From: Campylobacteraceae bacterium
Lineage (GTDB): Bacteria; Campylobacterota; Campylobacteria; Campylobacterales; Campylobacteraceae
NCBI GenBank assembly: GCA_031266555.1
Contig: JAISAU010000003.1
Location: 62,001 to 126,000 of the forward strand
Direction of reading: 5' to 3'
DNA: 64,000 nucleotides
The translations under genes were made by a program, and so were the position numbers. Shown here piece by piece: positions 1 to 64,000 of this stretch (positions are counted from its first letter, which is position 1; the number at the start of each line of letters is the position of its first letter). The notes beneath the pieces are model-generated. The model was not told where the DNA came from and ran no database searches. It saw only the letters and a program-made list of their open reading frames with translations.

Positions 1-235
1 TAAATCCAGCACCATACTGTGCCAAATAGCGCCTACTTCTATCTGTTCTATATCATTGTAATATTCGGATAGTAATTGCCCCCCCGCATGCTTTGCAAAG
101 AGTATGCGTTATCTGCTGCGGAGTGAAATCCTCGCGAATAGATTGATTGGCATAAGCCATACCGCACATCCGCAATAACTCTTCAATTTCCTCGTAAGCA
201 GAATATGGATGTCCAACTATGATAGCTTTATTCAT
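1..235 (-). CDS. Partial protein of unknown function, N-terminal part, interrupted at a G7 tract
   Basis: Not recognised with confidence. An ATG at 235 opens a reading frame starting MNKAIIVGHPYSAYEEIEEL, which runs to a homopolymer of seven G (coding strand; 79-85) and then meets a stop at 53. If the tract had six G, the frame would continue as GGQLLSEYYNDIEQIEVGAI and stay open past base 1, so the real gene probably extends out of the window. It starts about 180 bases from kpsM and is divergent from it, so it may be a capsule-region gene. The interruption could be phase variation, decay or a sequencing error. The frame arithmetic is directly visible; the role is unknown. Confidence 0.5.
79..85. 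repeat. Homopolymer C7 (G7 on the coding strand)
   Basis: Seven C in a row inside the divergent partial gene. Six would restore a long frame to the window edge. Poly-G tracts of this kind are classical phase-variation sites in Campylobacter capsule loci, but seven is short for high-rate slippage. Confidence 0.6.
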
Positions 236-416
236 TTCAGAAATTTCAACCTAAAACTTTTATTTTTTTAAACCGTAATTATAGATTTTCAATGCTTATT
301 AAGTTATAAAATAGTTTAATCCGCATCTGAAAATAGATTAAGTATTTTTATTCTCTATAAAAAATTAGAAACTATGATAAAATAGAGTTAATCAATATCA
401 GTTTGGATATAACATA

Positions 417-1214
417 ATGAAACAAAAATTAATTTATATATCGCCGTTTAAACAATTTACCTCTGTTATTTTCGCACTGTTTTTACGAGAACTGAAAACT
501 CGCTTTGGAGGACGAAGATTTGGCGTGTTTTGGACTTTTGTCGAACCTGCCGTACATCTTGTGATAATACTTCTTGTATTCTCTTTTTTGCGCGCCAGAA
601 TGATGCCTCAAGTTCCGTTTGAGCTTTTTTTATTGACAGGCATAGCGCCGTTTTTTCTCTTTCGCCATATCGCCACGGGTCTGATGTCCAGTATAAACGC
701 CAACAAAGCCCTATTCGCTTACTCTCCCGTTAAACCAATAGACGCGTATATTACGCGTACCATACTTGAAACTGTCATATATACTATTATTTTTGCCGTT
801 ATCTTATTTGTTTTATGGTTTTGGGGAGGATTTGATGTGAGTATCGCCAATCCTGTCGGCGCGATAGCTTTGTATCTTTTGATAATACTTATGGGTTTTT
901 CGCTTGGTATTATCGCGAGCATTGCCTCAAGCATATTTCCATCGGTTAAAATAATTATGAATATAATTTTACTGCCTCTTTATTTTCTTTCGGCTATTAT
1001 GTTTCCTTTATGGATAGTTCCCGCGCAGTATGTACAGTATTTAAAACTAAATCCAATATTGCATTTATTGGAACTTTTTAAAGCCAATTTCTTTTCATAT
1101 TATCCTTTGGTGGATGGCATTAATATTTTCTATCCGATTTGTTTTACGCTGGCGTTATTGTTTATAGCGTTGATGTTGTATAGAATAAAACGATTGGCGT
1201 TGGCGGCGAAATAG
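417..1214 (+). CDS. kpsM: Capsular polysaccharide ABC transporter, permease subunit (KpsM-like)
   Basis: ABC-2 type permease of 265 aa. With KpsT it should carry lipid-linked capsule polysaccharide across the inner membrane. About six hydrophobic segments are visible, after a cytoplasmic N-terminus containing LRELKTRFGGRRFGVFWTFV, a stretch typical of KpsM/Wzm permeases. The ATG follows an AT-rich upstream region with a possible -10 (TATGATAAAAT, about 370-380). It is the first gene of a co-oriented kpsMTEDCS run; its stop codon TAG shares its last base with the GTG start of kpsT, so the two are probably translationally coupled. Length is normal for the family. The family assignment is firm; the actual polysaccharide is unknown. 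Confidence 0.93.
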   Translation: MKQKLIYISPFKQFTSVIFALFLRELKTRFGGRRFGVFWTFVEPAVHLVIILLVFSFLRARMMPQVPFELFLLTGIAPFFLFRHIATGLMSSINANKALFAYSPVKPIDAYITRTILETVIYTIIFAVILFVLWFWGGFDVSIANPVGAIALYLLIILMGFSLGIIASIASSIFPSVKIIMNIILLPLYFLSAIMFPLWIVPAQYVQYLKLNPILHLLELFKANFFSYYPLVDGINIFYPICFTLALLFIALMLYRIKRLALAAK

Positions 1215-1891
1215 TGATAAAGTTGGAAAATCTAACCAAATCATATCCATTGGAAAACGGACGGCATTATGTGTTCAAAAATTTGTCGTTTGAGTTTCCC
1301 GAAAACGCGAATATAGGTTTAATAGGTCCAAATGGCGCAGGCAAAACGACGCTTATGAATATTTTGGGCGGCACGGATATAGCAGATAGCGGACGAGTAA
1401 TAACAAACAAAACAATTTCGTGGCCTGTGGGATTATCAGGCGGTCTTCAAGGTTCTTTAAGCGCTAGAGACAATATCAAATTTGTAGCGAGAGTTTACGG
1501 CTTTACGGGTGTGAAAATGACGGAAAAGATAAAATATGTGGAAGAGTTCGCTGAGATAGGTGAATTTTTTGACCAACCAATCAAAACTTACTCTTCCGGA
1601 ATGAAAGCTAGGATATCATTCGGACTTAGTATGGCATTTGAATTTGACTATTACCTTATAGATGAAGCCGGCGCGGTAGGAGACGCTTCGTTTAAAAAAA
1701 AGAGTTCAGCCGTATATCAAGAGAAGTTAAGCAAATCAAATGTTATAATTGTGTCTCACAATATGAACGAGATAAAATCATTATGCGATTATGTTATAGT
1801 TTTTAGCGCTGGGGAAGCGCATATTTTCAACAATGTAAACGAAGGAATAAAAATGTACCAAAAACTAAAAACATTTGGAACGCAGCAATGA
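1214..1891 (+). CDS. kpsT: Capsular polysaccharide ABC transporter, ATP-binding subunit (KpsT-like)
   Basis: 225-aa ATPase that powers capsule export with the KpsM permease. The Walker A motif GPNGAGKTT lies at about residues 38-46, the ABC signature YSSGMKARISF at about 132-142, Walker B/DEA (YYLIDEAGAVGD) at about 155, and the switch His in IVSHNMNEI near 180. The start is GTG at 1214, overlapping the kpsM stop, and a 34-base gap separates it from kpsE. It lacks the C-terminal carbohydrate-binding extension found in Wzt proteins, which fits the KpsT type. Confidence 0.93.
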   Translation: MIKLENLTKSYPLENGRHYVFKNLSFEFPENANIGLIGPNGAGKTTLMNILGGTDIADSGRVITNKTISWPVGLSGGLQGSLSARDNIKFVARVYGFTGVKMTEKIKYVEEFAEIGEFFDQPIKTYSSGMKARISFGLSMAFEFDYYLIDEAGAVGDASFKKKSSAVYQEKLSKSNVIIVSHNMNEIKSLCDYVIVFSAGEAHIFNNVNEGIKMYQKLKTFGTQQ

Positions 1892-1925
1892 TAAAAACAT
1901 ACATGACGTGTAAAAAGAGTTTTTA

Positions 1926-3080
1926 ATGAGCAAACTGAGTAAACTTATCAAAAGTCCGAAAAAATTTTTCGTAGATGCTTACTATAAAAGAGTCGGCGAA
2001 TGGTTTTTAAGCAGAGGATTTATAACGGTTGTTATTGCTCCTTTCGCGCTTTTTGTTTTTTATTATCTCTTTTTCGCCGCCGACAGATATGTGAGTGAGA
2101 GCATAATATCCGTTAAACAAGTAGGCGAGTCATCGTCAAACTCGGCAGGACTCGCGGCGATAGTCGGCATAAATACAAACTCCAAAGAAGATACGCTTTA
2201 TTTGAGAGAATATATTCACTCGCTTGACATGTTAAAACTATTGGAACAAAATATTGACGTTAGGTACATGTACAGCAAAGAGTGGTTGGATTTTGCATAT
2301 AGACTTTACGGTTTTATGTCGCAAGAGAGTTTTTTAGAATACTATCAAAACAGAGTTCAAATAGTTTACGACGATATAAGCGGACTTTTAAAAGTAAATG
2401 TAGAAGCGTTTGAGCCTGACGATGCGCAAAATCTGGCGAATGAGATATTAAAACAAAGCGAAATTTTTGTTAACGAGCTTTCTCATAAAATGTCAAAAAA
2501 ACAACTTGAGTTTGCCAAAATAGAGTTGCAAAAGGCGGAAGATAGATTATCCGCGGCAAAAAATACGCTTTTAACGTTTCAAAACAGATACGGCATCTTT
2601 AATCCCATAGAACAAGCGCAATCACAAGCAAATCTCGCTTTGGAATTTGAAGCGGAGCTTGCCAAAAAAGAGGCGGAACTTACCGCATTACTATCGTATA
2701 TTCAAGATGACGCGCCGCAAATTTTGACTCTTAAAGGCGAAATAGCGGCTTTGAAAAAGCAAATAGGAAAAGAGAGAGGGCGAGTAGCTACGAAATCAAA
2801 CGACTCTACAAATACGCTTGCTTTCGAGTATCAAACGCTGATAGTCGAAGCTGATTTTGCGCAAGGGTTATATAAAATAGCTCTTGGAGCGGTTGAACAA
2901 ACAAGAGTGGAGAGCACCAAACAGATTAAATATCTATCTGTAATTCAACAGCCTTCAAAGCCCGAAAGCGCGAAATATCCGCGTAAAATGTATAACTTAA
3001 TTACGCTACTTGTTTTGCTGTTTTTGCTTTACGGCATTACAAAATTAATACAAGCCACTATAGAGGATCATAAATACTAA
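1926..3080 (+). CDS. kpsE: Capsule export inner-membrane/periplasmic co-polymerase family protein (KpsE-like)
   Basis: 384-aa protein with a Wzz/KpsE architecture: one transmembrane helix near residues 34-52, a long periplasmic region with predicted coiled coil at about 190-290 (KKQLEFAKIELQKAEDRLSA and following), and a second helix at about 357-377. KpsE proteins link the KpsMT transporter to the outer-membrane KpsD channel. The stop TAA at 3078-3080 shares its last A with the ATG of kpsD at 3080. A TACATGTA palindrome occurs inside the gene at 2265. The call rests on topology and operon position. Confidence 0.9.
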   Translation: MSKLSKLIKSPKKFFVDAYYKRVGEWFLSRGFITVVIAPFALFVFYYLFFAADRYVSESIISVKQVGESSSNSAGLAAIVGINTNSKEDTLYLREYIHSLDMLKLLEQNIDVRYMYSKEWLDFAYRLYGFMSQESFLEYYQNRVQIVYDDISGLLKVNVEAFEPDDAQNLANEILKQSEIFVNELSHKMSKKQLEFAKIELQKAEDRLSAAKNTLLTFQNRYGIFNPIEQAQSQANLALEFEAELAKKEAELTALLSYIQDDAPQILTLKGEIAALKKQIGKERGRVATKSNDSTNTLAFEYQTLIVEADFAQGLYKIALGAVEQTRVESTKQIKYLSVIQQPSKPESAKYPRKMYNLITLLVLLFLLYGITKLIQATIEDHKY

Positions 3081-4696
3081 TGAAAAAAATAATTTTAACG
3101 CTGATTTCAGCTATGTTTTGTTTTGCCGCGATAGACGTTGGAACCATTGTCGGCAATAGCGATGATAATGGCGCCGTTTTGATAAATGACAATGAAAATG
3201 TTTTTGGTTCGCATCTTTTTAAGGGAAATTTTGCCAATGTAAAACAATACATGTATAACCCCGACTATCGTCTTAATATAGGCGACACAGTTATTTTAAA
3301 AATGTGGGGAGCGTTCGAGTTTGAGCAAGCTTTAAGCGTTGATTCGCAAGGAAATATCTTTATTCCAAAAGTGGGCGTCGTTAAACTTCTTGGCGTGCGA
3401 AACGGCGATATCCTCTCCGTCATAACGAAACAAGTCAAAAAGATATATAAAGATAACGTTTTTGTATACGCGGATATGGAAGCGTATCAAAATGTTTCCG
3501 TATTTGTAACCGGAAACGTAAATAAGCCCGGTCTTTATGAGGGACTAAGCTCGGACTCTTTGATACAATATCTTGATAAAGCTTCGGGTATAAATTCTCA
3601 ATACGGAAGTTTTAGAAAAATTACGATTTTAAGAAATAATAAATCCTTTAAACAGATAGATTTGTATGATTTTTTAATTGACGGCAAGATGGAGCTGCCG
3701 GCGTTTAGGAGCGGCGACGTTATTCTTGTAGATAGCGTTGGTCCATATATCAGCGCTAAAGGCGAAGTGTTAAGAGAGTTTAGATTTGAGTCAAAACAAG
3801 AATTTATGAGTTTAAAAGAGCTCGCCAAATTAGCGGGTATAAAGCCTACTACTACAAACGCCATAGTAAAAAGCTACAAAAACAATAATCGTTTCAATAT
3901 CAACTCTTACGACTTGGAAAAATTTAAAGACGTATTTTTGCGAGCAGGCGATGAAGTGGAGTTTTTGCCCGAATATTCGGCTGACGAGATAAGAGTGAGC
4001 GTAGAAGGAGAGCACGACGGACTTCATAGATTGGTACTGAAAAAAGGTTCTACTCTTCAAGATTTAAAAGATAAAATCGTCTCAAATCCACAATCGAACA
4101 TAGAAGCTATTCAGATATTCAGGAAAAGCGTGGCGACGGTACAAAAAAGCCTTTTGGACGCTCAACTCAAAGAACTTGAAACGCTCGCTCTAACGACTCC
4201 TTCTGTGTCGTCTGAGGAAGCGAACGTGAGAGTGCAAGAGACAAAAGCCATTTTAGAATTCATAGAAAGGGCAAAAAAAGTCGAGCCCAAAGGGCAAATT
4301 ACAATAAATGAAAAAACGACCGCCAAAAGCATTATTTTAGAAGAGGGAGATATTATAAATATTCCTACTTTAAGCAATATAGTTATAGTTCAAGGCGAAG
4401 TGGGAATTCCAGGAGCGTTCACATATTTAGAAGGACAAGCTATCGATAAATATATAGCGCTTGCCGGCGGGTTTAGTCAAAGAGCGAATAAAAGCAGGGT
4501 TTTAGTCATAAGAGCAAACGGTAAAGCCGAAAATTATGACGCGTCGCCATTTTCATTCGGCAAGCCGAAAATACAAGCGGGCGACTCCATACTTATTTTA
4601 CCTAAAGCCGAAGGAAAAACTTTACAATATACAAATCTCTTGACTCAAATTTTATATCATGTAGCTATAGCGACGAAAGTTATTCTTGATATATGA
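3080..4696 (+). CDS. kpsD: Polysaccharide export outer-membrane protein (KpsD-like)
   Basis: 538 aa with a cleavable signal peptide (MKKIILTLISAMFCFAAIDV). A polysaccharide export domain follows at about 55-135 (NIGDTVILKMWGAFEFEQAL ... PKVGVVKLLG), then SLBB-type beta-grasp segments (VFVTGNVNKPGLYEGLSSDS near 140; VIVQGEVGIPGAFTYLEGQA near 435). KpsD forms the outer-membrane exit for group 2-type capsules. It contains a lysine/glutamate-rich stretch at about 350-410. Its end overlaps kpsC by ATGA. The predicted role is firm within the operon. Confidence 0.9.
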   Translation: MKKIILTLISAMFCFAAIDVGTIVGNSDDNGAVLINDNENVFGSHLFKGNFANVKQYMYNPDYRLNIGDTVILKMWGAFEFEQALSVDSQGNIFIPKVGVVKLLGVRNGDILSVITKQVKKIYKDNVFVYADMEAYQNVSVFVTGNVNKPGLYEGLSSDSLIQYLDKASGINSQYGSFRKITILRNNKSFKQIDLYDFLIDGKMELPAFRSGDVILVDSVGPYISAKGEVLREFRFESKQEFMSLKELAKLAGIKPTTTNAIVKSYKNNNRFNINSYDLEKFKDVFLRAGDEVEFLPEYSADEIRVSVEGEHDGLHRLVLKKGSTLQDLKDKIVSNPQSNIEAIQIFRKSVATVQKSLLDAQLKELETLALTTPSVSSEEANVRVQETKAILEFIERAKKVEPKGQITINEKTTAKSIILEEGDIINIPTLSNIVIVQGEVGIPGAFTYLEGQAIDKYIALAGGFSQRANKSRVLVIRANGKAENYDASPFSFGKPKIQAGDSILILPKAEGKTLQYTNLLTQILYHVAIATKVILDI

Positions 4697-6735
4697 TTTT
4701 TTCGACTTCAAAAGATCTCATAAAAAATGTGAGTCATTTTTTAAAAATAAAGCATTACTCTTTTATCAATCAATGCTTTGGAACAAAAGGCGTTTTTTAC
4801 GGCTGGGGTAGAAAAAAATCAGGACTGGGCGCCGTATCTTTAGCCAAAAAACATAAAACGTCTTTCACGCTTTTGGAAGACGGCTTTATCAGATCTTTCG
4901 GACTTGAAAGCCAATTGTTCCCATCTTTTAGTCTTATCGAAGATAGCGTAGGTATCTATTATGACGCCACTGAAGAGAGCGGATTGGAACGCATATTAAG
5001 CGATTATGATAATGATAGCAATCTTTTAGCGGAAGCCAAACAAGCGATTGCGCTTATCGTAAAACATAATATATCCAAATACAATCACGCACGAGATTTG
5101 GAAGAAGATTATTTTCCAAACAATGGAAAAAAACGGATTTTAGTAATAGCGCAAACTAAAAACGACGCCTCTTTGAAATATGGGCTGTCGGATAACTTTT
5201 CAATGCGAGAAATCATAAAAATAGCCAAAGAGGAGAATGAAGGCGCGGATATATATGTCAAAATCCATCCGCAAGCGCTCAAAGGCGCTAAAGTATCCGA
5301 TATAAACGTGAAAGATATTCCGCCGTTTTGTAATCTGATTATGGAAAATGTGAACCCGATATCTCTTTTGAAAAAAATAGACAAAGTCTACACAAAAACT
5401 TCCCAAATGGGTTTTGAAGCGTTGCTTTTAGGTAAAAAATGCGTCTGTTTCGGTATGCCTTTTTATGCCGGCTGGGGAGTAACCGACGATAGGCTTACAT
5501 GTAAAAGAAGAGTGAAAAAAAGAAGCGTTGAGGAGATTTTCGCCGCCGCTTATATTTTATACTCAAGATACCGCGATCCATATGAAAATACTCCCCTTTC
5601 CTTAATCCAAACAATACAACGTATAATCTATATAAAAAACAACGATATTTATAAAAAAGGATTTTTTTTCGGCTTCTCAAGATGGAAACACGACTTTGTC
5701 AAACCGTTTTTTGAAAACGAACAGTTTGCAAAAACTTTTTTTATCAATCCAATCTTTAGTAAAAATCATCTGAAAATCGCCCTGAAAAAAGGACTTGATG
5801 AAAATTCTCTTATATACATGTGGGGTAAAAAATCATTTAAAAATATTGAGGAGTACGCTAAAAAACACTTCATTCCCATACTACATGTAGAGGATGGTTT
5901 TATAAGATCCGCCGAGCTTGGTTCTGATCTTACAAGACCGTACTCTTTGGTTGTTGACAAATACGGTATCTATTTTGACGCTAAACAAAAAAGTTATCTT
6001 GAGGAGATATTGAATGAAACAAATTTTGACGATAAGATAGTTCAAGACGCGAAAGACGTTCAAGCATTTTTGATTAATAATCGAATATCAAAGTACAATA
6101 TCCATAAATATAAAAATATATACATCAAAACGAATAGAAATGTACTATTTGTGGTCGGACAAGTTGACGATGACGCTTCGATCATATACGGTTCGCAAAA
6201 TATGTCAAATCTGTCGCTTTTAAAAACGGTTCGTGAAAAAAATCCGCAAAGTTACATTATCTATAAACCGCACCCCGACGTTTTAGTAAAAAACCGCATT
6301 GGAGCTTTAAGCGAAAAAGAGGTTTTAACGTACGCGAATACAATTATCAAAAACGCTTCGCTGGATAGTATATTCAAAATTTGCGACGAAGTGCATACGA
6401 TAACCTCTTTGGTCGGTTTTGAAGCTATATTAAGAGGCAAAAAAGTTGTAACTTACGGTATGCCTTTTTATGCCGGTTGGGGTTTGAGCGACGATATGCT
6501 CGCAAATAGCAGACGCAAAAGAAAACTAACTGTCCACGAACTAATAGCTGGGGTTTTACTACTATACCCACGCTATATTAGTCCTAAAAATCATAAACTT
6601 TGTGATATAAAAACATTTTTATCAGAGTTCAAACAAGAAAAATTAGGGTATAATTATAGTAAACAAATTATAAAAAGTTTCTTTATATTTATAACAAGGA
6701 AAATGCGATTTATACACAGAATTATTATAAAATGA
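4693..6735 (+). CDS. kpsC: Capsule polysaccharide linker biosynthesis protein, two-domain Kdo transferase (KpsC-like)
   Basis: 680-aa cytoplasmic protein made of two homologous halves. The first has YGWGRKKSG, LLEDGFIRSFGL (about 57-68) and FYAGWGVTDD (about 257); the second repeats this as MWGKKSFKN, HVEDGFIRSAELG (about 398) and FYAGWGLSDD (about 594). In E. coli and relatives, KpsC is a dual beta-Kdo transferase that builds the poly-Kdo linker on phosphatidylglycerol together with KpsS. The start overlaps the kpsD stop (ATGA) and the end overlaps kpsS (ATGA). The linker chemistry is known for the family, not shown here. A TACATGTA site falls in each half (5496, 5882). Confidence 0.93.
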   Translation: MIFSTSKDLIKNVSHFLKIKHYSFINQCFGTKGVFYGWGRKKSGLGAVSLAKKHKTSFTLLEDGFIRSFGLESQLFPSFSLIEDSVGIYYDATEESGLERILSDYDNDSNLLAEAKQAIALIVKHNISKYNHARDLEEDYFPNNGKKRILVIAQTKNDASLKYGLSDNFSMREIIKIAKEENEGADIYVKIHPQALKGAKVSDINVKDIPPFCNLIMENVNPISLLKKIDKVYTKTSQMGFEALLLGKKCVCFGMPFYAGWGVTDDRLTCKRRVKKRSVEEIFAAAYILYSRYRDPYENTPLSLIQTIQRIIYIKNNDIYKKGFFFGFSRWKHDFVKPFFENEQFAKTFFINPIFSKNHLKIALKKGLDENSLIYMWGKKSFKNIEEYAKKHFIPILHVEDGFIRSAELGSDLTRPYSLVVDKYGIYFDAKQKSYLEEILNETNFDDKIVQDAKDVQAFLINNRISKYNIHKYKNIYIKTNRNVLFVVGQVDDDASIIYGSQNMSNLSLLKTVREKNPQSYIIYKPHPDVLVKNRIGALSEKEVLTYANTIIKNASLDSIFKICDEVHTITSLVGFEAILRGKKVVTYGMPFYAGWGLSDDMLANSRRKRKLTVHELIAGVLLLYPRYISPKNHKLCDIKTFLSEFKQEKLGYNYSKQIIKSFFIFITRKMRFIHRIIIK

Positions 6736-7925
6736 ACTCTATCGGTAATTTAAAAAATAAAAACGTTCTTTTTTTGCAAGGACCGATGGGAACATTTTTC
6801 AAAAGATTAGATAAACTATCTCGCAAAAAAGGAGCTACTACCTACAAAATAGCCTTTAACGCGGCGGATTGGTTTTTCTCAAATAAAGATAATGTCGTAA
6901 GTTACAAAGATACGCCGAAAAAATGGGAAAAGTTTATCAAAAAATTTTTGACAGAAAAAAGTATAGACAAAATATTTCTGTTCGGAGATTGCAGGTTTTA
7001 TCAAAAAACAACGGTAAAAACGGCTCTCAAGCTTGGTATAGAAACCTTTGTATTTGAAGAAGGATATATAAGACCCGATTACGTCACGATGGAAAAATGG
7101 GGCGTAAACGGCAACAGCAAACTTCCAAAATCAAAAAGTTTTTATGAAGACTTGCCCGAAGTTTTAGAACAGCCAAAAGCGCTTCCGACAAAAAACAGTC
7201 TTTACGCTATGATTATGAGCGCTATAACATATTATCTGATAGCAAACGTTTTCTCTTTTTTATATCCGCATTATATGCATCACAGAAGTTTTTCAGCAAC
7301 ACAAGAGGCATTTTACGGCATAAGAAATTTTGTGCGAAAGATAATTTACGCTTTAAAAAATAGACCGTACAACAATCGCTTTAAAACCGACCTTTCAAAA
7401 AAATATTTTTTTGTTCCGCTTCAAACTCGCACCGACGCGCAAATTAAAAAACACTCTTTGTTTAAAAACATGGAAGAGTTTATAGAAGTAGTCTTAACAT
7501 CTTTCGCGCATTTTGCCGATAAAAATTGCTTTATTGTATTTAAACATCACCCGTTTGACAGAGGCAGAAAAAATTATACAAAACAGATAAATAATTTAGC
7601 AAAAAAACTAAATATTGAAAAACGCGTTATAGTCTTATATGAACTGCATATACCAAACGCTTTAAAAAACGCGCTTGGAACGGTTACCATAAACAGTACT
7701 ATAGGATTTTCCTCTTTATATTACTGTACGCCTACTATTACGCTTGGCAAAGCGATATATGATATAAGAGGACTTACATGTAAGGATATAAGTTTGGATG
7801 ATTTTTGGAAAAACCCGCATTCTCCAAATATAACGTTATTTAAAAAATTTAGAGCCTTTATTGTAAAAAATTCCCAAATAAATAGCTGTTTTTACGGCGA
7901 TATGGTGGATTTGAAAAAAATTTGA
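6732..7925 (+). CDS. kpsS: Capsule polysaccharide linker biosynthesis protein (KpsS-like)
   Basis: 397-aa protein of the KpsS/LipB capsule family, which adds the first Kdo to the lysophosphatidylglycerol acceptor. Visible family features are LFLQGPMGTFFKRLDK at the N-terminus, VFEEGYIRPDYVTMEKWGVN near 108, FKHHPFDRG near 275 and TINSTIGFSSLYYCTPTITL near 318. It is the last gene of the kps run and overlaps kpsC by ATGA. No clear Rho-independent terminator follows. A TACATGTA site occurs at 7788, where it encodes part of GLTCKD. Confidence 0.92.
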   Translation: MNSIGNLKNKNVLFLQGPMGTFFKRLDKLSRKKGATTYKIAFNAADWFFSNKDNVVSYKDTPKKWEKFIKKFLTEKSIDKIFLFGDCRFYQKTTVKTALKLGIETFVFEEGYIRPDYVTMEKWGVNGNSKLPKSKSFYEDLPEVLEQPKALPTKNSLYAMIMSAITYYLIANVFSFLYPHYMHHRSFSATQEAFYGIRNFVRKIIYALKNRPYNNRFKTDLSKKYFFVPLQTRTDAQIKKHSLFKNMEEFIEVVLTSFAHFADKNCFIVFKHHPFDRGRKNYTKQINNLAKKLNIEKRVIVLYELHIPNALKNALGTVTINSTIGFSSLYYCTPTITLGKAIYDIRGLTCKDISLDDFWKNPHSPNITLFKKFRAFIVKNSQINSCFYGDMVDLKKI

Positions 7926-8326
7926 TTTTAGCGTGGCAAAGTTGCGAACCTCAAAAAAGCGATTTTTATTTAAATATTTTTCGCCATACAAAACAAACTT
8001 TACTAAGATATAAAAGCTGTATTGAGTATATCAAGTTGCACTTGTTTTTCATTTGCATTTACGCTATCGCGGACGATATACCAAATGTTCGTTTAGTTTA
8101 TCTTTTCCTTTATTCTCAATTATCGCTGTTTTATTAGCGCAAAAGTCAGCAAGTTCTTTCTGCTTGCTTCTCCAAATGCTTGTTTGCTTTCAAGTGCGTC
8201 AATCCCGAAGTCTAATCTTAATTTGTTCATTGTTAGAAGTTAAAACAATTATAGTATCACCCCCCAGTTACTTTAACAACTTGACCATTAAAGATTAAAG
8301 CAAAAGGGGAACAAATAAGAAAAATC
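7926..8326. other. Gene-poor gap after kpsS with a possible decayed small ORF
   Basis: No solid gene. Plus-strand frames here lack a convincing start or family features. On the minus strand there is a short ORF (8120-8230) that continues in another frame as KQKELADFCANKTAIIENKG, which suggests a frameshifted remnant. Six consecutive C at about 8260-8265 lie just upstream of a TATAAT-like hexamer on the minus strand. Confidence 0.4.
8120..8230 (-). pseudogene. Possible frameshifted remnant of a small protein
   Basis: ATG at 8230 gives MNKLRLDFGIDALESKQAFG and then a 36-aa product. From around codon 22, a neighbouring frame reads KQKELADFCANKTAIIENKG and on to a stop near 8050, richer in ordinary protein composition than the annotated end. 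A TATAAT hexamer lies about 22 bases upstream of the ATG on the minus strand. No ribosome binding site is obvious and no family is recognised. Confidence is low: it may be chance. Confidence 0.2.
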
Positions 8327-8890
8327 TCATTTCATCGTATATTCCATAAATTTATTTCTAAATACTAAAGGATTAGAAATATTTGTTATTGGAACTTGAG
8401 GATTGCCAGAACCCGTTATAATTATTGAACCATAATTAAATATTCTACCTAAAATATTTTGTCGAACTTGAATACTTTCTATTTTATTGATATTCATCTC
8501 TATAGCTATTCTTTTAATAAAACCAAATTTTGCCAAAACTCTTTTATTTGTAAAAGCTAATTCAATTGAAGTGTATTGAATATATGCTGCAAGAAAAAAC
8601 AGTATAGCGATAACTATTGAAAATTTATAAGTTAGCCCAAATAATAAAAATACCATACCAAAAGTTATCTTGGTAAATAGAAGCCGAAGACTTATTTTAG
8701 CTTGATAAATCACCTTTTCACCGCTAACAAGAGTTTTCTTAAGATAGGGTGTCAAAACTTCTCGCTCAACTAATTTATTTTCAACTTCTTTAACTCTTAA
8801 TTTAGGCTCCATAACAGAAGCAAAAATGATTGCTCCAACTGTTACAACTATAACCAAAATGATTTCCATATGCTCTAAAAGAATTTCCAT
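8327..8890 (-). CDS. Membrane protein with bacterial PH domain (DUF304/bPH_2 type)
   Basis: 187 aa. One hydrophobic helix lies near residues 9-27, and a hydrophobic pair at about 68-105 (LLFTKITFGMVFLLFGLTYK and following). After this comes the typical bPH_2 core: YTSIELAFTNKRVLAKFGFI, then INKIESIQVRQNILGRIFNY and GSIIITGSGNPQVPITNISN. Proteins of this family are common and mostly of unknown function. The start ATG at 8890 is preceded by AAAGGGG at good spacing. A broken small ORF (8902-9091) lies directly upstream on the same strand. It stands between capsule genes and the amidase and shows no clear functional link to either. Confidence 0.8.
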   Translation of the reverse strand: MEILLEHMEIILVIVVTVGAIIFASVMEPKLRVKEVENKLVEREVLTPYLKKTLVSGEKVIYQAKISLRLLFTKITFGMVFLLFGLTYKFSIVIAILFFLAAYIQYTSIELAFTNKRVLAKFGFIKRIAIEMNINKIESIQVRQNILGRIFNYGSIIITGSGNPQVPITNISNPLVFRNKFMEYTMK

Positions 8891-8901
8891 ATTTCGCCCC
8901 T

Positions 8902-9091
8902 TTATTTAATTACTTGATTATCAAAAAATAAACCCTTTGAAAAATGTATTTTACCACAATATTTACCTAATATTTCACAATCGTATCCATCTTTATGAGG
9001 ATACATGCCGCTATATTGTTTATTTAAAGATATAAGCTTTTTTATGTTCAGGCAGGAACTCAACTTTAATATCTTTAAAAGTTTTTTTCAT
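8902..9091 (-). pseudogene. Small gene interrupted by a frameshift (unknown function)
   Basis: ATG at 9091 starts MKKTFKDIKVEFLPEHKKAY but stops at 9020. A second frame, open across the same region, reads LISLNKQYSGMYPHKDGYDC and then ends with a VIK terminus at 8902, just before the ribosome binding site of the PH-domain gene. Both parts look protein-like, so one frameshift between about 9020 and 9050 would join them into a product of about 62 aa. The alternative is a 34-aa ORF from ATG 9006. The family is not recognised. Confidence 0.35.
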
Positions 9092-9494
9092 CCAAAACCT
9101 TTTAATCTTTCAAAAATAAATCTAACTTTTGAGAGATCTCTTTTAATAATTATGGCGATTTATTTTAAGCTTTATATGTAAGCGTTTTTTTGAAAGTATA
9201 AAAGCATCTAAAAACCAAATACGGCTCTACATGTAGCATTCTAAAAACATTTACATGTAGCTTTTAGCATAGAAAAATTCGTATATTTTAAATGTAAAAG
9301 CGGTCACTTAAATGAAAAAATGCGAGTTATTTATAGGAAATCAAAAAGAGATTAAGTTTTAATTCGCACTCGTTATAACAAATTCACTTTTTTATCAAGC
9401 ATACCACAAATTGTTCCGCAGCAAATCACAGTTTGCGCAAAAATAAATCGTAAGCAAATACAAAGAATTTTTTAATATTCGCCCTACATGTAAG
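9092..9494. other. Intergenic region with three TACATGTA palindromes
   Basis: About 400 bases without a convincing gene. TACATGTA occurs at about 9230, 9252 and 9485, with related octamers nearby (TATATGTA near 9174). The first two are 22 bases apart and flank an AT-rich core. A 16-codon ORF starting at 9313 (MKKCELFIGNQKEIKF) has no supporting evidence. Confidence 0.5.
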
Positions 9495-10997
9495 TTACAT
9501 ATTTTTAGCAAAATAAGATTCTATACCGTTTGTTATACCCGTTACTAAAATTTGCTGGAATTTTTCATTAAACATTCTCTCTCTATCGGTCGCGTCGGTT
9601 ATATACCCAACTTCAAGAAGAATTGCCGGCATTTGCGCTCCTGTAAGAACCCAAAACGGCGCTTCTCTCACACCGCCGTCAATTACTTTTGTATAACTTT
9701 TTTTAACTTCGGTTAAAATGTATTGCTGAACGTCTATAGCGAGTTTGTGAGAAGCTATTATTTTTTCACGATTTAAAAAATTTAAAAAAGTCTGCTTTGA
9801 GTACAAATCCATCTCTTCAATGTCAGATTGATTTTCAAGCTCAGCCGCATTTTTAGAACGAACAGAATCCGAAGGCGATAAGAAAAAGGTCTCTATGCCT
9901 TGCCAATTACCGTTTTTATTATTTTTAGGAGCGGCGTTTGCGTGTACGGATAAAAATATATCGGCGTTTTTATCGTTTGCCGTTTTTGTTCTGTCTTGCA
10001 ATTTTAAATACACATCTTTTGAGCGCGTATAAAACACTTTGTGCCCTCTTTTTTCAAGTTCCGCGCCCAATAAAAGAGCTATTTGTAAAACGGCGTCTTT
10101 TTCCAATTTTTTATTGCTTACAGCGCCTCCGTCTTTTCCGCCGTGTCCGGCGTCAATTACTACTGTTTTTTGCGAGATTACGACTTTAGGGGTAGTTTTA
10201 TCGACAGTTACGCTCTGCGTTTTGTTATCCTTTTTTGCAGACTTATTTGTGCTTACATGTACAAACTCTTTCGCGGCGAATATCAATTCCGCGCCTTTCA
10301 AGTCGTGCGTTATATTTATCTCTTTTTCGTGTTCAAAAACAACTCTTATGGTATTTTTATCAAACTGCGAGATACGAAAGTCTTTTATGCCGTCTATCTC
10401 AAAATCAATAGCTGGATTTGTTTTAATCCCCTCTATGTCATAAACGTATCTTACGCTACTTCCTTTGAGATTTAAAAATTTTATATTCTCTTTTTCGAGT
10501 TTTTTGTCAAATGTGAAAATAATACTGCCGTTATCTTTTTTTATTTGTAAAAGTTTAAGCGAAGCGTTTAACGGCGCGGCTGCCTCTTTTTTTTGTTCAA
10601 ACTCGGTTGTTTGCGTAATATTTACAGTATCAACCGTATAGACTACAGTATCGTCTTCGGATTTGTTTGAGGATTTATCGGATTTTGTCAGCGTATTTTT
10701 CGTTATATCTATAATATTTTTGTTTTTTAAGAGTTCGTTTAGCTCTTTTTCATAAACCAAAGTATCATAACCTAACTCTTTACCGCCGTCTATAAGTCTA
10801 TTTAAAGCTCCGTATTTTAAAGTATTGTTTGTATCCATAATAGATTTGATATATACATGTTTTAGGCTGTTATAAATACGATCTTTTTCACTTGGAGAAT
10901 AGGCAAAAAAACTACTGTCAAATTCGTCAAAAACCGTATTTTGCGCCCATGCAAAAGAGATAAACAAAAATATAAAAACAAAAAGTCTTTTTATCAT
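9495..10997 (-). CDS. amiC: N-acetylmuramoyl-L-alanine amidase (AmiC/AmiA family)
   Basis: 500-aa secreted zinc amidase that cleaves the peptide stem from MurNAc in the septum. A signal peptide is clear (MIKRLFVFIFLFISFAWA). An AMIN-like domain lies at about 140-250, and an Amidase_3 domain at about 278-497 with VVIDAGHGGKDGGAV (zinc His, about 280-294), the Glu in LEKDAVLQIA, FLSVHANAAP (second His, about 351) and ILLEVGYITD (catalytic Glu, about 470). It is longer than E. coli AmiC because of a charged N-terminal region. The same block contains an EnvC-like activator and FtsEX, the system known to control such amidases in E. coli. It starts directly at the end of the next upstream gene. Confidence 0.92.
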   Translation of the reverse strand: MIKRLFVFIFLFISFAWAQNTVFDEFDSSFFAYSPSEKDRIYNSLKHVYIKSIMDTNNTLKYGALNRLIDGGKELGYDTLVYEKELNELLKNKNIIDITKNTLTKSDKSSNKSEDDTVVYTVDTVNITQTTEFEQKKEAAAPLNASLKLLQIKKDNGSIIFTFDKKLEKENIKFLNLKGSSVRYVYDIEGIKTNPAIDFEIDGIKDFRISQFDKNTIRVVFEHEKEINITHDLKGAELIFAAKEFVHVSTNKSAKKDNKTQSVTVDKTTPKVVISQKTVVIDAGHGGKDGGAVSNKKLEKDAVLQIALLLGAELEKRGHKVFYTRSKDVYLKLQDRTKTANDKNADIFLSVHANAAPKNNKNGNWQGIETFFLSPSDSVRSKNAAELENQSDIEEMDLYSKQTFLNFLNREKIIASHKLAIDVQQYILTEVKKSYTKVIDGGVREAPFWVLTGAQMPAILLEVGYITDATDRERMFNEKFQQILVTGITNGIESYFAKNM

Positions 10998-12085
10998 TAT
11001 TCTCCGTTTATCAATTTATTCATCAACTCTTTAACACTTATTATCTCATTTAATTTATATCCGTTGGCTCCTGTGAAAAATAGTCCGCTATCCTCTTTTC
11101 CATGATACGCGTCGGATAATCTGTCAGCTATGCAATATCCGACCTCTTTCGCCTCTTTGCCTCTTTGGCACGGAGTCACGCAATTGCTGATACACTTTAT
11201 TGCGGGACCTTCTTTTTTCTCCACTAAAGATATAAGTTTCGTATGAACTCCGCGTGCCGGATACCCTACGGGAGATTTAAAAAGATGGATATCCTCTTTT
11301 TTAGCTTTAATCAAAACCTGCTTAAATACTTCGTCCGCGTCGCATTCGTGAGTGCCTATAAAACGCGTCGCCATCTGTACGCCGTTAGCTCCCAAACTCA
11401 TAATATTTTCAATATCGCTCTTATCCCAAATACCGCCCGCCGCTATGAGAGGAAAATCTCCCCACTCTTTGATCTCGTTTTTAAGCGGTTCTATCAAATT
11501 TTCAAGTTGATACTCTTCCATAACGCACTGTTCGTAAGTAAAACCTTGATGCCCGCCGCTAAGAGGACCTTCCAATACAACGGCGTCCGGAACGCGATTA
11601 TATCTTTGCGTCCAACGTTTGCAGATAATTTTTAAAGCTTTAGCGGAAGAGACTATTGGAACAAGCGCTACATGTGGAAAATTTTTTGTAAGTTCGGGCA
11701 GATTTGTAGGAAGCCCTGCTCCTGAAATAATGATATCGATACCTGTTTTGCAAGCGTCAACCACAACTCTGCTGTAATCATTAATAGCGCACATTATATT
11801 TACGGCAAGAGGTTTACTGCCGCAAATTTTACGCGCATTATCGACTATCGCTTTTAAAGCGTCAAAAGAGTATAAATTTTCAGTATCAAACGGACGCGAG
11901 TTGATAACTCTTTTGGCATATTTGAGATTTTCATAATATCCCGTTCCTATAGCGCTTATTACTCCCAGTCCGCCCTCTTTGCTTACAGTCCCGGCAAGTT
12001 TATCCCAACTTATGCCCAGTCCCATACCGCCTTGTATGATTGGAAATTTTATATTGTACTTGCCTATGTTGAATGGTCTTAACAT
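10997..12085 (-). CDS. Nitronate monooxygenase / 2-nitropropane dioxygenase family flavoprotein
   Basis: 362-aa TIM-barrel flavoenzyme related to nitronate monooxygenase and FabK. Visible motifs are IIQGGMGLGISWDKLAGTVS at the N-terminus (FMN-binding loop), INIM-type strand LAVNIMCAI near 97, ISGAGLPTNLP near 123, EGPLSGGHQG near 170 (catalytic His region), AAGGIWDKSDIENIMSLGAN and GVQMATRFIGT (FMN phosphate site) near 210-240. The C-terminus contains CISNCVTPCQRG, a Cys-rich insertion seen in the epsilonproteobacterial group. It lies between tyrS and the amidase, as in C. jejuni (memory of Cj1270c). The substrate is uncertain. Confidence 0.85.
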   Translation of the reverse strand: MLRPFNIGKYNIKFPIIQGGMGLGISWDKLAGTVSKEGGLGVISAIGTGYYENLKYAKRVINSRPFDTENLYSFDALKAIVDNARKICGSKPLAVNIMCAINDYSRVVVDACKTGIDIIISGAGLPTNLPELTKNFPHVALVPIVSSAKALKIICKRWTQRYNRVPDAVVLEGPLSGGHQGFTYEQCVMEEYQLENLIEPLKNEIKEWGDFPLIAAGGIWDKSDIENIMSLGANGVQMATRFIGTHECDADEVFKQVLIKAKKEDIHLFKSPVGYPARGVHTKLISLVEKKEGPAIKCISNCVTPCQRGKEAKEVGYCIADRLSDAYHGKEDSGLFFTGANGYKLNEIISVKELMNKLINGE

Positions 12086-13291
12086 TTATATAACCTTTAA
12101 TTTTGCGAATTTGCGTCTGCCTACTTGCAATATATATTCGCCGCTTTGAAGCTGCAACTGCTCGTCTTCTATCTTGCCTTGATTTAATTTCGCGGCACCT
12201 GAGTTTATATCGCGGCGCGCTTGCGAAGTTGAAGTTGAAAGGTCGCATTCAACGAGAGCTTTTGCTATCCAAATAGGAGCTTTTAATGTGAATTCTTGCA
12301 TGTCGCTTGGCAAATCATTTTGTTTGTGAATCTTGTCAAATTCGTTTTTTGCCGCCTTTGCTTTGACCTCATCGTAAAATCTCGCCGTTATTTCAAGAGC
12401 TAAAGCTTCTTTTACTGATTTTGGATGTAAAAAACCGCTTTTCACACCATTTTTTAACTCTTCAATCTCTTTTACAGACTTTGCGCTCAAAAGCTCATAA
12501 TATCGCCACATAAGCTCATCGCTTACGCTAAGAACTTTAGCGAACATCAAGTTCGGATCGTCCGTCACGCCAATATAATTCCCAAGGGATTTACTCATCT
12601 TATTTACGCCGTCCAACCCTTCTAAAAGCGGCATCATAATAACGGCTTGTTCTTTGCCGACGTTATAAACTCTTTGAAGCTGTCTTCCCATTAAAAGATT
12701 GAATTTTTGATCAGTTCCCCCCATCTCTATATCACACTTTAACGCGACGCTATCGTAACCTTGTAGTAACGGATATAAAAATTCGCTAATAGATATTGGA
12801 GTTTGAGAGCGATATCTTTTTTCAAAATCCTCTCTTTCGAGCATTCTTGCCACGCTAAAAGTAGTAGCGAGTTCCACTAATCCAGCCGTTCCAAGTTCAT
12901 TTAGCCATTTGGAGTTAAACAGTATCTGCGTTTTTGTCGGATCCAATACTTTATAAACTTGATTTTCATAAGTTTTAGCGTTTTTTAAGACGCTTTCTTT
13001 GTCAAGTTTTTTTCTTGTCTCGTTTTTGCCTGTAGGATCTCCTATCTGACCTGTGAAATCGCCTATTAGAAATTGAACAACAGCGCCATATTTTTGAAGT
13101 TGCGCCATCTTTTGTAAAAGTACCGTATGTCCCAAATGCAAATCCGGCGCGGTAGGATCAAATCCGGCTTTTACATAAAAATTCTCATTTTTTTCAAAAT
13201 AGTTTTTAATAAGTACGGCTACTTTCTCTTCGTCTATTATCTCCGCGATTCCTCTTTTTATCTCGCTTAACGCCTCTTTGATTTTATCCAT
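12086..13291 (-). CDS. tyrS: Tyrosine--tRNA ligase
   Basis: 401-aa class I aminoacyl-tRNA synthetase that charges tRNA-Tyr. The HIGH motif is HLGHT (about 52-56) after KAGFDPTAPDLHLGHTVLL; the tyrosine-binding region is YPLLQGYDSVALKCDIEMGGTDQ-like near 172 (only key residues cited), and KMSKSLGNYIG lies at about 231. An S4-like RNA-binding segment forms the C-terminus (about 340-401). The length and motif spacing fit the TyrZ-like group found in Campylobacterota. It lies 10 bases downstream of spoT on the minus strand and abuts the next gene, so co-transcription is likely. Confidence 0.96.
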   Translation of the reverse strand: MDKIKEALSEIKRGIAEIIDEEKVAVLIKNYFEKNENFYVKAGFDPTAPDLHLGHTVLLQKMAQLQKYGAVVQFLIGDFTGQIGDPTGKNETRKKLDKESVLKNAKTYENQVYKVLDPTKTQILFNSKWLNELGTAGLVELATTFSVARMLEREDFEKRYRSQTPISISEFLYPLLQGYDSVALKCDIEMGGTDQKFNLLMGRQLQRVYNVGKEQAVIMMPLLEGLDGVNKMSKSLGNYIGVTDDPNLMFAKVLSVSDELMWRYYELLSAKSVKEIEELKNGVKSGFLHPKSVKEALALEITARFYDEVKAKAAKNEFDKIHKQNDLPSDMQEFTLKAPIWIAKALVECDLSTSTSQARRDINSGAAKLNQGKIEDEQLQLQSGEYILQVGRRKFAKLKVI

Positions 13292-13301
13292 AATTTAGCC
13301 T

Positions 13302-15476
13302 TTATACTATTTTATATGCATCGTTCAGCGACATAAAATCTATCAATTTATAACGCTCTTTTATATTGTCTCTTATCTGTTCAGGTTTTACGTCTTCGGG
13401 TAACTCTATCACTATCTTAAAATAATCAGCCGCTCCGTCTTCAGCTTTTTTAAGTTCAATAGTTTGAATATTTACTTGAATTTTAGCTAAAAATGTTAAA
13501 AATGCCGCTAATGATCCTCTTTTATTTTCAATGCTGACCAAAAGCTTATATTGTCCGGGAGCGTCTCTTGTCCATTTGACAAAAATCATCTGCTCTTTGC
13601 TATCCATCAACTTCGCCGCTTGTTCGCACATTTTATGATGTACCGTAACGTCGCCTGATTTTTTCACAAAGCCTATTATATCGTCTCCTCTTTTGGGATG
13701 ACAGCAGTAATTAAACATAACGGAATTTACGGTTTGGTTTGAATATATCACTATATTTTCAAATTTTTGTTTTTTTACTTTATATCTGTTGCGATTTAAT
13801 AAGGGTATCAAAATTTTCTCACCGATAGGATATTTTTTCAAAGCGTTTACAACGTCTTGCAAGTATATAGAATCTGTCGCGGCTTTATCTATCTTTTTAT
13901 CAAGTTTCTCTTTTTTAAGCCACATTAGAAGCTTACTCTCTTTTATATTGAAAATACCCAAAAGTATCTCAATAGCTACCTTATGGTTAAGTTCTCTTGT
14001 TTTTTGACGACAAGCTTGCATAATGGCGGTTCTGGCTTTTCCTGTTTTAACGCTGTTTACCCAACTGCATCTGTATATTGGTTCATCGCTTGTTATGATG
14101 CGAACTATATCCCCATTTTTTAATTCCGTCAAAAGCGGCGCTTTTTGCCTGTTGATATAAGCCTCTTTCGCGTAAAGACCGACTTCCGTGTGAATCTCAT
14201 ACGCAAAATCCAATGCCGTAGCGCCTCTTGAGAGCGTAAAAATATCACCTTTTGGAGAAAAAACAGCGATATCTTCGCTATATAGATAACTATCTTTTGT
14301 AAATTCGTAAAATTCGGCTACGTCGTCGCTCTCATCATTTTTACTTTTCAGTTCGTTAAGCCAATCAAGCTTTGGATTGATACCGCCGGAATATTTATAT
14401 TTCCAGTGCGCCGCTACGCCAAATTCCGCGATATTGTGCATGTCAAAAGTACGTATTTGCGCCTCTATAATAGATTTGTCATTAAAAATAGTCGTGTGAA
14501 TAGTCTGATATCCGTTGTCTTTAGGTATGGCGATATAGTCTTTAAAACGAGAAATTATAGGATTGAAATACTCATGCATAATGCCCAAAATCTTATAACA
14601 CTCAAGCGTCTCTTTGACAATGATTCTAATCGCCATCAAATCCAAGACTTCCTCTATAGATATCCCTTTTCTTTGCATTTTTATATAAATGGAGTAGTGA
14701 TGTTTTATGCGTTTTTCAAGTTTATAATCGCTTTCGGCAAAACCATTTTGCTGCATTAGAGTATTTATCGTCTCTATAAAACGATTTAGTCTTAATTGAA
14801 ATTGCTGTTTGTGCTCAGACAGATATTCGTCTATTTTTCTATACTCTTCGGGCATAATATAAATAAAGCTGTAATCTTCCAAGTAGTTTTTGATGGACGA
14901 GATTCCAAGCCTATGGGCTATAGGCGCGTAAACGACCAAAGTCTCTTCGGCTATTCTTTTTTGTTTATTTGAAGGCAGCGCACTCAATGTCATCATATTA
15001 TGAAGTCTGTCGCAAAGTTTTATAACCAAAACTCTCACATCGCTAATAGAGGCTATCAGCATTTTGCGAAAAGTCATAGCGGAACTCATAAGTTTTTCAT
15101 TTGAGTGAGAGGGGGCTAATTTGTCCTCTCTTATCGCCATAATTTTAGTAAGCCCTTCTACGATTTTAGCTACATCTTCGCCAAATAACTCTGCTACCTC
15201 TTCAACGGTAGTTTCGGTATCTTCAACCACATCATGCAAAAGCGCCGCGATAACCATAGTCTCATCGCCGCCGTAATGCGCCACGATAGAAGCAACCAAT
15301 ATGGGATGAACAACGTACGGTTCGCCGCTTTTTCTAAATTGCCCTTCGTGTTGCTTAACGGCGAGATCCATAGCTTTTAAGATATTTTTATTATTGTCTG
15401 CAAAAAAGCCGAGCAATAGTTTTTTGGCTTCGTTTATCTTCCTACATGTATGTATCTTTTCAAGCAACTCCTCCAT
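13302..15476 (-). CDS. spoT: Bifunctional (p)ppGpp synthetase/hydrolase (SpoT/RelA homologue)
   Basis: 724 aa. An HD hydrolase domain lies at about 45-160 (VHPILVASIVAHYGGDETMV, ALLHDVVEDTETTVEE with the HD pair), and a RelA/SpoT synthetase domain at about 250-365 (DLMAIRIIVKETLECYKILG; GYQTIHTTIFN; IEAQIRTFDMHNIAEFGVAA). A TGS domain is at about 405-465 (VFSPKGDIFTLSRGATALDF) and an ACT domain at the C-terminus (about 650-724). Both hydrolase and synthetase residues appear intact, so it should make and degrade the stringent-response alarmone. Epsilonproteobacteria usually carry a single such gene. It sits just downstream of rpoZ, whose product also binds ppGpp. Confidence 0.96.
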   Translation of the reverse strand: MEELLEKIHTCRKINEAKKLLLGFFADNNKNILKAMDLAVKQHEGQFRKSGEPYVVHPILVASIVAHYGGDETMVIAALLHDVVEDTETTVEEVAELFGEDVAKIVEGLTKIMAIREDKLAPSHSNEKLMSSAMTFRKMLIASISDVRVLVIKLCDRLHNMMTLSALPSNKQKRIAEETLVVYAPIAHRLGISSIKNYLEDYSFIYIMPEEYRKIDEYLSEHKQQFQLRLNRFIETINTLMQQNGFAESDYKLEKRIKHHYSIYIKMQRKGISIEEVLDLMAIRIIVKETLECYKILGIMHEYFNPIISRFKDYIAIPKDNGYQTIHTTIFNDKSIIEAQIRTFDMHNIAEFGVAAHWKYKYSGGINPKLDWLNELKSKNDESDDVAEFYEFTKDSYLYSEDIAVFSPKGDIFTLSRGATALDFAYEIHTEVGLYAKEAYINRQKAPLLTELKNGDIVRIITSDEPIYRCSWVNSVKTGKARTAIMQACRQKTRELNHKVAIEILLGIFNIKESKLLMWLKKEKLDKKIDKAATDSIYLQDVVNALKKYPIGEKILIPLLNRNRYKVKKQKFENIVIYSNQTVNSVMFNYCCHPKRGDDIIGFVKKSGDVTVHHKMCEQAAKLMDSKEQMIFVKWTRDAPGQYKLLVSIENKRGSLAAFLTFLAKIQVNIQTIELKKAEDGAADYFKIVIELPEDVKPEQIRDNIKERYKLIDFMSLNDAYKIV

Positions 15477-15498
15477 TAATTACTCCAAAATCATCTTT

Positions 15499-15714
15499 TT
15501 AGTAAGAGCGTTCCTCTAAAATTTCAATATTTATTTTGCCTTCGGCTATCTCACACAACGCTATATCCACAGGTTTTTTATCTTTGGTTACCTCTATCAA
15601 AGGTTCAGCGCCTCTTGCTAATTGTTCCGCTCTTCTTGCAACAAGAACCGCGAGTTTATATCTGTCGTTTCCAACGACAACCAATGCTCTTGCCGTTATC
15701 TGTTCGCTTCTCAT
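15499..15714 (-). CDS. rpoZ: DNA-directed RNA polymerase omega subunit
   Basis: 71 aa, the usual length for omega. It starts MRSEQITARALVVVGNDRYK and continues LAVLVARRAEQLARGAEPLI, which is the conserved core that clamps the beta-prime C-terminus and helps bind ppGpp. A GAGAGGAAAA ribosome binding site precedes the ATG. The order pyrH-rpoZ-spoT on the minus strand is conserved in Campylobacter. Confidence 0.95.
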   Translation of the reverse strand: MRSEQITARALVVVGNDRYKLAVLVARRAEQLARGAEPLIEVTKDKKPVDIALCEIAEGKINIEILEERSY

Positions 15715-15736
15715 TTTTATATTTTCCTCTCTTGAT

Positions 15737-16528
<792 letters not shown>

Positions 16529-16622
16529 TCAAACTAAGCGGCTATTTATGCCTATTTTCGACCCAAGACGCTACATGTAAGGCGAGGCGAAAATCATTTT
16601 TATGTTATAAGCATTTTGTTAT

Positions 16623-17810
16623 TTATTGAGTTATAAGTTCAAGCGGATCTATATGATAATTTTGTTGAGTAACTTCCAATGTCAGATCTCTATCTACTCT
16701 GCCTATAACGTACCCTTTTTTAATCTTTTCGCCAGTTTGTATAGTGGGAGCTATTTTAGAAAGATGGGCGTAAATAGTATGAATTCCGTTTGAGTTCTCA
16801 ACGATAACCACATTTTTCAGCAAAGATATCTCTTTGGCAAAAATCACTTTGCCGTCTAATATATTTTTAACCTCTTCGTTGCCGATTGCCGAGCGCAACA
16901 CAACAGACTCGTTAAATATTTTAATATCATAAATAGGATCCGTGTAATCTCCAAATTTTTGCTGTATGGTAAATTTATTAAGCGGAGCTATCGTTTTATT
17001 TCCTTTATAAGTTTTGACCTTGCTTGCTTGATAAGAGGAACCAAGCTTTCTGGCGCTCTCAAAATTTTCAGGTATAGTTATGGCGGTTGATTTAGCGCTC
17101 TCTTCTTGCTGTAAAATTTTCAAATTCTCAAGAGTTTTTTTAAGCTCTTTTTTCTCTTTTTGGATAGTTTGTATACGTACGGCATAAGCATTTTGCTCTT
17201 TTTTTACATTTGCTATAAGCTTTGTTTTATCTGTCTTTAAGGCTTCTAAATTTTTCTTTTTAACAGCTAATTCGTTTATGCTGTTTTGAATAACTTTGAG
17301 CCTTTGGGACAAATTTTTCATATTTTCGCTTGTTTTTTCATATTTCGAAGAGTAATCCAAAAACTCTTTATTGGTAATTTTGCCAAGATTTCTTAAAGCC
17401 TCGTTCAAGATAACTCCATCGTAACTTTCCATATACTCGTTATCAATGACCAAAAAATACGAAAAGTCTCTCGCCACCAAATCGGTTAATTTGTCTTCTA
17501 TCTCTTTTTGCTCTTTTAAAAGCTTTTTATTCTCTTTTGTAAGCTCTTCAAGTTCATCTTTTATGCTGTCTACAATTAACTGTTGTTTTTCTATTTCGCC
17601 GTTTAATTTATTGATTTGCGAATCCGTATTTTTTAATGAAGTCTCCTCTTTTTGAAGCGTTTTTGAAATATCGTTTAACTCGCGCGTCAGCGTTTTTTCA
17701 AGTTGATTTTTACTTTCAAGTTCTTTGTTGCCGCCGACGATATCCGTAGAAGTATCGGCGTTTAACAACATCAACCCGATAAAAAATAAAAAAAACGCTC
17801 TTTTTATCAA
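16623..17810 (-). CDS. EnvC-like murein hydrolase activator with degenerate LytM (M23) domain
   Basis: 395 aa with a signal peptide (MIKRAFFLFFIGLMLLNADT), a long charged coiled coil (about 30-240, rich in Lys and Glu) and a C-terminal LytM fold (about 285-395). The fold keeps IHTIYAHLSKIAPTIQTGEK, but the HxxxD of active M23 enzymes reads YDIKIFNESV and the final HxH reads DLTLEVTQ, so the zinc ligands appear lost. This is the pattern of EnvC, which activates AmiA/B under FtsEX control rather than cutting peptidoglycan. It overlaps ftsX by four bases and an amidase lies in the same block, supporting that role. Inferred by analogy with E. coli. Confidence 0.85.
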   Translation of the reverse strand: MIKRAFFLFFIGLMLLNADTSTDIVGGNKELESKNQLEKTLTRELNDISKTLQKEETSLKNTDSQINKLNGEIEKQQLIVDSIKDELEELTKENKKLLKEQKEIEDKLTDLVARDFSYFLVIDNEYMESYDGVILNEALRNLGKITNKEFLDYSSKYEKTSENMKNLSQRLKVIQNSINELAVKKKNLEALKTDKTKLIANVKKEQNAYAVRIQTIQKEKKELKKTLENLKILQQEESAKSTAITIPENFESARKLGSSYQASKVKTYKGNKTIAPLNKFTIQQKFGDYTDPIYDIKIFNESVVLRSAIGNEEVKNILDGKVIFAKEISLLKNVVIVENSNGIHTIYAHLSKIAPTIQTGEKIKKGYVIGRVDRDLTLEVTQQNYHIDPLELITQ

Positions 17811-18616
17811 ACTTTTTTCACCTTTAACATCGCAATTGTAGTTGATATTATCGAAATGACAAGAGAGATGACGAGCAAAACAGCTCCGTTTTCATGCAAA
17901 ACAAAACTCGGAGCGTCTATGCCAAGCTCTTTGAATATATCTTGCGTAAACTCAAGATTGTCTATTAAAATAAAAGTCGCTATCGTCAATAAAACGGCTA
18001 ATAAAGAATCCACTATGGCCGACCTATATAAAACCGCGCTTTTTGTCCAAAACGAAGCTCCGAAAAGATTCATCACAAAGATTCTCTCTTGATGCTCGTA
18101 AATCCAAATTTGCATCTGTTTTAGCACCAAAAGAAGCGATGTGACCGCGGCAAAAACAACGAAAACGGAAACTATAAAATTCATAAGCTTCAAAACGTAA
18201 TATATTTTGTTGTAAGTTTTGGCAAAAATCTCAACTTTTGTAATGGAATTTATTTTTAAAAGATCCTTTCTAAGAGAACTTGAAACGCTTGAACTTGGAA
18301 ATCTATCCAATTTTAGCGTATAAAATTTCGGCATAGATTTTTGCAAAAGCTCTACGTTTGAAAGTGAAACGTCATTTTTAAGACGATTTAATACCTCGGC
18401 GGTATCAAGTTCATTTATGGATTTTATTATCGGTTTTTGTCTTAAAATCGTCTCCGTATCGAGAGCTTCGTTTGAAACTACTATGATAGAATAATCGTCC
18501 GCGAGATAAACTTCATAAGCACTTATAACTTGGTTTATAAATAAAATGAACTGAAAACTGCAAAGTAGCGCGAAAAGTGAAAAAATTACTGAAAAGTGGG
18601 TTTTAAATAATTTCAT
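17807..18616 (-). CDS. ftsX: Cell division protein FtsX
   Basis: About 269 aa, permease-like partner of FtsE. Four hydrophobic helices are visible: near residues 9-30, 153-178, 197-217 and 244-266, with a periplasmic loop between the first two, where EnvC-type activators dock. The chosen start is the ATG at 18616 (MKLFKTHFSVIFSLF); an in-frame TTG six codons upstream is possible. The start overlaps the end of ftsE and the stop overlaps the EnvC-like gene. The protein is smaller than gammaproteobacterial FtsX, as usual in Campylobacterota. Confidence 0.88.
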   Translation of the reverse strand: MKLFKTHFSVIFSLFALLCSFQFILFINQVISAYEVYLADDYSIIVVSNEALDTETILRQKPIIKSINELDTAEVLNRLKNDVSLSNVELLQKSMPKFYTLKLDRFPSSSVSSSLRKDLLKINSITKVEIFAKTYNKIYYVLKLMNFIVSVFVVFAAVTSLLLVLKQMQIWIYEHQERIFVMNLFGASFWTKSAVLYRSAIVDSLLAVLLTIATFILIDNLEFTQDIFKELGIDAPSFVLHENGAVLLVISLVISIISTTIAMLKVKKV

Positions 18617-19271
18617 GCAGATAACCGTCGTCAATAAAAAAATGTTTGTAATTTACATTTATGGTAGATGGAATATGATGAGTTACTACTATCACCGTTG
18701 TTCCCAAAAACTCTTTCGCGCTGCGAAGAAGATTCCAAATAACCTCGCTTGAATAATCGTCCAAATTTCCGGTAGGCTCGTCAGCCAAAATGAGAACTGG
18801 ATTGTGAGCTAAAGCTCTTGCCATAGCGACCCTTTGTTGTTCGCCTCCGCTAAGTTCTAGCGGATATTTTCCCGCTTTATGTAAAAGTTTTACATGTTTT
18901 AAAAGTTTTTGAGCTTGATTTATGCATATGGTTTTAGCAAAACCGTTCACAATCAAAGGTAGCATAACATTTTTTTCTATAGTCCATTCGTTAATAAGTC
19001 TATAATCTTGAAAAACAATTCCTACATGTCGCCTTAAAGTATTAAGTTTTGGAGCGGCGATATTTTTCATATCTATGCCGCATACGTTTAAACTTCCGGA
19101 AACTAACTCTACCTCGCCATAAAAAGATTTTAAAAGCGTGGATTTTCCGCTGCCGCTTTTGCCGACAATAAATACAAAATCCTTAGCCTCTATAGACGAT
19201 GTGGCGTCCACGATAACAGGCTTTCCGCCATATCCTAAAGAGAGAGAGCTCATATTTATTACGCTACTCAT
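18603..19271 (-). CDS. ftsE: Cell division ATP-binding protein FtsE
   Basis: 222-aa ABC ATPase. Walker A is VGKSGSGKSTLLKSF (about 36-50), Q-loop FQDYRLINEW (about 91), signature LELSGGEQQRVAMARALA (about 137-154), Walker B VLILADEPTGNLDD (about 157-170) and switch His VVTHHIP (about 195). With FtsX it transmits ATP-driven conformational change to a periplasmic amidase activator at the septum. It overlaps trmB by eight bases upstream and ftsX downstream. Confidence 0.94.
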   Translation of the reverse strand: MSSVINMSSLSLGYGGKPVIVDATSSIEAKDFVFIVGKSGSGKSTLLKSFYGEVELVSGSLNVCGIDMKNIAAPKLNTLRRHVGIVFQDYRLINEWTIEKNVMLPLIVNGFAKTICINQAQKLLKHVKLLHKAGKYPLELSGGEQQRVAMARALAHNPVLILADEPTGNLDDYSSEVIWNLLRSAKEFLGTTVIVVTHHIPSTINVNYKHFFIDDGYLHEII

Positions 19272-20427
19272 TTAACCACTTTTCAATAATTTCGTGCGCG
19301 GCTTTATTCGCGCTAAAAGCATAAACGCTGTTTGGAAAATATCTAGCGCCTTTTCCATCTATAATAATAAATAAACGCTCTGCCCGCTCATTTGCCCCAA
19401 ATGCAGTTTTTATCACAGCTATCTCGTTACTCTTTACATGTAAAGTCTCAAAATGAACAAAAAATCCGTCGCCTAAAAAAAGTTTCGGAGTAAAATTCTT
19501 TATAATTTTATCAACATTAGAATAAAAAGTAAATTCTAATTTAGCGATTTTATCAATTTTTTCAGTTATTTTATGATTTGTTAATACTATATCGTATATA
19601 TTTTTCCCAAGTCTTTTCCATCTGTCTTCATATTTACTGCTAATTTCCAAATCGAAATTTTTTAAAATTTTAACATCGACGCTATCTTCTGACATAAAAG
19701 TTTTTACGGTATAGTCAAAATAAAGCTCGCTGTCCGTTCTAACTTCAAGCATTCCGTCAATTTGTAAAATCCGTAAAGCCTCTTTTGTAAAATACGAACT
19801 TATGACGCGACGATGAGGCTTTTTGTCCCAAGGAACAGGAAAATGAACAAATATCCTCTTCACAGAATTTGACTGAAAAAACTCCATTAAAATTCTTGAG
19901 TCATAATCGACTAAGATTACATTTTTTAACTCCAAAATCTCGCATTGTTTAGCGACTTGTTCAAGCGACGGTTTGTGTATCTCGATACCGACTATAATTT
20001 TATCCGGATTGTTTTTGGCTTGATACAAAAGATGTCTGCCGCTTCCAAATCCTACTTCAAGATATATCTCTTTTTTATTTGTAAAAAAATTTTCGGCGAA
20101 AAAATCCAAATTTTTAATGACAAAATTTTCTCTTTTTGGTTTTGAGGGCGATATGTTGCTAAATAACATATTGCATTGCGCTTTTTTAGCGTAAATCTCA
20201 AGAGCTTGCTGTAAAAATAAAACTTGAGAAGGACGGGAAATTTTCTCCGCTTTTATTACATGTAACCCGTCTTTTTTCTGTTTTATGGCGATAAAAAACC
20301 GAGCGCTGGTATTTTCAACCATCACGTAACTAGAGTTTTCTGAAAATACTTCCCACAAAAAGTTATATTCGCCGTCGCTAAAAGGCAGCAAAGGCTTAAT
20401 AAATTTGTCTGTAACAAAATTTGGCAT
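19264..20427 (-). CDS. trmB: tRNA (guanine-N7)-methyltransferase
   Basis: 387 aa, clearly longer than the usual 210-240 aa. The methyltransferase core lies in the middle: EVGFGSGRHLLYQA (SAM-binding, about 121-134), GIEIHKPSLEQV (about 145), FVHFPVPWDKKPHRRVIS (catalytic Asp/PWxK region, about 192-209). The N-terminal (about 110 aa) and C-terminal (about 120 aa) extensions resemble the long TrmB known in Campylobacter. It makes m7G46 in tRNA. It overlaps ftsE. Two TACATGTA palindromes fall inside the gene (19434 and 20259), both outside the core motifs. Confidence 0.92.
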   Translation of the reverse strand: MPNFVTDKFIKPLLPFSDGEYNFLWEVFSENSSYVMVENTSARFFIAIKQKKDGLHVIKAEKISRPSQVLFLQQALEIYAKKAQCNMLFSNISPSKPKRENFVIKNLDFFAENFFTNKKEIYLEVGFGSGRHLLYQAKNNPDKIIVGIEIHKPSLEQVAKQCEILELKNVILVDYDSRILMEFFQSNSVKRIFVHFPVPWDKKPHRRVISSYFTKEALRILQIDGMLEVRTDSELYFDYTVKTFMSEDSVDVKILKNFDLEISSKYEDRWKRLGKNIYDIVLTNHKITEKIDKIAKLEFTFYSNVDKIIKNFTPKLFLGDGFFVHFETLHVKSNEIAVIKTAFGANERAERLFIIIDGKGARYFPNSVYAFSANKAAHEIIEKWLNE

Positions 20428-20438
20428 CAGCGCGTAAT

Positions 20439-21668
20439 CTAATTTTTAGGAATTGCGATGATGGCTTTTTCGCTGAGCTTCGATACAAGTCCGTTTATAT
20501 CAACGGCGGCGACTTCATACGAGTACTCTACTCCTTGCGTTACGTCGCCATCTACAAACGTATTTTCAGCGATATTCGTATACGTTAAAACGCCGCTTTT
20601 GCTCGTACGAACAATTTGATATTTTACAGCCCTTGCGGACGTGTCTTTCCAGCCTATCATAATGCTTCTTCCGTCATGTCTTATAACGTTTACCGCGGGA
20701 GCTGAAGGAACATCAAGCGTAACGCCCATCAAAGGAGCGCTTTGTCTTGGAGACTCAAGCCCGTCTGTATCGGTAACTGTTACATAGTAATGTCTTGAAA
20801 CTCCGTCTTCTTGTATCACATCTTCATATTGTGTGCTTTTTGTTTTAATTATGAGGCTATAGAAAAAATTTCCCTTGCCGGCTCTATAAACGTTATAATA
20901 ATCCGCTTCTGCGTACGAAGAAGCGTCCCATGAGATAATTATCTTTTTTGGTAAATCTCTTGTGCCTCTTAAATTTTCCACAATGGGCGGCAACGGTTTT
21001 GTTTGCGCTTCTATAATTTGACTTGGCGCGGATATAAGTCCGTCGTAAGTTTTCGCTTTGACTCTATATCTGTACGCTTTTCCGTCTTTAAGGTTCGCGT
21101 CTATGTATTCGGCGCTTAACTTACCGTTTACAACCGCTATTTGCTCCCATTTGGTCGAGCCAAAATCATTTCTTTCTATGATATAAGACGAGACTCTCTC
21201 CGAAGGGTGCGGTCTCCAAATAATCTTTATACGATTTGGAAGATTTGTCATAGCTTGCGCGAACGGAACAAGTTCTATCGTAGGTTTTGTGGATACTCTA
21301 ACGGGAGCGCTCGGTTCGGACTCTTGTTTGTCTTTGTTAAACGCGCTGATTCTATATATATAATTTGTTTGCGGCAAAAGTTTTGTATCAACATAATGCG
21401 ACACATATCTGTCATTTATAACGGTTATTCTATCTAACGAACCGGTATTGTTATCAGTTTCAGCTCTATATATATAATAACCCTCCACTCTCAAATCGTG
21501 TATAGGCGACCACTCCAAACCGATTTCTGTTATATCCGAAAGCGTTTTCAATTCGGCAACTTGGGGCATAGTGGGATCTATGGCGGGCTTAGGAGTATTA
21601 GGACTCTTACAACCGCTAGCTAAAAAAATTAAAGCGATTGTTGAGATTGTCAATATTAATCGTTTCAT
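20439..21668 (-). CDS. flpA: Fibronectin type III repeat lipoprotein (FlpA-like)
   Basis: 409-aa lipoprotein: MKRLILTISTIALIFLASGC gives a signal peptide with lipobox LASGC and Cys20. Three to four FnIII-type repeats follow, recognisable by IGLEWSPIHDLRVEGYYIYR, IKIIWRPHPSERVSSYIIER, IIISWDASSYAEADYYNVYR and IMIGWKDTSARAVKYQIVRT. The chosen start ATG (21668) follows GGAGAAA; an upstream in-frame ATG would add 17 residues that spoil the signal peptide. In C. jejuni the gene at this position (Cj1279c, from memory) encodes FlpA, a fibronectin-binding adhesin. Whether this protein binds fibronectin is inference. It overlaps rluD. Confidence 0.85.
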   Translation of the reverse strand: MKRLILTISTIALIFLASGCKSPNTPKPAIDPTMPQVAELKTLSDITEIGLEWSPIHDLRVEGYYIYRAETDNNTGSLDRITVINDRYVSHYVDTKLLPQTNYIYRISAFNKDKQESEPSAPVRVSTKPTIELVPFAQAMTNLPNRIKIIWRPHPSERVSSYIIERNDFGSTKWEQIAVVNGKLSAEYIDANLKDGKAYRYRVKAKTYDGLISAPSQIIEAQTKPLPPIVENLRGTRDLPKKIIISWDASSYAEADYYNVYRAGKGNFFYSLIIKTKSTQYEDVIQEDGVSRHYYVTVTDTDGLESPRQSAPLMGVTLDVPSAPAVNVIRHDGRSIMIGWKDTSARAVKYQIVRTSKSGVLTYTNIAENTFVDGDVTQGVEYSYEVAAVDINGLVSKLSEKAIIAIPKN

Positions 21669-22587
21669 CAATTTTCTCCTTTGTAAAAAATTTTTCAAGC
21701 TGTTCTTTAAAATCATCATAAAACGGCGCGATGAAACTCATATTTTGACCGTTTCTAGGATGAACTAAGTGTAAACAATAAGCATGTAACATAACTCTGT
21801 TAATTTTAACTTTTTGGCTCTTAAATCCGTATAAATCATCTCCCAAAATGTGCCTTCCCACAGCATTTAGATGTACTCTTATCTGGTGCGTTCTGCCCGA
21901 ATATAATTTAGCCCCTATAAGTTCAACGTCATGCTCTTCACATGTCAAAAGTTTACAAAACGCGCTTTTAGCGTCTTTGCCGTTTTCCACAACTCCCATT
22001 TTCAAGCGATTTTTAGGGTGTCTGGCTATAGGTTTATCAACTATAATATCATTTTTTAGAGGATAATCAATTAACGCGAGATAGTATCGTCCAAGCGTTC
22101 TATTTTCAAGCTGCTTAGCCAAAAACATATGAGAGGCGTTATTTTTTGCTATAACCAAAGCGCCGCTTGTCTCTTTGTCTATTCTGTGCACTATACCTTC
22201 TCTTTCTTCTCCGCTTATAGTTGAACGCGATATATTTTTTGCTTTCAACCAATCGGCAAGCGTTGGCTCTTTCACGCTGGGAGCCGGATGAACGGTAAGA
22301 AACGGGGGTTTGTTTATCACTAAAATGTCTTCGTCTTCAAATATAATCGGCACATCAAAATCAATATTTACGTTATCTTTTTTATCGTTTTTTTCTATTC
22401 TTCGTACATGTAAAAGCTGTCCGCTTTTGAGTTTAGTTCCTGTTTTTGTAACGACTCTGTTTTCAACGCTAACCAAACCTTTTTTGATAAGCTCTGTAAT
22501 CTGATTGCGCGAGACTTGCAACCTGTCTGTTAAAAAATGGTCTAATCTTACATCCTCGCTATCACAAGTAAAAGTTTTTTCAAACAC
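21616..22587 (-). CDS. rluD: Ribosomal large subunit pseudouridine synthase D family protein
   Basis: 323 aa. An S4 RNA-binding domain is at about 10-75 (LDHFLTDRLQVSRNQITELI), followed by a pseudouridine synthase catalytic domain with VINKPPFLTVHPAPS (about 91), GIVHRIDKETSGALVIAKN (catalytic Asp, about 132-150), SGRTHQIRVHLNAVGRHILG (about 228) and RVMLHAYCLHLVHP (about 262). It probably modifies helix 69 of 23S rRNA. A second, shorter family member lies at 46199-46930. Its 5' end overlaps, on the opposite strand, the upstream extension of the rodA frame. Confidence 0.9.
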   Translation of the reverse strand: MFEKTFTCDSEDVRLDHFLTDRLQVSRNQITELIKKGLVSVENRVVTKTGTKLKSGQLLHVRRIEKNDKKDNVNIDFDVPIIFEDEDILVINKPPFLTVHPAPSVKEPTLADWLKAKNISRSTISGEEREGIVHRIDKETSGALVIAKNNASHMFLAKQLENRTLGRYYLALIDYPLKNDIIVDKPIARHPKNRLKMGVVENGKDAKSAFCKLLTCEEHDVELIGAKLYSGRTHQIRVHLNAVGRHILGDDLYGFKSQKVKINRVMLHAYCLHLVHPRNGQNMSFIAPFYDDFKEQLEKFFTKEKIDETINIDNLNNRFNFFS

Positions 22588-22648
22588 ATTTATCCTTCAT
22601 TGCTTTGCTATCTGCTATAATACAAAAAATTATTTAACGGTCACGAAA

Positions 22649-23803
22649 TTGTTCCAGATAGATAGACGCATTGTAACACATTTTGATTTTCTGCTTCCAA
22701 TATTGGTTATACCAATTATTATATTTTCCCATTATCTTATCTCCGAAGCCAGTCAAACGTTGGCTGCAAAACAGATGGTCTATTATGGAGTAGGACTTTT
22801 CGCGTTTTTATTTTTCTTTTTGCTGCCCATTAGAAAGCTTGAGTGGCTTATACCTATTTTTTACTGGATTGGGATAGTATTTCTTATAAGCGTTTTTGTA
22901 TTCGGCACGCGAAAACTCGGAGCGCAAAGATGGATAGAGATACCGTTTATCCATTTTACGGTTCAGCCTTCAGAATTTTTCAAACCGCTATTTTTACTCA
23001 TGCTGTGTTATCTTGTCAAACAAAACCCACCGCCGCCAACAGGCTATGGATTAAAAATGTTTAGCATTATCAGTATCCATATATTGGTACCTTTTGTGTT
23101 AATACTCATAGAGCCGGATCTTGGAACGGCTCTTGTACTGTTAATCATAGGATACGGGGTGCTCTTTCTTATAGGCGTAAATAAAAAAATATGGCTGGTT
23201 GTGGCTATCGTCATTCCGATAACTATCGGCATATCGTATAACTACATCTTGCACGATTATCAAAAAAAGAGGATTGAGACTTTTTTGGACAGCGCTGAAA
23301 ATTGCGAAAACTGCCATCAAGTAAGGCAATCGATAGTAGCCATAGGATCCGGCGGGCTTATTGGAAAAGACAAAGAGGAAGCGACTCAAACCAGGCTAAA
23401 ATTCTTGCCTATTTCCACAAGCGATTTTATCTTCGCGTATGTAGTTGAAAGGCAAGGATTTTTTGGCGGACTTGGACTTTTGCTTTTATACGCGCTTCTC
23501 GTTTTACATTTAATGACGCTTTTTATCAAACATAAAAAGGATTATTTTACCCAAATCGTATCGGCCGGAATCGCTCTTTTGCTATTTATGTATACAGGCG
23601 TTAATATCGCTATGACGGTTGGCTTTGCTCCTGTTGTAGGTATTCCGTTGCCTTTTTTTAGTTACGGCGGAAGCAGTTTTATCACTTTTATGATTTTCTT
23701 TGGAATTTTTGAAAATCTTATGGCTTTCCGCTTTGATCCAATGCATAAATCAATAAAATATTCAGCCAATCAACCTAATAAACATTTTTTTAAGGAAAGA
23801 TAG
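22649..23803 (+). CDS. rodA: Rod shape-determining SEDS protein RodA (FtsW/RodA family)
   Basis: About 384 aa with about ten transmembrane helices; SEDS peptidoglycan glycosyltransferase of the elongation machinery. Conserved stretches are FGTRKLGAQRWIEIPFIHFT, VQPSEFFKPLFLLM, ILIEPDLGTALVLLIIGYGV, RVSIVAIGSGG-like QSIVAIGSGGLIGK and PFFSYGGSSFITFMIFFGIF. The frame is open far upstream over rluD, so the true start is probably the TTG at 22649 (reads as MFQIDRRIVTHFDFLLP); no strong ribosome binding site is visible. Family resemblance is closer to RodA/MrdB than to FtsW, consistent with C. jejuni gene order. Confidence 0.9.
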   Translation: MFQIDRRIVTHFDFLLPILVIPIIIFSHYLISEASQTLAAKQMVYYGVGLFAFLFFFLLPIRKLEWLIPIFYWIGIVFLISVFVFGTRKLGAQRWIEIPFIHFTVQPSEFFKPLFLLMLCYLVKQNPPPPTGYGLKMFSIISIHILVPFVLILIEPDLGTALVLLIIGYGVLFLIGVNKKIWLVVAIVIPITIGISYNYILHDYQKKRIETFLDSAENCENCHQVRQSIVAIGSGGLIGKDKEEATQTRLKFLPISTSDFIFAYVVERQGFFGGLGLLLLYALLVLHLMTLFIKHKKDYFTQIVSAGIALLLFMYTGVNIAMTVGFAPVVGIPLPFFSYGGSSFITFMIFFGIFENLMAFRFDPMHKSIKYSANQPNKHFFKER

Positions 23804-23848
23804 TTATAATTCTACCCTTGTTTTAAAAAACAACGCTTATATCTGCTT

Positions 23849-23925
23849 GGGTCCTTAGCTCAGTTGGTTAGAGCAACCCGCTCATAACGGGTTGGTCGCA
23901 GGTTCGAGTCCTGCAGGACCCACCA
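23849..23925 (+). tRNA. tRNA with CAT anticodon (Met, or Ile2 if lysidine-modified)
   Basis: 77 bases folding as a cloverleaf: acceptor GGGTCCT/AGGACCC, D-arm with AGCTCAGTTGGTTAGAGC, anticodon stem ACCCG/CGGGT with loop CTCATAA, T-arm GCAGGTTCGAGTCCTGC, and encoded CCA at 23923-23925. The sequence TTGGTCGCAGGTTCGAGTCC after the anticodon arm is closer to E. coli tRNA-Ile2 than to elongator tRNA-Met, but the acceptor stem has U4-A69, not C4-G69. The amino acid identity is therefore left open. Confidence 0.93.
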
Positions 23926-24233
23926 TAATTTTGATAATTTCGTCATTTTATTATTTTACGTTACAAACAGAAGTTATAAGTATTTAACATGTGGCGCATT
24001 TAAAAAATATTATGATTATAATAAAGTATGTTTTAGTTATTTTAAAAGCAGTATCGTTTTTACGTTGACGCTCAATAAATTAACATTGCGCGATGTTATG
24101 TATCATCTATAATAGCTAAAACGCTTACATGTAATAAAAAATACCATGTACTTTTATTATTACGACAGTTTTAGGCTTATATTTAAAGTTTTTAATGTAA
24201 AATTTTATTTCGTTTATCTTTAAAGGGGTTTTT
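23926..24233. other. Intergenic region after the tRNA
   Basis: No gene found. It holds one TACATGTA (about 24126), overlapping an AT-rich inverted repeat (TAATAAAA ... TTTTATTA, about 24131-24163), a TATAAT hexamer at about 24110 and the ribosome binding site AAAGGGG before the next gene. Confidence 0.4.
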
Positions 24234-25694
24234 ATGAAAAAATTAATGTTTCTGACATTAGGGCTTTTGGTTGTCATTGTCGGCTTTTTCGCTTTTAGCG
24301 TGTTTTATTCAAAAAGCAAAGTCGATCTTTTTTTTACCGCCGATAACAAATCTTTGTACAATGCGGGCGGGGTCGTATGGAAATTAAACGACTTTGAAAG
24401 CAAAATTTTCAATGGAAAATATACTACCGAATTTTCAATACTTGATGAGAAAATAGCTGATTTTGAACACGAAGCAAAATTTGGCTTAAGCGGTCTTAAT
24501 ATTTTCAATATAGGTTCTATTGAAACTACGGTTAATTTTTATGATCAAGTATTTAATGTCTCAAGCGACGTGAAGTTTGGCGGCATAAACACAAAAATTG
24601 ACGTGAAAGCGAACTCAAAAGAGTTCAATAACACAAAAGAAGAGTTTTTTACATTTTCATGGAAAGACATAAAAGCGAACTACTTTACGTCATTTGAACG
24701 AGATATAGCGAGCAGCAATGCCGATATACCTTATTTTTTGGCAAATATAAACACGAACAAAGACAATGTCTCATTTGAGATAGAAAATCAAAAATATTCA
24801 AGTCATATGTCTAAAAGAAAAGTCGGTTTGTGGCTTGGGGATTCTTCAATTAAAATCGGTAAAATCTCAGTCGCGGTAGAAGAAAGAGTTAGCTATTATA
24901 CAGATAATTACAACTACGACGATTACTACGCTGAAGATGGATACGACGACTATGATGATTATGCGGAAGATTACGATTATGGCGCAAAAGATGATGAATA
25001 TGCCGAAGAAGAGATAGAAGTTTTCAACACAAACGTAACATTTTCCGATATAGATATGCTTTTTAGCATTAAAGAAGGCGATAATCTGACTATCACTTCC
25101 GATAACAGATTATCTTTAAAGAACTTCATACTAAACAACGATGAAGTAAATCTGACTTTGAACGATATTGTCTCTGATGTAAGCTTTCAAAATATAGATT
25201 TGAACAGCTTAAAAAAGATAGAAGACTCCCTTAAAAATGTTAACTTTCAAGACCAAAAACAACTTATGTATTTAGGAATGTCATTTATGGGATATGCGCC
25301 TGATATCTTAGCTAAGCATCCAAAAATTGCCTTGAACGAATTTAGCATAAAATATGCGGATCAAATTCACAAGGTAAGCGGTTTCATTCAATATATCGGC
25401 AACGGCGATTTGAAATCGTTACAGAAAAATATACAAAACGACTTGATCGCGAAATTTGATATAAGTATCGGGCAGACGTTCGTTAAAGAAATCTTGAGTA
25501 AAGACTTTAATAGCTACTATTATGATCCTGAAGAGATTGAAGAACTGGTAAATAAACGAATTAAAGGGTACGAAAAAATGGGATTTGAAATCGGAAATAA
25601 CGAGATAAAAGGTACCATAGAGTATAAAAACGGCGATTTACTTATAAACGGAAAATCATCGCCACTGCTTGGGGTCTTGGATAGCATATTTTAA
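24234..25694 (+). CDS. DUF945 family membrane-anchored protein with acidic Tyr/Asp tract
   Basis: 486 aa. An N-terminal membrane anchor (MKKLMFLTLGLLVVIVGFFA) is followed by a large periplasmic region with YdgA/DUF945-like features: beta-rich repeats such as FSWKDIKANYFTSFERD and a C-terminal FEIGNNEIKGTIEYKNGDLL. The function of this family is not established. Residues about 221-262 are an unusual low-complexity stretch rich in Tyr, Asp, Glu and Ala (for example YNYDDYYAEDGYDDYDDYAE). The ribosome binding site AAAGGGG precedes the ATG, and a strong terminator hairpin follows the stop, so it is probably monocistronic. Confidence 0.75.
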   Translation: MKKLMFLTLGLLVVIVGFFAFSVFYSKSKVDLFFTADNKSLYNAGGVVWKLNDFESKIFNGKYTTEFSILDEKIADFEHEAKFGLSGLNIFNIGSIETTVNFYDQVFNVSSDVKFGGINTKIDVKANSKEFNNTKEEFFTFSWKDIKANYFTSFERDIASSNADIPYFLANINTNKDNVSFEIENQKYSSHMSKRKVGLWLGDSSIKIGKISVAVEERVSYYTDNYNYDDYYAEDGYDDYDDYAEDYDYGAKDDEYAEEEIEVFNTNVTFSDIDMLFSIKEGDNLTITSDNRLSLKNFILNNDEVNLTLNDIVSDVSFQNIDLNSLKKIEDSLKNVNFQDQKQLMYLGMSFMGYAPDILAKHPKIALNEFSIKYADQIHKVSGFIQYIGNGDLKSLQKNIQNDLIAKFDISIGQTFVKEILSKDFNSYYYDPEEIEELVNKRIKGYEKMGFEIGNNEIKGTIEYKNGDLLINGKSSPLLGVLDSIF

Positions 25695-25702
25695 ACCCTC
25701 TC

Positions 25703-25729
25703 TTGCATAGGTCATCGCGACCTATGCAA
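25703..25729 (+). terminator. Strong hairpin after the DUF945 gene
   Basis: Perfect 11-bp inverted repeat TTGCATAGGTC / GACCTATGCAA with loop ATCGC, nine bases after the stop codon and followed by ATTTAT. It probably ends transcription of the upstream gene; the U-tract is weak. Confidence 0.75.
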
Positions 25730-25970
25730 ATTTATCGTCACAAAATTCCCCTAAATATTTTATACTACATGTACGGTACTTACATGTAAGCAATATCTAT
25801 CTTTAATATCGCGAAAAAAGCCAAATTTTACATATTTTTTCAAAAAAACGTAATAAATTGTCTATTTTTTACTTTAAATTGACAATTTCTAATGAAAACA
25901 ATAGCTAATTCATATTACAATATCAAAAACGCTTATATTTTCAAATAAACTCCACAATAGGATTAAGGTT

Positions 25971-27338
25971 TTGAGTATTTTAGGGATAGGCAACAAAAGT
26001 TCTACCAAAAAAATCGGCACTTTTATAAATGAATTCGTCAAACAAGAATCATTTGGCGGTATATTATTATTTGTTGCCGCTATTGTGGCTATGATAGCCG
26101 CAAATTCCCCACTTTTGTCTAACGCCTATTTTTCATTGTGGGAGTTGAAATTTGGCATATCGATAGCCGACTATAGTTTTATAAGAGACTTACATTTTTG
26201 GGTAAATGACGGACTTATGGCGCTTTTTTTCCTTATGGTCGGACTTGAGGTAAAAAGAGAACTTTTAGTAGGAGAACTTTCAAGTTTTCAAAAAGCCATT
26301 TCTCCCATTTTCGCCTCTGTTGGAGGTATGGTTTTCCCTATACTTATCTTTTTGTACTGTACTTGGGGAAGCGGGAATGAACACGGATTCGCGATACCCA
26401 TGGGAACAGATACGGCGTTCGCTCTGGGCGTGCTGTTACTGCTTGGAAACAGGATTCCGATTAAACTCAAAGTATTTTTAGTAACTTTAGCGATTGCCGA
26501 CGATATTGGATCTATCTTAGTCATCGCCATTTTTTATACAAACACTATCTCCTATTTTTACTTAATGCTAGCCATATTGGTAACGTCTATTTTGTTTTTA
26601 TTTAACAGATCCGGCGTTAAAACGCTTATAGTCTATTTTTTTGGCGGCATAATTTTATGGTATTTTTTCTATAAAAGCGGTATTCACGCGACGATATCTG
26701 GCATTGCGTTGGCATTTTGCATACCGATTCGCTCAAAAATCAACAGTACGGGATTTTTGGAACATTTGCGCTTAGCCGTAAATGTATTTTATTCAAGCGC
26801 GCCCAAACAAGATACTCAACAAGTGCTGTTAACGGCAAAACAAAACAACGCGCTGGAAATTATAGCCAAAGCTTACGATGAAGTTCAAAGCCCGCTTGTG
26901 AGATTGGAACACTACCTTCACCCATTGAGCGCGTATTTTATTATGCCTATTTTCGCTCTCGCGAACGCCGGCGTAAAAATAGAACAAGGTTTTGAGTTTA
27001 ACGAAATATTTTGGGGAATAACTCTGGGACTTTTTGTCGGAAAGCCTCTTGGAATATTTGTATTTACATATATATTAGACTTTTTTGGAATATCAAGGAA
27101 GCCTAGCAATCTCACGTGGACGCAAATATTTGGCGTAGGACTTGTGGCGGGTATTGGCTTTACAATGTCCATACTTATATCAAATCTCGCGTACAAAGGA
27201 GTTGCGGACCAAGCTACATTATCTGTGCTTCTCGCTTCGCTTATAGCTACTGTCGTATCATTTGTATTTTTCTTTATTTTCGCGCCGAAAGAAAATATAA
27301 CGACCACTTCCGTCGCCCCTACAAAAGAGACTATATAA
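25971..27338 (+). CDS. nhaA: Na+/H+ antiporter NhaA
   Basis: 455-aa inner-membrane sodium/proton antiporter with about 12 helices. Family marks are IAANSPLLSNAYFSLWELKF, INDGLMALFFLMVGLEVKRE (here VNDGLMALFFLMVGLEVKRE), IPMGTDTAFALGVLLLLGNR and the transport aspartates in TLAIADDIGSILVIAIFYTN; also GIGFTMSILISNLAY near the end. Start is TTG at 25971, preceded by AAGG. It is somewhat longer than E. coli NhaA (388 aa), with an extra cytoplasmic segment between about 265 and 310, as in other Campylobacterota. Two TACATGTA sites lie in the upstream gap (25766, 25780). Confidence 0.94.
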   Translation: MSILGIGNKSSTKKIGTFINEFVKQESFGGILLFVAAIVAMIAANSPLLSNAYFSLWELKFGISIADYSFIRDLHFWVNDGLMALFFLMVGLEVKRELLVGELSSFQKAISPIFASVGGMVFPILIFLYCTWGSGNEHGFAIPMGTDTAFALGVLLLLGNRIPIKLKVFLVTLAIADDIGSILVIAIFYTNTISYFYLMLAILVTSILFLFNRSGVKTLIVYFFGGIILWYFFYKSGIHATISGIALAFCIPIRSKINSTGFLEHLRLAVNVFYSSAPKQDTQQVLLTAKQNNALEIIAKAYDEVQSPLVRLEHYLHPLSAYFIMPIFALANAGVKIEQGFEFNEIFWGITLGLFVGKPLGIFVFTYILDFFGISRKPSNLTWTQIFGVGLVAGIGFTMSILISNLAYKGVADQATLSVLLASLIATVVSFVFFFIFAPKENITTTSVAPTKETI

Positions 27339-27420
27339 CGTTCCTCAAAAAAAATAATAATTAAACAAAGTTTATATTCTAAAAGTATAAAATATCGATA
27401 TTTTATTTTGAAGGAACAAC

Positions 27421-29070
27421 ATGTCTGACTTCACGCCCGCTTTAAACTATTTTAACTATCCGCTATTAATTAAACAGTTGCTTTTCACACCTATCGCCAA
27501 TAATCCAAATCAAGAGATAATCTATAAAAACAATTTCAGAATGACGTACGACACATTTAAAAAACGTGTTTGCAAATTAGCTAATACATTAACCGAACTT
27601 GGCGTTAAAAAAGGCGATACGGTCGCTATTATGGATTACGATTCGCATAGATACTTAGAGTGTTACTTTGCCATACCGATGATTGGCGCGGTTATGCATA
27701 TGATAAATATAAGGCTAAGCTCGGAGCAGATATTATACACCATCGACCACGCGCAAGACGATGTTTTGTTGATACATAGCGATTTTGTGCCTATAGTAGA
27801 ACAGATAAGAGGAAGAATCGATACTATCAATAATTATGTTTTAATGATTGACGGCAACGAGGCGACGCAAAGCATAATTCCCTTTATGGGAGAATATGAA
27901 CAGTTGATGGAAAAGTCGAGCGATAAATTTGATTTTCCGGATTTTGATGAAAATACGCGAGCGACTACATTTTACACTACAGGCACTACGGGAATGCCAA
28001 AAGGCGTCTATTTCACACATCGTCAATTAGTGCTTCACACTATGGGCGCACTGCTTAGCCTCTCTTCTTACGCAAATCACGCTAATTTTAATCAAAATGA
28101 TGTATATATGCCAATAACTCCGATGTTCCATGTGCATGCGTGGGGAATTCCGTATATGGCGACTTTTATGGGTGTTAAACAGGTGTATCCCGGTAAATAT
28201 ATACCCGACGCGTTGCTGGATTTGATACAAAAAGAGGGAGTGACATTTTCGCACTGCGTGCCTACGATACTTCACATGTTATTAAATTCGCCTAAAATAA
28301 ACGAGGTCGATTTAAGCAAATGGAAAGTTATTATAGGAGGCGCGTCTTTATCACAAGCTCTCGCGATAGCGGGACTAAATCGAGGAATCGATATATTTTC
28401 AGGATATGGCATGAGTGAAACTTGTCCAATTTTATCCTTAGCGAGATTAACAAAAGAGATGCTTTCGGAAAACTATGAAGAACAAGCGCAAATCAGAACT
28501 AAAACAGGTACTTCGCTAGGTCTCGTTGAAATGAAAATAGTAGACGAGGATATGAATGAAATCACGCATAACGGCGAAAATACGGGCGAAATAGTCGTAC
28601 GCGCTCCTTGGCTTACCGCCGGATATTTGAAAGATCAAAAAAATTCCGAAAATCTTTGGAGAGACGGATATTTGCACACCGGGGACGTCGCTAATTGCGA
28701 TGAACTTGGTTATTTTAAAATCACGGATAGAGCGAAAGATATCATAAAAGTAGGCGGCGAATGGGTATCGTCGCTGGAACTTGAGGATATCATCCATCAT
28801 CATCCGTCTGTTTTTGAAGTCGCGGTTATAGCGGTACCTGATGAAAAGTGGGGCGAAAGACCGCTGGCTCTTGTCGTATCTAACGCGGAAGATAAAAAAA
28901 CGCTGGAAAAAGAGATAATCGCTCACGCAAAAGAGGTCATCAAAAACGGACTTATGGCAAGAGAGAGTATGCTTTTAAAAATCCATTTTGTAAATGAGAT
29001 AGACAAAACAAGCGTCGGCAAAACAAACAAAAAGTTTTTAAGAGAAAAGTACAAAAATATTTTTAACTGA
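27421..29070 (+). CDS. AMP-binding acyl-CoA ligase (fatty acid--CoA ligase type)
   Basis: 549-aa ANL-superfamily enzyme. Motifs in order: TTFYTTGTTGMPKGVYFTH (P-loop A3, about 180-198), FHVHAWGIPY (about 237), FSGYGMSETCPI (A5, about 325), YLHTGDVANCDELGYFKITD (A7, about 418), RAKDIIKVGGEWVSSLELED (A8) and the A10 lysine in VGKTNKKFLREKY near the C-terminus. The layout is close to AlkK-like medium-chain acyl-CoA ligases. It should activate a carboxylic acid to its CoA thioester; the substrate is not readable. GAAGGA precedes the ATG. It stands alone, followed by the repeat region at 29083. Confidence 0.85.
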   Translation: MSDFTPALNYFNYPLLIKQLLFTPIANNPNQEIIYKNNFRMTYDTFKKRVCKLANTLTELGVKKGDTVAIMDYDSHRYLECYFAIPMIGAVMHMINIRLSSEQILYTIDHAQDDVLLIHSDFVPIVEQIRGRIDTINNYVLMIDGNEATQSIIPFMGEYEQLMEKSSDKFDFPDFDENTRATTFYTTGTTGMPKGVYFTHRQLVLHTMGALLSLSSYANHANFNQNDVYMPITPMFHVHAWGIPYMATFMGVKQVYPGKYIPDALLDLIQKEGVTFSHCVPTILHMLLNSPKINEVDLSKWKVIIGGASLSQALAIAGLNRGIDIFSGYGMSETCPILSLARLTKEMLSENYEEQAQIRTKTGTSLGLVEMKIVDEDMNEITHNGENTGEIVVRAPWLTAGYLKDQKNSENLWRDGYLHTGDVANCDELGYFKITDRAKDIIKVGGEWVSSLELEDIIHHHPSVFEVAVIAVPDEKWGERPLALVVSNAEDKKTLEKEIIAHAKEVIKNGLMARESMLLKIHFVNEIDKTSVGKTNKKFLREKYKNIFN

Positions 29071-29082
29071 ATTTTTTATCGT

Positions 29083-29460
29083 TACATGTAGCGATGTTTA
29101 ATGCCCGCGCACATTACATGTAAATACTCAAAATTAGTTTTTTTATCAGCTATATGTATGGTTTCGTATATTTTACGCTTACATTTTGAATTTTTTAGCT
29201 ACATATAATGATGTTTAACGCCCACGCGCATTACATGTAAGCGTTCAAAATGAGTTTTTTGTTGGTTGCGTGTACGGTTTCACATATATTTTACGCTTAC
29301 ATGTAGACTAATTGTTAAATCTTGTGCGTTATATGTAAGAATTTAAATTAATAATTTGAACTTTTTATAGGCTACATGTATGGCTTTATATATATTTACG
29401 CTTACATGTAGAGTAAGTCTTTAATGTCTTTTTTTATAACCGTTTTTCCAGTACATGTAA
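29083..29460. repeat. Degenerate tandem repeat, about 117/106 bp period, carrying paired TACATGTA sites
   Basis: Three imperfect copies. Perfect TACATGTA octamers start at 29083, 29115, 29232, 29298, 29373, 29403 and 29453 (the last inside the methyltransferase gene); degenerate ones lie at about 29151, 29200, 29267 and 29330. Shared core text includes GATGTTTAATGCCCGCGCAC / GATGTTTAACGCCCACGCGC and TATATTTTACGCTTACAT. Sites come in pairs about 30-32 bases apart. No ORF or CRISPR pattern is present. It fills the whole gap between the acyl-CoA ligase and the methyltransferase. Confidence 0.8.
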
Positions 29461-30432
29461 GTATTCAAGAGTAGACGCCGTTTTACGCTCGCCGTTTTTG
29501 TTTGATATATAACGCCTATGTTCTTTTGTTTTTAAGCAATATTGACCGTATTTTTCCATAACGGCTTTTATCTGTTTTAAACTCATAAGTCCCTCGTTAT
29601 TGTAGCTTAAAAATATGTGCTTAAAATTAGCGTCTTTGATTAACTCCTCAAAACTTTTCAACGCTCTTTTCTTTTTGCAATAGTCGGAGCGAACGTATTT
29701 TCTTATGCCCGTTTTTCCAAAAGGGATAAAATCGTCGTATTTCGCGATAGTGTTTAAAATATGGTAATTCGCTCCATATTGTCTTATGTTGTAGGGCGGA
29801 TCAAGATATAAAATATCGCCGCTAATTTTCTTAATCAAAACATTGCTGTCGGTTTTGTAAACTTCGTGACAATTATTATTTAGTTCAAAATCGGAAGCTA
29901 AAATCTTTAACGGTTTTTTGGCGGATTTTTTCATTTTCTTTAAAAAAGCTCCGTAAATGGACGCCGTATTCGCCACTTTATCGGCGCTTTCAAGCAAACT
30001 TGAAAGTAAAAAATAGTACAAATCGTCGTCTATCTCCCCGCTTTCTCGCCACTCGTTGATTTTCGCCCTGACGGCGTCTATTTTTTTACCGTTTTCATCG
30101 CTGAAATATTGCCTGCCGTTATCGCCGCCAATACAATAATGTTTATATATGAAGCCGTCCTCTAAGGGTTTTAGAGTATTTAGCGCGGCTATGAATTTAT
30201 CGCTGTTTTCTATCGCTTTGTGATTTTGTATATAATTTCTGTTTAGCACATAGCTATACTCTTCTATATCGTTGCTTATAACTTTTTTGACATATTTTTT
30301 GAATGCTTTGCCGATAGTTCCTGTTCCAGCGAATAAATCGCAAAATACTTTATCCTCCAAGCTGCCTACTATCGCCGTAATCTCTTTTTTGATCCAAGGC
30401 GATAATTTTAACTTTGAGCCGATATAGTTCAT
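29434..30432 (-). CDS. D12-class N6-adenine DNA methyltransferase, apparently solitary
   Basis: 332 aa. The SAM-binding motif is CDLFAGTGTIGKAFKKY (about 30-46) and the catalytic motif is ILYLDPPYNIRQYGANYH (DPPY, about 208-225); the N-terminal MNYIGSKLKLSPWIKKEI is the X-motif of D12-class enzymes, so the order is as in Dam/NlaIII-type methyltransferases. It methylates adenine N6 in a specific sequence that cannot be read from the protein. No restriction endonuclease gene is seen next to it (neighbours are a ligase and a STM3941-type protein), so it looks like an orphan. Members that recognise CATG belong to this class, which is of interest because of the TACATGTA array beside it. Confidence 0.88.
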   Translation of the reverse strand: MNYIGSKLKLSPWIKKEITAIVGSLEDKVFCDLFAGTGTIGKAFKKYVKKVISNDIEEYSYVLNRNYIQNHKAIENSDKFIAALNTLKPLEDGFIYKHYCIGGDNGRQYFSDENGKKIDAVRAKINEWRESGEIDDDLYYFLLSSLLESADKVANTASIYGAFLKKMKKSAKKPLKILASDFELNNNCHEVYKTDSNVLIKKISGDILYLDPPYNIRQYGANYHILNTIAKYDDFIPFGKTGIRKYVRSDYCKKKRALKSFEELIKDANFKHIFLSYNNEGLMSLKQIKAVMEKYGQYCLKTKEHRRYISNKNGERKTASTLEYLHVLEKRL

Positions 30433-30436
30433 CTAT

Positions 30437-30952
30437 TTACAACTCTTTACCAAAAACCGCGTCTACGACCTCTTTAACTTCTTGAAAAGAGCATTTCAGA
30501 TTTGAGAGCGGTATCGCCACTTCGCAATCATAATTTGCTATATTTTCTCTCAGCAGTCTTGCTATATAGTCATTTTCGCTATTTAAATATTTATCTCTGT
30601 CTAAAAGCTCTATCATAAGATAATATTCTCCGTCTAACTCCTCTACTCTAACCTCTTTTATGCTTTTTTTACTTATAAATCCAAATGAGAGAAGGCTGGA
30701 TTTATCGGTTATGCCGCTCTCATTTATAATAAGCCCCGCTCTTTTTGAAAGTACGGTTTTGACGCAAAAATATATAATCGCGGCAAAAAAAAGCAAAGAG
30801 ATAAAACTCGAAATCTTAACAACGATAGGATTTATGTTAAGCGACGGAGAGTCGGAGTGTAAAAACACCCAACCCCCCATTAGAAAAAAAACGGCGAAAA
30901 CAACTATGAGAATGTAAAGCTTGCCGTTTTTTAATTCAAATCTAGCTTCCAT
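30437..30952 (-). CDS. STM3941-family membrane protein
   Basis: About 171 aa with two transmembrane helices (about 14-31 and 44-64) followed by a soluble PH-like domain. The pattern GGWVFLHSD ... FFAAIIYFCVKTVLSKRAGL ... INESGITDKSSLLSFGFISK matches the family named after Salmonella STM3941, whose function is unknown. The start chosen is ATG 30952, which overlaps the SstT stop region; an upstream TTG in frame is possible and no clear ribosome binding site is visible. It is probably expressed by coupling from sstT. Confidence 0.72.
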   Translation of the reverse strand: MEARFELKNGKLYILIVVFAVFFLMGGWVFLHSDSPSLNINPIVVKISSFISLLFFAAIIYFCVKTVLSKRAGLIINESGITDKSSLLSFGFISKKSIKEVRVEELDGEYYLMIELLDRDKYLNSENDYIARLLRENIANYDCEVAIPLSNLKCSFQEVKEVVDAVFGKEL

Positions 30953-30953
30953 A

Positions 30954-32177
30954 TTATTGTTCAAATTTTAAAATGGGTTGTTTTTTTGACGCGGCCGCTG
31001 TGAACATAACGTCAGTCGAACTATTAAGCGCGGTTTCTACAGAATCCTGTATTACGCCTACTATAAATCCTATGGCGACCACTTTCATAGCTATATCGCT
31101 ATCTATATTGAAAAGACTGCACGCAAGCGGTATCAATAACAGCGAACCTCCAGCGACTCCTGACGTTCCGCAAGCTCCAAGCGAGGCTATAACGCATAAA
31201 AGTATTGACGAAGCAAAATCAACGCTTATGCCAAGAGTGTGAGCTGTTGCCAAAGTAAAAACGGTAATAGTCACCGCGGCGCCGGACATATTAATAGCGC
31301 TTCCTAAAGGGATGGATATAGAGTATGTATCCTCGTTTAATCCCATTTTTTTACAAAGAGCGAGATTTACGGGCGTATTAGCCGCGGATGAGCGCGTGAA
31401 AAACGCCGTTATGGCGCTCTCTTTTAAACATACAAATATCAGAGGATAAGGATTTCTTCTGGATTTTATATACATAATGATGGGATTTATCACAAAAGCC
31501 ACAAAAAGCATTGAGCTAACAAGCACAATCACCAAATGACCGTAACTTTTAATAGCATCGAAACCGGTTTGCGCGAACGTTTGCGCTATAATGCCAAAGA
31601 TTCCTACAGGAGCTAATCTGATAATAAAATTCACAAGTTTCAAAGCGGATTTATTTACGTCTTTTAAAATCTCTTTCGTAGCGTGCGTACTGCTGTGGTG
31701 AAGCGCTAAACCTATCCCGGTACCCCAAGCCAAAACTCCTATAAAATTGGCGCTTGCCAAAGCGTGTACGGGATTATCCACGATTTTAAATAAAACGTCC
31801 CTCAAAACGTTTTGGATTTTTGCAGGCGCTTGAAGACTTTCCGGCTGCGCTCCCGCGAATACCAAATCTACAGGAAACATAAAACTTATAGCAACAGACA
31901 CAAGAGCCGCTAAAAACATACCTGCCAAATACATTATAAATATCGGTTTTATATCTGTCTTTACATTTAAAGGTTTCGTGGCGATAGCCACAATCACCAA
32001 AATAAATATCAAGATAGGAGCTACCGCTTTTAACGCGCCTACAAAAAGCTCGCCCAACACTCCGACACTAAGCGCCGCCTCTTTTGAGATAAGCGCTAAA
32101 ATTACGCCCAATACCAACCCTATGACAATCTGCAAAACCAAATTGCCGCCCCTAAAAAACTCGATAGTTTTTTTCAT
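30954..32177 (-). CDS. sstT: Serine/threonine:sodium symporter SstT
   Basis: About 407-aa dicarboxylate/amino acid:cation symporter. It closely follows E. coli Sst[81 protein letters not shown] and [20 protein letters not shown]. It should take up Ser and Thr with Na+, important for amino-acid-using Campylobacterota. The ATG at 32177 overlaps the stop of the DUF89 gene (TAATG), implying translational coupling, and AAAGGCG lies at suitable distance. An upstream in-frame ATG (32204) would add nine residues and lacks this support. Confidence 0.93.
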
Positions 32178-33046
32178 TAATACGCCTTTGAACTTTTTTT
32201 GCAAATCAGCGCGCCAAGCGGAGCATTAATATCCTCGCCTACCACGCCGCACTTTACTTTAAACAGATGAAATATGTCAAACCCCTGGTATTCGCTCAAA
32301 CACTCATAATTTCCCATACCTTTCGCGATAATCAAATCAGCCTCTTTAAATAACTGTAGCGCTTTTTTATCCGCCAACTCCAACACAAATCCGGGAGTCG
32401 GCACGCCGCTATCTATAACAATAGCCGCTTCGTCCATTTTGGAGTTAATCGCGTCTTGATACGTTATATCGTTTATTATAGGTTTTCCTCTTGTGAAATA
32501 GTAGATTTTAATACCTTGGAAAAGTTCTTTTATAAGATTTATATATATTTTGTCAAATACCTCTTCACCGGCGTTATCAGATATGTACACAATCCTTTTT
32601 GCTTTTCGCAAAGCAGCTTTTAAAAAGATATAATCATCAATAAAAAATTCGCTTTCCAAAACTTTTTCGAGCTCTTCTTTTAGATCGTATTGAACATACG
32701 AAGCTAAATCTATCACATTTCCGACGACGGCGATTTTAGTCGCTGTTAAAAGTTTATCCGCGGAGTTTTGTATGTATTGTTCGCACATCGCTCTAAACTC
32801 TTCCGCTTTTTTAGAAGATGTCTTTTTGATATCTTTATATATATCGTCGGTTTCCAGATATTTTGCCGCGTCTTCATAAAATTTATAAGCGTTTCGCGGA
32901 GGCGAGAGAGTATCGTCAAAATTCGCTACATGTACGCTCGCGATATTTAAAATCGCCTCTTTATCGCTATCGTTCAAACTCAATAACTCTCCTACCCTCG
33001 CGGCTTGTTTTATAACGCACTCTTTGCACACATCTTGAATCTTCAT
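32177..33046 (-). CDS. DUF89/ARMT1-like damage-control phosphatase family protein
   Basis: 289 aa. Features of DUF89 proteins: an N-terminal [13 protein letters not shown] metal/structural segment, helical domain to about 140, [11 protein letters not shown] (about 110), and the metal-binding core [16 protein letters not shown] (about 158-173), [11 protein letters not shown] (about 212) and [15 protein letters not shown] (about 238). Characterised relatives are metal-dependent phosphatases that remove damaged sugar phosphates or act on related metabolites; the substrate here is unknown. It sits four bases downstream of phoH and overlaps sstT. Confidence 0.82.
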
Positions 33047-33049
33047 AAG

Positions 33050-34429
33050 TTAACGTTGCTTTTTATTTTCATATACTCGCTCGCTAAATTCTGCGAATTT
33101 GCCGCGAACCGCTTTTTGCAAATCAATCGCGAACATGTAAAGCTCGGGGTGAACTTTGGTCGTAAGTTTTAAAAGGCTTGTCAATCCGTTGTTATATTTA
33201 TTTAAATAAAGATTGTCTATTTGTCTATTTGAACCTATGACTATAGCCATACATGTATCGTCAAGTCTTGATAAAATAAGCTGAGTGGTATTTTCAGAAC
33301 TGTTTTGCCATTCGTCCAGTATTACGATAGCGTCGCTCAATGTTCTGCCTCTCGCTTCTCCTGGCCATAACTTTTCTATGCGATAACGTTCCATCATTTC
33401 GGTAATTTTTGAATTTATAGACTCAACGCTCTCTTTATTTTCGGTCTTTTTCAACACCCTTTTGGCGATAAATTCCAAAGTATCGTAAAGAGCCATATTG
33501 TATATCCTAAACTTTTCGTCGTTTCCGGATAAATACCCCACATCGGCGCCTTTATCAAGACTCTCTATGGAGTTTCTGACATAAACTATCTTGTCGTAAG
33601 AGCCTTTGTCTATAAGCCTCATAGCAGAAGATATGGCTATAAGCGTTTTCCCGCTTCCCGCTTTCGCGTCAATGACCACAATATTATAAAGATTTGACAA
33701 AATAGCTTTCATAAAAAATCTTTGACGAGTATTCACAGGTTTTACTTTCATGCCTCTAAAATCATTCTCATCAAGCGGCAAAATCCGTTCATTGTGAACT
33801 ATAGCGTAAGATTTATTGCCGTCTTCTGAATAAAACTCATAACAAAAATTTTCTATTTTGTGTTCGGGATTAATCTTTTTTATATTCATATTTTCAAGAG
33901 AGTTAAAATACGAAGAATCGAGCGGAATACTTTTTAAAAACTCTCTTTGAGGAACTTCGGAGCGATCTTCTCTTAAAGACTCTATCTTTAAATTTTTGAA
34001 AAGCCCAAACATTCTAGCATACACGTCTATGGACACAAAAATGACTTTTTGCCCTTTATAATAACTCCTCGCCATATCCGCCGTTTCGATTATGCGCTTG
34101 TCGTTACTCTCGGTTATATGCCTTGCTTCTATGTCGGATTCGTAATTTGTTTTTGTCATAAGATGGATATTGTAACTGCCGTTATATAGCTTTACAACCC
34201 GACAGTTTTCCGCTATATCTACCTCTTTGACTTTGGATTCGGCTAAAAATCTCGCGAATTCTCTCGCTTGAAACCCAAGCTCGTCAATCTGCTTTTTTTT
34301 CTCTTCAAGTTCCACTAAAACGGTTTCTGGAATCACTACAATATTTTTTCCGTCTTCCGAAAGGTTTTTCACATTTTGAATGCTTTGTAAAACTATATTT
34401 GTGTCTATTACATAAACTTTATCAGCCAT
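33050..34429 (-). CDS. PhoH family protein: PIN domain fused to PhoH-like ATPase
   Basis: 459 aa. An N-terminal PIN domain (about 1-150) starts KVYVIDTNIVLQ with its acidic residues, and continues VVIPETVLVELEEKKKQIDE. The PhoH ATPase domain (about 225-450) has Walker A VIDAKAGSGKTLIAISSAMR and Walker B TLSDAIVILDEWQNSSENTT, followed by AIVIGSNRQID. This PIN-PhoH2 architecture is associated with RNA helicase/RNase activity in some bacteria; its job here is inferred only. It lies between an aldehyde dehydrogenase and the DUF89 gene, all on the minus strand. Confidence 0.88.
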   Translation of the reverse strand: MADKVYVIDTNIVLQSIQNVKNLSEDGKNIVVIPETVLVELEEKKKQIDELGFQAREFARFLAESKVKEVDIAENCRVVKLYNGSYNIHLMTKTNYESDIEARHITESNDKRIIETADMARSYYKGQKVIFVSIDVYARMFGLFKNLKIESLREDRSEVPQREFLKSIPLDSSYFNSLENMNIKKINPEHKIENFCYEFYSEDGNKSYAIVHNERILPLDENDFRGMKVKPVNTRQRFFMKAILSNLYNIVVIDAKAGSGKTLIAISSAMRLIDKGSYDKIVYVRNSIESLDKGADVGYLSGNDEKFRIYNMALYDTLEFIAKRVLKKTENKESVESINSKITEMMERYRIEKLWPGEARGRTLSDAIVILDEWQNSSENTTQLILSRLDDTCMAIVIGSNRQIDNLYLNKYNNGLTSLLKLTTKVHPELYMFAIDLQKAVRGKFAEFSERVYENKKQR

Positions 34430-34445
34430 AAAACCTCAATATATT

Positions 34446-35852
34446 TTAAGAGATAATTCTAAATTGCGTATAATCGTCAATTCTATTCGCGCCAATTCCG
34501 GATTGTTTCGCTCCTACATGTAACACTAAACCCTTACCCTCATATACGGCTTTATTGATATAAACCCAACCTGCCGTTATTTGAGAGGCGATCTTGCTCG
34601 CTCTATTGACATCGGAAGAGCTCACGTAACCGGCAAGCCCATAGATAGTGTCATTCGCCATTTCTACGGCTTCATCTTCATTTTTATATGTTAAAACGGA
34701 CAACACGGGACCAAATATCTCATCTTTAGCTATCTTCATATTCGGCTTTACATTTGTAAAAATAGTAGGTTTAGCGTAATATCCCTTAAGTCCTTCCAAT
34801 TTCCCAAGTCCGCCGACAAGCAAGGTAGCGCCTTCGTCAATGCCTCGTTTTATATACAACTGCACTCTGTCAAATTGCGTCTTATTTACTAAAGGTCCTA
34901 TATAACAATCCTCGTCTTCTATATTTCCAATTTTTATATCTTTTAAAGCTTTTAATAAAAGTTCGCTTACTATCTCCAACTTATCATGAGGAATCAAAAG
35001 TCGGCTTCCTGCGTGACAAGCCTGTCCGCTATTACTAAAAGCGATGGTAAGAGCCATAGGAATAGCGATACTCAGATCGGCGTCGTCCAATATGATATTG
35101 GGCGATTTACCGCCAAGTTCCAGAATAGTCCTCTTTATCATTTTCGCCGCGTACGCGCTTATCTGTCTGCCCACTTTTGTAGAACCTGTGAAATTTATCA
35201 ACGAGATATCTTTGTGACTTGCAAGGTCTTTTCCTACCTCCTCGCCTACGCCGTTTACGATATTTAAAATACCTTTTGGAAGATTCGCCTCTTTAAAACA
35301 CTCGCAAAGAATTTGAGTTTGTATCGCGCTGTATTCGCTTGGTTTTACGACAATACTGCAACCTGCCGCGATTGCCGAAGCCGTTTTTTGACAAATATGA
35401 GTATAATTCGCATTCCAAGGAGCTATGGCGGCGACTACGCCAAGAGGAGTTTTGAGTATTTTTGTGCCATCTTCAAGTTCGCTTTCAAACTGAAATTCTT
35501 CCATTTGCTTTTTTGCCGCAAGAAAAGTGTTTTTAGCGAATGCAGTTCTTCGTTTCGCGGCTGTTATCGGAGAACCGTACTCCAAAATAGCCGCTTCGTT
35601 TAATTCATCTTCTCTTTTACTCATAGCGTCGTATAAGCTTTGCAGTATTTCGCCGCGTCTTTTGATGGAAGTTTTGGAAAATGAGACAAAAGCTTCTTTA
35701 GCGCATTTTACGGCATAATTCACATCTTTTTTATCGCATAGAGTAACTTTGCCCAATATATCCAGCGTATCCGGATTTATAATGTCCATTGTTTTTGTGC
35801 CGTGCGGTTTTATAAAATCGCCGTTTACGTACACCTTATCTATGATTTTCAT
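34446..35852 (-). CDS. NAD(P)-dependent aldehyde dehydrogenase
   Basis: About 468 aa, aldehyde dehydrogenase superfamily. Motifs: VAAIAPWNANYTHICQKTAS (substrate/NAD loop, about 133), NFTGSTKVGRQISAY (about 217), the catalytic Glu in ILELGGKSPNIILDDADL (about 244-262) and the catalytic Cys in NSGQACHAGSRLLIP (about 282); EIFGPVLSVLTYKNEDEAVE near 380. The start ATG (35852) follows AGAGG; an upstream TTG in frame is less likely. It should oxidise an aldehyde to the acid; substrate not identifiable. Confidence 0.88.
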   Translation of the reverse strand: MKIIDKVYVNGDFIKPHGTKTMDIINPDTLDILGKVTLCDKKDVNYAVKCAKEAFVSFSKTSIKRRGEILQSLYDAMSKREDELNEAAILEYGSPITAAKRRTAFAKNTFLAAKKQMEEFQFESELEDGTKILKTPLGVVAAIAPWNANYTHICQKTASAIAAGCSIVVKPSEYSAIQTQILCECFKEANLPKGILNIVNGVGEEVGKDLASHKDISLINFTGSTKVGRQISAYAAKMIKRTILELGGKSPNIILDDADLSIAIPMALTIAFSNSGQACHAGSRLLIPHDKLEIVSELLLKALKDIKIGNIEDEDCYIGPLVNKTQFDRVQLYIKRGIDEGATLLVGGLGKLEGLKGYYAKPTIFTNVKPNMKIAKDEIFGPVLSVLTYKNEDEAVEMANDTIYGLAGYVSSSDVNRASKIASQITAGWVYINKAVYEGKGLVLHVGAKQSGIGANRIDDYTQFRIIS

Positions 35853-36142
35853 TTTTAACAAGCCTCTAATAGTTATGCGCTATCTTATAAAATAGTGATT
35901 GTACCAATAAATAATTGATAAAAAGGTAAAATCAAAAGGCTTTTATGTAGTTATATTGTTTGAAGTATTTTTATTAAAATTTTATATTTTTATTTTCGAT
36001 ATTACAGTTCAAGCTTTTATTATGAATAAAAATGCGCCTGCTACATGTAAAGGATATTTAAAAAATAGAATTTAAAATTATAAGCGGATAAAAAAATGTA
36101 TGCAGGCTTTATCTTAGGTTATGATAAAGCCTTTTAAAAAAT
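35853..36142. other. Intergenic region between the ALDH gene and rplS
   Basis: Low-complexity AT-rich region without a gene. It contains one TACATGTA at about 36042 and the rplS-side terminator hairpin (36104-36132). Confidence 0.4.
36104..36132 (-). terminator. Terminator of the ffh-rpsP-...-rplS run
   Basis: Perfect 10-bp inverted repeat AGGCTTTATC / GATAAAGCCT with a 9-base loop, about ten bases after the rplS stop on the minus strand. A run of T follows a little further (CATTTTTTTATCC). Confidence 0.75.
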
Positions 36143-36499
36143 TTACTGTTTAAGCTCTTTAATTCTTGCGGCTTTGCCACGTAGTTTTCTCAAATAAAAT
36201 AGTTTCGCTCTTCTTACAAGTCCTCTTCTTACTAGTTGTATACTCTCGATACTATCGCTGTAAATTGGAAATATTCTCTCGACTCCCACGCTATTAGCGC
36301 CGATTTTACGAATAATAAAAGTCTCGCCCGTGCCGCTTCCGCGTCTTGCTATGCATACGCCTTCAAAGTTTTGAATTCTTTGCTTATCGCCCTCTTTGAT
36401 TCTAACGGCTACTCTTAATGTATCGCCCGCACGAAACTCAGGAATCGCTTTGTTTGTTATTTGCGCATTTTCAAACGCTTCAATATATTTATTTCGCAT
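36143..36499 (-). CDS. rplS: 50S ribosomal protein L19
   Basis: 118 aa. Starts [20 protein letters not shown] and shows the conserved [44 protein letters not shown]-like [20 protein letters not shown] and [15 protein letters not shown]. The start at 36499 is supported by GAGGAA and by family length; the frame is open for 21 more codons upstream inside trmD. L19 sits at the 30S-50S interface. It is the last gene of the operon before a clear terminator, and it overlaps the trmD 3' end. Confidence 0.97.
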
Positions 36500-37190
36500 G
36501 ATAGTTCCTCTTATTTTTAACCATTTTATACAGATCAGGTCTATGAAAGCAAGTTTTAGCATATGCCATTCTGTTTTTTAAGCGCGAGATTATAGCGTGG
36601 TTTCCCTTTAGAAAGTCTGAGGGAACGGGCGAATCGTTATATACATTTGGCTTCGTAAAAGACGGGGCTTCCAAAAGAGTATTTTCAAAACTCTCTTCAA
36701 GTAACGACTCTTCATTTCCGAGCACATTATCTATCATTCTGCTGATGGCGTCGCACATACAAAGTGACGGAAGTTCCCCGCCGGTCAAAACAAAATCGCC
36801 TACGGAAAAAACTTCGTCGGCATAAATTTCTATAACTCTTTCGTCAACTCCCTCATATCTTCCGCACACAAAAACTATATGTTTTTTTTTGGATAATCTT
36901 TTGGCGTCGTTTTGCGTAAAGCTTTTGCCCGCAGGCGTTGGAAATACAAAATACGCCTCTTTAGAATTTATATGCTCTAATGTGTCGAACAAAGGTTGAG
37001 CGCTCATCAAAAGCCCCGCTCCGCCGCCTACTTTATAATCGTCGACTTTTTTGTGTTTATCAACGCTAAAATCGCGCGGATTTATACAATCTATTTGTAT
37101 CAAGCCGTTCTCTTTGGCGCGCGAAAGAATAGAATCCTCAAAATACGGGTATATGAGATTTGGAAAAAGCGTAACAAAAGTAAAATTCAT
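36489..37190 (-). CDS. trmD: tRNA (guanine-N1)-methyltransferase
   Basis: 233-aa SPOUT methyltransferase that makes m1G37 in tRNA. Motifs: [59 protein letters not shown] (deep trefoil knot) and [20 protein letters not shown]. Normal length. It lies two bases downstream of rimM and overlaps rplS by 11 bases, in the standard rpsP-rimM-trmD-rplS order. Confidence 0.96.
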
Positions 37191-37192
37191 AT

Positions 37193-37720
37193 TTATTCCA
37201 AAAAATATACGACGTCTTTAGTAACAATCTTTTGAATGTCAATGTCTACATGTAAGATAAACTTATCTATATAAGGTATCAAAAACTCTTTTTGCGACCC
37301 TTCTTTTATAAATTTCTCATCTGTCTTTACATGTAAATAATCTTGAGAGCTTATGCGTTCTATATCGTCCACTACGCCTAAAGTTTGCTCGTTTTCCACA
37401 ATTTTACAGCCTATGATATCAAACCAGAAAAACTCGTCTTTTTCCAATTTACAACTATCTCTTGTGGCTTCTCTTGTGGTTTTTAGAATTTTATTTGTAA
37501 GTTTAAAAGCTGCGTCTCTATCGTTCATACCGACAAAACGCACAAGACTTTTTTCTTTATCAAGTTCCGCTATCTCAAGGCTTTCGTCTTCATCTATAAA
37601 AAAACGTCCGCCTTTTTTGAATTGTTCCGGAAAATCGCTGAAATTATGAAGCTTAAGAAAACCCTTAAGCCCCACGGCACGACCAAGTTTCGCAACTTCT
37701 ACAAGCTCGCTACTCTTCAT
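37193..37720 (-). CDS. rimM: Ribosome maturation factor RimM
   Basis: 175 aa. The N-terminal RimM domain ([20 protein letters not shown] ... [17 protein letters not shown]) is followed by a PRC-barrel ([46 protein letters not shown]). It assists 30S head assembly around S19. It overlaps the KH-domain gene by 11 bases. Two TACATGTA palindromes lie within the gene, at 37247 and 37328; the second encodes the LHVK of the PRC region. Confidence 0.93.
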
Positions 37721-37958
37721 CGTCGGATTTTATATTGATACGATAAGATTTTCCGCTTTTAGCTTTGCAAGCCGCGATAATAGTTTTGATAGCGTTTATA
37801 ACTTTACCGTCTTTGCCGATAATTTTGCCCGTATCGGTTTTGTCGACATATATCGTAATCTCGCTGAAAGTATCGTCCACTTCGTTCGTTTCAACGCGTA
37901 CGCTATTTGGATTTTCAACCATCAGTTTCGCGAACTCTTTTAAAAATATATCGATCAT
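37710..37958 (-). CDS. khpA: KH-domain RNA-binding protein (KhpA/YlqC family)
   Basis: 82 aa, a single type II KH domain with IGKDGKVINAIKTIIAACKA (GxxG loop as GKDG, about 47-50). Family members are small RNA-binding proteins (KhpA) coded next to rpsP in many bacteria. It starts directly behind rpsP (one base apart) and overlaps rimM. The name is a family assignment; no targets are known here. Confidence 0.88.
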   Translation of the reverse strand: MIDIFLKEFAKLMVENPNSVRVETNEVDDTFSEITIYVDKTDTGKIIGKDGKVINAIKTIIAACKAKSGKSYRINIKSDDEE

Positions 37959-37959
37959 A

Positions 37960-38190
37960 TCAATTTCCGGTAAGCTTTGCTACCCTATCGCTCAACTTCG
38001 CGCCAACGCCTTTCCAATAGCTCAAACGCTCTGTGTCAAATTTCACGGTAACCGGTTCTGTTAAAGGGTTATAGTATCCCAATATCTCTATCCAATTTCC
38101 GTCGCGTCGCTTTCTGCTGTCTGTAACTACAATACGATAAAAAGGTCGTTTTGTTCTTCCTACTCGTGTTAGTCGTACTACTGTTGCCAT
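37960..38190 (-). CDS. rpsP: 30S ribosomal protein S16
   Basis: 76 aa, beginning [20 protein letters not shown] and including [20 protein letters not shown], the conserved S16 core. The ATG at 38190 is preceded by GAGGAGA about eight bases upstream; an in-frame ATG six codons earlier overlaps that ribosome binding site and is unlikely. It follows ffh after an 90-base gap that contains a long hairpin. Confidence 0.96.
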
Positions 38191-38238
38191 AGTATCTCGT
38201 CTCCTCATAAATAATAAAAAAATTAAGTCCTGTACGGC

Positions 38239-38273
38239 TTAGATATAAGTGTTAAAAAAATACTTATATCTAA
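38239..38273. terminator. 12-bp hairpin between ffh and rpsP
   Basis: Perfect inverted repeat TTAGATATAAGT / ACTTATATCTAA with an 11-base A-rich loop (on the minus strand the loop is T-rich), eight bases after the ffh stop. On the minus strand it is followed further on by AATTTTTTTA (38212-38221 region). It may be a partial terminator, attenuator or mRNA-processing site that sets rpsP expression apart from ffh. Confidence 0.55.
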
Positions 38274-38280
38274 ACTTTAA

Positions 38281-39621
38281 CTATCTTGGAAATTTTTGAT
38301 TTTGACCTTGCAGCATTGACTGCAAATTCGCCATTCCGCCCTTACCTGAAAATCTTTTCGCCAATTTTGAAGCGTTCTCAAATTGCTTTAAAAAGCGATT
38401 TACGTCTATTTGAGAAAGTCCGGCACCCTGCGCTATTCGTCTTTTTCTCGTATTGTTCAAAATAGAAGGGCTTATCCTCTCTTTTAAAGTCATAGAATTT
38501 ATCATGGCTTTGGCTCGTTTCATCTCTACCGAGTTATCCAAATCTATATCTTTTAACTGTCCCGCCATCGATGAAAGTCCGGGTATCATTCCCAAAAGCG
38601 ACTTCATATTTCCAAACTTTTTCACGCTCTCCATTTGAGCTAAAAAGTCGTTAAAATTAAATTCGCCTTTTTGAATCTTTTTGGTTATCTGCTTCGCCTC
38701 TTTTTCGTCTATAATAGCGGTGGTTTTTTCAGCCAATGTAGCCAAATCGCCCTCACCCATCAGACGACTTACGATACGCTCCGGTATAAAACTCTCCAAG
38801 TCGTGCGCTTTCTCGCCTATACCGATAAATCTCAAAGGCACGCCCACTTGCGAAGCTACTCCAAGAGCGATTCCACCTTTGCCGTCGCCATCGTATTTAC
38901 TTAAAATGACGCCGCTTATGCCTATCTTTTCATGAAAGCTTATCGCGCTTTTTAAGCCGTCTTGTCCGCTCATAGAATCAACCACATAAAACTGCTCGTA
39001 CGGATCTAGAGCGTTTTTTATTCGTGAAAGTTCTTCCATAAGCTCTTCGTCTATCGCTAAACGACCCGCCGTATCCACAAGCAAAACGTCGTAAAGTCCA
39101 TCTTTAGCCTTACTCAAAGCCTCTTTAGCGATCTTAACGGGATCTTTTTCGCTCTCATTCCAATACAAATCTATCTCGTTTTGCGAACAAAGCTGTTTTA
39201 ATTGCTCAACAGCCGCTAACCTTTGCAAATCGCACGCCGCCACTAAAACTTTTCTTTTTCTCAGTTTCAAATAAACGGCGAGTTTCACGGTCGTGGTTGT
39301 TTTACCGCTTCCTTGCAAACCCATCATAAGGGCGATTGTCGGCGGTTTTGAAGCGAACACAAACCCTTGGTTTCCATTGGAGCTTAAAACTCGCGTCAAA
39401 TTTTCTTTGATAGCTCTTAAAAATTGTTGTTGACCGATTCCGTATTTTCTCGTATCGCTCTCAACGCTTAAAAGCAAATCTTTTGTAACTTTATGATAGA
39501 CGTCCGCTTTTAAAAGGGATTTTTTAAGTGTTTCAAGCGCGTTTTTAAGAGCCTTTTCGTCATCGCTAAAACGAATCTTATTTATAGCGGATTTGAAAGA
39601 ATCGGTTAAAATGTCAAACAC
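38281..39621 (-). CDS. ffh: Signal recognition particle protein Ffh
   Basis: 446-aa SRP54 GTPase. N domain (about 1-90), G domain with G1 MGLQGSGKTTTTVKLAVYL (about 104), DxxQRLAA (ACDLQRLAAVEQL), G3 LLVDTAGRLAIDEELM (about 184), and TKYDGDGKGG-type SKYDGDGKGGIALG (about 246). The Met-rich M domain (about 300-446) ends with GKGGMANLQSMLQGQNQ. It targets nascent membrane proteins together with 4.5S RNA and FtsY. It begins the operon; upstream (39622 on) the accessory island starts. Confidence 0.97.
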   Translation of the reverse strand: MFDILTDSFKSAINKIRFSDDEKALKNALETLKKSLLKADVYHKVTKDLLLSVESDTRKYGIGQQQFLRAIKENLTRVLSSNGNQGFVFASKPPTIALMMGLQGSGKTTTTVKLAVYLKLRKRKVLVAACDLQRLAAVEQLKQLCSQNEIDLYWNESEKDPVKIAKEALSKAKDGLYDVLLVDTAGRLAIDEELMEELSRIKNALDPYEQFYVVDSMSGQDGLKSAISFHEKIGISGVILSKYDGDGKGGIALGVASQVGVPLRFIGIGEKAHDLESFIPERIVSRLMGEGDLATLAEKTTAIIDEKEAKQITKKIQKGEFNFNDFLAQMESVKKFGNMKSLLGMIPGLSSMAGQLKDIDLDNSVEMKRAKAMINSMTLKERISPSILNNTRKRRIAQGAGLSQIDVNRFLKQFENASKLAKRFSGKGGMANLQSMLQGQNQKFPR

Positions 39622-39904
39622 TATTTATATCCTCTTGAAAAATTATGCCCTAATCATATTTGGTTAAAAGAATGCAATAATACAAAAATGATGCTTTAAA
39701 CCAAATTAAGACTTAAATAAAACTTATATTAAGCTCTTTCAGCAAATATAGATAAATAAACCGCTTTATAAAAAAAATAAAATTTTTTATCTTTAAAAAA
39801 GTATACATGTTATGTTGTTTGTATGGTATCAGAATTATCTTTTAGTTAAAAGTATGTTAGAATACTAAATTTTGATTTATTATGAAATACTCAAAGGAGA
39901 TTTT

Positions 39905-40024
39905 GTGAGTAAAATCGCTCCGTTAGTATCCGTACTAAACGGCTCTTATCTATCTATGCGAACATATAATAAATTCGTTTTTTATTCACATGTAACGTTT
40001 TGTGAGAGAAAATCTTATGATTGA
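39905..40024 (+). CDS. Small ORF or leader with strong ribosome binding site
   Basis: 39 codons from GTG: MSKIAPLVSVLNGSYLSMRT and on to a stop that overlaps the start region of the next gene. AAAGGAGATTTT precedes the GTG at ideal spacing, much better than anything before the 40002/40017 starts. The surrounding text (CTCAAAGGAG ... GTGAGTAAAATC) resembles that upstream of the paralogue at 41192 (CTCAAAGAAAGG ... ATGAGTGCAAAAC), so this may be the original start of the gene, now separated from its body by a frameshift. Too short to classify. Confidence 0.4.
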   Translation: MSKIAPLVSVLNGSYLSMRTYNKFVFYSHVTFCERKSYD

Positions 40025-41018
40025 TGTTGTCGCTCGCATTATAGGTATTTTCATTAAAAAATCCGTGAGTATAAACGACCTCTCATATCTATTGGGCAAA
40101 GCCGAACAGACGCACGGAGTTGGGCGTTCGATAAATATCTTTAAAAAAAATGTCTTAAATATACCCACCATTGCCTTAGTTTTATTTTGTACGGCGGCTT
40201 TTATAATATTCGGTCTTTCCATAACTGTTATATTGAACGCGGTGTCTAAAACAACTACAAGCGCTTCAGCAAACAGCAACAATAAAATCCAAACTCCTAA
40301 AATCAGTGCGCTAATAGACGATGATAAAGTCCAAACTCCTAAAACAAACATACCTACGAGTCATGATGAAATCCGAACTTATCAAGTCAATACGCACATA
40401 AGCAACAGAGAATACATTTGCACAGGCGGCGGAGAGGTAATGTACGGCTATCAGCTTCCTCCTTGTCCCGACCTAAAAGAAAACGATAAAACGCTTCTTG
40501 GTATAGATACAAACGACAACGGCGTGAGAGATGATGTTGAAGTGTGGATATATCACCATTACGATAAGTATATCCCTTGCGTGGAAGTGGAGGTAAACGT
40601 TACTGCTCCTGACGGCAAAATAGTACGAGGATTTAAAGATGTGTGCGAAGATACGGTGAAGCCTTATCATCAAATAGTGCGTGAAATCACTATGCAATAT
40701 GCTAAAGCTTATCAAATAGTCATACAAAAACCTGAAAAGGCAAAAAAAACCATAAAGTATATGGATAATGCGTTGCTTTGCGAATTATATTTTCTAACAG
40801 ATGCAAAATATTTGAATGAACCTACTTTTAGAGATAAAAACAATAATATATATAAGTATAAAGAACTTGAAGATATTCAATTAAATACTGTCCAGCGAGC
40901 AAGAGCTTTTAGAAAATATATCTTTTATTTGAAAGGTGGAAGATATGAATTGGAAGATGGATTAAAAAAACGCCGCAATGCTTGCGATTTTGATGTAGAT
41001 AAACTTTTGGAGAAATAA
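40017..41018 (+). CDS. Membrane-anchored paralogue with Ca-binding-like DxNDNGxRDD motif (unknown function)
   Basis: About 333 aa. The N-terminus is cytoplasmic, followed by one transmembrane helix near residues 46-75 (IPTIALVLFCTAAFIIFGLS), a Lys/Thr-rich linker with two copies of (I/V)QTPK, and a domain also found in the next gene: CTGGGEVMYGYQLPPCPD, TNDNGVRDDVEVWIYHHYD, PYHQIVREITMQYAKAYQIV and a C-terminal ACDFDVDKLL. The DTNDNGVRDD run resembles calcium-binding thrombospondin-3/EF-hand-like loops. Two starts exist (GTG 40002, ATG 40017); neither has a good ribosome binding site. The paralogue at 41192 has a lipoprotein signal instead, so the N-terminus here may have been replaced. Function unknown. 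Confidence 0.6.
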   Translation: MIDVVARIIGIFIKKSVSINDLSYLLGKAEQTHGVGRSINIFKKNVLNIPTIALVLFCTAAFIIFGLSITVILNAVSKTTTSASANSNNKIQTPKISALIDDDKVQTPKTNIPTSHDEIRTYQVNTHISNREYICTGGGEVMYGYQLPPCPDLKENDKTLLGIDTNDNGVRDDVEVWIYHHYDKYIPCVEVEVNVTAPDGKIVRGFKDVCEDTVKPYHQIVREITMQYAKAYQIVIQKPEKAKKTIKYMDNALLCELYFLTDAKYLNEPTFRDKNNNIYKYKELEDIQLNTVQRARAFRKYIFYLKGGRYELEDGLKKRRNACDFDVDKLLEK

Positions 41019-41019
41019 T

Positions 41020-41136
41020 ATGAAAAAATTATTTTTTATATTTTTACCAATAATTCTTTTTTGCGCTCTTACATGTAACGTTATGAAAGGTTTAAATGCG
41101 AACGAATATATAAACGATATCTACTTATACATGTAA
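41020..41136 (+). pseudogene. Truncated copy of the 41940 gene, ended by a TACATGTAA
   Basis: 38 codons from ATG that match the first residues of the 41940 gene: MKKLFFIFLPIILFC against MKKLLFVFLPIILFC, then VMKGLN(A/V)NE and NDIY in both. The match ends at GATATCTACT; here the sequence continues TATACATGTAA, whose last codon is the stop. The gene junction with the preceding ORF (GAGAAATAATATG) is the same as at 41938. It is therefore the stump of a duplicated downstream gene. A second and third TACATGTA lie at 41128 and 41157. Confidence 0.7.
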
Positions 41137-41191
41137 GCGTAAAATATTTTATGTTTACATGTATAAATAATCTCAAAGAAAGGATATAGCT

Positions 41192-41938
41192 ATGAGTGCA
41201 AAACTCTTTATTCTGTCATTGACCGCCGTTCTTATGTTAAGCGCGTGCGGCAAAGACAAAGGTTCTTCAAACACAACAAGTGGTGGAGGTAAGCCTACTC
41301 CTCCAATCGTAACCGAGGACGTAAGCGACAAAAAATACGTCTGCACAGGCGGCGGAGAGGTAATGTACGGATATCAACTTCCTCCTTGTCCCGACTCAAA
41401 AGAAAACGATAAAACGCTTCTTGGTGTAGATACAAACGACAACGGCGTAAGAGACGATGTAGAGGTGTGGATATATCACAATTACGATACTTACAAAAAT
41501 TGCACAAAAACAATAGAAGTGGTAACGGAACCGGTAACGGGGAAAGATATAAATATTACTTATGAAATTGTGCACACAACTTGCACCGATGAATATATAC
41601 CTTACCACCAAATAGTGCGAGAAATCGCTATGCAATATGCTAAAGCTTATCAGATAGTGATACAAGAACCTAAAAAGGCGAGAGAAACAGAAAAGTTTTT
41701 ATCAAAGGCTGGTGAATGTTCATTTTATTTTGAAAAAATGGCAAAATATGAAAACGAACCTATTCTAATAGATAATTACGAATTATATAAGGAACTTGAT
41801 GAAATTCAATTAAACACTATTCAAAGAGCGAGAGCTTACAGCGAATATAACTTCCATTTAAGCGGCACATCTTACCGACCATCAGAAGATTATCGTATTG
41901 CTTGCGATTTTGACGTAGATAAGCTTTTGGGGAAATAA
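41192..41938 (+). CDS. Lipoprotein with DxNDNGxRDD motif, paralogue of 40017 (unknown function)
   Basis: 248 aa. The signal peptide MSAKLFILSLTAVLMLSAC has a lipobox LSAC (Cys19), then a Ser/Gly/Pro linker. The mature part shares with the upstream protein CTGGGEVMYGYQLPPCPD, GVDTNDNGVRDDVEVWIYHN, PYHQIVREIAMQYAKAYQIV, DEIQLNTIQRARAYSEYNFH and ACDFDVDKLLGK. Conserved cysteines suggest disulfides outside the cytoplasm. AAAGAAAGG precedes the ATG. It directly precedes the 41940 gene (one base gap), forming a two-gene unit that was duplicated. Function unknown; calcium binding is inference from the motif. Confidence 0.75.
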   Translation: MSAKLFILSLTAVLMLSACGKDKGSSNTTSGGGKPTPPIVTEDVSDKKYVCTGGGEVMYGYQLPPCPDSKENDKTLLGVDTNDNGVRDDVEVWIYHNYDTYKNCTKTIEVVTEPVTGKDINITYEIVHTTCTDEYIPYHQIVREIAMQYAKAYQIVIQEPKKARETEKFLSKAGECSFYFEKMAKYENEPILIDNYELYKELDEIQLNTIQRARAYSEYNFHLSGTSYRPSEDYRIACDFDVDKLLGK

Positions 41939-41939
41939 T

Positions 41940-42902
41940 ATGAAAAAGTTATTATTTGTATTTCTGCCCATAATTCTTTTTTGCGTTCCCATGAGCGACG
42001 TTATGAAAGGCTTAAACGTCAATGAGTGTATGAACGATATCTACTATATAAACGATATGTTTATTTCTAAAAAAGATGCTGAAAATCAGTTGCGTACTTT
42101 AAAGGAAATTATTCTCCAAGAAAAGTACGGCGGCGATAAAGAGTTGATGAAAGGTCTCGCTAACGTTGAGCTTCTATACAACTACTCCGCCAAAGAGGAG
42201 TTCGGAGATACCTATATAGCGAAAATATTTGACGCTTTGGAAGCGAATAGTCAGATATCAAGTTTTTACAATTTTAACGTCTGGTTTTTTGTCGGTTTGG
42301 CTACGGATAGCGCGATAGGTAAACTTATGTTAAAGGCATTGGAAAAACCGCTCGCGCCAATCAGACAACAAATGATCCGACAGATCAGATCAATATTGCC
42401 GGTAAATAAAAAAATAGCTGAAATAGGAGCTGATTTTCTGTTGGAAGAAGCTTTGAAAAAAGCGGCGGAAAAGTATTTTGACGCGATAACGCAGTACGAT
42501 GTCAGCGAGATTTTGGATAAAAACATAGATGAGATAACCAAAAAAATCGAAAATAGTATGCTTGAAGGTAAAAGTCCCATCATAGTGACGTTTGGTCAGG
42601 GAAATCTTTTTTATAAAGCTATTAGGCACGAACTGTCAAAAGATTACAACTCTTACGGAGTGCTCGCCAAATTTTTACGGCATGTCAATATCGGACAACT
42701 TGGAACCAATTCGGCGCAACCTAATGTAAGGATATTTTTGGACAACGATGATCCGGCCGGCGATTATACCTTACCCTCATCGGCAGACGCTACTATCGCA
42801 AATCCGATAAGATATATGCTCTACCAAGTGTCTAGGGAGTTGCCGCCAGATTATACAAACGCGGAAATCATAGACTTACGGTATAGTACAAAACTATTTT
42901 GA
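41940..42902 (+). CDS. Secreted protein of unknown function, N-terminal part; reading frame broken at about 42880
   Basis: Signal-like N-terminus (MKKLLFVFLPIILFCVPMSD), then a mostly helical 300-residue region. The stretch PIIVTFGQGNLFYKAIRHEL (about residue 210) resembles the nucleophile elbow of a bacterial alpha/beta-hydrolase group (AHSQGNLF), but the serine position is Gly. NVRIFLDNDDPAGDYTLPSS follows, also as in that group. The frame stops at 42902, while another frame open from about 42880 continues (YFDHQEGFWKTNTHPENFSK) into the next ORF, so the two are most likely one gene of about 700 aa with a single frameshift. Function unknown; hydrolase origin is tentative. Confidence 0.65.
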   Translation: MKKLLFVFLPIILFCVPMSDVMKGLNVNECMNDIYYINDMFISKKDAENQLRTLKEIILQEKYGGDKELMKGLANVELLYNYSAKEEFGDTYIAKIFDALEANSQISSFYNFNVWFFVGLATDSAIGKLMLKALEKPLAPIRQQMIRQIRSILPVNKKIAEIGADFLLEEALKKAAEKYFDAITQYDVSEILDKNIDEITKKIENSMLEGKSPIIVTFGQGNLFYKAIRHELSKDYNSYGVLAKFLRHVNIGQLGTNSAQPNVRIFLDNDDPAGDYTLPSSADATIANPIRYMLYQVSRELPPDYTNAEIIDLRYSTKLF

Positions 42903-42957
42903 CCATCAAGAAGGATTTTGGAAAACAAATACTCACCCCGAAAATTTCTCAAAAACG

Positions 42958-44049
42958 GTGAACCTGACGGTAATGTTTGACGACTATCCCGATTTTTACG
43001 AAGTAGAAGGCACAGTATCCGCATATCCTATAGATACGAAGTCAAACGTTTTTCATGATTTTATGTACTATATGGGAGAAAAGGCATTAAGCGCTCACAC
43101 AAGTACAAACGATTTTATAGAACAAAGGTCGCCTGAGACAAGAAAAGCTATCGTAAGCGCTATATCAAACTATATAGACGAACACGACAACCAAGAGTCT
43201 GTATGGGGAATTGCCAATCAAAAGAGCGAGGAGGAAGTTAAGACTTGCAAAGATAGATTATCGGGAGATTTTAGAACGTACGCTTACGGCGCTAATACTT
43301 TTCAAGGCATATCCATACACAGTTTCGCGAGCGATAGCAAGATATACCCATTTGAAAACAAAATCAGCGGCAAAAGCAAAGTTTATAAGTTGGACGGCGA
43401 GTATGTTAAAGGCGTATGCGGCGGAGTAAATATAAATAGACCAGAAGATGAGGATATTTGTTACGAGTTAAAAGATAAGAAAAATAAAACCACGGGAACA
43501 GTGAAAGGGGCGGATGAATTATCCAAAGATTGCAATATGACGAATATAATAGCTGGTTTTACTGTTGATTATGCCGATATTGGTAACGTGGAATTTTTTA
43601 TGAAAATAAAATATGGTGGTATAAATAGTGACTATATGGCAAATACGCTCTATTGTTCTCCAAAAAAAGGACAGAAACGTATTGTAGCACCCTTAGAGTA
43701 TTATGATCGTGGAGATTATAATGTTTATCTAACATATAGAACAAGTAACGAAAATATAGACAAAGAAAATACTTTCTTCAAATTTTCAACTACTTTGCGT
43801 GTTATTGAGTTCTCTAAATATCCTCCTTATCATACAACTTGCAACACAAGCTTTGAAACTAATTTGGCAGGGCTTGATATGCTTGAGGGTGGACATTTGT
43901 TGAGAATAATACACTACACCGCACTAATAGATGCTGGTAGCGCAAAAGAGTATGTAATGCGTCATGCGCTATGGGCGCGCATGTTTTATGATGGTATGTT
44001 ACGTGAATTTAATAACGGTTGCGCTAATTTCTTTCGTTTAAATCAATAG
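42958..44049 (+). CDS. C-terminal part of the broken 41940 gene (unknown function)
   Basis: 363 aa from an internal GTG; the frame is actually open from about 42874 and continues the upstream protein. It contains LTVMFDDYPDFYEVEGTVSA, a cysteine-containing central region (VKGVCGGVNINRPEDEDICY; KDCNMTN) and a C-terminal YVMRHALWARMFYDGMLREF ending NNGCANFF. No ribosome binding site lies before the GTG, so independent translation is doubtful. The even number of Cys suggests an extracytoplasmic protein. No family was recognised. Confidence 0.6.
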   Translation: MNLTVMFDDYPDFYEVEGTVSAYPIDTKSNVFHDFMYYMGEKALSAHTSTNDFIEQRSPETRKAIVSAISNYIDEHDNQESVWGIANQKSEEEVKTCKDRLSGDFRTYAYGANTFQGISIHSFASDSKIYPFENKISGKSKVYKLDGEYVKGVCGGVNINRPEDEDICYELKDKKNKTTGTVKGADELSKDCNMTNIIAGFTVDYADIGNVEFFMKIKYGGINSDYMANTLYCSPKKGQKRIVAPLEYYDRGDYNVYLTYRTSNENIDKENTFFKFSTTLRVIEFSKYPPYHTTCNTSFETNLAGLDMLEGGHLLRIIHYTALIDAGSAKEYVMRHALWARMFYDGMLREFNNGCANFFRLNQ

Positions 44050-44055
44050 TAGAAC

Positions 44056-44081
44056 AAAGCGGGGATACCCCCCCCCGCTTT
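44056..44081 (+). terminator. GC-rich hairpin with C9 run after the island gene
   Basis: AAAGCGGGG pairs with CCCCGCTTT around a loop made of ATA and extra C residues. The C run (44068-44076) is nine bases long and may vary in length. It lies seven bases after the stop at 44049. Confidence 0.55.
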
Positions 44082-44084
44082 AGC

Positions 44085-44790
44085 CAAAACTTTGTCAATA
44101 GATAGCAAAAGTCAAAATAAGAAAGTCGTCGTTGCTTTCTCTTTTGACAAAAAACTTGATGCATGTACAGATTGATAGATGATAAATCTTTCAATCGCAG
44201 TAAAAATATCAATAAAAACTCATACATGTAAATATTAGTATTAAAAAGACTTCAAATCTTTTATACATGTAAGAAGTTGATAAAAAACTTTTGGATTATT
44301 TTTCGCACAAAAATGAAAAGTATGCAAAATATCTATGGCTTTGCTTTTTTGCAAAAAACCCTTACACGTAAATCTATGAATTTTTACAGTTAAAGTTTTC
44401 TCGCAATAATAATCCTAATTTTATTGCTAGAAACATATACGTCGCTACAAATAACATCAGCAACACGATAACTTGCAAAAAATATTAAAAAAGTTTTAAT
44501 AAAAATTTTCGGTTTATTTTTTACAGAAATGAAAGAGTGTAAAATACTTCCGTTTTGCTCTTTTTGTGAAGAAACCTTACATGTAAGACGATTAAAGCTT
44601 AAATTGCGGTAGAAACTAAAAAGTTACGAAATTTGTAAAAAAACCTACTCATGTAAAAAATTAGCATTAAAAAAGACTTCAAATTTATTTACATGTAAGA
44701 TAAAAACTTCAGGATTAATCGCTGTTTGCCAAAAGAGTATTCAAAAATATCTGTTACTCCGATTTTTTGCAAATATTAAAAAGTAAAATT
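44085..44790. repeat. Tandem array, about 205-215 bp period, three degenerate units with TACATGTA sites
   Basis: Equivalent points are TTTTGACAAAAAACTTGATGCATGTAC (near 44143-44168), TTTTGCAAAAAACCCTTACACGTA (near 44347-44370) and TTTGTGAAGAAACCTTACATGTA (near 44563-44585), with a last partial unit at 44764. Another shared block is ATTAGTATTAAAAAGACTTCAAAT (44233) and ATTAGCATTAAAAAAGACTTCAAAT (44660). TACATGTA is exact at 44223, 44263, 44578 and 44690 and degenerate elsewhere. The array fills the 800-base gap between two convergent genes. No ORF is supported. Confidence 0.75.
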
Positions 44791-44849
44791 AAAAAGCGAA
44801 ACTTTTTTGATTTTATCTCCCCGCTTCATGAACGGGGAGTAAGACTGTT

Positions 44850-46041
44850 TTATAAATTCTGCCAATAAAAATAAGGCAACCCGTTATTTTTATCAGGATT
44901 TATCTCCCACGGATGAGTATCGTCATTTCCAAAATCCCAACCTAAATCCGTTTCGTAAGTTGATTTGTCTTTAAAGTCGTTTATAGTTTTACTTATGCCG
45001 TTTGAGTCATCTTCCGCACCGCCATAAACCGCGCCTTTTACTTCCATCTCATCTAAAGCGAAATTGTTTGTCGCTGTTCCGCTGGTGATTTGCCCAACTA
45101 TGCGATTTACAAAATTTTCAGAAGGATTTCCAGTTACAAAAAGATTTATAGCGGCATTGTTCGTTATGGAACTATCATCAATATATCCCGCTATACCGCC
45201 GACAAAATTATTATTTCCATAAATATTTCCGCTGGAGTAACTACTTGTTATATTGCTGTAATAAACGTCTCCCGCTATACCGCCGACATTGTAAGTACCG
45301 CTGATATCTCCGATGGAGTAACTGTTTGCTATGGCACTATCCCTCATATATCCCGTTATACCTCCAACATATTCGTTATTGCTTTTTATCTCTTTGCCCT
45401 CCTCTATTTCGATTCCAAGATTTTTTATTTGAGCGTTTTTAATAGCGCCAAAAAATCCGACAAACCTAGTAGCTCTATCTGCCCAGATATTAGTTATTTT
45501 ATGGTTATTGCCGTTAAAAATACCCGTAAAAGAGTTGTCAAAATCACCTATCGGCTGCCAACCCTCAGCGTCAAAACCTGCCGCTCCGTCTGTTGCGTTA
45601 AGTTCTATATCGTTTAGCAAAATATATTTGCCGCCTAAATTATCCCTTACGGCATTTAAGTCCGCTTGATCGGTTATCTCTTGAACGTCCGAAGAGAGAT
45701 AAAAATAGACATTTTTAGTCAAACTGTAATTTTCATAAGCGAGATTACCCGCGACCGCAACGCCATTTGCCGCATATATCGGAGAAATGCCAAGTCCATT
45801 AGCAATATCGGTGATATTGTAATTTTCACCTGGTTTTGATACAGAGTCTATAACATCAAGATTATCATCCAAAAATGAGATTGTATACTCAATCTTAGTA
45901 CCGCTTGTAGTAGAACTACCTCCTCCGCCACCACCGCCGCAGCCAATTAAAAAAAGACTAATTAAGAGAGAGAGAGAGAGAGAGAGACGCTTTAAACTTA
46001 AACAAGTATAAAGCGCTGGATTTAGTTATTGAAACAGCCAT
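44850..46041 (-). CDS. GLUG-repeat lipoprotein, phase-variable through an (AG)11 tract; out of frame as assembled
   Basis: From ATG 46041 (ribosome binding site AAAGGAG) the frame reads MAVSITKSSALYLFKFKA, enters the AG/CT repeat as SLSLSLSL and stops at 45958. One repeat unit more (or two fewer) would join it to the long frame that begins LISLFLIGCGGGGGGG, a perfect lipobox (LIGC), giving a 397-aa lipoprotein. The mature part has an N-terminal region (ITDQADLNAVRDNLGGKYIL, LNDIELN), then GLUG-type repeats: VGGITGYMRDSAIANSYSIG, VGGIAGDVYYSNITSSYSSG and VGGIAGYIDDSSITNNAAIN. The C-terminus (WDFGNDDTHPWEINPDKNNG LPYF, split here) is typical of such surface proteins. A surface adhesin-like role is inferred; as assembled only a start inside the long frame (TTG 45872) could be used. 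Confidence 0.85.
45965..45987. repeat. Dinucleotide repeat (AG)11A inside a signal-peptide coding region
   Basis: Twenty-three bases of alternating AG on the plus strand (CT on the coding strand), between the ATG/Shine-Dalgarno and the lipobox of the GLUG lipoprotein. Each unit changes the reading frame by two bases; 12 or 9 units would be in frame. This is the structure of a classical contingency locus. Confidence 0.92.
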
Positions 46042-46066
46042 TGTAAACTCCTTTAGTCTGAAATTA

Positions 46067-46096
46067 ATTTACAAAAAGTAAATTTTGTAAATTATA
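46067..46096 (-). promoter_or_regulatory. Promoter -10 and overlapping inverted repeat upstream of the GLUG lipoprotein
   Basis: On the minus strand TATAAT lies at 46096-46091, about 50 bases before the ATG. A perfect 10-bp inverted repeat ATTTACAAAA / TTTTGTAAAT (6-base spacer, 46067-46092) overlaps its downstream end. It could be an operator or an mRNA 5'-end hairpin; no -35 box is clear, as usual in Campylobacterota. Confidence 0.45.
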
Positions 46097-46198
46097 ACAG
46101 AAGTTAGGCACAATATTCATTATATTTTAATAATTGTTCTTTTTAGAGCCCAAACTATTTAGCAGTTTTTATATTTTGATATAAAATTATTTTTTTAA

Positions 46199-46930
46199 TT
46201 AAGATATTTTAAATTCCGAAGGCGGGGGCGATTCAAAACTATATCCTAAGAGCGAGATTTTCCATGCGTGAAGCATTATTCTGCCGCTTTGTTTCCCGCC
46301 GTATTTCTCATCTCCAACTATAGAAAATCCTACGCTTTTCAAATGCGCTCTTATTTGGTGCGTTACACCGGTTTGTATAGATACTTCAACCATAGAGTTT
46401 TTGCCCTCAATTAGTCTTGGCGTAACTACGCTAATCGCGTTTTGTCCATCTTTTGAAGGTTTAGTAAAAGCTCCGCTTGAAGTTTTTGTTACATGTAGGG
46501 GCGTATTTATCGTCATAGGTTCGGTAAATTTTCCGCTTACGACTGCAAGATAACTTTTTTCAACTTTTTTGGCTCTAAACGTCGCTATCACTTTTTTTGT
46601 AAATTCATCGTTTTTGCTCAACAGTAAAACTCCGCTTGTCTCTTTGTCAAGACGGTGCAAAAGTGTGAGTTTGAAATTTCGCGCTATCTCTTCAGAGGTT
46701 AAAAAAGGCGGTTTATCAATCGCTGCTATGTTGTCGTCCTCAAAAATAATTTGAGGCTTTTTTAACTTTTCTATTTTAAAAACGGCGTTCGCTTTCATAT
46801 CCGCGCGAGCCACTAAAATCTTTTTGCCAGACGAATATACAACGCCTCTGTCTATCAACTCTTTCGCCGCGCGATTTGAGATATTTTCTTGTAAAGCCAA
46901 AAGTTTATACGCTTTTTCGCTTTGTATCAT
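46199..46930 (-). CDS. RluA-family pseudouridine synthase
   Basis: 243 aa. A short S4 domain (about 10-60) precedes the catalytic domain: AAIDKPPFLTSEE (about 70), TLLHRLDKETSGVLLLSKND (catalytic Asp, about 90-109), QTGVTHQIRAHLKSVGFSIV (about 183) and RIMLHAWKISLLGY near the C-terminus. It is the second, shorter RluA-type enzyme of this window (the other at 21616) and its rRNA target is uncertain. AAGGACA precedes the ATG. In C. jejuni the corresponding gene (Cj0708, from memory) is followed directly by ffh; here the accessory island 39622-46198 lies in between. Confidence 0.9.
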   Translation of the reverse strand: MIQSEKAYKLLALQENISNRAAKELIDRGVVYSSGKKILVARADMKANAVFKIEKLKKPQIIFEDDNIAAIDKPPFLTSEEIARNFKLTLLHRLDKETSGVLLLSKNDEFTKKVIATFRAKKVEKSYLAVVSGKFTEPMTINTPLHVTKTSSGAFTKPSKDGQNAISVVTPRLIEGKNSMVEVSIQTGVTHQIRAHLKSVGFSIVGDEKYGGKQSGRIMLHAWKISLLGYSFESPPPSEFKIS

Positions 46931-46981
46931 AATGTGTCCTTGTTTGTTACATGTAGTAAAATATGCTGAAATTTACCGAAA

Positions 46982-48148
46982 TTATTTCGCGTCCAAAATG
47001 CTTTTTACTATATCGTTGGTATTTTCCAAATAAGATGTAGAAGCCTTTGGAAGCGCGCCTTTTAGCTTCCCGGCAACCTCTTTTATATCGCATATCACGA
47101 TATTTTCAACTTTTGAATACAACTCTTTTTGATTGAAAAAAAACTTTCCGGAGATGATTGAGTTGTTAAAAGCCGCGGGTTCGGAAGGATTATGTCCTCC
47201 CACGCCCTCTACAAACGAACCGCCTAAAATAGTTATATCGGTTATAGCGTATATATTGATAAGTTCGCCCATAGTATCGCAAAGTATCACATCGCTTAGT
47301 TTATCAAATCCGTCTTTTGAAAAACGACCGTACGTTTTGCCGTGCGAATTCGCCCATGATTGCGTCAATTTGCCTACAGCGTCAAAACGCTCCGGATGAC
47401 GCGGAACTATAATAATCATAGTATCTGACAAATCGACGCTTGAAAGCTGATCCAGCAAAAGCGCCTCTTCACCTATATGAGTGCTTGCCAAAGTTATAAT
47501 TTTGGTATTTTTGGCTTTAGCGTAATGTTTGGTGACTTTAGGCAGAAGCGAATTTTTTATACTGCCGGAAACTTTTATATTTTTCGCGCCGAGCTCTGAG
47601 AGTCTTTTTTTATCTTGTTCTCCTTGCGCGTAAACTTCGTCTATAAATGAAAATATGATTTTATAAAACCATCTGAATTTTTTATATCTTTTATAAGAGT
47701 TATCGGAAATTCTGGCGTTTATGAGCATCGTTTTAGTATTTGTTTTTTTAGCGGCAAAAAAGAGCATTAGCCAAAGTTCGGCTTCTGTTACCACAAGTAC
47801 TTTTTGTTTTTTTATCCAAAACGGTAAAAATATCTCATAAGGTAAAAATCTTGTGTTTGAGGTAAGAGTTTTAGCTTTATCAAATCCTGTCTGCGTTACA
47901 ACGCTTATATTCACTTCGTTATTTCCAAGAGCGTGGATAAGAGGCGCTAAAGACGTGACTTCGCCGTAAGAGCAAGCGTGAAACCATATATGGCTCTCTT
48001 TAAACGGCGGATTGCCGCATAAAAAAAAGCGCGCTGGAATCGAACGCCTATGTTTTTTAAAAAAAGACGCGACGATTAATATCGGCAATGCCGCTATATA
48101 AAACAGACCCAACGCCGCGCAATAAAAATATATAAAAAAATAGCGCAT
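46982..48148 (-). CDS. waaA: 3-deoxy-D-manno-octulosonic acid (Kdo) transferase
   Basis: 388-aa inner-membrane GT30 enzyme that adds Kdo to lipid A precursors. An N-terminal hydrophobic anchor (YFFIYFYCAALGLFYIAALP) is followed by the Glycos_transf_N domain with WFHACSYGEVTSLAPLIHAL (catalytic Glu region) and VVTEAELWLMLFFAAKK. The second domain has TLASTHIGEEALLLDQL, VPRHPERFDAVGKL, TILGGSFVEGVGGHNPSEPA. It overlaps the zinc-ribbon gene by one base. Together with the kps genes it shows use of Kdo in both LPS/LOS and capsule. Confidence 0.93.
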   Translation of the reverse strand: MRYFFIYFYCAALGLFYIAALPILIVASFFKKHRRSIPARFFLCGNPPFKESHIWFHACSYGEVTSLAPLIHALGNNEVNISVVTQTGFDKAKTLTSNTRFLPYEIFLPFWIKKQKVLVVTEAELWLMLFFAAKKTNTKTMLINARISDNSYKRYKKFRWFYKIIFSFIDEVYAQGEQDKKRLSELGAKNIKVSGSIKNSLLPKVTKHYAKAKNTKIITLASTHIGEEALLLDQLSSVDLSDTMIIIVPRHPERFDAVGKLTQSWANSHGKTYGRFSKDGFDKLSDVILCDTMGELINIYAITDITILGGSFVEGVGGHNPSEPAAFNNSIISGKFFFNQKELYSKVENIVICDIKEVAGKLKGALPKASTSYLENTNDIVKSILDAK

Positions 48149-48864
48149 TATGCTACTTCTGTAGTTTCCCTATATAAAATTCGTCCGCAATGAGGACATG
48201 TAATGATATCCTCGCTTTGAACCACTAAAGCGTTTGTTTTATCATTTATACGCATAAAACAACCGTAACAAGCTTGTTTTTTAACTGGAACCACCGCGCT
48301 GTTATGTGCCCATTTTCTAATTTTTTCATAAAAAGATAGAATTCTTTGACTCATTTTGCCGACAAGTTCCTCTTTTTTAGCATACGCTTCGGCTATCTCC
48401 ACATCTATCGCGTCTCTTTCGGCGCCAACAGATACGCTAATCTCTTCAACAGCTTTTTGAAGCTCCAAATGAACCTCTTTGGCTTTTACCTTTTCGCTCT
48501 CTTTTAAGTCTATAATTTTTTCAAGTCTTGTTATCTCTTCATTGGCAAAATCGCACTGCTCTTTTGCTATATCTTCTTCAAGCTGTAAAGCTTTAACCTC
48601 TTTTTCATTTTTAATGGAGGCTGTTTTTTTACTTATGCTTTTTAGTTTATCGGAAAGTTCGGCTAAAAGAGCTTCATTTTTCATCTTTTTAAGTTTTGAG
48701 TCTTTTATCTCTTCTGCCAATAATTCTATGTCGGCGTTAGCATTTTTGGCTTTTTCCAAAGCGACGTTTAGCGTTTTTTGTATTGTTTGAACTCTTGGTT
48801 CAAAAGCGTCAATCTCTTTGTTTATCTCGGAAAGCTCTACAAGTTGATTTAAATATTTGTTCAT
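48148..48864 (-). CDS. C4-type zinc ribbon domain protein with long coiled coil
   Basis: About 238 aa. Residues 10-170 are almost entirely coiled coil (many Lys/Glu/Leu heptads), followed by a C-terminal zinc ribbon: CYGCFMRIN ... ITCPHCGRIL, two CxxC pairs. Relatives (zf-RING_7; HP0958/FlgZ in Helicobacter pylori, from memory) bind RNA and the sigma factor RpoN and affect flagellar gene expression. The start is probably ATG 48864 with AAGGA upstream; an upstream TTG in frame overlaps the NIF3 gene. A flagellar role here is inference. Confidence 0.8.
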   Translation of the reverse strand: MNKYLNQLVELSEINKEIDAFEPRVQTIQKTLNVALEKAKNANADIELLAEEIKDSKLKKMKNEALLAELSDKLKSISKKTASIKNEKEVKALQLEEDIAKEQCDFANEEITRLEKIIDLKESEKVKAKEVHLELQKAVEEISVSVGAERDAIDVEIAEAYAKKEELVGKMSQRILSFYEKIRKWAHNSAVVPVKKQACYGCFMRINDKTNALVVQSEDIITCPHCGRILYRETTEVA

Positions 48865-48883
48865 AATCTCGGTATCCTTGTTG

Positions 48884-49606
48884 TTATTTGTATTCAAATG
48901 GGTTTTTGGAATCTGCCATTATAACCTTTAATGGAAAATTTTTCAAATGCCGGCTTAACATGTGCGAAAAATGACGCTCGCTCTCAAAATGACCTATATC
49001 TATAATAGCTATATTGTTCTCTTTCGCCTCAATCAAATGATGATATTTAAAATCTCCGCTGATGAAACAATCGGCGTCTATTTTACTCAATAAATCTCCG
49101 CCCGAACCCGCACAAAAAGCTATTTTTTTTATCTTTTTAGTTGAAGTCACTACTTTTATCGCGCTGTTTTCTAACTTTTTTTTAACATGTAAGATAAGTT
49201 CGTCAAAATCCATATCTGTCTCAAAATAAGAGATAAAACCCTCGTTTTTCAATGCTTTAAAACCTAAAATATTCTCAAGCACAAAACGATTTAGATGAGT
49301 TTTGTCAATATTTGTGTGCATAGCGATAATCGCGCACTCTTTTTCTATCGCCGTTTTTAAGATATTTGTCGGGAATTTTGAGTAATCAAACTTTTTTATA
49401 GGTTTAAAGATAAGCGGATGATGAGTGATAAAGAGCGTCTTTTTATCGGCTTTTAAAACCGTATCTTTATCTAAATCCAAACCGATGTTGATACTCTCAA
49501 CCTCATCTTGCATTGAACCTACAATTAATCCGCTATTGTCCCACTCCTCTTGCAATTCAAAAGGGCTTAAAGAATCTAAAAAATTATAAATTTTTTCAAT
49601 CTTCAT
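48884..49606 (-). CDS. NIF3-like dinuclear metal centre protein (YbgI family)
   Basis: 240 aa. Family motifs: [35 protein letters not shown] (metal His pair, about 59-73), [20 protein letters not shown], and the C-terminal [20 protein letters not shown] and [20 protein letters not shown] (metal Glu/His). The family fold is known; biological role is not settled, with GTP cyclohydrolase-like proposals. It overlaps glyQ at the 5' end (11 bases), and the C4 zinc-ribbon gene follows. Confidence 0.88.
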
Positions 49607-50459
49607 TAATGCTCTCTTGATATTTTAAAGCGCAGCCTTTCGCTAGTTCTCTAATTTTCAAAATATAGTTTTGCCTCTCTGTCACAGATATCGCTTTTCT
49701 GGCGTCTAAGATATTAAAAATATGCGACGCGAGCAAACAATAATCGTATGCCGGAAGAGAAAGATTCGCGTCAAGACAACGTTTGCATTCAAGTTGCACA
49801 GTTTCAAATTGCGCGAAAAGCATTTGTATATCGGCGACTTCAAAATGATATTTGCTAAATTCGTATTCGCTTTTAAAATGTACGTCTTTATAGGTTGTGG
49901 TACCGTATTCGTTTGAGTTCCAAACTATATCGTATACAGAATCCACCTCTTGCAAATACATCGCGAGCCTCTCAACGCCGTACGTTATCTCCACAGGAAT
50001 AGGGTCGCAAGGTATGCCTCCGACTTGTTGAAAATAGGTAAACTGAGTAACTTCCATACCGTCTAACCAAACTTCCCAGCCAAGTCCCCATGCTCCGAGT
50101 GTGGGAGATTCCCAATTATCTTCTATAAATCTTATATCGTGTTTTTTTAGTTCAAGCCCCAGCGCTTCAAGACTTTTAAGATACAAAGTTTGTATCCCAT
50201 CCGGACTTGGCTTTATAATCACTTGAAATTGATAGTAACTGCCAAGACGATTCGGATTTTCACCGTATCTTCCGTCGGTAGGTCTGCGACTTGGAGCGAC
50301 ATAAGCGGCAGACCACGGTTTTTTGCCTAAAGATCGTAAAAATGTCGCGTTATGAAAAGTGCCGGCGCCGGAAGGAATATCGTACGGTTGAATTATATTG
50401 CATCCTTGTTTTTGCCAAAAATCTTGCAATGTAAGCAATATCTCGCTAAATGTCATCAT
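49596..50459 (-). CDS. glyQ: Glycine--tRNA ligase alpha subunit
   Basis: 287-aa catalytic alpha chain of the alpha2-beta2 glycyl-tRNA synthetase. Highly conserved text: [80 protein letters not shown] and [20 protein letters not shown]. The beta subunit (glyS) is not in this window, as in Campylobacter where the two are unlinked. It overlaps the NIF3 gene. Confidence 0.96.
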
Positions 50460-50598
50460 AATTTTTCATTCCTTCCTAATCTTTTTATCTGCAAAAATGT
50501 ATTGCGTTATTATATGATTTTTTGTTTAAAGTCCGACGAAACTATTTTTTTGCTACATGTAATAAGCGTACTGTAGAGCAATTTTTACGGTTTTAAAA

Positions 50599-51102
50599 TC
50601 AAACTTCGCTTATTAAAACTTCTATATCTTTTGAATCGGTCTCTATCTGTTTCGCTTTTTTCGCCCTATCTTCTTGAAGTTTTACAAAAAGCTCCTCATT
50701 GCTTAAGCTTAATATCTGCATAGCCAAATAAGCGCTGTTGATAGCTCCCGTTTTTCCTATCGCAACTGTCGCTACCGGCATACCTGATGGCATTTGAACC
50801 GTTGAAAGTAACGCGTCCATGCCGTTTAACGCGGAAGCTGCCATAGGAACGCCTATAACGGGACGTGTTGTGAGAGCCGCGACAGCGCCCGCTAAATGTG
50901 CTGCCATTCCCGCCGCCGCTATAAAAACAGCCGTGCCTTTAGCTTCGGCGCTTTTTACATAATCTCTCGTTCTCTCCGCGCTTCTGTGAGCTGAGGATAC
51001 TATAAGTTCGTAGTTAACGTTAAATCTCTCAAGCGTTTTGGCGCATTCGCTCATAGCGTCATAATCGCTCTTGCTTCCTATAATGATAGAAATGAATTTC
51101 AC
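50599..51102 (-). CDS. purE: N5-carboxyaminoimidazole ribonucleotide mutase (PurE)
   Basis: 167-aa class I PurE: IIIGSKSDYDAMSECAKTLE, VSSAHRSAERTRDYVKSAEA, FIAAAGMAAHLAGAVAALTT, RPVIGVPMAASALNGMDALL and STVQMPSGMPVATVAIGKTG. It converts N5-CAIR to CAIR in purine synthesis; a PurK partner is not in the window. The 140-base gap to glyQ holds one TACATGTA (50560). Confidence 0.95.
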   Translation of the reverse strand: MKFISIIIGSKSDYDAMSECAKTLERFNVNYELIVSSAHRSAERTRDYVKSAEAKGTAVFIAAAGMAAHLAGAVAALTTRPVIGVPMAASALNGMDALLSTVQMPSGMPVATVAIGKTGAINSAYLAMQILSLSNEELFVKLQEDRAKKAKQIETDSKDIEVLISEV

Positions 51103-51260
51103 TTAGCATACTCCATTGGTTTTTCGCAAAGCGTATTGTATCCAAATATATATAAAATACTTTTTATGAGCTTTAAATAGCGATAAAGACTTATATTAAG
51201 GCATTTTCGTTAGTTATTATTTAAAACGATTTTAAAAGCGGTTTTAAACACAAAAAGTTC

Positions 51261-51288
51261 TTGACTTTAAGCTTATAGCTTATAAAAT
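51261..51288 (+). promoter_or_regulatory. Possible sigma70-type promoter for the small membrane ORF
   Basis: TTGACT (51261-51266) and TAAAAT (51283-51288) are separated by 16 bases and lie just before GGGAG and the ATG at 51306. The sequence between is AT-rich. Predicted by eye only. Confidence 0.4.
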
Positions 51289-51305
51289 TTTATCGGGAGT
51301 AAAAA

Positions 51306-51470
51306 ATGCGAGACATAATAACAATTATAGTTTTATTATTTAAGTCAGCGGCAACTATAATGGCAGGATGGCTTCTTTTAGAATATTAGCAGGGTTTTTT
51401 GCTTTTCATGTTAATTATGATTGGCGGGTTATGGATATGGGATTTGCTTAACCCACAACCTTTTGGGTAA
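51306..51470 (+). CDS. Small hydrophobic protein with in-frame amber codon (27 aa, or 53 aa around the amber)
   Basis: ATG 51306 with GGGAG upstream encodes 27 residues (MRDIITIIVLLFKSAATIMA and on) that form one transmembrane helix, ending at TAG (51387-51389). The same frame continues without another stop for 26 codons, with a second hydrophobic segment (FMLIMIGGLWIW) and the tail LLNPQPFG before TAA at 51468. The continuity suggests a two-helix small membrane protein with an acquired stop, suppression, or a real 27-aa peptide. No family recognised. A phage-type HTH gene lies on the opposite strand, convergent. Confidence 0.45.
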
Positions 51471-51498
51471 TTCAGCGAATATTAATTTGCACTCCTTG

Positions 51499-51687
51499 TT
51501 ATTTTAGTTGCATAATATCGTATTTAAGTTTTATAATGTACAAGTTTAGCCAGCTTTCCGCCCATTTCGGAACGTCACCATGTTTCCAATTAAAAATAGT
51601 AAAATAGCCTATACCGGTAAGGTCGGCAAACCGTTTTTTGCTTAAATTGACTTTTTTAAGCGTTTCGTTAAATTCTCGGTATGTCAT
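51499..51687 (-). CDS. Small helix-turn-helix DNA-binding protein (phage-repressor type)
   Basis: 62 aa. The sequence LSKKRFADLTGIGYFTIFNW followed by KHGDVPKWAESWL is a compact HTH like those of small epsilonproteobacterial phage/plasmid regulators, in which the second helix contacts DNA and the PKWAESWL tail is conserved. AGGGGT precedes the ATG. It stands alone between the U32 peptidase gene and the small membrane ORF, in a stretch not expected in the conserved block; it may be a trace of a mobile element. Target unknown. Confidence 0.7.
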   Translation of the reverse strand: MTYREFNETLKKVNLSKKRFADLTGIGYFTIFNWKHGDVPKWAESWLNLYIIKLKYDIMQLK

Positions 51688-51727
51688 TTTTTACCCCTAA
51701 TTACATATAAAATTATTGATACCGTTT

Positions 51728-52996
51728 TCAAGAGTTATCCGTATCTTGTTTCTTTCTGAAAAATGTAAAAGCCGGAAGAGGGGAAGGTAAAAGTATATTG
51801 TTTGTATTTCCGCTATGAACCGCTTCAAACAGCTTGCCCTCTACACTTTTTAACTCGTTTAATTTTATCTTCCAACCGCCCTCTTCTTCCCAAATTTTGC
51901 CAACCTCATTATCGTACGCGACTATTTTTCCGTACGATAAAATCTCATAAATTCCGCCTATATCGATTCTATCTTTCGCTCTAAAACTTATTCCGTCCTC
52001 ATTTACTTCGGCGTAAACTTGATGAGTGCCTTCTAATAAGGTAGAATCCGTATTTTGCGTGTTATTTCTTTCATAAGGTCTTTGGATAAGATATCCTTCG
52101 CTAAAGCCTCTATTTTTTATGCTCTCAAGCTCTTTTTTGTAAAACGGCAAATCAAAATTATTTGAACGATACCCGTCAATCGCTTGTCTGTAAGCATTTG
52201 TAGAAGCCGCGGCGTAGTATGGACTTTTAGTTCTTCCCTCAATTTTCAAAGCGTCGATAACGCCGCTATCCAAAATCTCTTTTACATGTGATATTAAATT
52301 CAGATCTTTCGCGTTAAATATATAAGTTCCCTCGTCGCTCGCTTGTTCTACTCGAAATAGCGTCCCGCTCTCTTCGTTTTTAGCGTAAAGCGTATAAGGA
52401 AATCTGCAATCGTTCGCGCAACTTCCTCTATTCGGCACGCGCCCGCTTTGAACCGCGCTAATAAGACATCTACCGCTATACGCGAAACACATTGAACCGT
52501 GAATAAATACCTCTATCTCAAGTTCAGGCAATCTTTTTTTAAACTCTTTCAGGTCATTTAAACTGACCTCTCGCGCGGCAACTATGCGTTTTACGCCCAT
52601 ATTGTAGTAAACTTCGGCGTCCAAATAATTTAAAACATTCGCCTGCGTCGATAAGTGAATCGGGATATCCGGAGCTATACTTTTTGAAAGCTTCAAAACT
52701 CCGGGTGCCGCGATGATAAAGGCGTCCGGTTTCATTTTAGCCACTGTTTCTATATGTTTTTCAAGCAGTTTTAATTGCGCGTTAAACGGAAAACCGTTTA
52801 TCGTTACATATATTTTTTTACCTAAACTGTGCGTATAATCAATCGCGTCCTTGAAACTCTCGTATGTAAACTCTTTACCCGACCGAATGCGTAAAGAAAA
52901 GTGACTTACTCCGCCGTAAACTGCGTCCGCGCCGTAAAATAACGCTATTTTTAATTTTTCAAAATTTCCGGCGGGAGATAAAAGTTCCGCGCTCAC
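51728..52996 (-). CDS. Peptidase U32 family protein
   Basis: 422 aa. Family features: MSAELLSPAGNFEKLKIALF, YGADAVYGGVSHFSLR, KPDAFIIAAPGVLKL, IPIHLSTQANVLNYLDAEVY, the signature EVFIHGSMCFAYSGRCLISA (about 163-182) and RGSCANDCRFPY with further Cys. Characterised relatives act in tRNA hydroxylation (TrhP) or as collagenase-type proteases; the Cys-rich pattern would suit a metal site. In C. jejuni the equivalent (Cj0701, from memory) lies in the same order near purE. It overlaps the next upstream gene by four bases. Exact activity uncertain. Confidence 0.88.
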   Translation of the reverse strand: MSAELLSPAGNFEKLKIALFYGADAVYGGVSHFSLRIRSGKEFTYESFKDAIDYTHSLGKKIYVTINGFPFNAQLKLLEKHIETVAKMKPDAFIIAAPGVLKLSKSIAPDIPIHLSTQANVLNYLDAEVYYNMGVKRIVAAREVSLNDLKEFKKRLPELEIEVFIHGSMCFAYSGRCLISAVQSGRVPNRGSCANDCRFPYTLYAKNEESGTLFRVEQASDEGTYIFNAKDLNLISHVKEILDSGVIDALKIEGRTKSPYYAAASTNAYRQAIDGYRSNNFDLPFYKKELESIKNRGFSEGYLIQRPYERNNTQNTDSTLLEGTHQVYAEVNEDGISFRAKDRIDIGGIYEILSYGKIVAYDNEVGKIWEEEGGWKIKLNELKSVEGKLFEAVHSGNTNNILLPSPLPAFTFFRKKQDTDNS

Positions 52997-53385
52997 TTTT
53001 TATGTCCGATTTTTAAAAGCAGCTCTTCTAATTTTTGTTTTATGGTATCAATATCATCGGCATTGTCAAGTTCTGACGAAATATTATTCAAAATCTTATT
53101 TGTTTTGTTTATTTTTGAGCGTTTTTGAAATTCCGCCGCATAATCGTCTTGTAAACTTTTCAAATATTCCATACATGTATTAGTATCCGTTTGTATGCTT
53201 TCCACAAACATTAAAAGTTCATTCGCGTCTCTAAGAGCGTTCGAGAATTGCTCAATATTCGGAAATTTGTCGTTTAAAGCTTCAAACAATTCGGTTTGTT
53301 TATGGGTAAAATTCTCAACGCCAACAGTTATCTCTTTTATAGAGCCAAGTTTCTCACGGATAACATCAAATTTGCTTTGTTCCAT
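52993..53385 (-). CDS. Small helical protein, unknown function
   Basis: 130 aa, predicted mostly alpha-helical and highly charged (MEQSKFDVIREKLGSIKEIT; LQDDYAAEFQKRSKINKTNK). In C. jejuni a CheZ-like phosphatase gene (Cj0700, from memory) occupies this position, but that protein is longer, and no CheZ motif is apparent here; the link is positional only. It is co-oriented with, and overlaps by four bases, the U32 peptidase gene. A TACATGTA lies inside at 53173. Confidence 0.55.
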   Translation of the reverse strand: MEQSKFDVIREKLGSIKEITVGVENFTHKQTELFEALNDKFPNIEQFSNALRDANELLMFVESIQTDTNTCMEYLKSLQDDYAAEFQKRSKINKTNKILNNISSELDNADDIDTIKQKLEELLLKIGHKK

Positions 53386-53493
53386 AAAAAACTCCTTTAT
53401 TATAAAAAATATGCGAGATTATATATAAATTCATATATAATTCAACTTTACATTCACATGTATGCTACAAAAAACCAATTTAGGGAGATGTTC

Positions 53494-54273
53494 ATGATAG
53501 CGGATTTGCACAACCACACTCCACTTTGTCGCCACGCATACGGAGAACCGCGCGAATATGTAAAAAAAGCTTTGGATCTTGGAATAAAATATTTTGGCTT
53601 TTCAGATCATGCGCCGATGAACTTTGATAAAGAGTATCGTATGAGTTTTGACGAGATGAAAACCTATGCGAACACGGTAAAAGAACTTAAAGAGGAATTT
53701 AAACATAAAATAGAGATACTATTCGCTTATGAAGTGGATTTTTTAGATAAATTTATGGATAAAAGTATATTTGAACAAGAAACGGATTATCTTATAGGTT
53801 CGGTGCACTTCCTAAACGAATGGGGATTCGACAATCCCGAATTTATAGGCGAATATAAAGAAAAAAATATAGACGATATTTGGAAAGACTACTTTAGCGC
53901 TATAAAATCTTTGGCCCAAAGCGGACTTTTTGATATTGTCGGACATTTGGACTTATTGAAGATTTTCAGATATTTGCCTAAAACTGATATGCGTATTTTG
54001 GCAAAAGAGGCGATGATGGCGATTAAAAAAAATGATTTGGTTATAGAGATAAACAGCGCCGGCTTTAGAAAACCAATATGTGAACAATATCCGTCGGTTG
54101 AACTTTTGCAAATGGCAAACGAACTTGATATCCCTATAACTTTTTCTTCAGACGCTCATGAGGCAGAACATGTAGGATACAAAAGTGAGGAAACGATAAA
54201 AATTGCGAAAGATTGCGGATACCGATTTTGCGCTGTTTTTTCCAAAAGAGATAGGAGTTTGATTAATTTTTAA
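53494..54273 (+). CDS. PHP-domain phosphoesterase, histidinol-phosphatase type (HisK/HisJ-like)
   Basis: 259 aa. Metal-binding motifs of the PHP superfamily: MIADLHNHTPLCRHAYGEPR (HxH plus following His), FGFSDHAPMNF (SDH), ILFAYEVDFLD (Glu), IGSVHFLNEWGF, DIVGHLDLLKIF and ITFSSDAHEAEHVGY (final DAH). The pattern is that of HisK-type histidinol-phosphatases. The chosen start ATG 53494 follows AGGGAG; the frame is open 66 codons further upstream but that part is antisense to the neighbouring gene and not protein-like. hisG lies at 61146. Confidence 0.85.
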   Translation: MIADLHNHTPLCRHAYGEPREYVKKALDLGIKYFGFSDHAPMNFDKEYRMSFDEMKTYANTVKELKEEFKHKIEILFAYEVDFLDKFMDKSIFEQETDYLIGSVHFLNEWGFDNPEFIGEYKEKNIDDIWKDYFSAIKSLAQSGLFDIVGHLDLLKIFRYLPKTDMRILAKEAMMAIKKNDLVIEINSAGFRKPICEQYPSVELLQMANELDIPITFSSDAHEAEHVGYKSEETIKIAKDCGYRFCAVFSKRDRSLINF

Positions 54274-54309
54274 TCAACAAGGTTAAAAATATTATACCGA
54301 ATTATAAAG

Positions 54310-54315
54310 TATAAT
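54310..54315 (+). promoter_or_regulatory. -10 hexamer upstream of glnA
   Basis: TATAAT, 35 bases before the glnA ATG, followed by AAGGAG at 54333. No -35 or RpoN-type -24/-12 element is seen. Confidence 0.45.
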
Positions 54316-54344
54316 TTTACGAAAATTTTTCAAGGAGTTTTTTT

Positions 54345-55772
54345 ATGGGTAAATTTGTAAACAACGCGGAAGAGTTTTTCGCGTTTTGCGAAAAACATGA
54401 AGTGAAATTTGTAGATTTTAGATTTACGGATATGAAAGGTGCTTGGCATCATTTAACATATAGTATGAACGCTGTAGATGAGACTTCTATTAAAGGTATT
54501 CCATTTGACGGTTCTTCTATTGAGGCCTGGCAGCCTATTAACAAATCGGATATGCTTTTGATTCCAGACGTTCCTACCGCATTTTTAGATCCTTTCACGG
54601 CAGATTCTACAGTGGTAGTGTTCTGTGATGTATATGACATATATAAAAATGAGCTATATGAAAAATGCCCAAGAAGCATAGCCAAAAAAGCGCTTGAATA
54701 TTTGCAAAAATCAGGTATAGGCGATATAGCGTATTTTGGACCGGAAAATGAGTTCTTTGTATTCGACGATGTGAAAATAAGAGACGATATTAATTGCGGA
54801 TATTATGAGGTCGATTCCGAAGAGGGTTCATGGAATAGCAGCACAAACTATAAAGACGGTTACAATACAGGTCATAGACCAGGTACTAAAGGCGGTTACT
54901 TTCCTGTTCAGCCGATAGACTCTATGGTTGATTTAAGAGCTGAAATGGTACAAATCTTAAATCAAATCGGTATTGAAACTTTTGTTCTTCACCATGAGGT
55001 TGCGCAAGCTCAAGGCGAAATCGGCGTAAAATTCGGCGATTTAATCGAAGCTGCCGACAATGTTCAAAAATACAAATATGTAGTTAAAATGGTCGCTCAT
55101 CTAAATGGTAAAACAGCGACTTTTATGCCAAAACCACTTTATGGAGATAACGGTAGCGGTATGCATGTACACCAATCCATATGGAAAGACAGCAAAAATC
55201 TGTTTTACCAAAAAGGCGCTTACGGTAGTTTAAGCGAACTTGCTCGCTATTATATAGGCGGTGTTTTAGCGCACGCGAGAAGTGTTGCAGCATTTACAAA
55301 TCCGTCAACAAACTCTTATAAAAGATTGATTCCGGGTTTTGAGGCTCCATCAATATTAACATTTTCATCTCAAAACAGATCCGCTTCATGTCGTATTCCT
55401 TATGGCGCAGGAGAAAAATCTGTACGCGCGGAGATGAGATTTCCGGACTCTTCCGCTTGTCCATACTTAGCGTTTGCCGCTATGTTGCTAGCCGGACTTG
55501 ACGGAATCAAAAATAAAATTGAGCCGGTCGGTCCTATGGATGAAGATCTGTTTGAATTAACATTGGATGAGATACGCGAAAAAGGCATAGAGCAAATGCC
55601 GCATACGTTAAGAGGCTCTCTTGAAGCTTTAATCCGCGATAATAACTACTTAAAGCCTGTTATGACAGATGATTTTATACAAACATATCAACATTATAAA
55701 TTCTCTACTCAAGTATGGCCTTATGAAGCTCGCCCTACAGCGTTTGAATTCAAAACAACCTACTCTTGCTAA
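54345..55772 (+). CDS. glnA: Glutamine synthetase, type I
   Basis: 475-aa GlnA. Conserved parts: [117 protein letters not shown] and the C-terminal [20 protein letters not shown]. The site equivalent to the adenylylated Tyr of enterobacterial enzymes reads [11 protein letters not shown] (Phe instead of Tyr), so GlnE-type adenylylation is not expected. It assimilates ammonia into glutamine. A hairpin follows. Confidence 0.96.
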
Positions 55773-55786
55773 AAACTGAAGATTTT

Positions 55787-55807
55787 CCGAAACTTATTAT
55801 GGTTTCG
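55787..55807 (+). terminator. Weak hairpin after glnA
   Basis: CCGAAAC / GTTTCGG with an AT-rich 7-base loop, 15 bases after the stop. A T-rich tract does not follow immediately, so terminator activity is uncertain. Confidence 0.45.
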
Positions 55808-56039
55808 GATCATCTAAATAATGCCTTAAAGAATTTTTTAATCCAACTTTTAATAAAATAACTACAAAATTATGATAAAATTATATCTATATAAGAATAT
55901 ATGGATATTGCTATATATTTTATGTCGTTTTTCAGGCAAAAAGTCACTTATGTGATTTTAGACTGTTTTTAAAATTTCAAGATTTGTTTAATCTATTATA
56001 AGATAGAATGATCAAATTACATTTGTTAAGGGAATTACC

Positions 56040-56990
56040 TTGATTTTATACGATAAAGATGCCAGATTTCTTGGAGTTAGCGCCGATGTTTTATCGGTTT
56101 TAGGTTACGAAGATATAAATGCTTTTATGACATACAATAATGATGTTGCGGATCTTTTCGTAAATAAACAAGGATATGTACATAAATTTGATAATTTTTC
56201 ATGGATTAGTTACGTTTTAAACGGTAGCCTGCCAAATAAAAATGTAATAATAAAAACAAGAAACGGCAATGAAATTGAAGCGTCAATATCTATAACCGAA
56301 CTGTTTTTAAATGAAAAAGACGATAAGTGTTATCTAGTATCTTTGAGTAACATTCGGCAAATATTCAATGATACAAGCAAAAAAGAGGATTTGTACGATA
56401 AGCAGCCAATATTTAAAATAGACAATAACGAGATAAAAGAGCCTGTTTTTACGGAACAAAAGGCTAATGCAGGCAATACTACAACAACTGATGATTCGGA
56501 TGGTAAAATATCTTTTATATTTAATCAAGAAGATTTAAAACCCATCGCTTCTGTAACTAATGAAACTATCGCGACAAATGAAGAAAATTTAAAAAACACA
56601 GTAACTGTTGAAAACACTGCAACAACTACGCGACAAGTTCAAACAAACGCCCAAAATACTAATGTTCTTGAAATAAAAATAGATATTCAAGAGATATCCG
56701 ATCTTCTTGGCATAGATAAAACTGATATTATCGAATATTTAAAAGAGTATGTATCTTATTTGGACGTGAACTTGAGTCAATTGCAAGAGCTTTATAAAAA
56801 CGGCAACGTATCGCAAGCAAAACGTATAATTATAAATTTGATAGGAATTGGCAGCAATTTAAGATCAAAAGAGTTGGTTCAAGCGTTGCAAAAACTGTTA
56901 TCTATAGGTAATAATGCGAATAATGTATCAATATTGCAAGAGGTAGAAACAGTAGTCTTTGCCTTTAAGCAATCGGTTTCAAAATTATAA
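56040..56990 (+). CDS. PAS-like signalling protein with C-terminal degenerate Hpt domain
   Basis: 316 aa. The N-terminus (FLGVSADVLSVLGYEDINAF ... VHKFDNFSWISYVLNGSLPN) looks like a PAS domain of the Campylobacterota kinase clusters; the middle (about 125-220) is a Thr/Asn-rich linker. The C-terminal 100 residues resemble an Hpt four-helix domain (IEYLKEYVSYLDVNLSQLQE, SNLRSKELVQALQKLL), but the region that normally holds the phosphorylatable His (HxLKG) reads INLIGIGSNLR, with no His. TTG start with AAGGGA upstream. It precedes the hybrid kinase by 25 bases, so they probably form one signalling operon. Function as a phosphorelay carrier is unlikely; a scaffold is possible. Confidence 0.6.
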   Translation: MILYDKDARFLGVSADVLSVLGYEDINAFMTYNNDVADLFVNKQGYVHKFDNFSWISYVLNGSLPNKNVIIKTRNGNEIEASISITELFLNEKDDKCYLVSLSNIRQIFNDTSKKEDLYDKQPIFKIDNNEIKEPVFTEQKANAGNTTTTDDSDGKISFIFNQEDLKPIASVTNETIATNEENLKNTVTVENTATTTRQVQTNAQNTNVLEIKIDIQEISDLLGIDKTDIIEYLKEYVSYLDVNLSQLQELYKNGNVSQAKRIIINLIGIGSNLRSKELVQALQKLLSIGNNANNVSILQEVETVVFAFKQSVSKL

Positions 56991-57015
56991 TTTTCAATAA
57001 AGGATAAAAAGCAGA

Positions 57016-60000
57016 ATGTTTAATATCAAAACAGGAAGCATGTTAAAGCTAATAAGTAGATTTCCGCTATTAATTTTGTTTGTAGTCTCATCATATTATC
57101 TATATATATCATTTAACGATTATCAAAGTATAAGTAATTTTAAAGAAAAAAATTCACAAATTGTAACGCTTAATAAATTGTCAATTGAGATTGCCGCGGA
57201 AAGAGATTTAACAAATACGTTTATAGGAAGTTCCGGAATTATATCTGATACCCTTGAAGGGCAACGCAAACTAACAAATGAAGCATACGGACTGTTTTTT
57301 AGGGATTATACCGGCAATAGATATGTGCCGAGCGAAAGAATCAAACAAGTAATTGATCTATTGTCTCAATTATCAAGTCAAAGAGAAGCTATTGATAAAC
57401 TTGAGATTAACGCGAATGATATTTTCTTTAACTACTACACGAAAATTAACTCCTTGATATTGGACGAATTAAGAGATACGGCATTATCTGTCACCGCAAA
57501 CAGCAAAATCACCTCTCTTAGCAACGCATTAACTTCCGCATATCACGATATAGAGTTTATGGGGCGAGAGCGCGGATTTATGGCTGGCGTAATCAGCCTA
57601 TATCAACCCATATCCGAAGAAGCGCTTCATACGTGGATTGATATCTCAAGCCAATTAAATACTCTTAATATGGTAGGATTGGAACCAAACATACAAGGTG
57701 TGGTACAAAGCATTTTCAACAATCCCACAGCCATACAAATTTACAACGACATAGAAAGAGTCAAGGGTGAAATTATGCAGCAATCATTAAGCGGCGAGTT
57801 TTTAATTGACCCTACGCTTTGGTTTATCATGACAACACAAAAAATTAATACAATGATGGATGTTTCGGAAAGACTTAGAAAGGCGCTTAACAGCGAAATA
57901 GATAACTATAATGAATTTAATATCGTAAGATTTGCGATTTCAGCCGCTATTTGGGTTGTATCCTTGATCTTATTGCTATCTGGTTTTGTATACAGCAGAA
58001 AGTTTAATAATAACATTAAAGAGTTAGGCAATGTATTTGCCAAAGTTGAAGATTTGGCAGGAAGTCAAATTCGTCTTGATTTGGATACTGCCGAAGATAT
58101 GGGTAAAGCTTACAAAATTATCAATCAAGCTCTTATAAATATAGCCGAAGAGAAAAGACGAGCCGAAGAAGCGAGCGCTGCAAAAAGTATATTTTTAGCG
58201 AATATGTCGCACGAGATCAGAACGCCTCTTAACGGAATTATCGGATTTACGGATTTGCTTAAAAATACGGATCTCGACGGTGAAAAATTGGAATTTGTAG
58301 AAGTTATAGAAAAAAGTTCTGAAAATTTATTGACAATTATTAACAATGTGCTTGACCTATCAAAAATCGAAAGCAATAAAGTCGAACTTGATGAAATTCC
58401 TTTCTTGCCTATACAAGAATTTGAAAATGCTATAGAAGTTTACGGACCTAAAGCCGCTGAAAAAAATATTCAACTATCAGCTTATATTGATCCTGGATTG
58501 ACAAACTATCTCAAAGGCGATATTACAAAAATAAAAGAAGTTTTGATTAACCTAATGAGCAATGCCATAAAATTCACAGCTCAAAACGGTTCCATTGTAG
58601 TTTCAATAGCAAGACTGGAATCTATGGATAAAGGTCATGCTAGAATAAATTTTAGCGTGGAAGATAACGGCATAGGCATACAAAAATCAAAAATACAAGA
58701 TATATTTAACGCTTTTTCTCAAGCTGATTCTACTATCACCAGAAAATACGGCGGAACCGGTCTTGGTCTTACGATTTCATCTAAATTTGTAGCTATGATG
58801 AATGGCAAACTTGAAGTTGAAAGTAGCGAGAATAAAGGCAGTAAATTCTTCTTTACATTAGACTTTATTGAAACTCCTTCGAGCGAACCGGCATTATACA
58901 ATAGATATCCGTATTATAGATTCGCGATGCTCACAAAACCGAATAATGTTAAAGTTCATGAAAAATTCTTGAAATCATACTTGCAATACTTTGGTTCTCA
59001 AGTTGTATTTTATTCATCGTTTGACGAATTGAAAAAACTTGTCTATGATTCCAGTATTAATTCAATCTTTTTTGACCTTGAAAATGTAAGCGAAGACGAA
59101 TTGCAGCAATATAAAAAAATGCAATTGCCTATAATTGTGGCAATGAAACCGTCTCAGCAAAAAAGATTTGAAGAGTTCAATACAAAATATATATCATCTG
59201 TTTTTGAACCGATTAACGTTAGTAAGATAGTAAAATCATTAGAACAGAAAAAAGATGTTTTACCGCAAGAGGAACAAAAAGCCAAACCGCAAACAGAACA
59301 AATTAGTACGACTGTCGAGTCATATCCGTACACAAGAGGCGAATTTGCCGCTTCAAACACACCTATATTTGATAATGTCGCAAGTGTGCCCTTTGTCGAG
59401 CAACCTCAATCATACGTGCCTAAACCTGACGAGACTATAATATCTTTTAATCAATCTATAGATATATCTCCGACCATATCGTTATCCGACAAAGACTTTG
59501 CAAATGAAACGGCAGAGATTGAAGAAAAAAAAGAAGCCATCATTCCAACTATATCTTCTTATGAAGCCAACGATACGATACCGACTATAAATCTAATAGA
59601 TATAGGTAAAGATTTGGATATCAAAGAACAATCGGAAATTATCCCGACTATGTTTGTAAATGAAAAAGATATCAAAATACCTATTGCGCCGTCATTGAAT
59701 CTTAATGTATCACATGTAGCGGAAAACGATACTGCTCATATAAAACCTTTAATTGAACCTGTTGCAACCACATCTGAAAATATTACGCAAAATACTGTAG
59801 CCGCAGCCGCTTTCAGCACATCAAGCGTTACTTCGCCAAATGTCGCGCAAACATCAACAAAACAACAAGGAACAGGTACTATGTTTAATGCAAAAGTTTT
59901 AGTAGCGGAAGACAATGAGATAAATCAAAAACTCATAAAGCGCGCGCTTGAGGATATAGGACTTACGGTCACAATAGTTCAGAATGGATTGCTTGCCGTT

Positions 60001-60765
60001 GAAAAAGCAAAAGAAGAAAAATTTGATATGATATTTATGGATATAGCTATGCCGGTTATGGATGGCGTTGAGGCAACTCATCAAATTATAAAATACGAAA
60101 AAGACAGTAGTAAACCTCACGTTCCTATAGTGGCGGTCACAGCGAACGCGCTTAAAGGCGATAGAGAACGTTTCATGAGCGAAGGTTTGGATGAGTACGT
60201 GACAAAACCGATTAAAAAAGACGCGATTTTGAGAGTTTTAAATATGTTTATTCCAGGAAAAAGCGTACCTGACCCAAAAGTAGAACAAGCTATTGAGAAA
60301 AAATTTGAATCTATACTATCTCACGATACAAATACAAATCAAAATGTTCAAACTCAAACAGCTGCTCCAAAAATAGACATAGTTCAACCAGCAGTCAGAT
60401 TGGACTTAAAAGATGTTTTAGTTTTCAAAAAAACTCAAATCGAGACAAAAATATTTGCGCAAGTGATTAAGCAATTAAACAGTTCGGTAAGCACGGTAAG
60501 CACCATTGAGGAGTTTAAAAACGAACTTGATAGTTCTCACTTTAGAATTATCATTGTAGACAAAGAGATTGGCGAAGATACGTTAAAAGTGGTAGTTGAT
60601 GTCGTAAAAGAAGCTGAAAAAGCGCACAATCGCGGACATATCGCTATAGTTTTATTTTACGATATAGACTCTCTTTCCCAAAACGAGATTACGAGGTTTG
60701 ACGAAGTAAGAAGAAATGTGATTAGCAAGCAATCGCTAAAATCACTCATAGCTAAATATGCGTAA
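57016..60765 (+). CDS. Hybrid sensor histidine kinase with NIT-like sensor and three receiver-like regions
   Basis: 1249 aa. A transmembrane helix (about 15-31), a helical periplasmic sensor with NIT-like text ([30 protein letters not shown]), a second helix (about 301-323), then His[22 protein letters not shown] with His399. The ATPase has [12 protein letters not shown] (N box), VEDNGIGIQ (G1) and [13 protein letters not shown] (G2). A receiver-like region without the phosphoacceptor (about 645-745) is followed by a Pro/Thr/Ser/Glu-rich linker (about 745-950) with repeated IPTI/IPTM units. A true receiver has [20 protein letters not shown] and [11 protein letters not shown] (Asp1009), and a final receiver-like domain (about 1130-1249) lacks the Asp. 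Upstream gene: PAS/Hpt protein; downstream: CheY-like regulator (9 bases). Signal unknown. Confidence 0.85.
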
Positions 60766-60773
60766 GGGATATC

Positions 60774-61157
60774 ATGGCAAAAAGACTTAAAATTTTGTCC
60801 GTAGATGACGATTTTATAAATCTAAAATTAGTCAATACTATGTTGAAAAAGAATCCAAATGTTGCTGAAGTGCTTGAGGCAAAAAATGGGGTTGAAGCAT
60901 TGGATGTTTTAAAAAAAACGCCTGATGTGGATATGGTTTTGCTTGATATAAAAATGCCTGTAATGGATGGGATAGAGTTTCTGGTGACAATTCACTCCAT
61001 TCAAGAGTTAAAAAATATTCCTATTATCGTTCTGACGACAGATGATACAAGAAAATATGAAGCTTTAGAAAAAGGCGCGCATGACTTTTTGATTAAACCG
61101 ATACGAGAACATGAACTTTTTGAAAAAGTTCAGAAAATAACGCAACTATTTGGTTAG
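60774..61157 (+). CDS. Single-domain response regulator (CheY-like)
   Basis: 127 aa. Acidic pocket SVDDDFINL (Asp11-13 region), phosphoacceptor in MVLLDIKMPVMDGIEF (about Asp57), Thr/Ser switch in IIVLTTDDTRKYEAL and Lys in HDFLIKPIREHELF. There is no output domain, so it acts by protein contacts, possibly as the partner of the kinase nine bases upstream. AAGGGAT precedes the ATG. Its 3' end overlaps the end of hisG, which is on the other strand (convergent). Confidence 0.88.
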   Translation: MAKRLKILSVDDDFINLKLVNTMLKKNPNVAEVLEAKNGVEALDVLKKTPDVDMVLLDIKMPVMDGIEFLVTIHSIQELKNIPIIVLTTDDTRKYEALEKGAHDFLIKPIREHELFEKVQKITQLFG

Positions 61158-61763
61158 TATATAGTTTTTAATATGCGTATAAAGTGCTAGTATCTCTTCT
61201 TTCTTTGATATAAAGCTATTTTTATTACAAACTAAGTGAGCGGATGAACAGAAAATAGTCTCCGCTATCTCAAGTCCGTTTTGCTCCATTGTACTTCCGG
61301 TTTCCACCAAATCCACAATCGCATCGGCAAGTCCTACGAGAGGCGCTAACTCAATAGAGCCATAAAGCTTGATGATATTAACAGGAATTGCTCTTGAAGA
61401 AAAATATTTCCTTGTTATGTTTTCCATTTTCGTTGCGATTTTAATCTCAGGCAGTGAAAAATCAAGTTTTCTGATTTTCGGCACGCCTATGCAAACTCTG
61501 CATTTACCCACCCCTAGATCAAGAAGTCTTGTCAAATTTGATTCTTGTTCTTCCAATACGTCAAGTCCGACTACGCCTACATCGGCGGATTGATGTAAAA
61601 CGTATGCCGGAACATCTTGATTTCTAACAAGTAAAAATCTAAAATCGCCTACATGTAAAATAAGTTTTCTATCGTCAAATACGAATGATTTTTGAAAAAT
61701 CTTTTCAAATATTTCTAACGTATCTTTAGCTATTCTTCCTTTGGGAAGCGCGATTGTAAGCAT
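61146..61763 (-). CDS. hisG: ATP phosphoribosyltransferase, short form
   Basis: 205 aa. Conserved text: IALPKGRIAKDTLEIFEKIF, RNQDVPAYVLHQSADVGVVG, DVLEEQESNLTRLLDLGVG, CRVCIGVP and the PRPP loop ADAIVDLVETGSTMEQNGLE. It catalyses the first step of histidine synthesis. The length is that of the short form, which works with the regulatory subunit HisZ; none is in the window. It is near coaX (three-base gap) and the long form's C-terminal ACT-like domain is absent. Confidence 0.92.
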   Translation of the reverse strand: MLTIALPKGRIAKDTLEIFEKIFQKSFVFDDRKLILHVGDFRFLLVRNQDVPAYVLHQSADVGVVGLDVLEEQESNLTRLLDLGVGKCRVCIGVPKIRKLDFSLPEIKIATKMENITRKYFSSRAIPVNIIKLYGSIELAPLVGLADAIVDLVETGSTMEQNGLEIAETIFCSSAHLVCNKNSFISKKEEILALYTHIKNYILTK

Positions 61764-61766
61764 ATT

Positions 61767-62399
61767 TTAATCTCCTTGTGAAGCTTTTAAAACATCGAAT
61801 GTTTTTTGAAGAACTTTTAAAACCAGCATTTTATCATATATCGCATTTTTAAAAAAACCGGCTAAATACTCGCCGTCTCCGCCGCTAAAATATATTTTTC
61901 TATTTTTCGCGCTGTTTTTTATTATAAGTTTGATAGACTTTATTGCCGCGTAACTAATAGCCTCTTTTGTGTTTTTTGGTATTTTATCAAGTTTCACATC
62001 TTTATCGATATCCAGTTGAAGGCGAGTTGATATGGACGAGTAAGCCGTATTATAAGCGGTAAGTCCGGGCAAGATATATCCGCCCATATGCTTTTTGTTT
62101 TTCATAATATCAACGGTAATAGCGCTTCCGGCGTCTACAACTATACCGTCGTTTACAGCTTTGCACGCGCAGATTCTATCTATCCCCATACCGCGATATT
62201 TTGTATCAAATGTTATATACGGTTCCAAATCGAAAAAATTTTTCCTTACATGTAAGAGGGATTTTATATTATCATTTACGCAAATGTAATAAACTTTTTC
62301 GTCAAAAGAGAGTTTTAAAAACTCTTTTATGCTCTTTACATGTAAGCGCTCTTTTATTAGAAGGTGAGCGTTTGTATTGCCAATATCGCAAAATATCAA
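61767..62399 (-). CDS. coaX: Type III pantothenate kinase
   Basis: 210 aa, ASKHA-fold CoaX. Motifs: FCDIGNTNAHLLI (phosphate 1), YRGMGIDRICACKAV (substrate site, Asp), DAGSAITVDIMKN (phosphate 2) and GGYILPGLTAYNTAYSS; IYFSGGDGEYLAG near 173. It phosphorylates pantothenate for CoA synthesis without the usual PanK feedback inhibition. Two TACATGTA sites lie within the gene (62247, 62338), at residues encoding LHVRK and LHVKS. It is three bases from hisG. Confidence 0.92.
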   Translation of the reverse strand: MIFCDIGNTNAHLLIKERLHVKSIKEFLKLSFDEKVYYICVNDNIKSLLHVRKNFFDLEPYITFDTKYRGMGIDRICACKAVNDGIVVDAGSAITVDIMKNKKHMGGYILPGLTAYNTAYSSISTRLQLDIDKDVKLDKIPKNTKEAISYAAIKSIKLIIKNSAKNRKIYFSGGDGEYLAGFFKNAIYDKMLVLKVLQKTFDVLKASQGD

Positions 62400-62403
62400 A
62401 TAT

Positions 62404-63408
62404 CTACTCTAATGTATAAAAACTGTCGCCGTAATAAATCTTGTCGTTAGCTACAAACAAAAAATCATCTATACTAAAAGGGAGCTCGAAAACTTCAAAA
62501 TTTTTTAAATCCAAATCACTCTTTATTAAATATCCTCTTTTTTCTATAATATATAATTTCTCTTTTGCCGCAACGGCGGAAAAAATTGAGAAGGAAAACT
62601 CTTGTTCGTTCAAAACTTTCAAATCCAAATCCATTAAGGTCACTTTTCCGTTTTTGCCAAAAGTAAATACCCTATCATTCATCAATATCACATCTTTTAT
62701 AGATTCGTCTACGTAATTGATATTTGTCGGACTTATGCTTATTATCCGTTTCGCGGTCGCGGCAAACATTCTATCTTCGACAACGTCAAGAAAAATCACA
62801 TTATTAAAATCTCTCTCAGCGCTTACTACAACGCTTCGTATTAAGCTGCCATTATTTCTATCAACAATAACAAGCTTTCCGTCAAGCGTTGGGAAAATCA
62901 CTAAACTTCCTAAAAAATACGGCGCGGCTATCCTAGAATCAAGCGACGGCATACTATCAAACTTCTTTTGAAAAATAGTCGTGTCACTGCTTGTATCAAT
63001 AACCGATAATGAGTTATCGGACGTTATAACCGCCAAAGTGTCTTCGTCAATTGAGGCTGAAGCTACCATCGCTCCAATATCTTTATTGTAAATCAATTTG
63101 CCTTCGTTATTTTTTACATGTAAGAGCCCATAATGTGAAACCGTGATAAATTTACCGTCAAATTCACCTAAAAAGCTATATCCGTCTTCCAAATTGATAT
63201 TTACTTCATTGCCCTCGCGCGTGATAACGGTACCGTTTTTCAAAGAAGCGCCGTCTTTCGCAACCTCTTTGATACCGGATGAAAGACTTCCGTCAAATCT
63301 TGCGTTGCCATCCAAATTTTTCGGCTCAAAGTATTGTCTTTTTGTACCGCAGCCGCTCATAAAAAGTATACAAGCGGTAACAAATATAAAACTAATAATT
63401 TTTGTCAT
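62404..63408 (-). CDS. BamB-like beta-propeller lipoprotein
   Basis: 334 aa. Signal peptide with lipobox (TKIISFIFVTACILFMSGCG, Cys20) and a mature part with several repeated blades, each with a strand pair and an aromatic/Gly-Asp turn: DGKFITVSHYGLLHVKNNEG, DTLAVITSDNSLSVIDTSSD, LVIFPTLDGKLVIVDRNNGS, DRMFAATAKRIISISPTNIN, DRVFTFGKNGKVTLMDLDLK. This matches PQQ/YfgL-like propellers. It overlaps the gene at 63408 by one base. In gammaproteobacteria bamB follows yfgM; the present neighbour has a YfgM-like architecture. A BAM-complex role is inference. Confidence 0.72.
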   Translation of the reverse strand: MTKIISFIFVTACILFMSGCGTKRQYFEPKNLDGNARFDGSLSSGIKEVAKDGASLKNGTVITREGNEVNINLEDGYSFLGEFDGKFITVSHYGLLHVKNNEGKLIYNKDIGAMVASASIDEDTLAVITSDNSLSVIDTSSDTTIFQKKFDSMPSLDSRIAAPYFLGSLVIFPTLDGKLVIVDRNNGSLIRSVVVSAERDFNNVIFLDVVEDRMFAATAKRIISISPTNINYVDESIKDVILMNDRVFTFGKNGKVTLMDLDLKVLNEQEFSFSIFSAVAAKEKLYIIEKRGYLIKSDLDLKNFEVFELPFSIDDFLFVANDKIYYGDSFYTLE

Positions 63409-63983
63409 TATTTTGCCTCTTTGAAAGAAGGTTGATAATGTTCCAACGCTCTAACTATGCTCATAACGGAAGAATCGGGCGATATTGTCATAAATTTTAT
63501 ACTCGCCTCGTCCACTTTGCCCTCTTTTAGCAATTCGTAACCATCCTTTAAAACAACAAAATCTTCAAGAATAGAATCGCTTTTCACGCTCTCTTGTATT
63601 TGATAAGCGGCAAGGTCGGCTATAATATCATTTTCGGTAAGCAGCGTTTTTAACGTCTCATTATCGCCGCTTTTTAAAGCTTCCATGAAAATAAAAGCCC
63701 TGTATAAAGGTTTATTTTTACTTTTTAGCGACGATAAAGCCTTTTCGTCGTTCGGATTGTCAAGCAATATCTTATACGCCTCGTTAGAAGCTTTCAAATT
63801 GACGGATTTTATTGTATTTAGACTAACGTAACCTATTAGCAAAACAACTATAACTATAGCGGAAGCCATGAATGTACGTTTATGTTTTTTAAAAAAACGC
63901 TCGCCTGCTATGAGATTTTCCAATAACTGCTCTTGCGCGCTGAGTTCCTCTTTTATCGCTTTTATATTATCTTTTAAAGCCAA
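63408..63983 (-). CDS. Membrane-anchored TPR-like protein (YfgM-like)
   Basis: 191 aa. One N-proximal helix (about 38-56, TFMASAIVIVVLLIGYVSLN) follows a charged cytoplasmic segment; the periplasmic part is helical and short-repeat like (SNEAYKILLDNPNDEKALSS; IFMEALKSGDNETLKTLLTE; DGYELLKEGKVDEASIKFMT), as in YfgM/ancillary SecYEG-associated proteins. It lies head-to-tail with a BamB-like lipoprotein. The ATG is followed by MALKDNIKAIKEELSAQEQL. Assignment rests on topology and neighbour, so the name is tentative. Confidence 0.6.
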   Translation of the reverse strand: MALKDNIKAIKEELSAQEQLLENLIAGERFFKKHKRTFMASAIVIVVLLIGYVSLNTIKSVNLKASNEAYKILLDNPNDEKALSSLKSKNKPLYRAFIFMEALKSGDNETLKTLLTENDIIADLAAYQIQESVKSDSILEDFVVLKDGYELLKEGKVDEASIKFMTISPDSSVMSIVRALEHYQPSFKEAK

Positions 63984-64000
63984 GTTATTTCCTTTATATT

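What the first reader, a model, noticed from the sequence alone, without database searches (positions are those of the whole stretch)
45858..46041. (AG)11 contingency locus: GLUG lipoprotein one repeat out of frame
ATG 46041 has a good Shine-Dalgarno (AAAGGAG) and runs into an 11-unit AG/CT tract, then stops. Adding one unit (or removing two) fuses it to a frame with a lipobox (LIGC) and a long GLUG-type lipoprotein. The signal peptide itself holds the repeat, so slipped-strand mispairing would switch the protein on or off. As assembled the gene is OFF.
Basis: seen in the sequence. Interest (0 to 1): 0.85.

Follow-up and report, generated by a model that had tools for sequence, protein, structure and literature searches.

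The report
Repeat-switched lipoprotein family in termite-gut bacteria
The stuttering CT repeat in this gene's signal peptide is one of about 30 such repeats in the same place across a genus of termite-gut bacteria, where they appear to switch a family of cell-surface lipoproteins randomly on and off, a trick best known from the adhesins of the stomach pathogen Helicobacter pylori.

Summary
In detail: a 23-nt (TC)11.5 tract lies in the signal-peptide codons of a Glug lipoprotein. The only start with a Shine-Dalgarno sequence reads out of frame and stops after 27 codons, and no other start exists in the lipoprotein frame. It is not an isolated oddity. The leader (promoter, start, FKFKA, CT tract, lipobox) occurs in all 14 species genomes of a termite-gut Campylobacteraceae genus, over at least five unrelated bodies (Glug solenoid, RCC1 and several unnamed ones). 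I scored 72 copies. With tracts of 9 nt or less, 30 of 33 are in frame. With tracts of 17 nt or more, only 6 of 29 are, and the three phases are statistically even (Fisher p=1.5e-8; uniformity p=0.18). Out-of-frame genes with long tracts keep intact, codon-constrained bodies of up to 603 codons; most with short tracts have decayed. This supports slipped-strand phase variation and counts against pseudogenes, a fixed recoding offset or an alternative start. Switching itself was not seen, because only one assembly per species was available. The mechanism is the one known for H. pylori oipA, hopZ and sabA. New here are the protein class, the shared leader over unrelated bodies, the built-in short-tract control and a non-pathogen host.

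The parts
46091..46096 (-). TATAAT -10 box of the leader promoter
   Evidence: TATAAT about 50-58 nt before the start codon in most leader loci; for the sequence
46067..46083 (-). small inverted repeat ATTTAC-TTTTT-GTAAAT in the 5' untranslated region
   Evidence: same position in many loci, arms change together between loci (ATTCAT/ATGAAT, ATTCAC/GTGAAT, ATTTGC/GCAAAT); function inferred only
46048..46054 (-). Shine-Dalgarno AAAGGAG
45958..46041 (-). leader reading frame as assembled (OFF): 27 codons and stop; charged FKFKA then SLSLSL
45965..45987 (-). (TC)11T dinucleotide tract, the proposed switch, in the hydrophobic core of the signal peptide
45939..45950 (-). lipobox L-I-G-C, in another frame than the ATG
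44850..45941 (-). mature lipoprotein body with stop: Glug repeats, predicted beta-solenoid (363 aa)
   Evidence: Pfam; AlphaFold2 pLDDT 86; Foldseek nearest 3n6z

Best explanation
The tract is a translational contingency switch. Slipped-strand mispairing at replication adds or removes CT units inside the signal-peptide codons. CT repeats read as Ser-Leu in every frame, so the hydrophobic core survives any length, and only the frame after the tract changes. In one phase of three the ribosome reaches the lipobox and a surface lipoprotein is made. In the other two it stops shortly after the tract. The assembled allele is OFF. The same leader and switch control several lipoproteins with unrelated bodies in each genome, so a population would be a mosaic of surface coats. 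Shown: anatomy, phase distribution, intact OFF bodies, short-tract control. Inferred: live switching, surface exposure, selective benefit.
For: Five AG/CT runs of 9-11.5 units in a 1.5-Mb genome against 3e-5 expected, with a gap at 7-8 units. Three of the five are at the identical place in three lipoprotein leaders. Long tracts occur in 11 of 14 species and the leader in 14 of 14. In 72 scored copies, 30/33 are in frame with tracts of 9 nt or less and 6/29 with tracts of 17 nt or more; Fisher p=1.5e-8; 0 of 20,000 within-genome permutations reach the observed difference; robust to leaving out any genome. Long-tract phases are 6/9/14, compatible with uniform (p=0.18). Complete long-tract OFF bodies have 124-603 codons; third codon positions diverge most between pairs of OFF genes; shuffled copies of the three bodies in this genome average 16-29 stops. 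Four of five short-tract OFF copies have decayed bodies of 37-124 aa. Stops follow within about 20 nt of the tract in both OFF frames in nearly all long-tract copies. No in-frame alternative start in 23 of 25 long-tract OFF genes, this one included. Same mechanism established in H. pylori oipA, hopZ and sabA (PMC10564699, PMC3960876).
Against: No within-species variation was seen: one assembly per species, no reads. The assemblies are short-read metagenome bins; stutter could move a tract by a unit. All three long-tract members in this genome are OFF (expected 30% of the time by chance). Paralogues are not independent data points. Start codons were chosen by rule, with four set by hand. Surface exposure and function of the lipoproteins are not shown.
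Confidence: 0.88

Rival explanations
1. The gene is a pseudogene: the repeat frameshift is a one-way loss.
For: Out of frame as assembled, as are both other long-tract siblings in this genome.
Against: The 363-codon body is intact (shuffles average 26 stops); OFF-OFF pairs show coding-type divergence. 23 of 29 long-tract copies genus-wide are OFF yet most keep full bodies, whereas most short-tract OFF copies are truncated.
Confidence: 0.04
2. Programmed ribosomal frameshifting or transcriptional slippage at the tract makes the lipoprotein from the out-of-frame allele.
For: A repetitive tract next to TTTAAGTTTAAA; stops follow soon after the tract.
Against: Recoding needs a fixed offset, but long-tract copies fall in all three phases (6/9/14) and short-tract homologues are simply in frame. 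Tract length varies from 3 to 31 nt with no conserved slip site.
Confidence: 0.04
3. The repeat count is an assembly or sequencing error and the real gene is in frame.
For: Short-read MAG; dinucleotide tracts can stutter (general knowledge).
Against: Tracts are 17-31 nt, far shorter than a read. In the same kind of assemblies the 19-nt GA tracts inside three TetR orthologues lie within intact ORFs of 214-222 aa. Errors would have to hit most long-tract copies in 11 species.
Confidence: 0.04
4. Leader and body are also shuffled: the shared leader and tract serve as a recombination site so that different lipoprotein bodies are moved behind a leader, on top of frame switching (an addition to the best explanation, not its opposite).
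For: In G005 one 100%-identical leader is joined to three bodies, with contigs broken at exact 118-119-nt overlaps; in G012 two leaders run into the same body. Leaders are more alike within a genome (0.72-0.73) than between genomes (0.63-0.66), whatever the body.
Against: Repeated leaders break short-read assemblies anyway; recent duplication or gene conversion explains it without a switching system; no recombinase or silent-cassette array was identified.
Confidence: 0.2

Closest known systems
Helicobacter pylori CT-repeat outer-membrane protein genes (oipA/hopH, hopZ, sabA, babA/babB)
   Same: CT dinucleotide tract in the 5' coding region (signal peptide in oipA); frame decides on/off; surface proteins; same phylum (PMC10564699; PMC3960876)
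   Different: Those are outer-membrane proteins of the Hop family; here lipoproteins with Glug, RCC1 or unrelated bodies behind one shared leader, in insect-gut bacteria
Campylobacter poly-G/C contingency loci (phasome)
   Same: Same family, simple-repeat phase variation; this genus also has runs of 9 or more G
   Different: In Campylobacter 91% of such tracts are poly-G/C and only 44 dinucleotide repeats were found in 77 genomes (PMC6321876); here a dinucleotide family dominates a lipoprotein class
Mycoplasma variable lipoprotein families (vlp, vsp, vpma)
   Same: Families of variable surface lipoproteins; related signal sequences reported between the vsp and vpma families (PMC2268961)
   Different: Those switch by promoter tracts or site-specific inversion, not by a repeat inside the signal peptide
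Glug beta-solenoid proteins such as BACOVA_03286 (PDB 3n6z)
   Same: Predicted fold of the body (Foldseek E 2.6e-7)
   Different: No HExxH motif in this body, so no evidence of protease activity
Lipoprotein gene in Campylobacterota bacterium MS502-29 (L091)
   Same: (TC)16 tract between start and lipobox, out of frame as assembled
   Different: Unrelated leader and body; looks like an independent instance

Membership tests
Simple-sequence-repeat (translational) contingency locus | Repeat tract far beyond chance within the 5' part of a coding region | tested here: met
Simple-sequence-repeat (translational) contingency locus | Unit length not a multiple of three and tract placed so that unit changes join or break the frame | tested here: met
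Simple-sequence-repeat (translational) contingency locus | Related loci found in different phases; OFF genes remain intact | tested here: met
Simple-sequence-repeat (translational) contingency locus | Repeat number varies between cells or isolates of one strain | not testable with these tools
   one assembly per species, no reads
Simple-sequence-repeat (translational) contingency locus | Protein present in ON and absent in OFF cells | not testable with these tools
   needs experiment
Bacterial lipoprotein | Signal peptide with lipobox and Cys | tested here: met
   LIGC with charged n-region and hydrophobic core, in the frame after the tract; processing not tested
Glug repeat family (PF07581) | Pfam gathering score | tested here: met
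   27.6 bits against 20.5 for the body alone; 18.2 bits, below cut-off, when the leader part was included
H. pylori Hop outer-membrane family | Hop-type outer-membrane protein | tested here: not met
   body is a lipidated beta-solenoid; works like hop switching but is not a Hop gene
IgA1 protease | HExxH metalloprotease motif | tested here: not met
   no HExxH in the body; Foldseek similarity is to the solenoid only

The most novel reading that the evidence does not exclude
The leader, promoter to lipobox, is a mobile or converting cassette: recombination across the shared leader and CT tract moves different lipoprotein bodies behind a given leader, so the genus combines frame switching with body exchange to build a combinatorial surface in a non-pathogenic insect-gut bacterium.
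Probability: 0.2. Interest if true: 0.75.

Novelty: new variant of a known kind. Interest (0 to 1): 0.62.

Why it matters
Phase variation is mostly studied in pathogens and explained by immune escape. Here a large lipoprotein phasome sits in uncultured gut bacteria of termites, which lack antibodies, so phage predation or competition for gut surfaces become testable causes. The family carries its own control (locked short-tract siblings in frame, long-tract siblings in random phase), a template for recognising contingency loci in metagenome assemblies without any strain variation. It also warns annotators: most of these genes would be called truncated or missed.

Tried and rejected
Alternative start in the lipoprotein frame: none for this gene; two of 25 long-tract OFF genes have one (G012:C5, G007:C106). 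PDB search by sequence with the body: nothing. Family-wide leader search: matches outside the genus reach E 1e-8, but the seven inspected are CT tracts in other contexts without a lipobox leader. The Campylobacter troglodytis match to the tract-lipobox pattern is chance: no lipobox reading. Poly-C at 44068-44076 in the window looks like a contingency tract but is one arm of a terminator-like stem, AAAGCGGGG-ATA-CCCCCCCCCGCTTT. One Pfam call failed on wrong coordinates. Papers joining phase variation with GLUG: none in the library; none of the ten papers listed for phase variation, termites and simple sequence repeats concerned such a system in termite-gut bacteria.

Full report
What is in the window. 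On the minus strand, ATG 46041 follows AAAGGAG (46054-46048) and a TATAAT box (46096-46091). After 18 codons the sequence runs into (TC)11 plus a T (45987-45965), and the frame stops after 27 codons. The next frame reads SLSLSLLISLFLIGC-GGGG and then a 363-residue body (44853-45941). The body scores as Glug above the Pfam cut-off. Its AlphaFold2 model is a beta-solenoid (mean pLDDT 86), nearest in the PDB to 3n6z, a Bacteroides protein labelled a putative IgA1 protease; this body has no HExxH motif. One unit more or two fewer would join the frames. No ATG, GTG or TTG lies in the lipoprotein frame before the tract.

More than chance. The window lies in a 1.52-Mb draft genome (25 contigs, 74.6% complete). 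A first-order Markov estimate predicts 3e-5 CT runs of 18 nt or more; there are five of 9-11.5 units, one of 6 and none of 7-8. Three of the five lie at the same place of the same leader in three lipoprotein genes: the window, L009 (Glug) and L011 (unrelated body). All three are out of frame, two needing one unit more and one needing one unit less. A fourth leader copy (G000:C12:57463) has only 7 nt of repeat and is in frame.

The genus. I read these as termite-gut bins of the kind described in PMC9137090; that attribution rests on the naming style and is not proven here. Eleven of 14 species genomes have TC runs of 17 nt or more (38 tracts outside this genome), and TG runs are absent from all 14. 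A sequence-only profile of the leader finds it in 14 of 14 genomes, 1-15 matches each. In the rest of the family, the tract-plus-lipobox pattern has only one chance match; weaker profile matches outside the genus, where inspected, are CT tracts in unrelated contexts.

The decisive internal test. I scored 72 leader copies with a start chosen by Shine-Dalgarno strength, blind to frame (four were set by hand after inspection), against the frame of the lipobox Cys. With tracts of 9 nt or less, 30 of 33 are in frame. With tracts of 17 nt or more, 6 of 29 are; the others are 9 in one wrong phase and 14 in the other. Fisher p is 1.5e-8; other cut-offs, leaving out any genome, and label permutation within genomes (0 of 20,000) agree. 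The long-tract phases are compatible with uniform (p=0.18). OFF genes with long tracts keep full bodies (124-603 codons when complete), and between pairs of OFF genes the third codon position diverges most. Of five OFF genes with short tracts, four have bodies of only 37-124 codons. In both OFF frames nearly all long-tract copies stop within about 20 nt of the tract. A one-way pseudogene, a fixed recoding offset or a hidden start does not predict this set of facts; reversible slippage does.

How it works. CT repeats read as Ser-Leu in any frame, so the repeat can sit in the hydrophobic core of the signal peptide without harm, and three units more or fewer only lengthen or shorten it by two residues. 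Long-tract cores have a median of 22 residues from the last charge to Cys, against 16 in short-tract copies. The state of each gene is thus set by repeat number. With three to six long-tract members in about half of the genomes, independent switching would give many surface combinations. Switching, surface display and benefit are inferred; no within-species alleles were available.

One leader, many bodies. Body families behind the leader are unrelated by BLAST: a large Glug cluster (some members with Ig-like domains in front), RCC1 repeats, a cluster containing the own-genome short-tract sibling, and several others. Leaders are more similar within a genome (mean 0.72-0.73) than between genomes (0.63-0.66) whether or not the bodies are related; no label permutation reached the difference. 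In G005 one identical leader is attached to three bodies, and in G012 two leaders run into one body, with contigs ending at 118-119-nt overlaps. Gene conversion or duplication is enough to explain this; body exchange is possible but unproven.

Comparison. The mechanism is that of H. pylori oipA, whose CT repeats lie in the signal-peptide codons, and of hopZ and sabA (PMC10564699; PMC3960876). It works like them but is not a Hop gene. In Campylobacter, 91% of contingency tracts are poly-G/C and dinucleotide tracts are rare (PMC6321876). An independent instance of the architecture occurs in Campylobacterota MS502-29. I found no description of this family in the paper library. I rate it a new variant of a known kind.

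Noticed in passing
L010:4819-5487, also L045 and L055: A TetR-type regulator beside an RND efflux operon carries a (GA)9.5 tract coding for Glu-Arg repeats, 19 nt and within an intact ORF in three species; a possible switch of the repressor, or a constrained stretch.
   Followed up: partly
L012:5001-5018; L058, L059, L067, L068, L077: Intergenic GA tracts of about 9 units preceded by a TTTTAAG-like sequence lie 145-250 bp upstream of lipoprotein, outer-membrane or other genes; possibly promoter-type switches.
   Followed up: partly
L043 around the tract at 4000-4020 (reverse strand): A TonB-dependent receptor gene has its start codon at the edge of a 21-nt GA tract and is out of frame as assembled.
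   Followed up: partly
window 46067-46083 and the same place in sibling loci: A short stem-loop just after the -10 box whose two arms change together between loci; maybe an mRNA 5'-end hairpin.
   Followed up: partly
L091 (Campylobacterota MS502-29): Independent lipoprotein gene with (TC)16 in the signal peptide, OFF; its genome has very many CT tracts.
   Followed up: partly
window 40002-41938: Two neighbouring genes share a long common stretch (CTGGGEVMYGYQLPPCPD..DNGVRDDVEVWIYH), a local duplication; the second has a lipoprotein-like signal peptide.
   Followed up: no
G000 C14:108138-108150, C21:15863-15877, C21:139148-139158: Runs of 11-15 G in the window's genome, candidate Campylobacter-type phase-variable loci.
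   Followed up: no
L107:1330-1352 (Holophagales UBA2201, reverse strand): A secreted-protein gene whose signal peptide is largely made of a 23-nt CT tract, apparently in frame.
   Followed up: no
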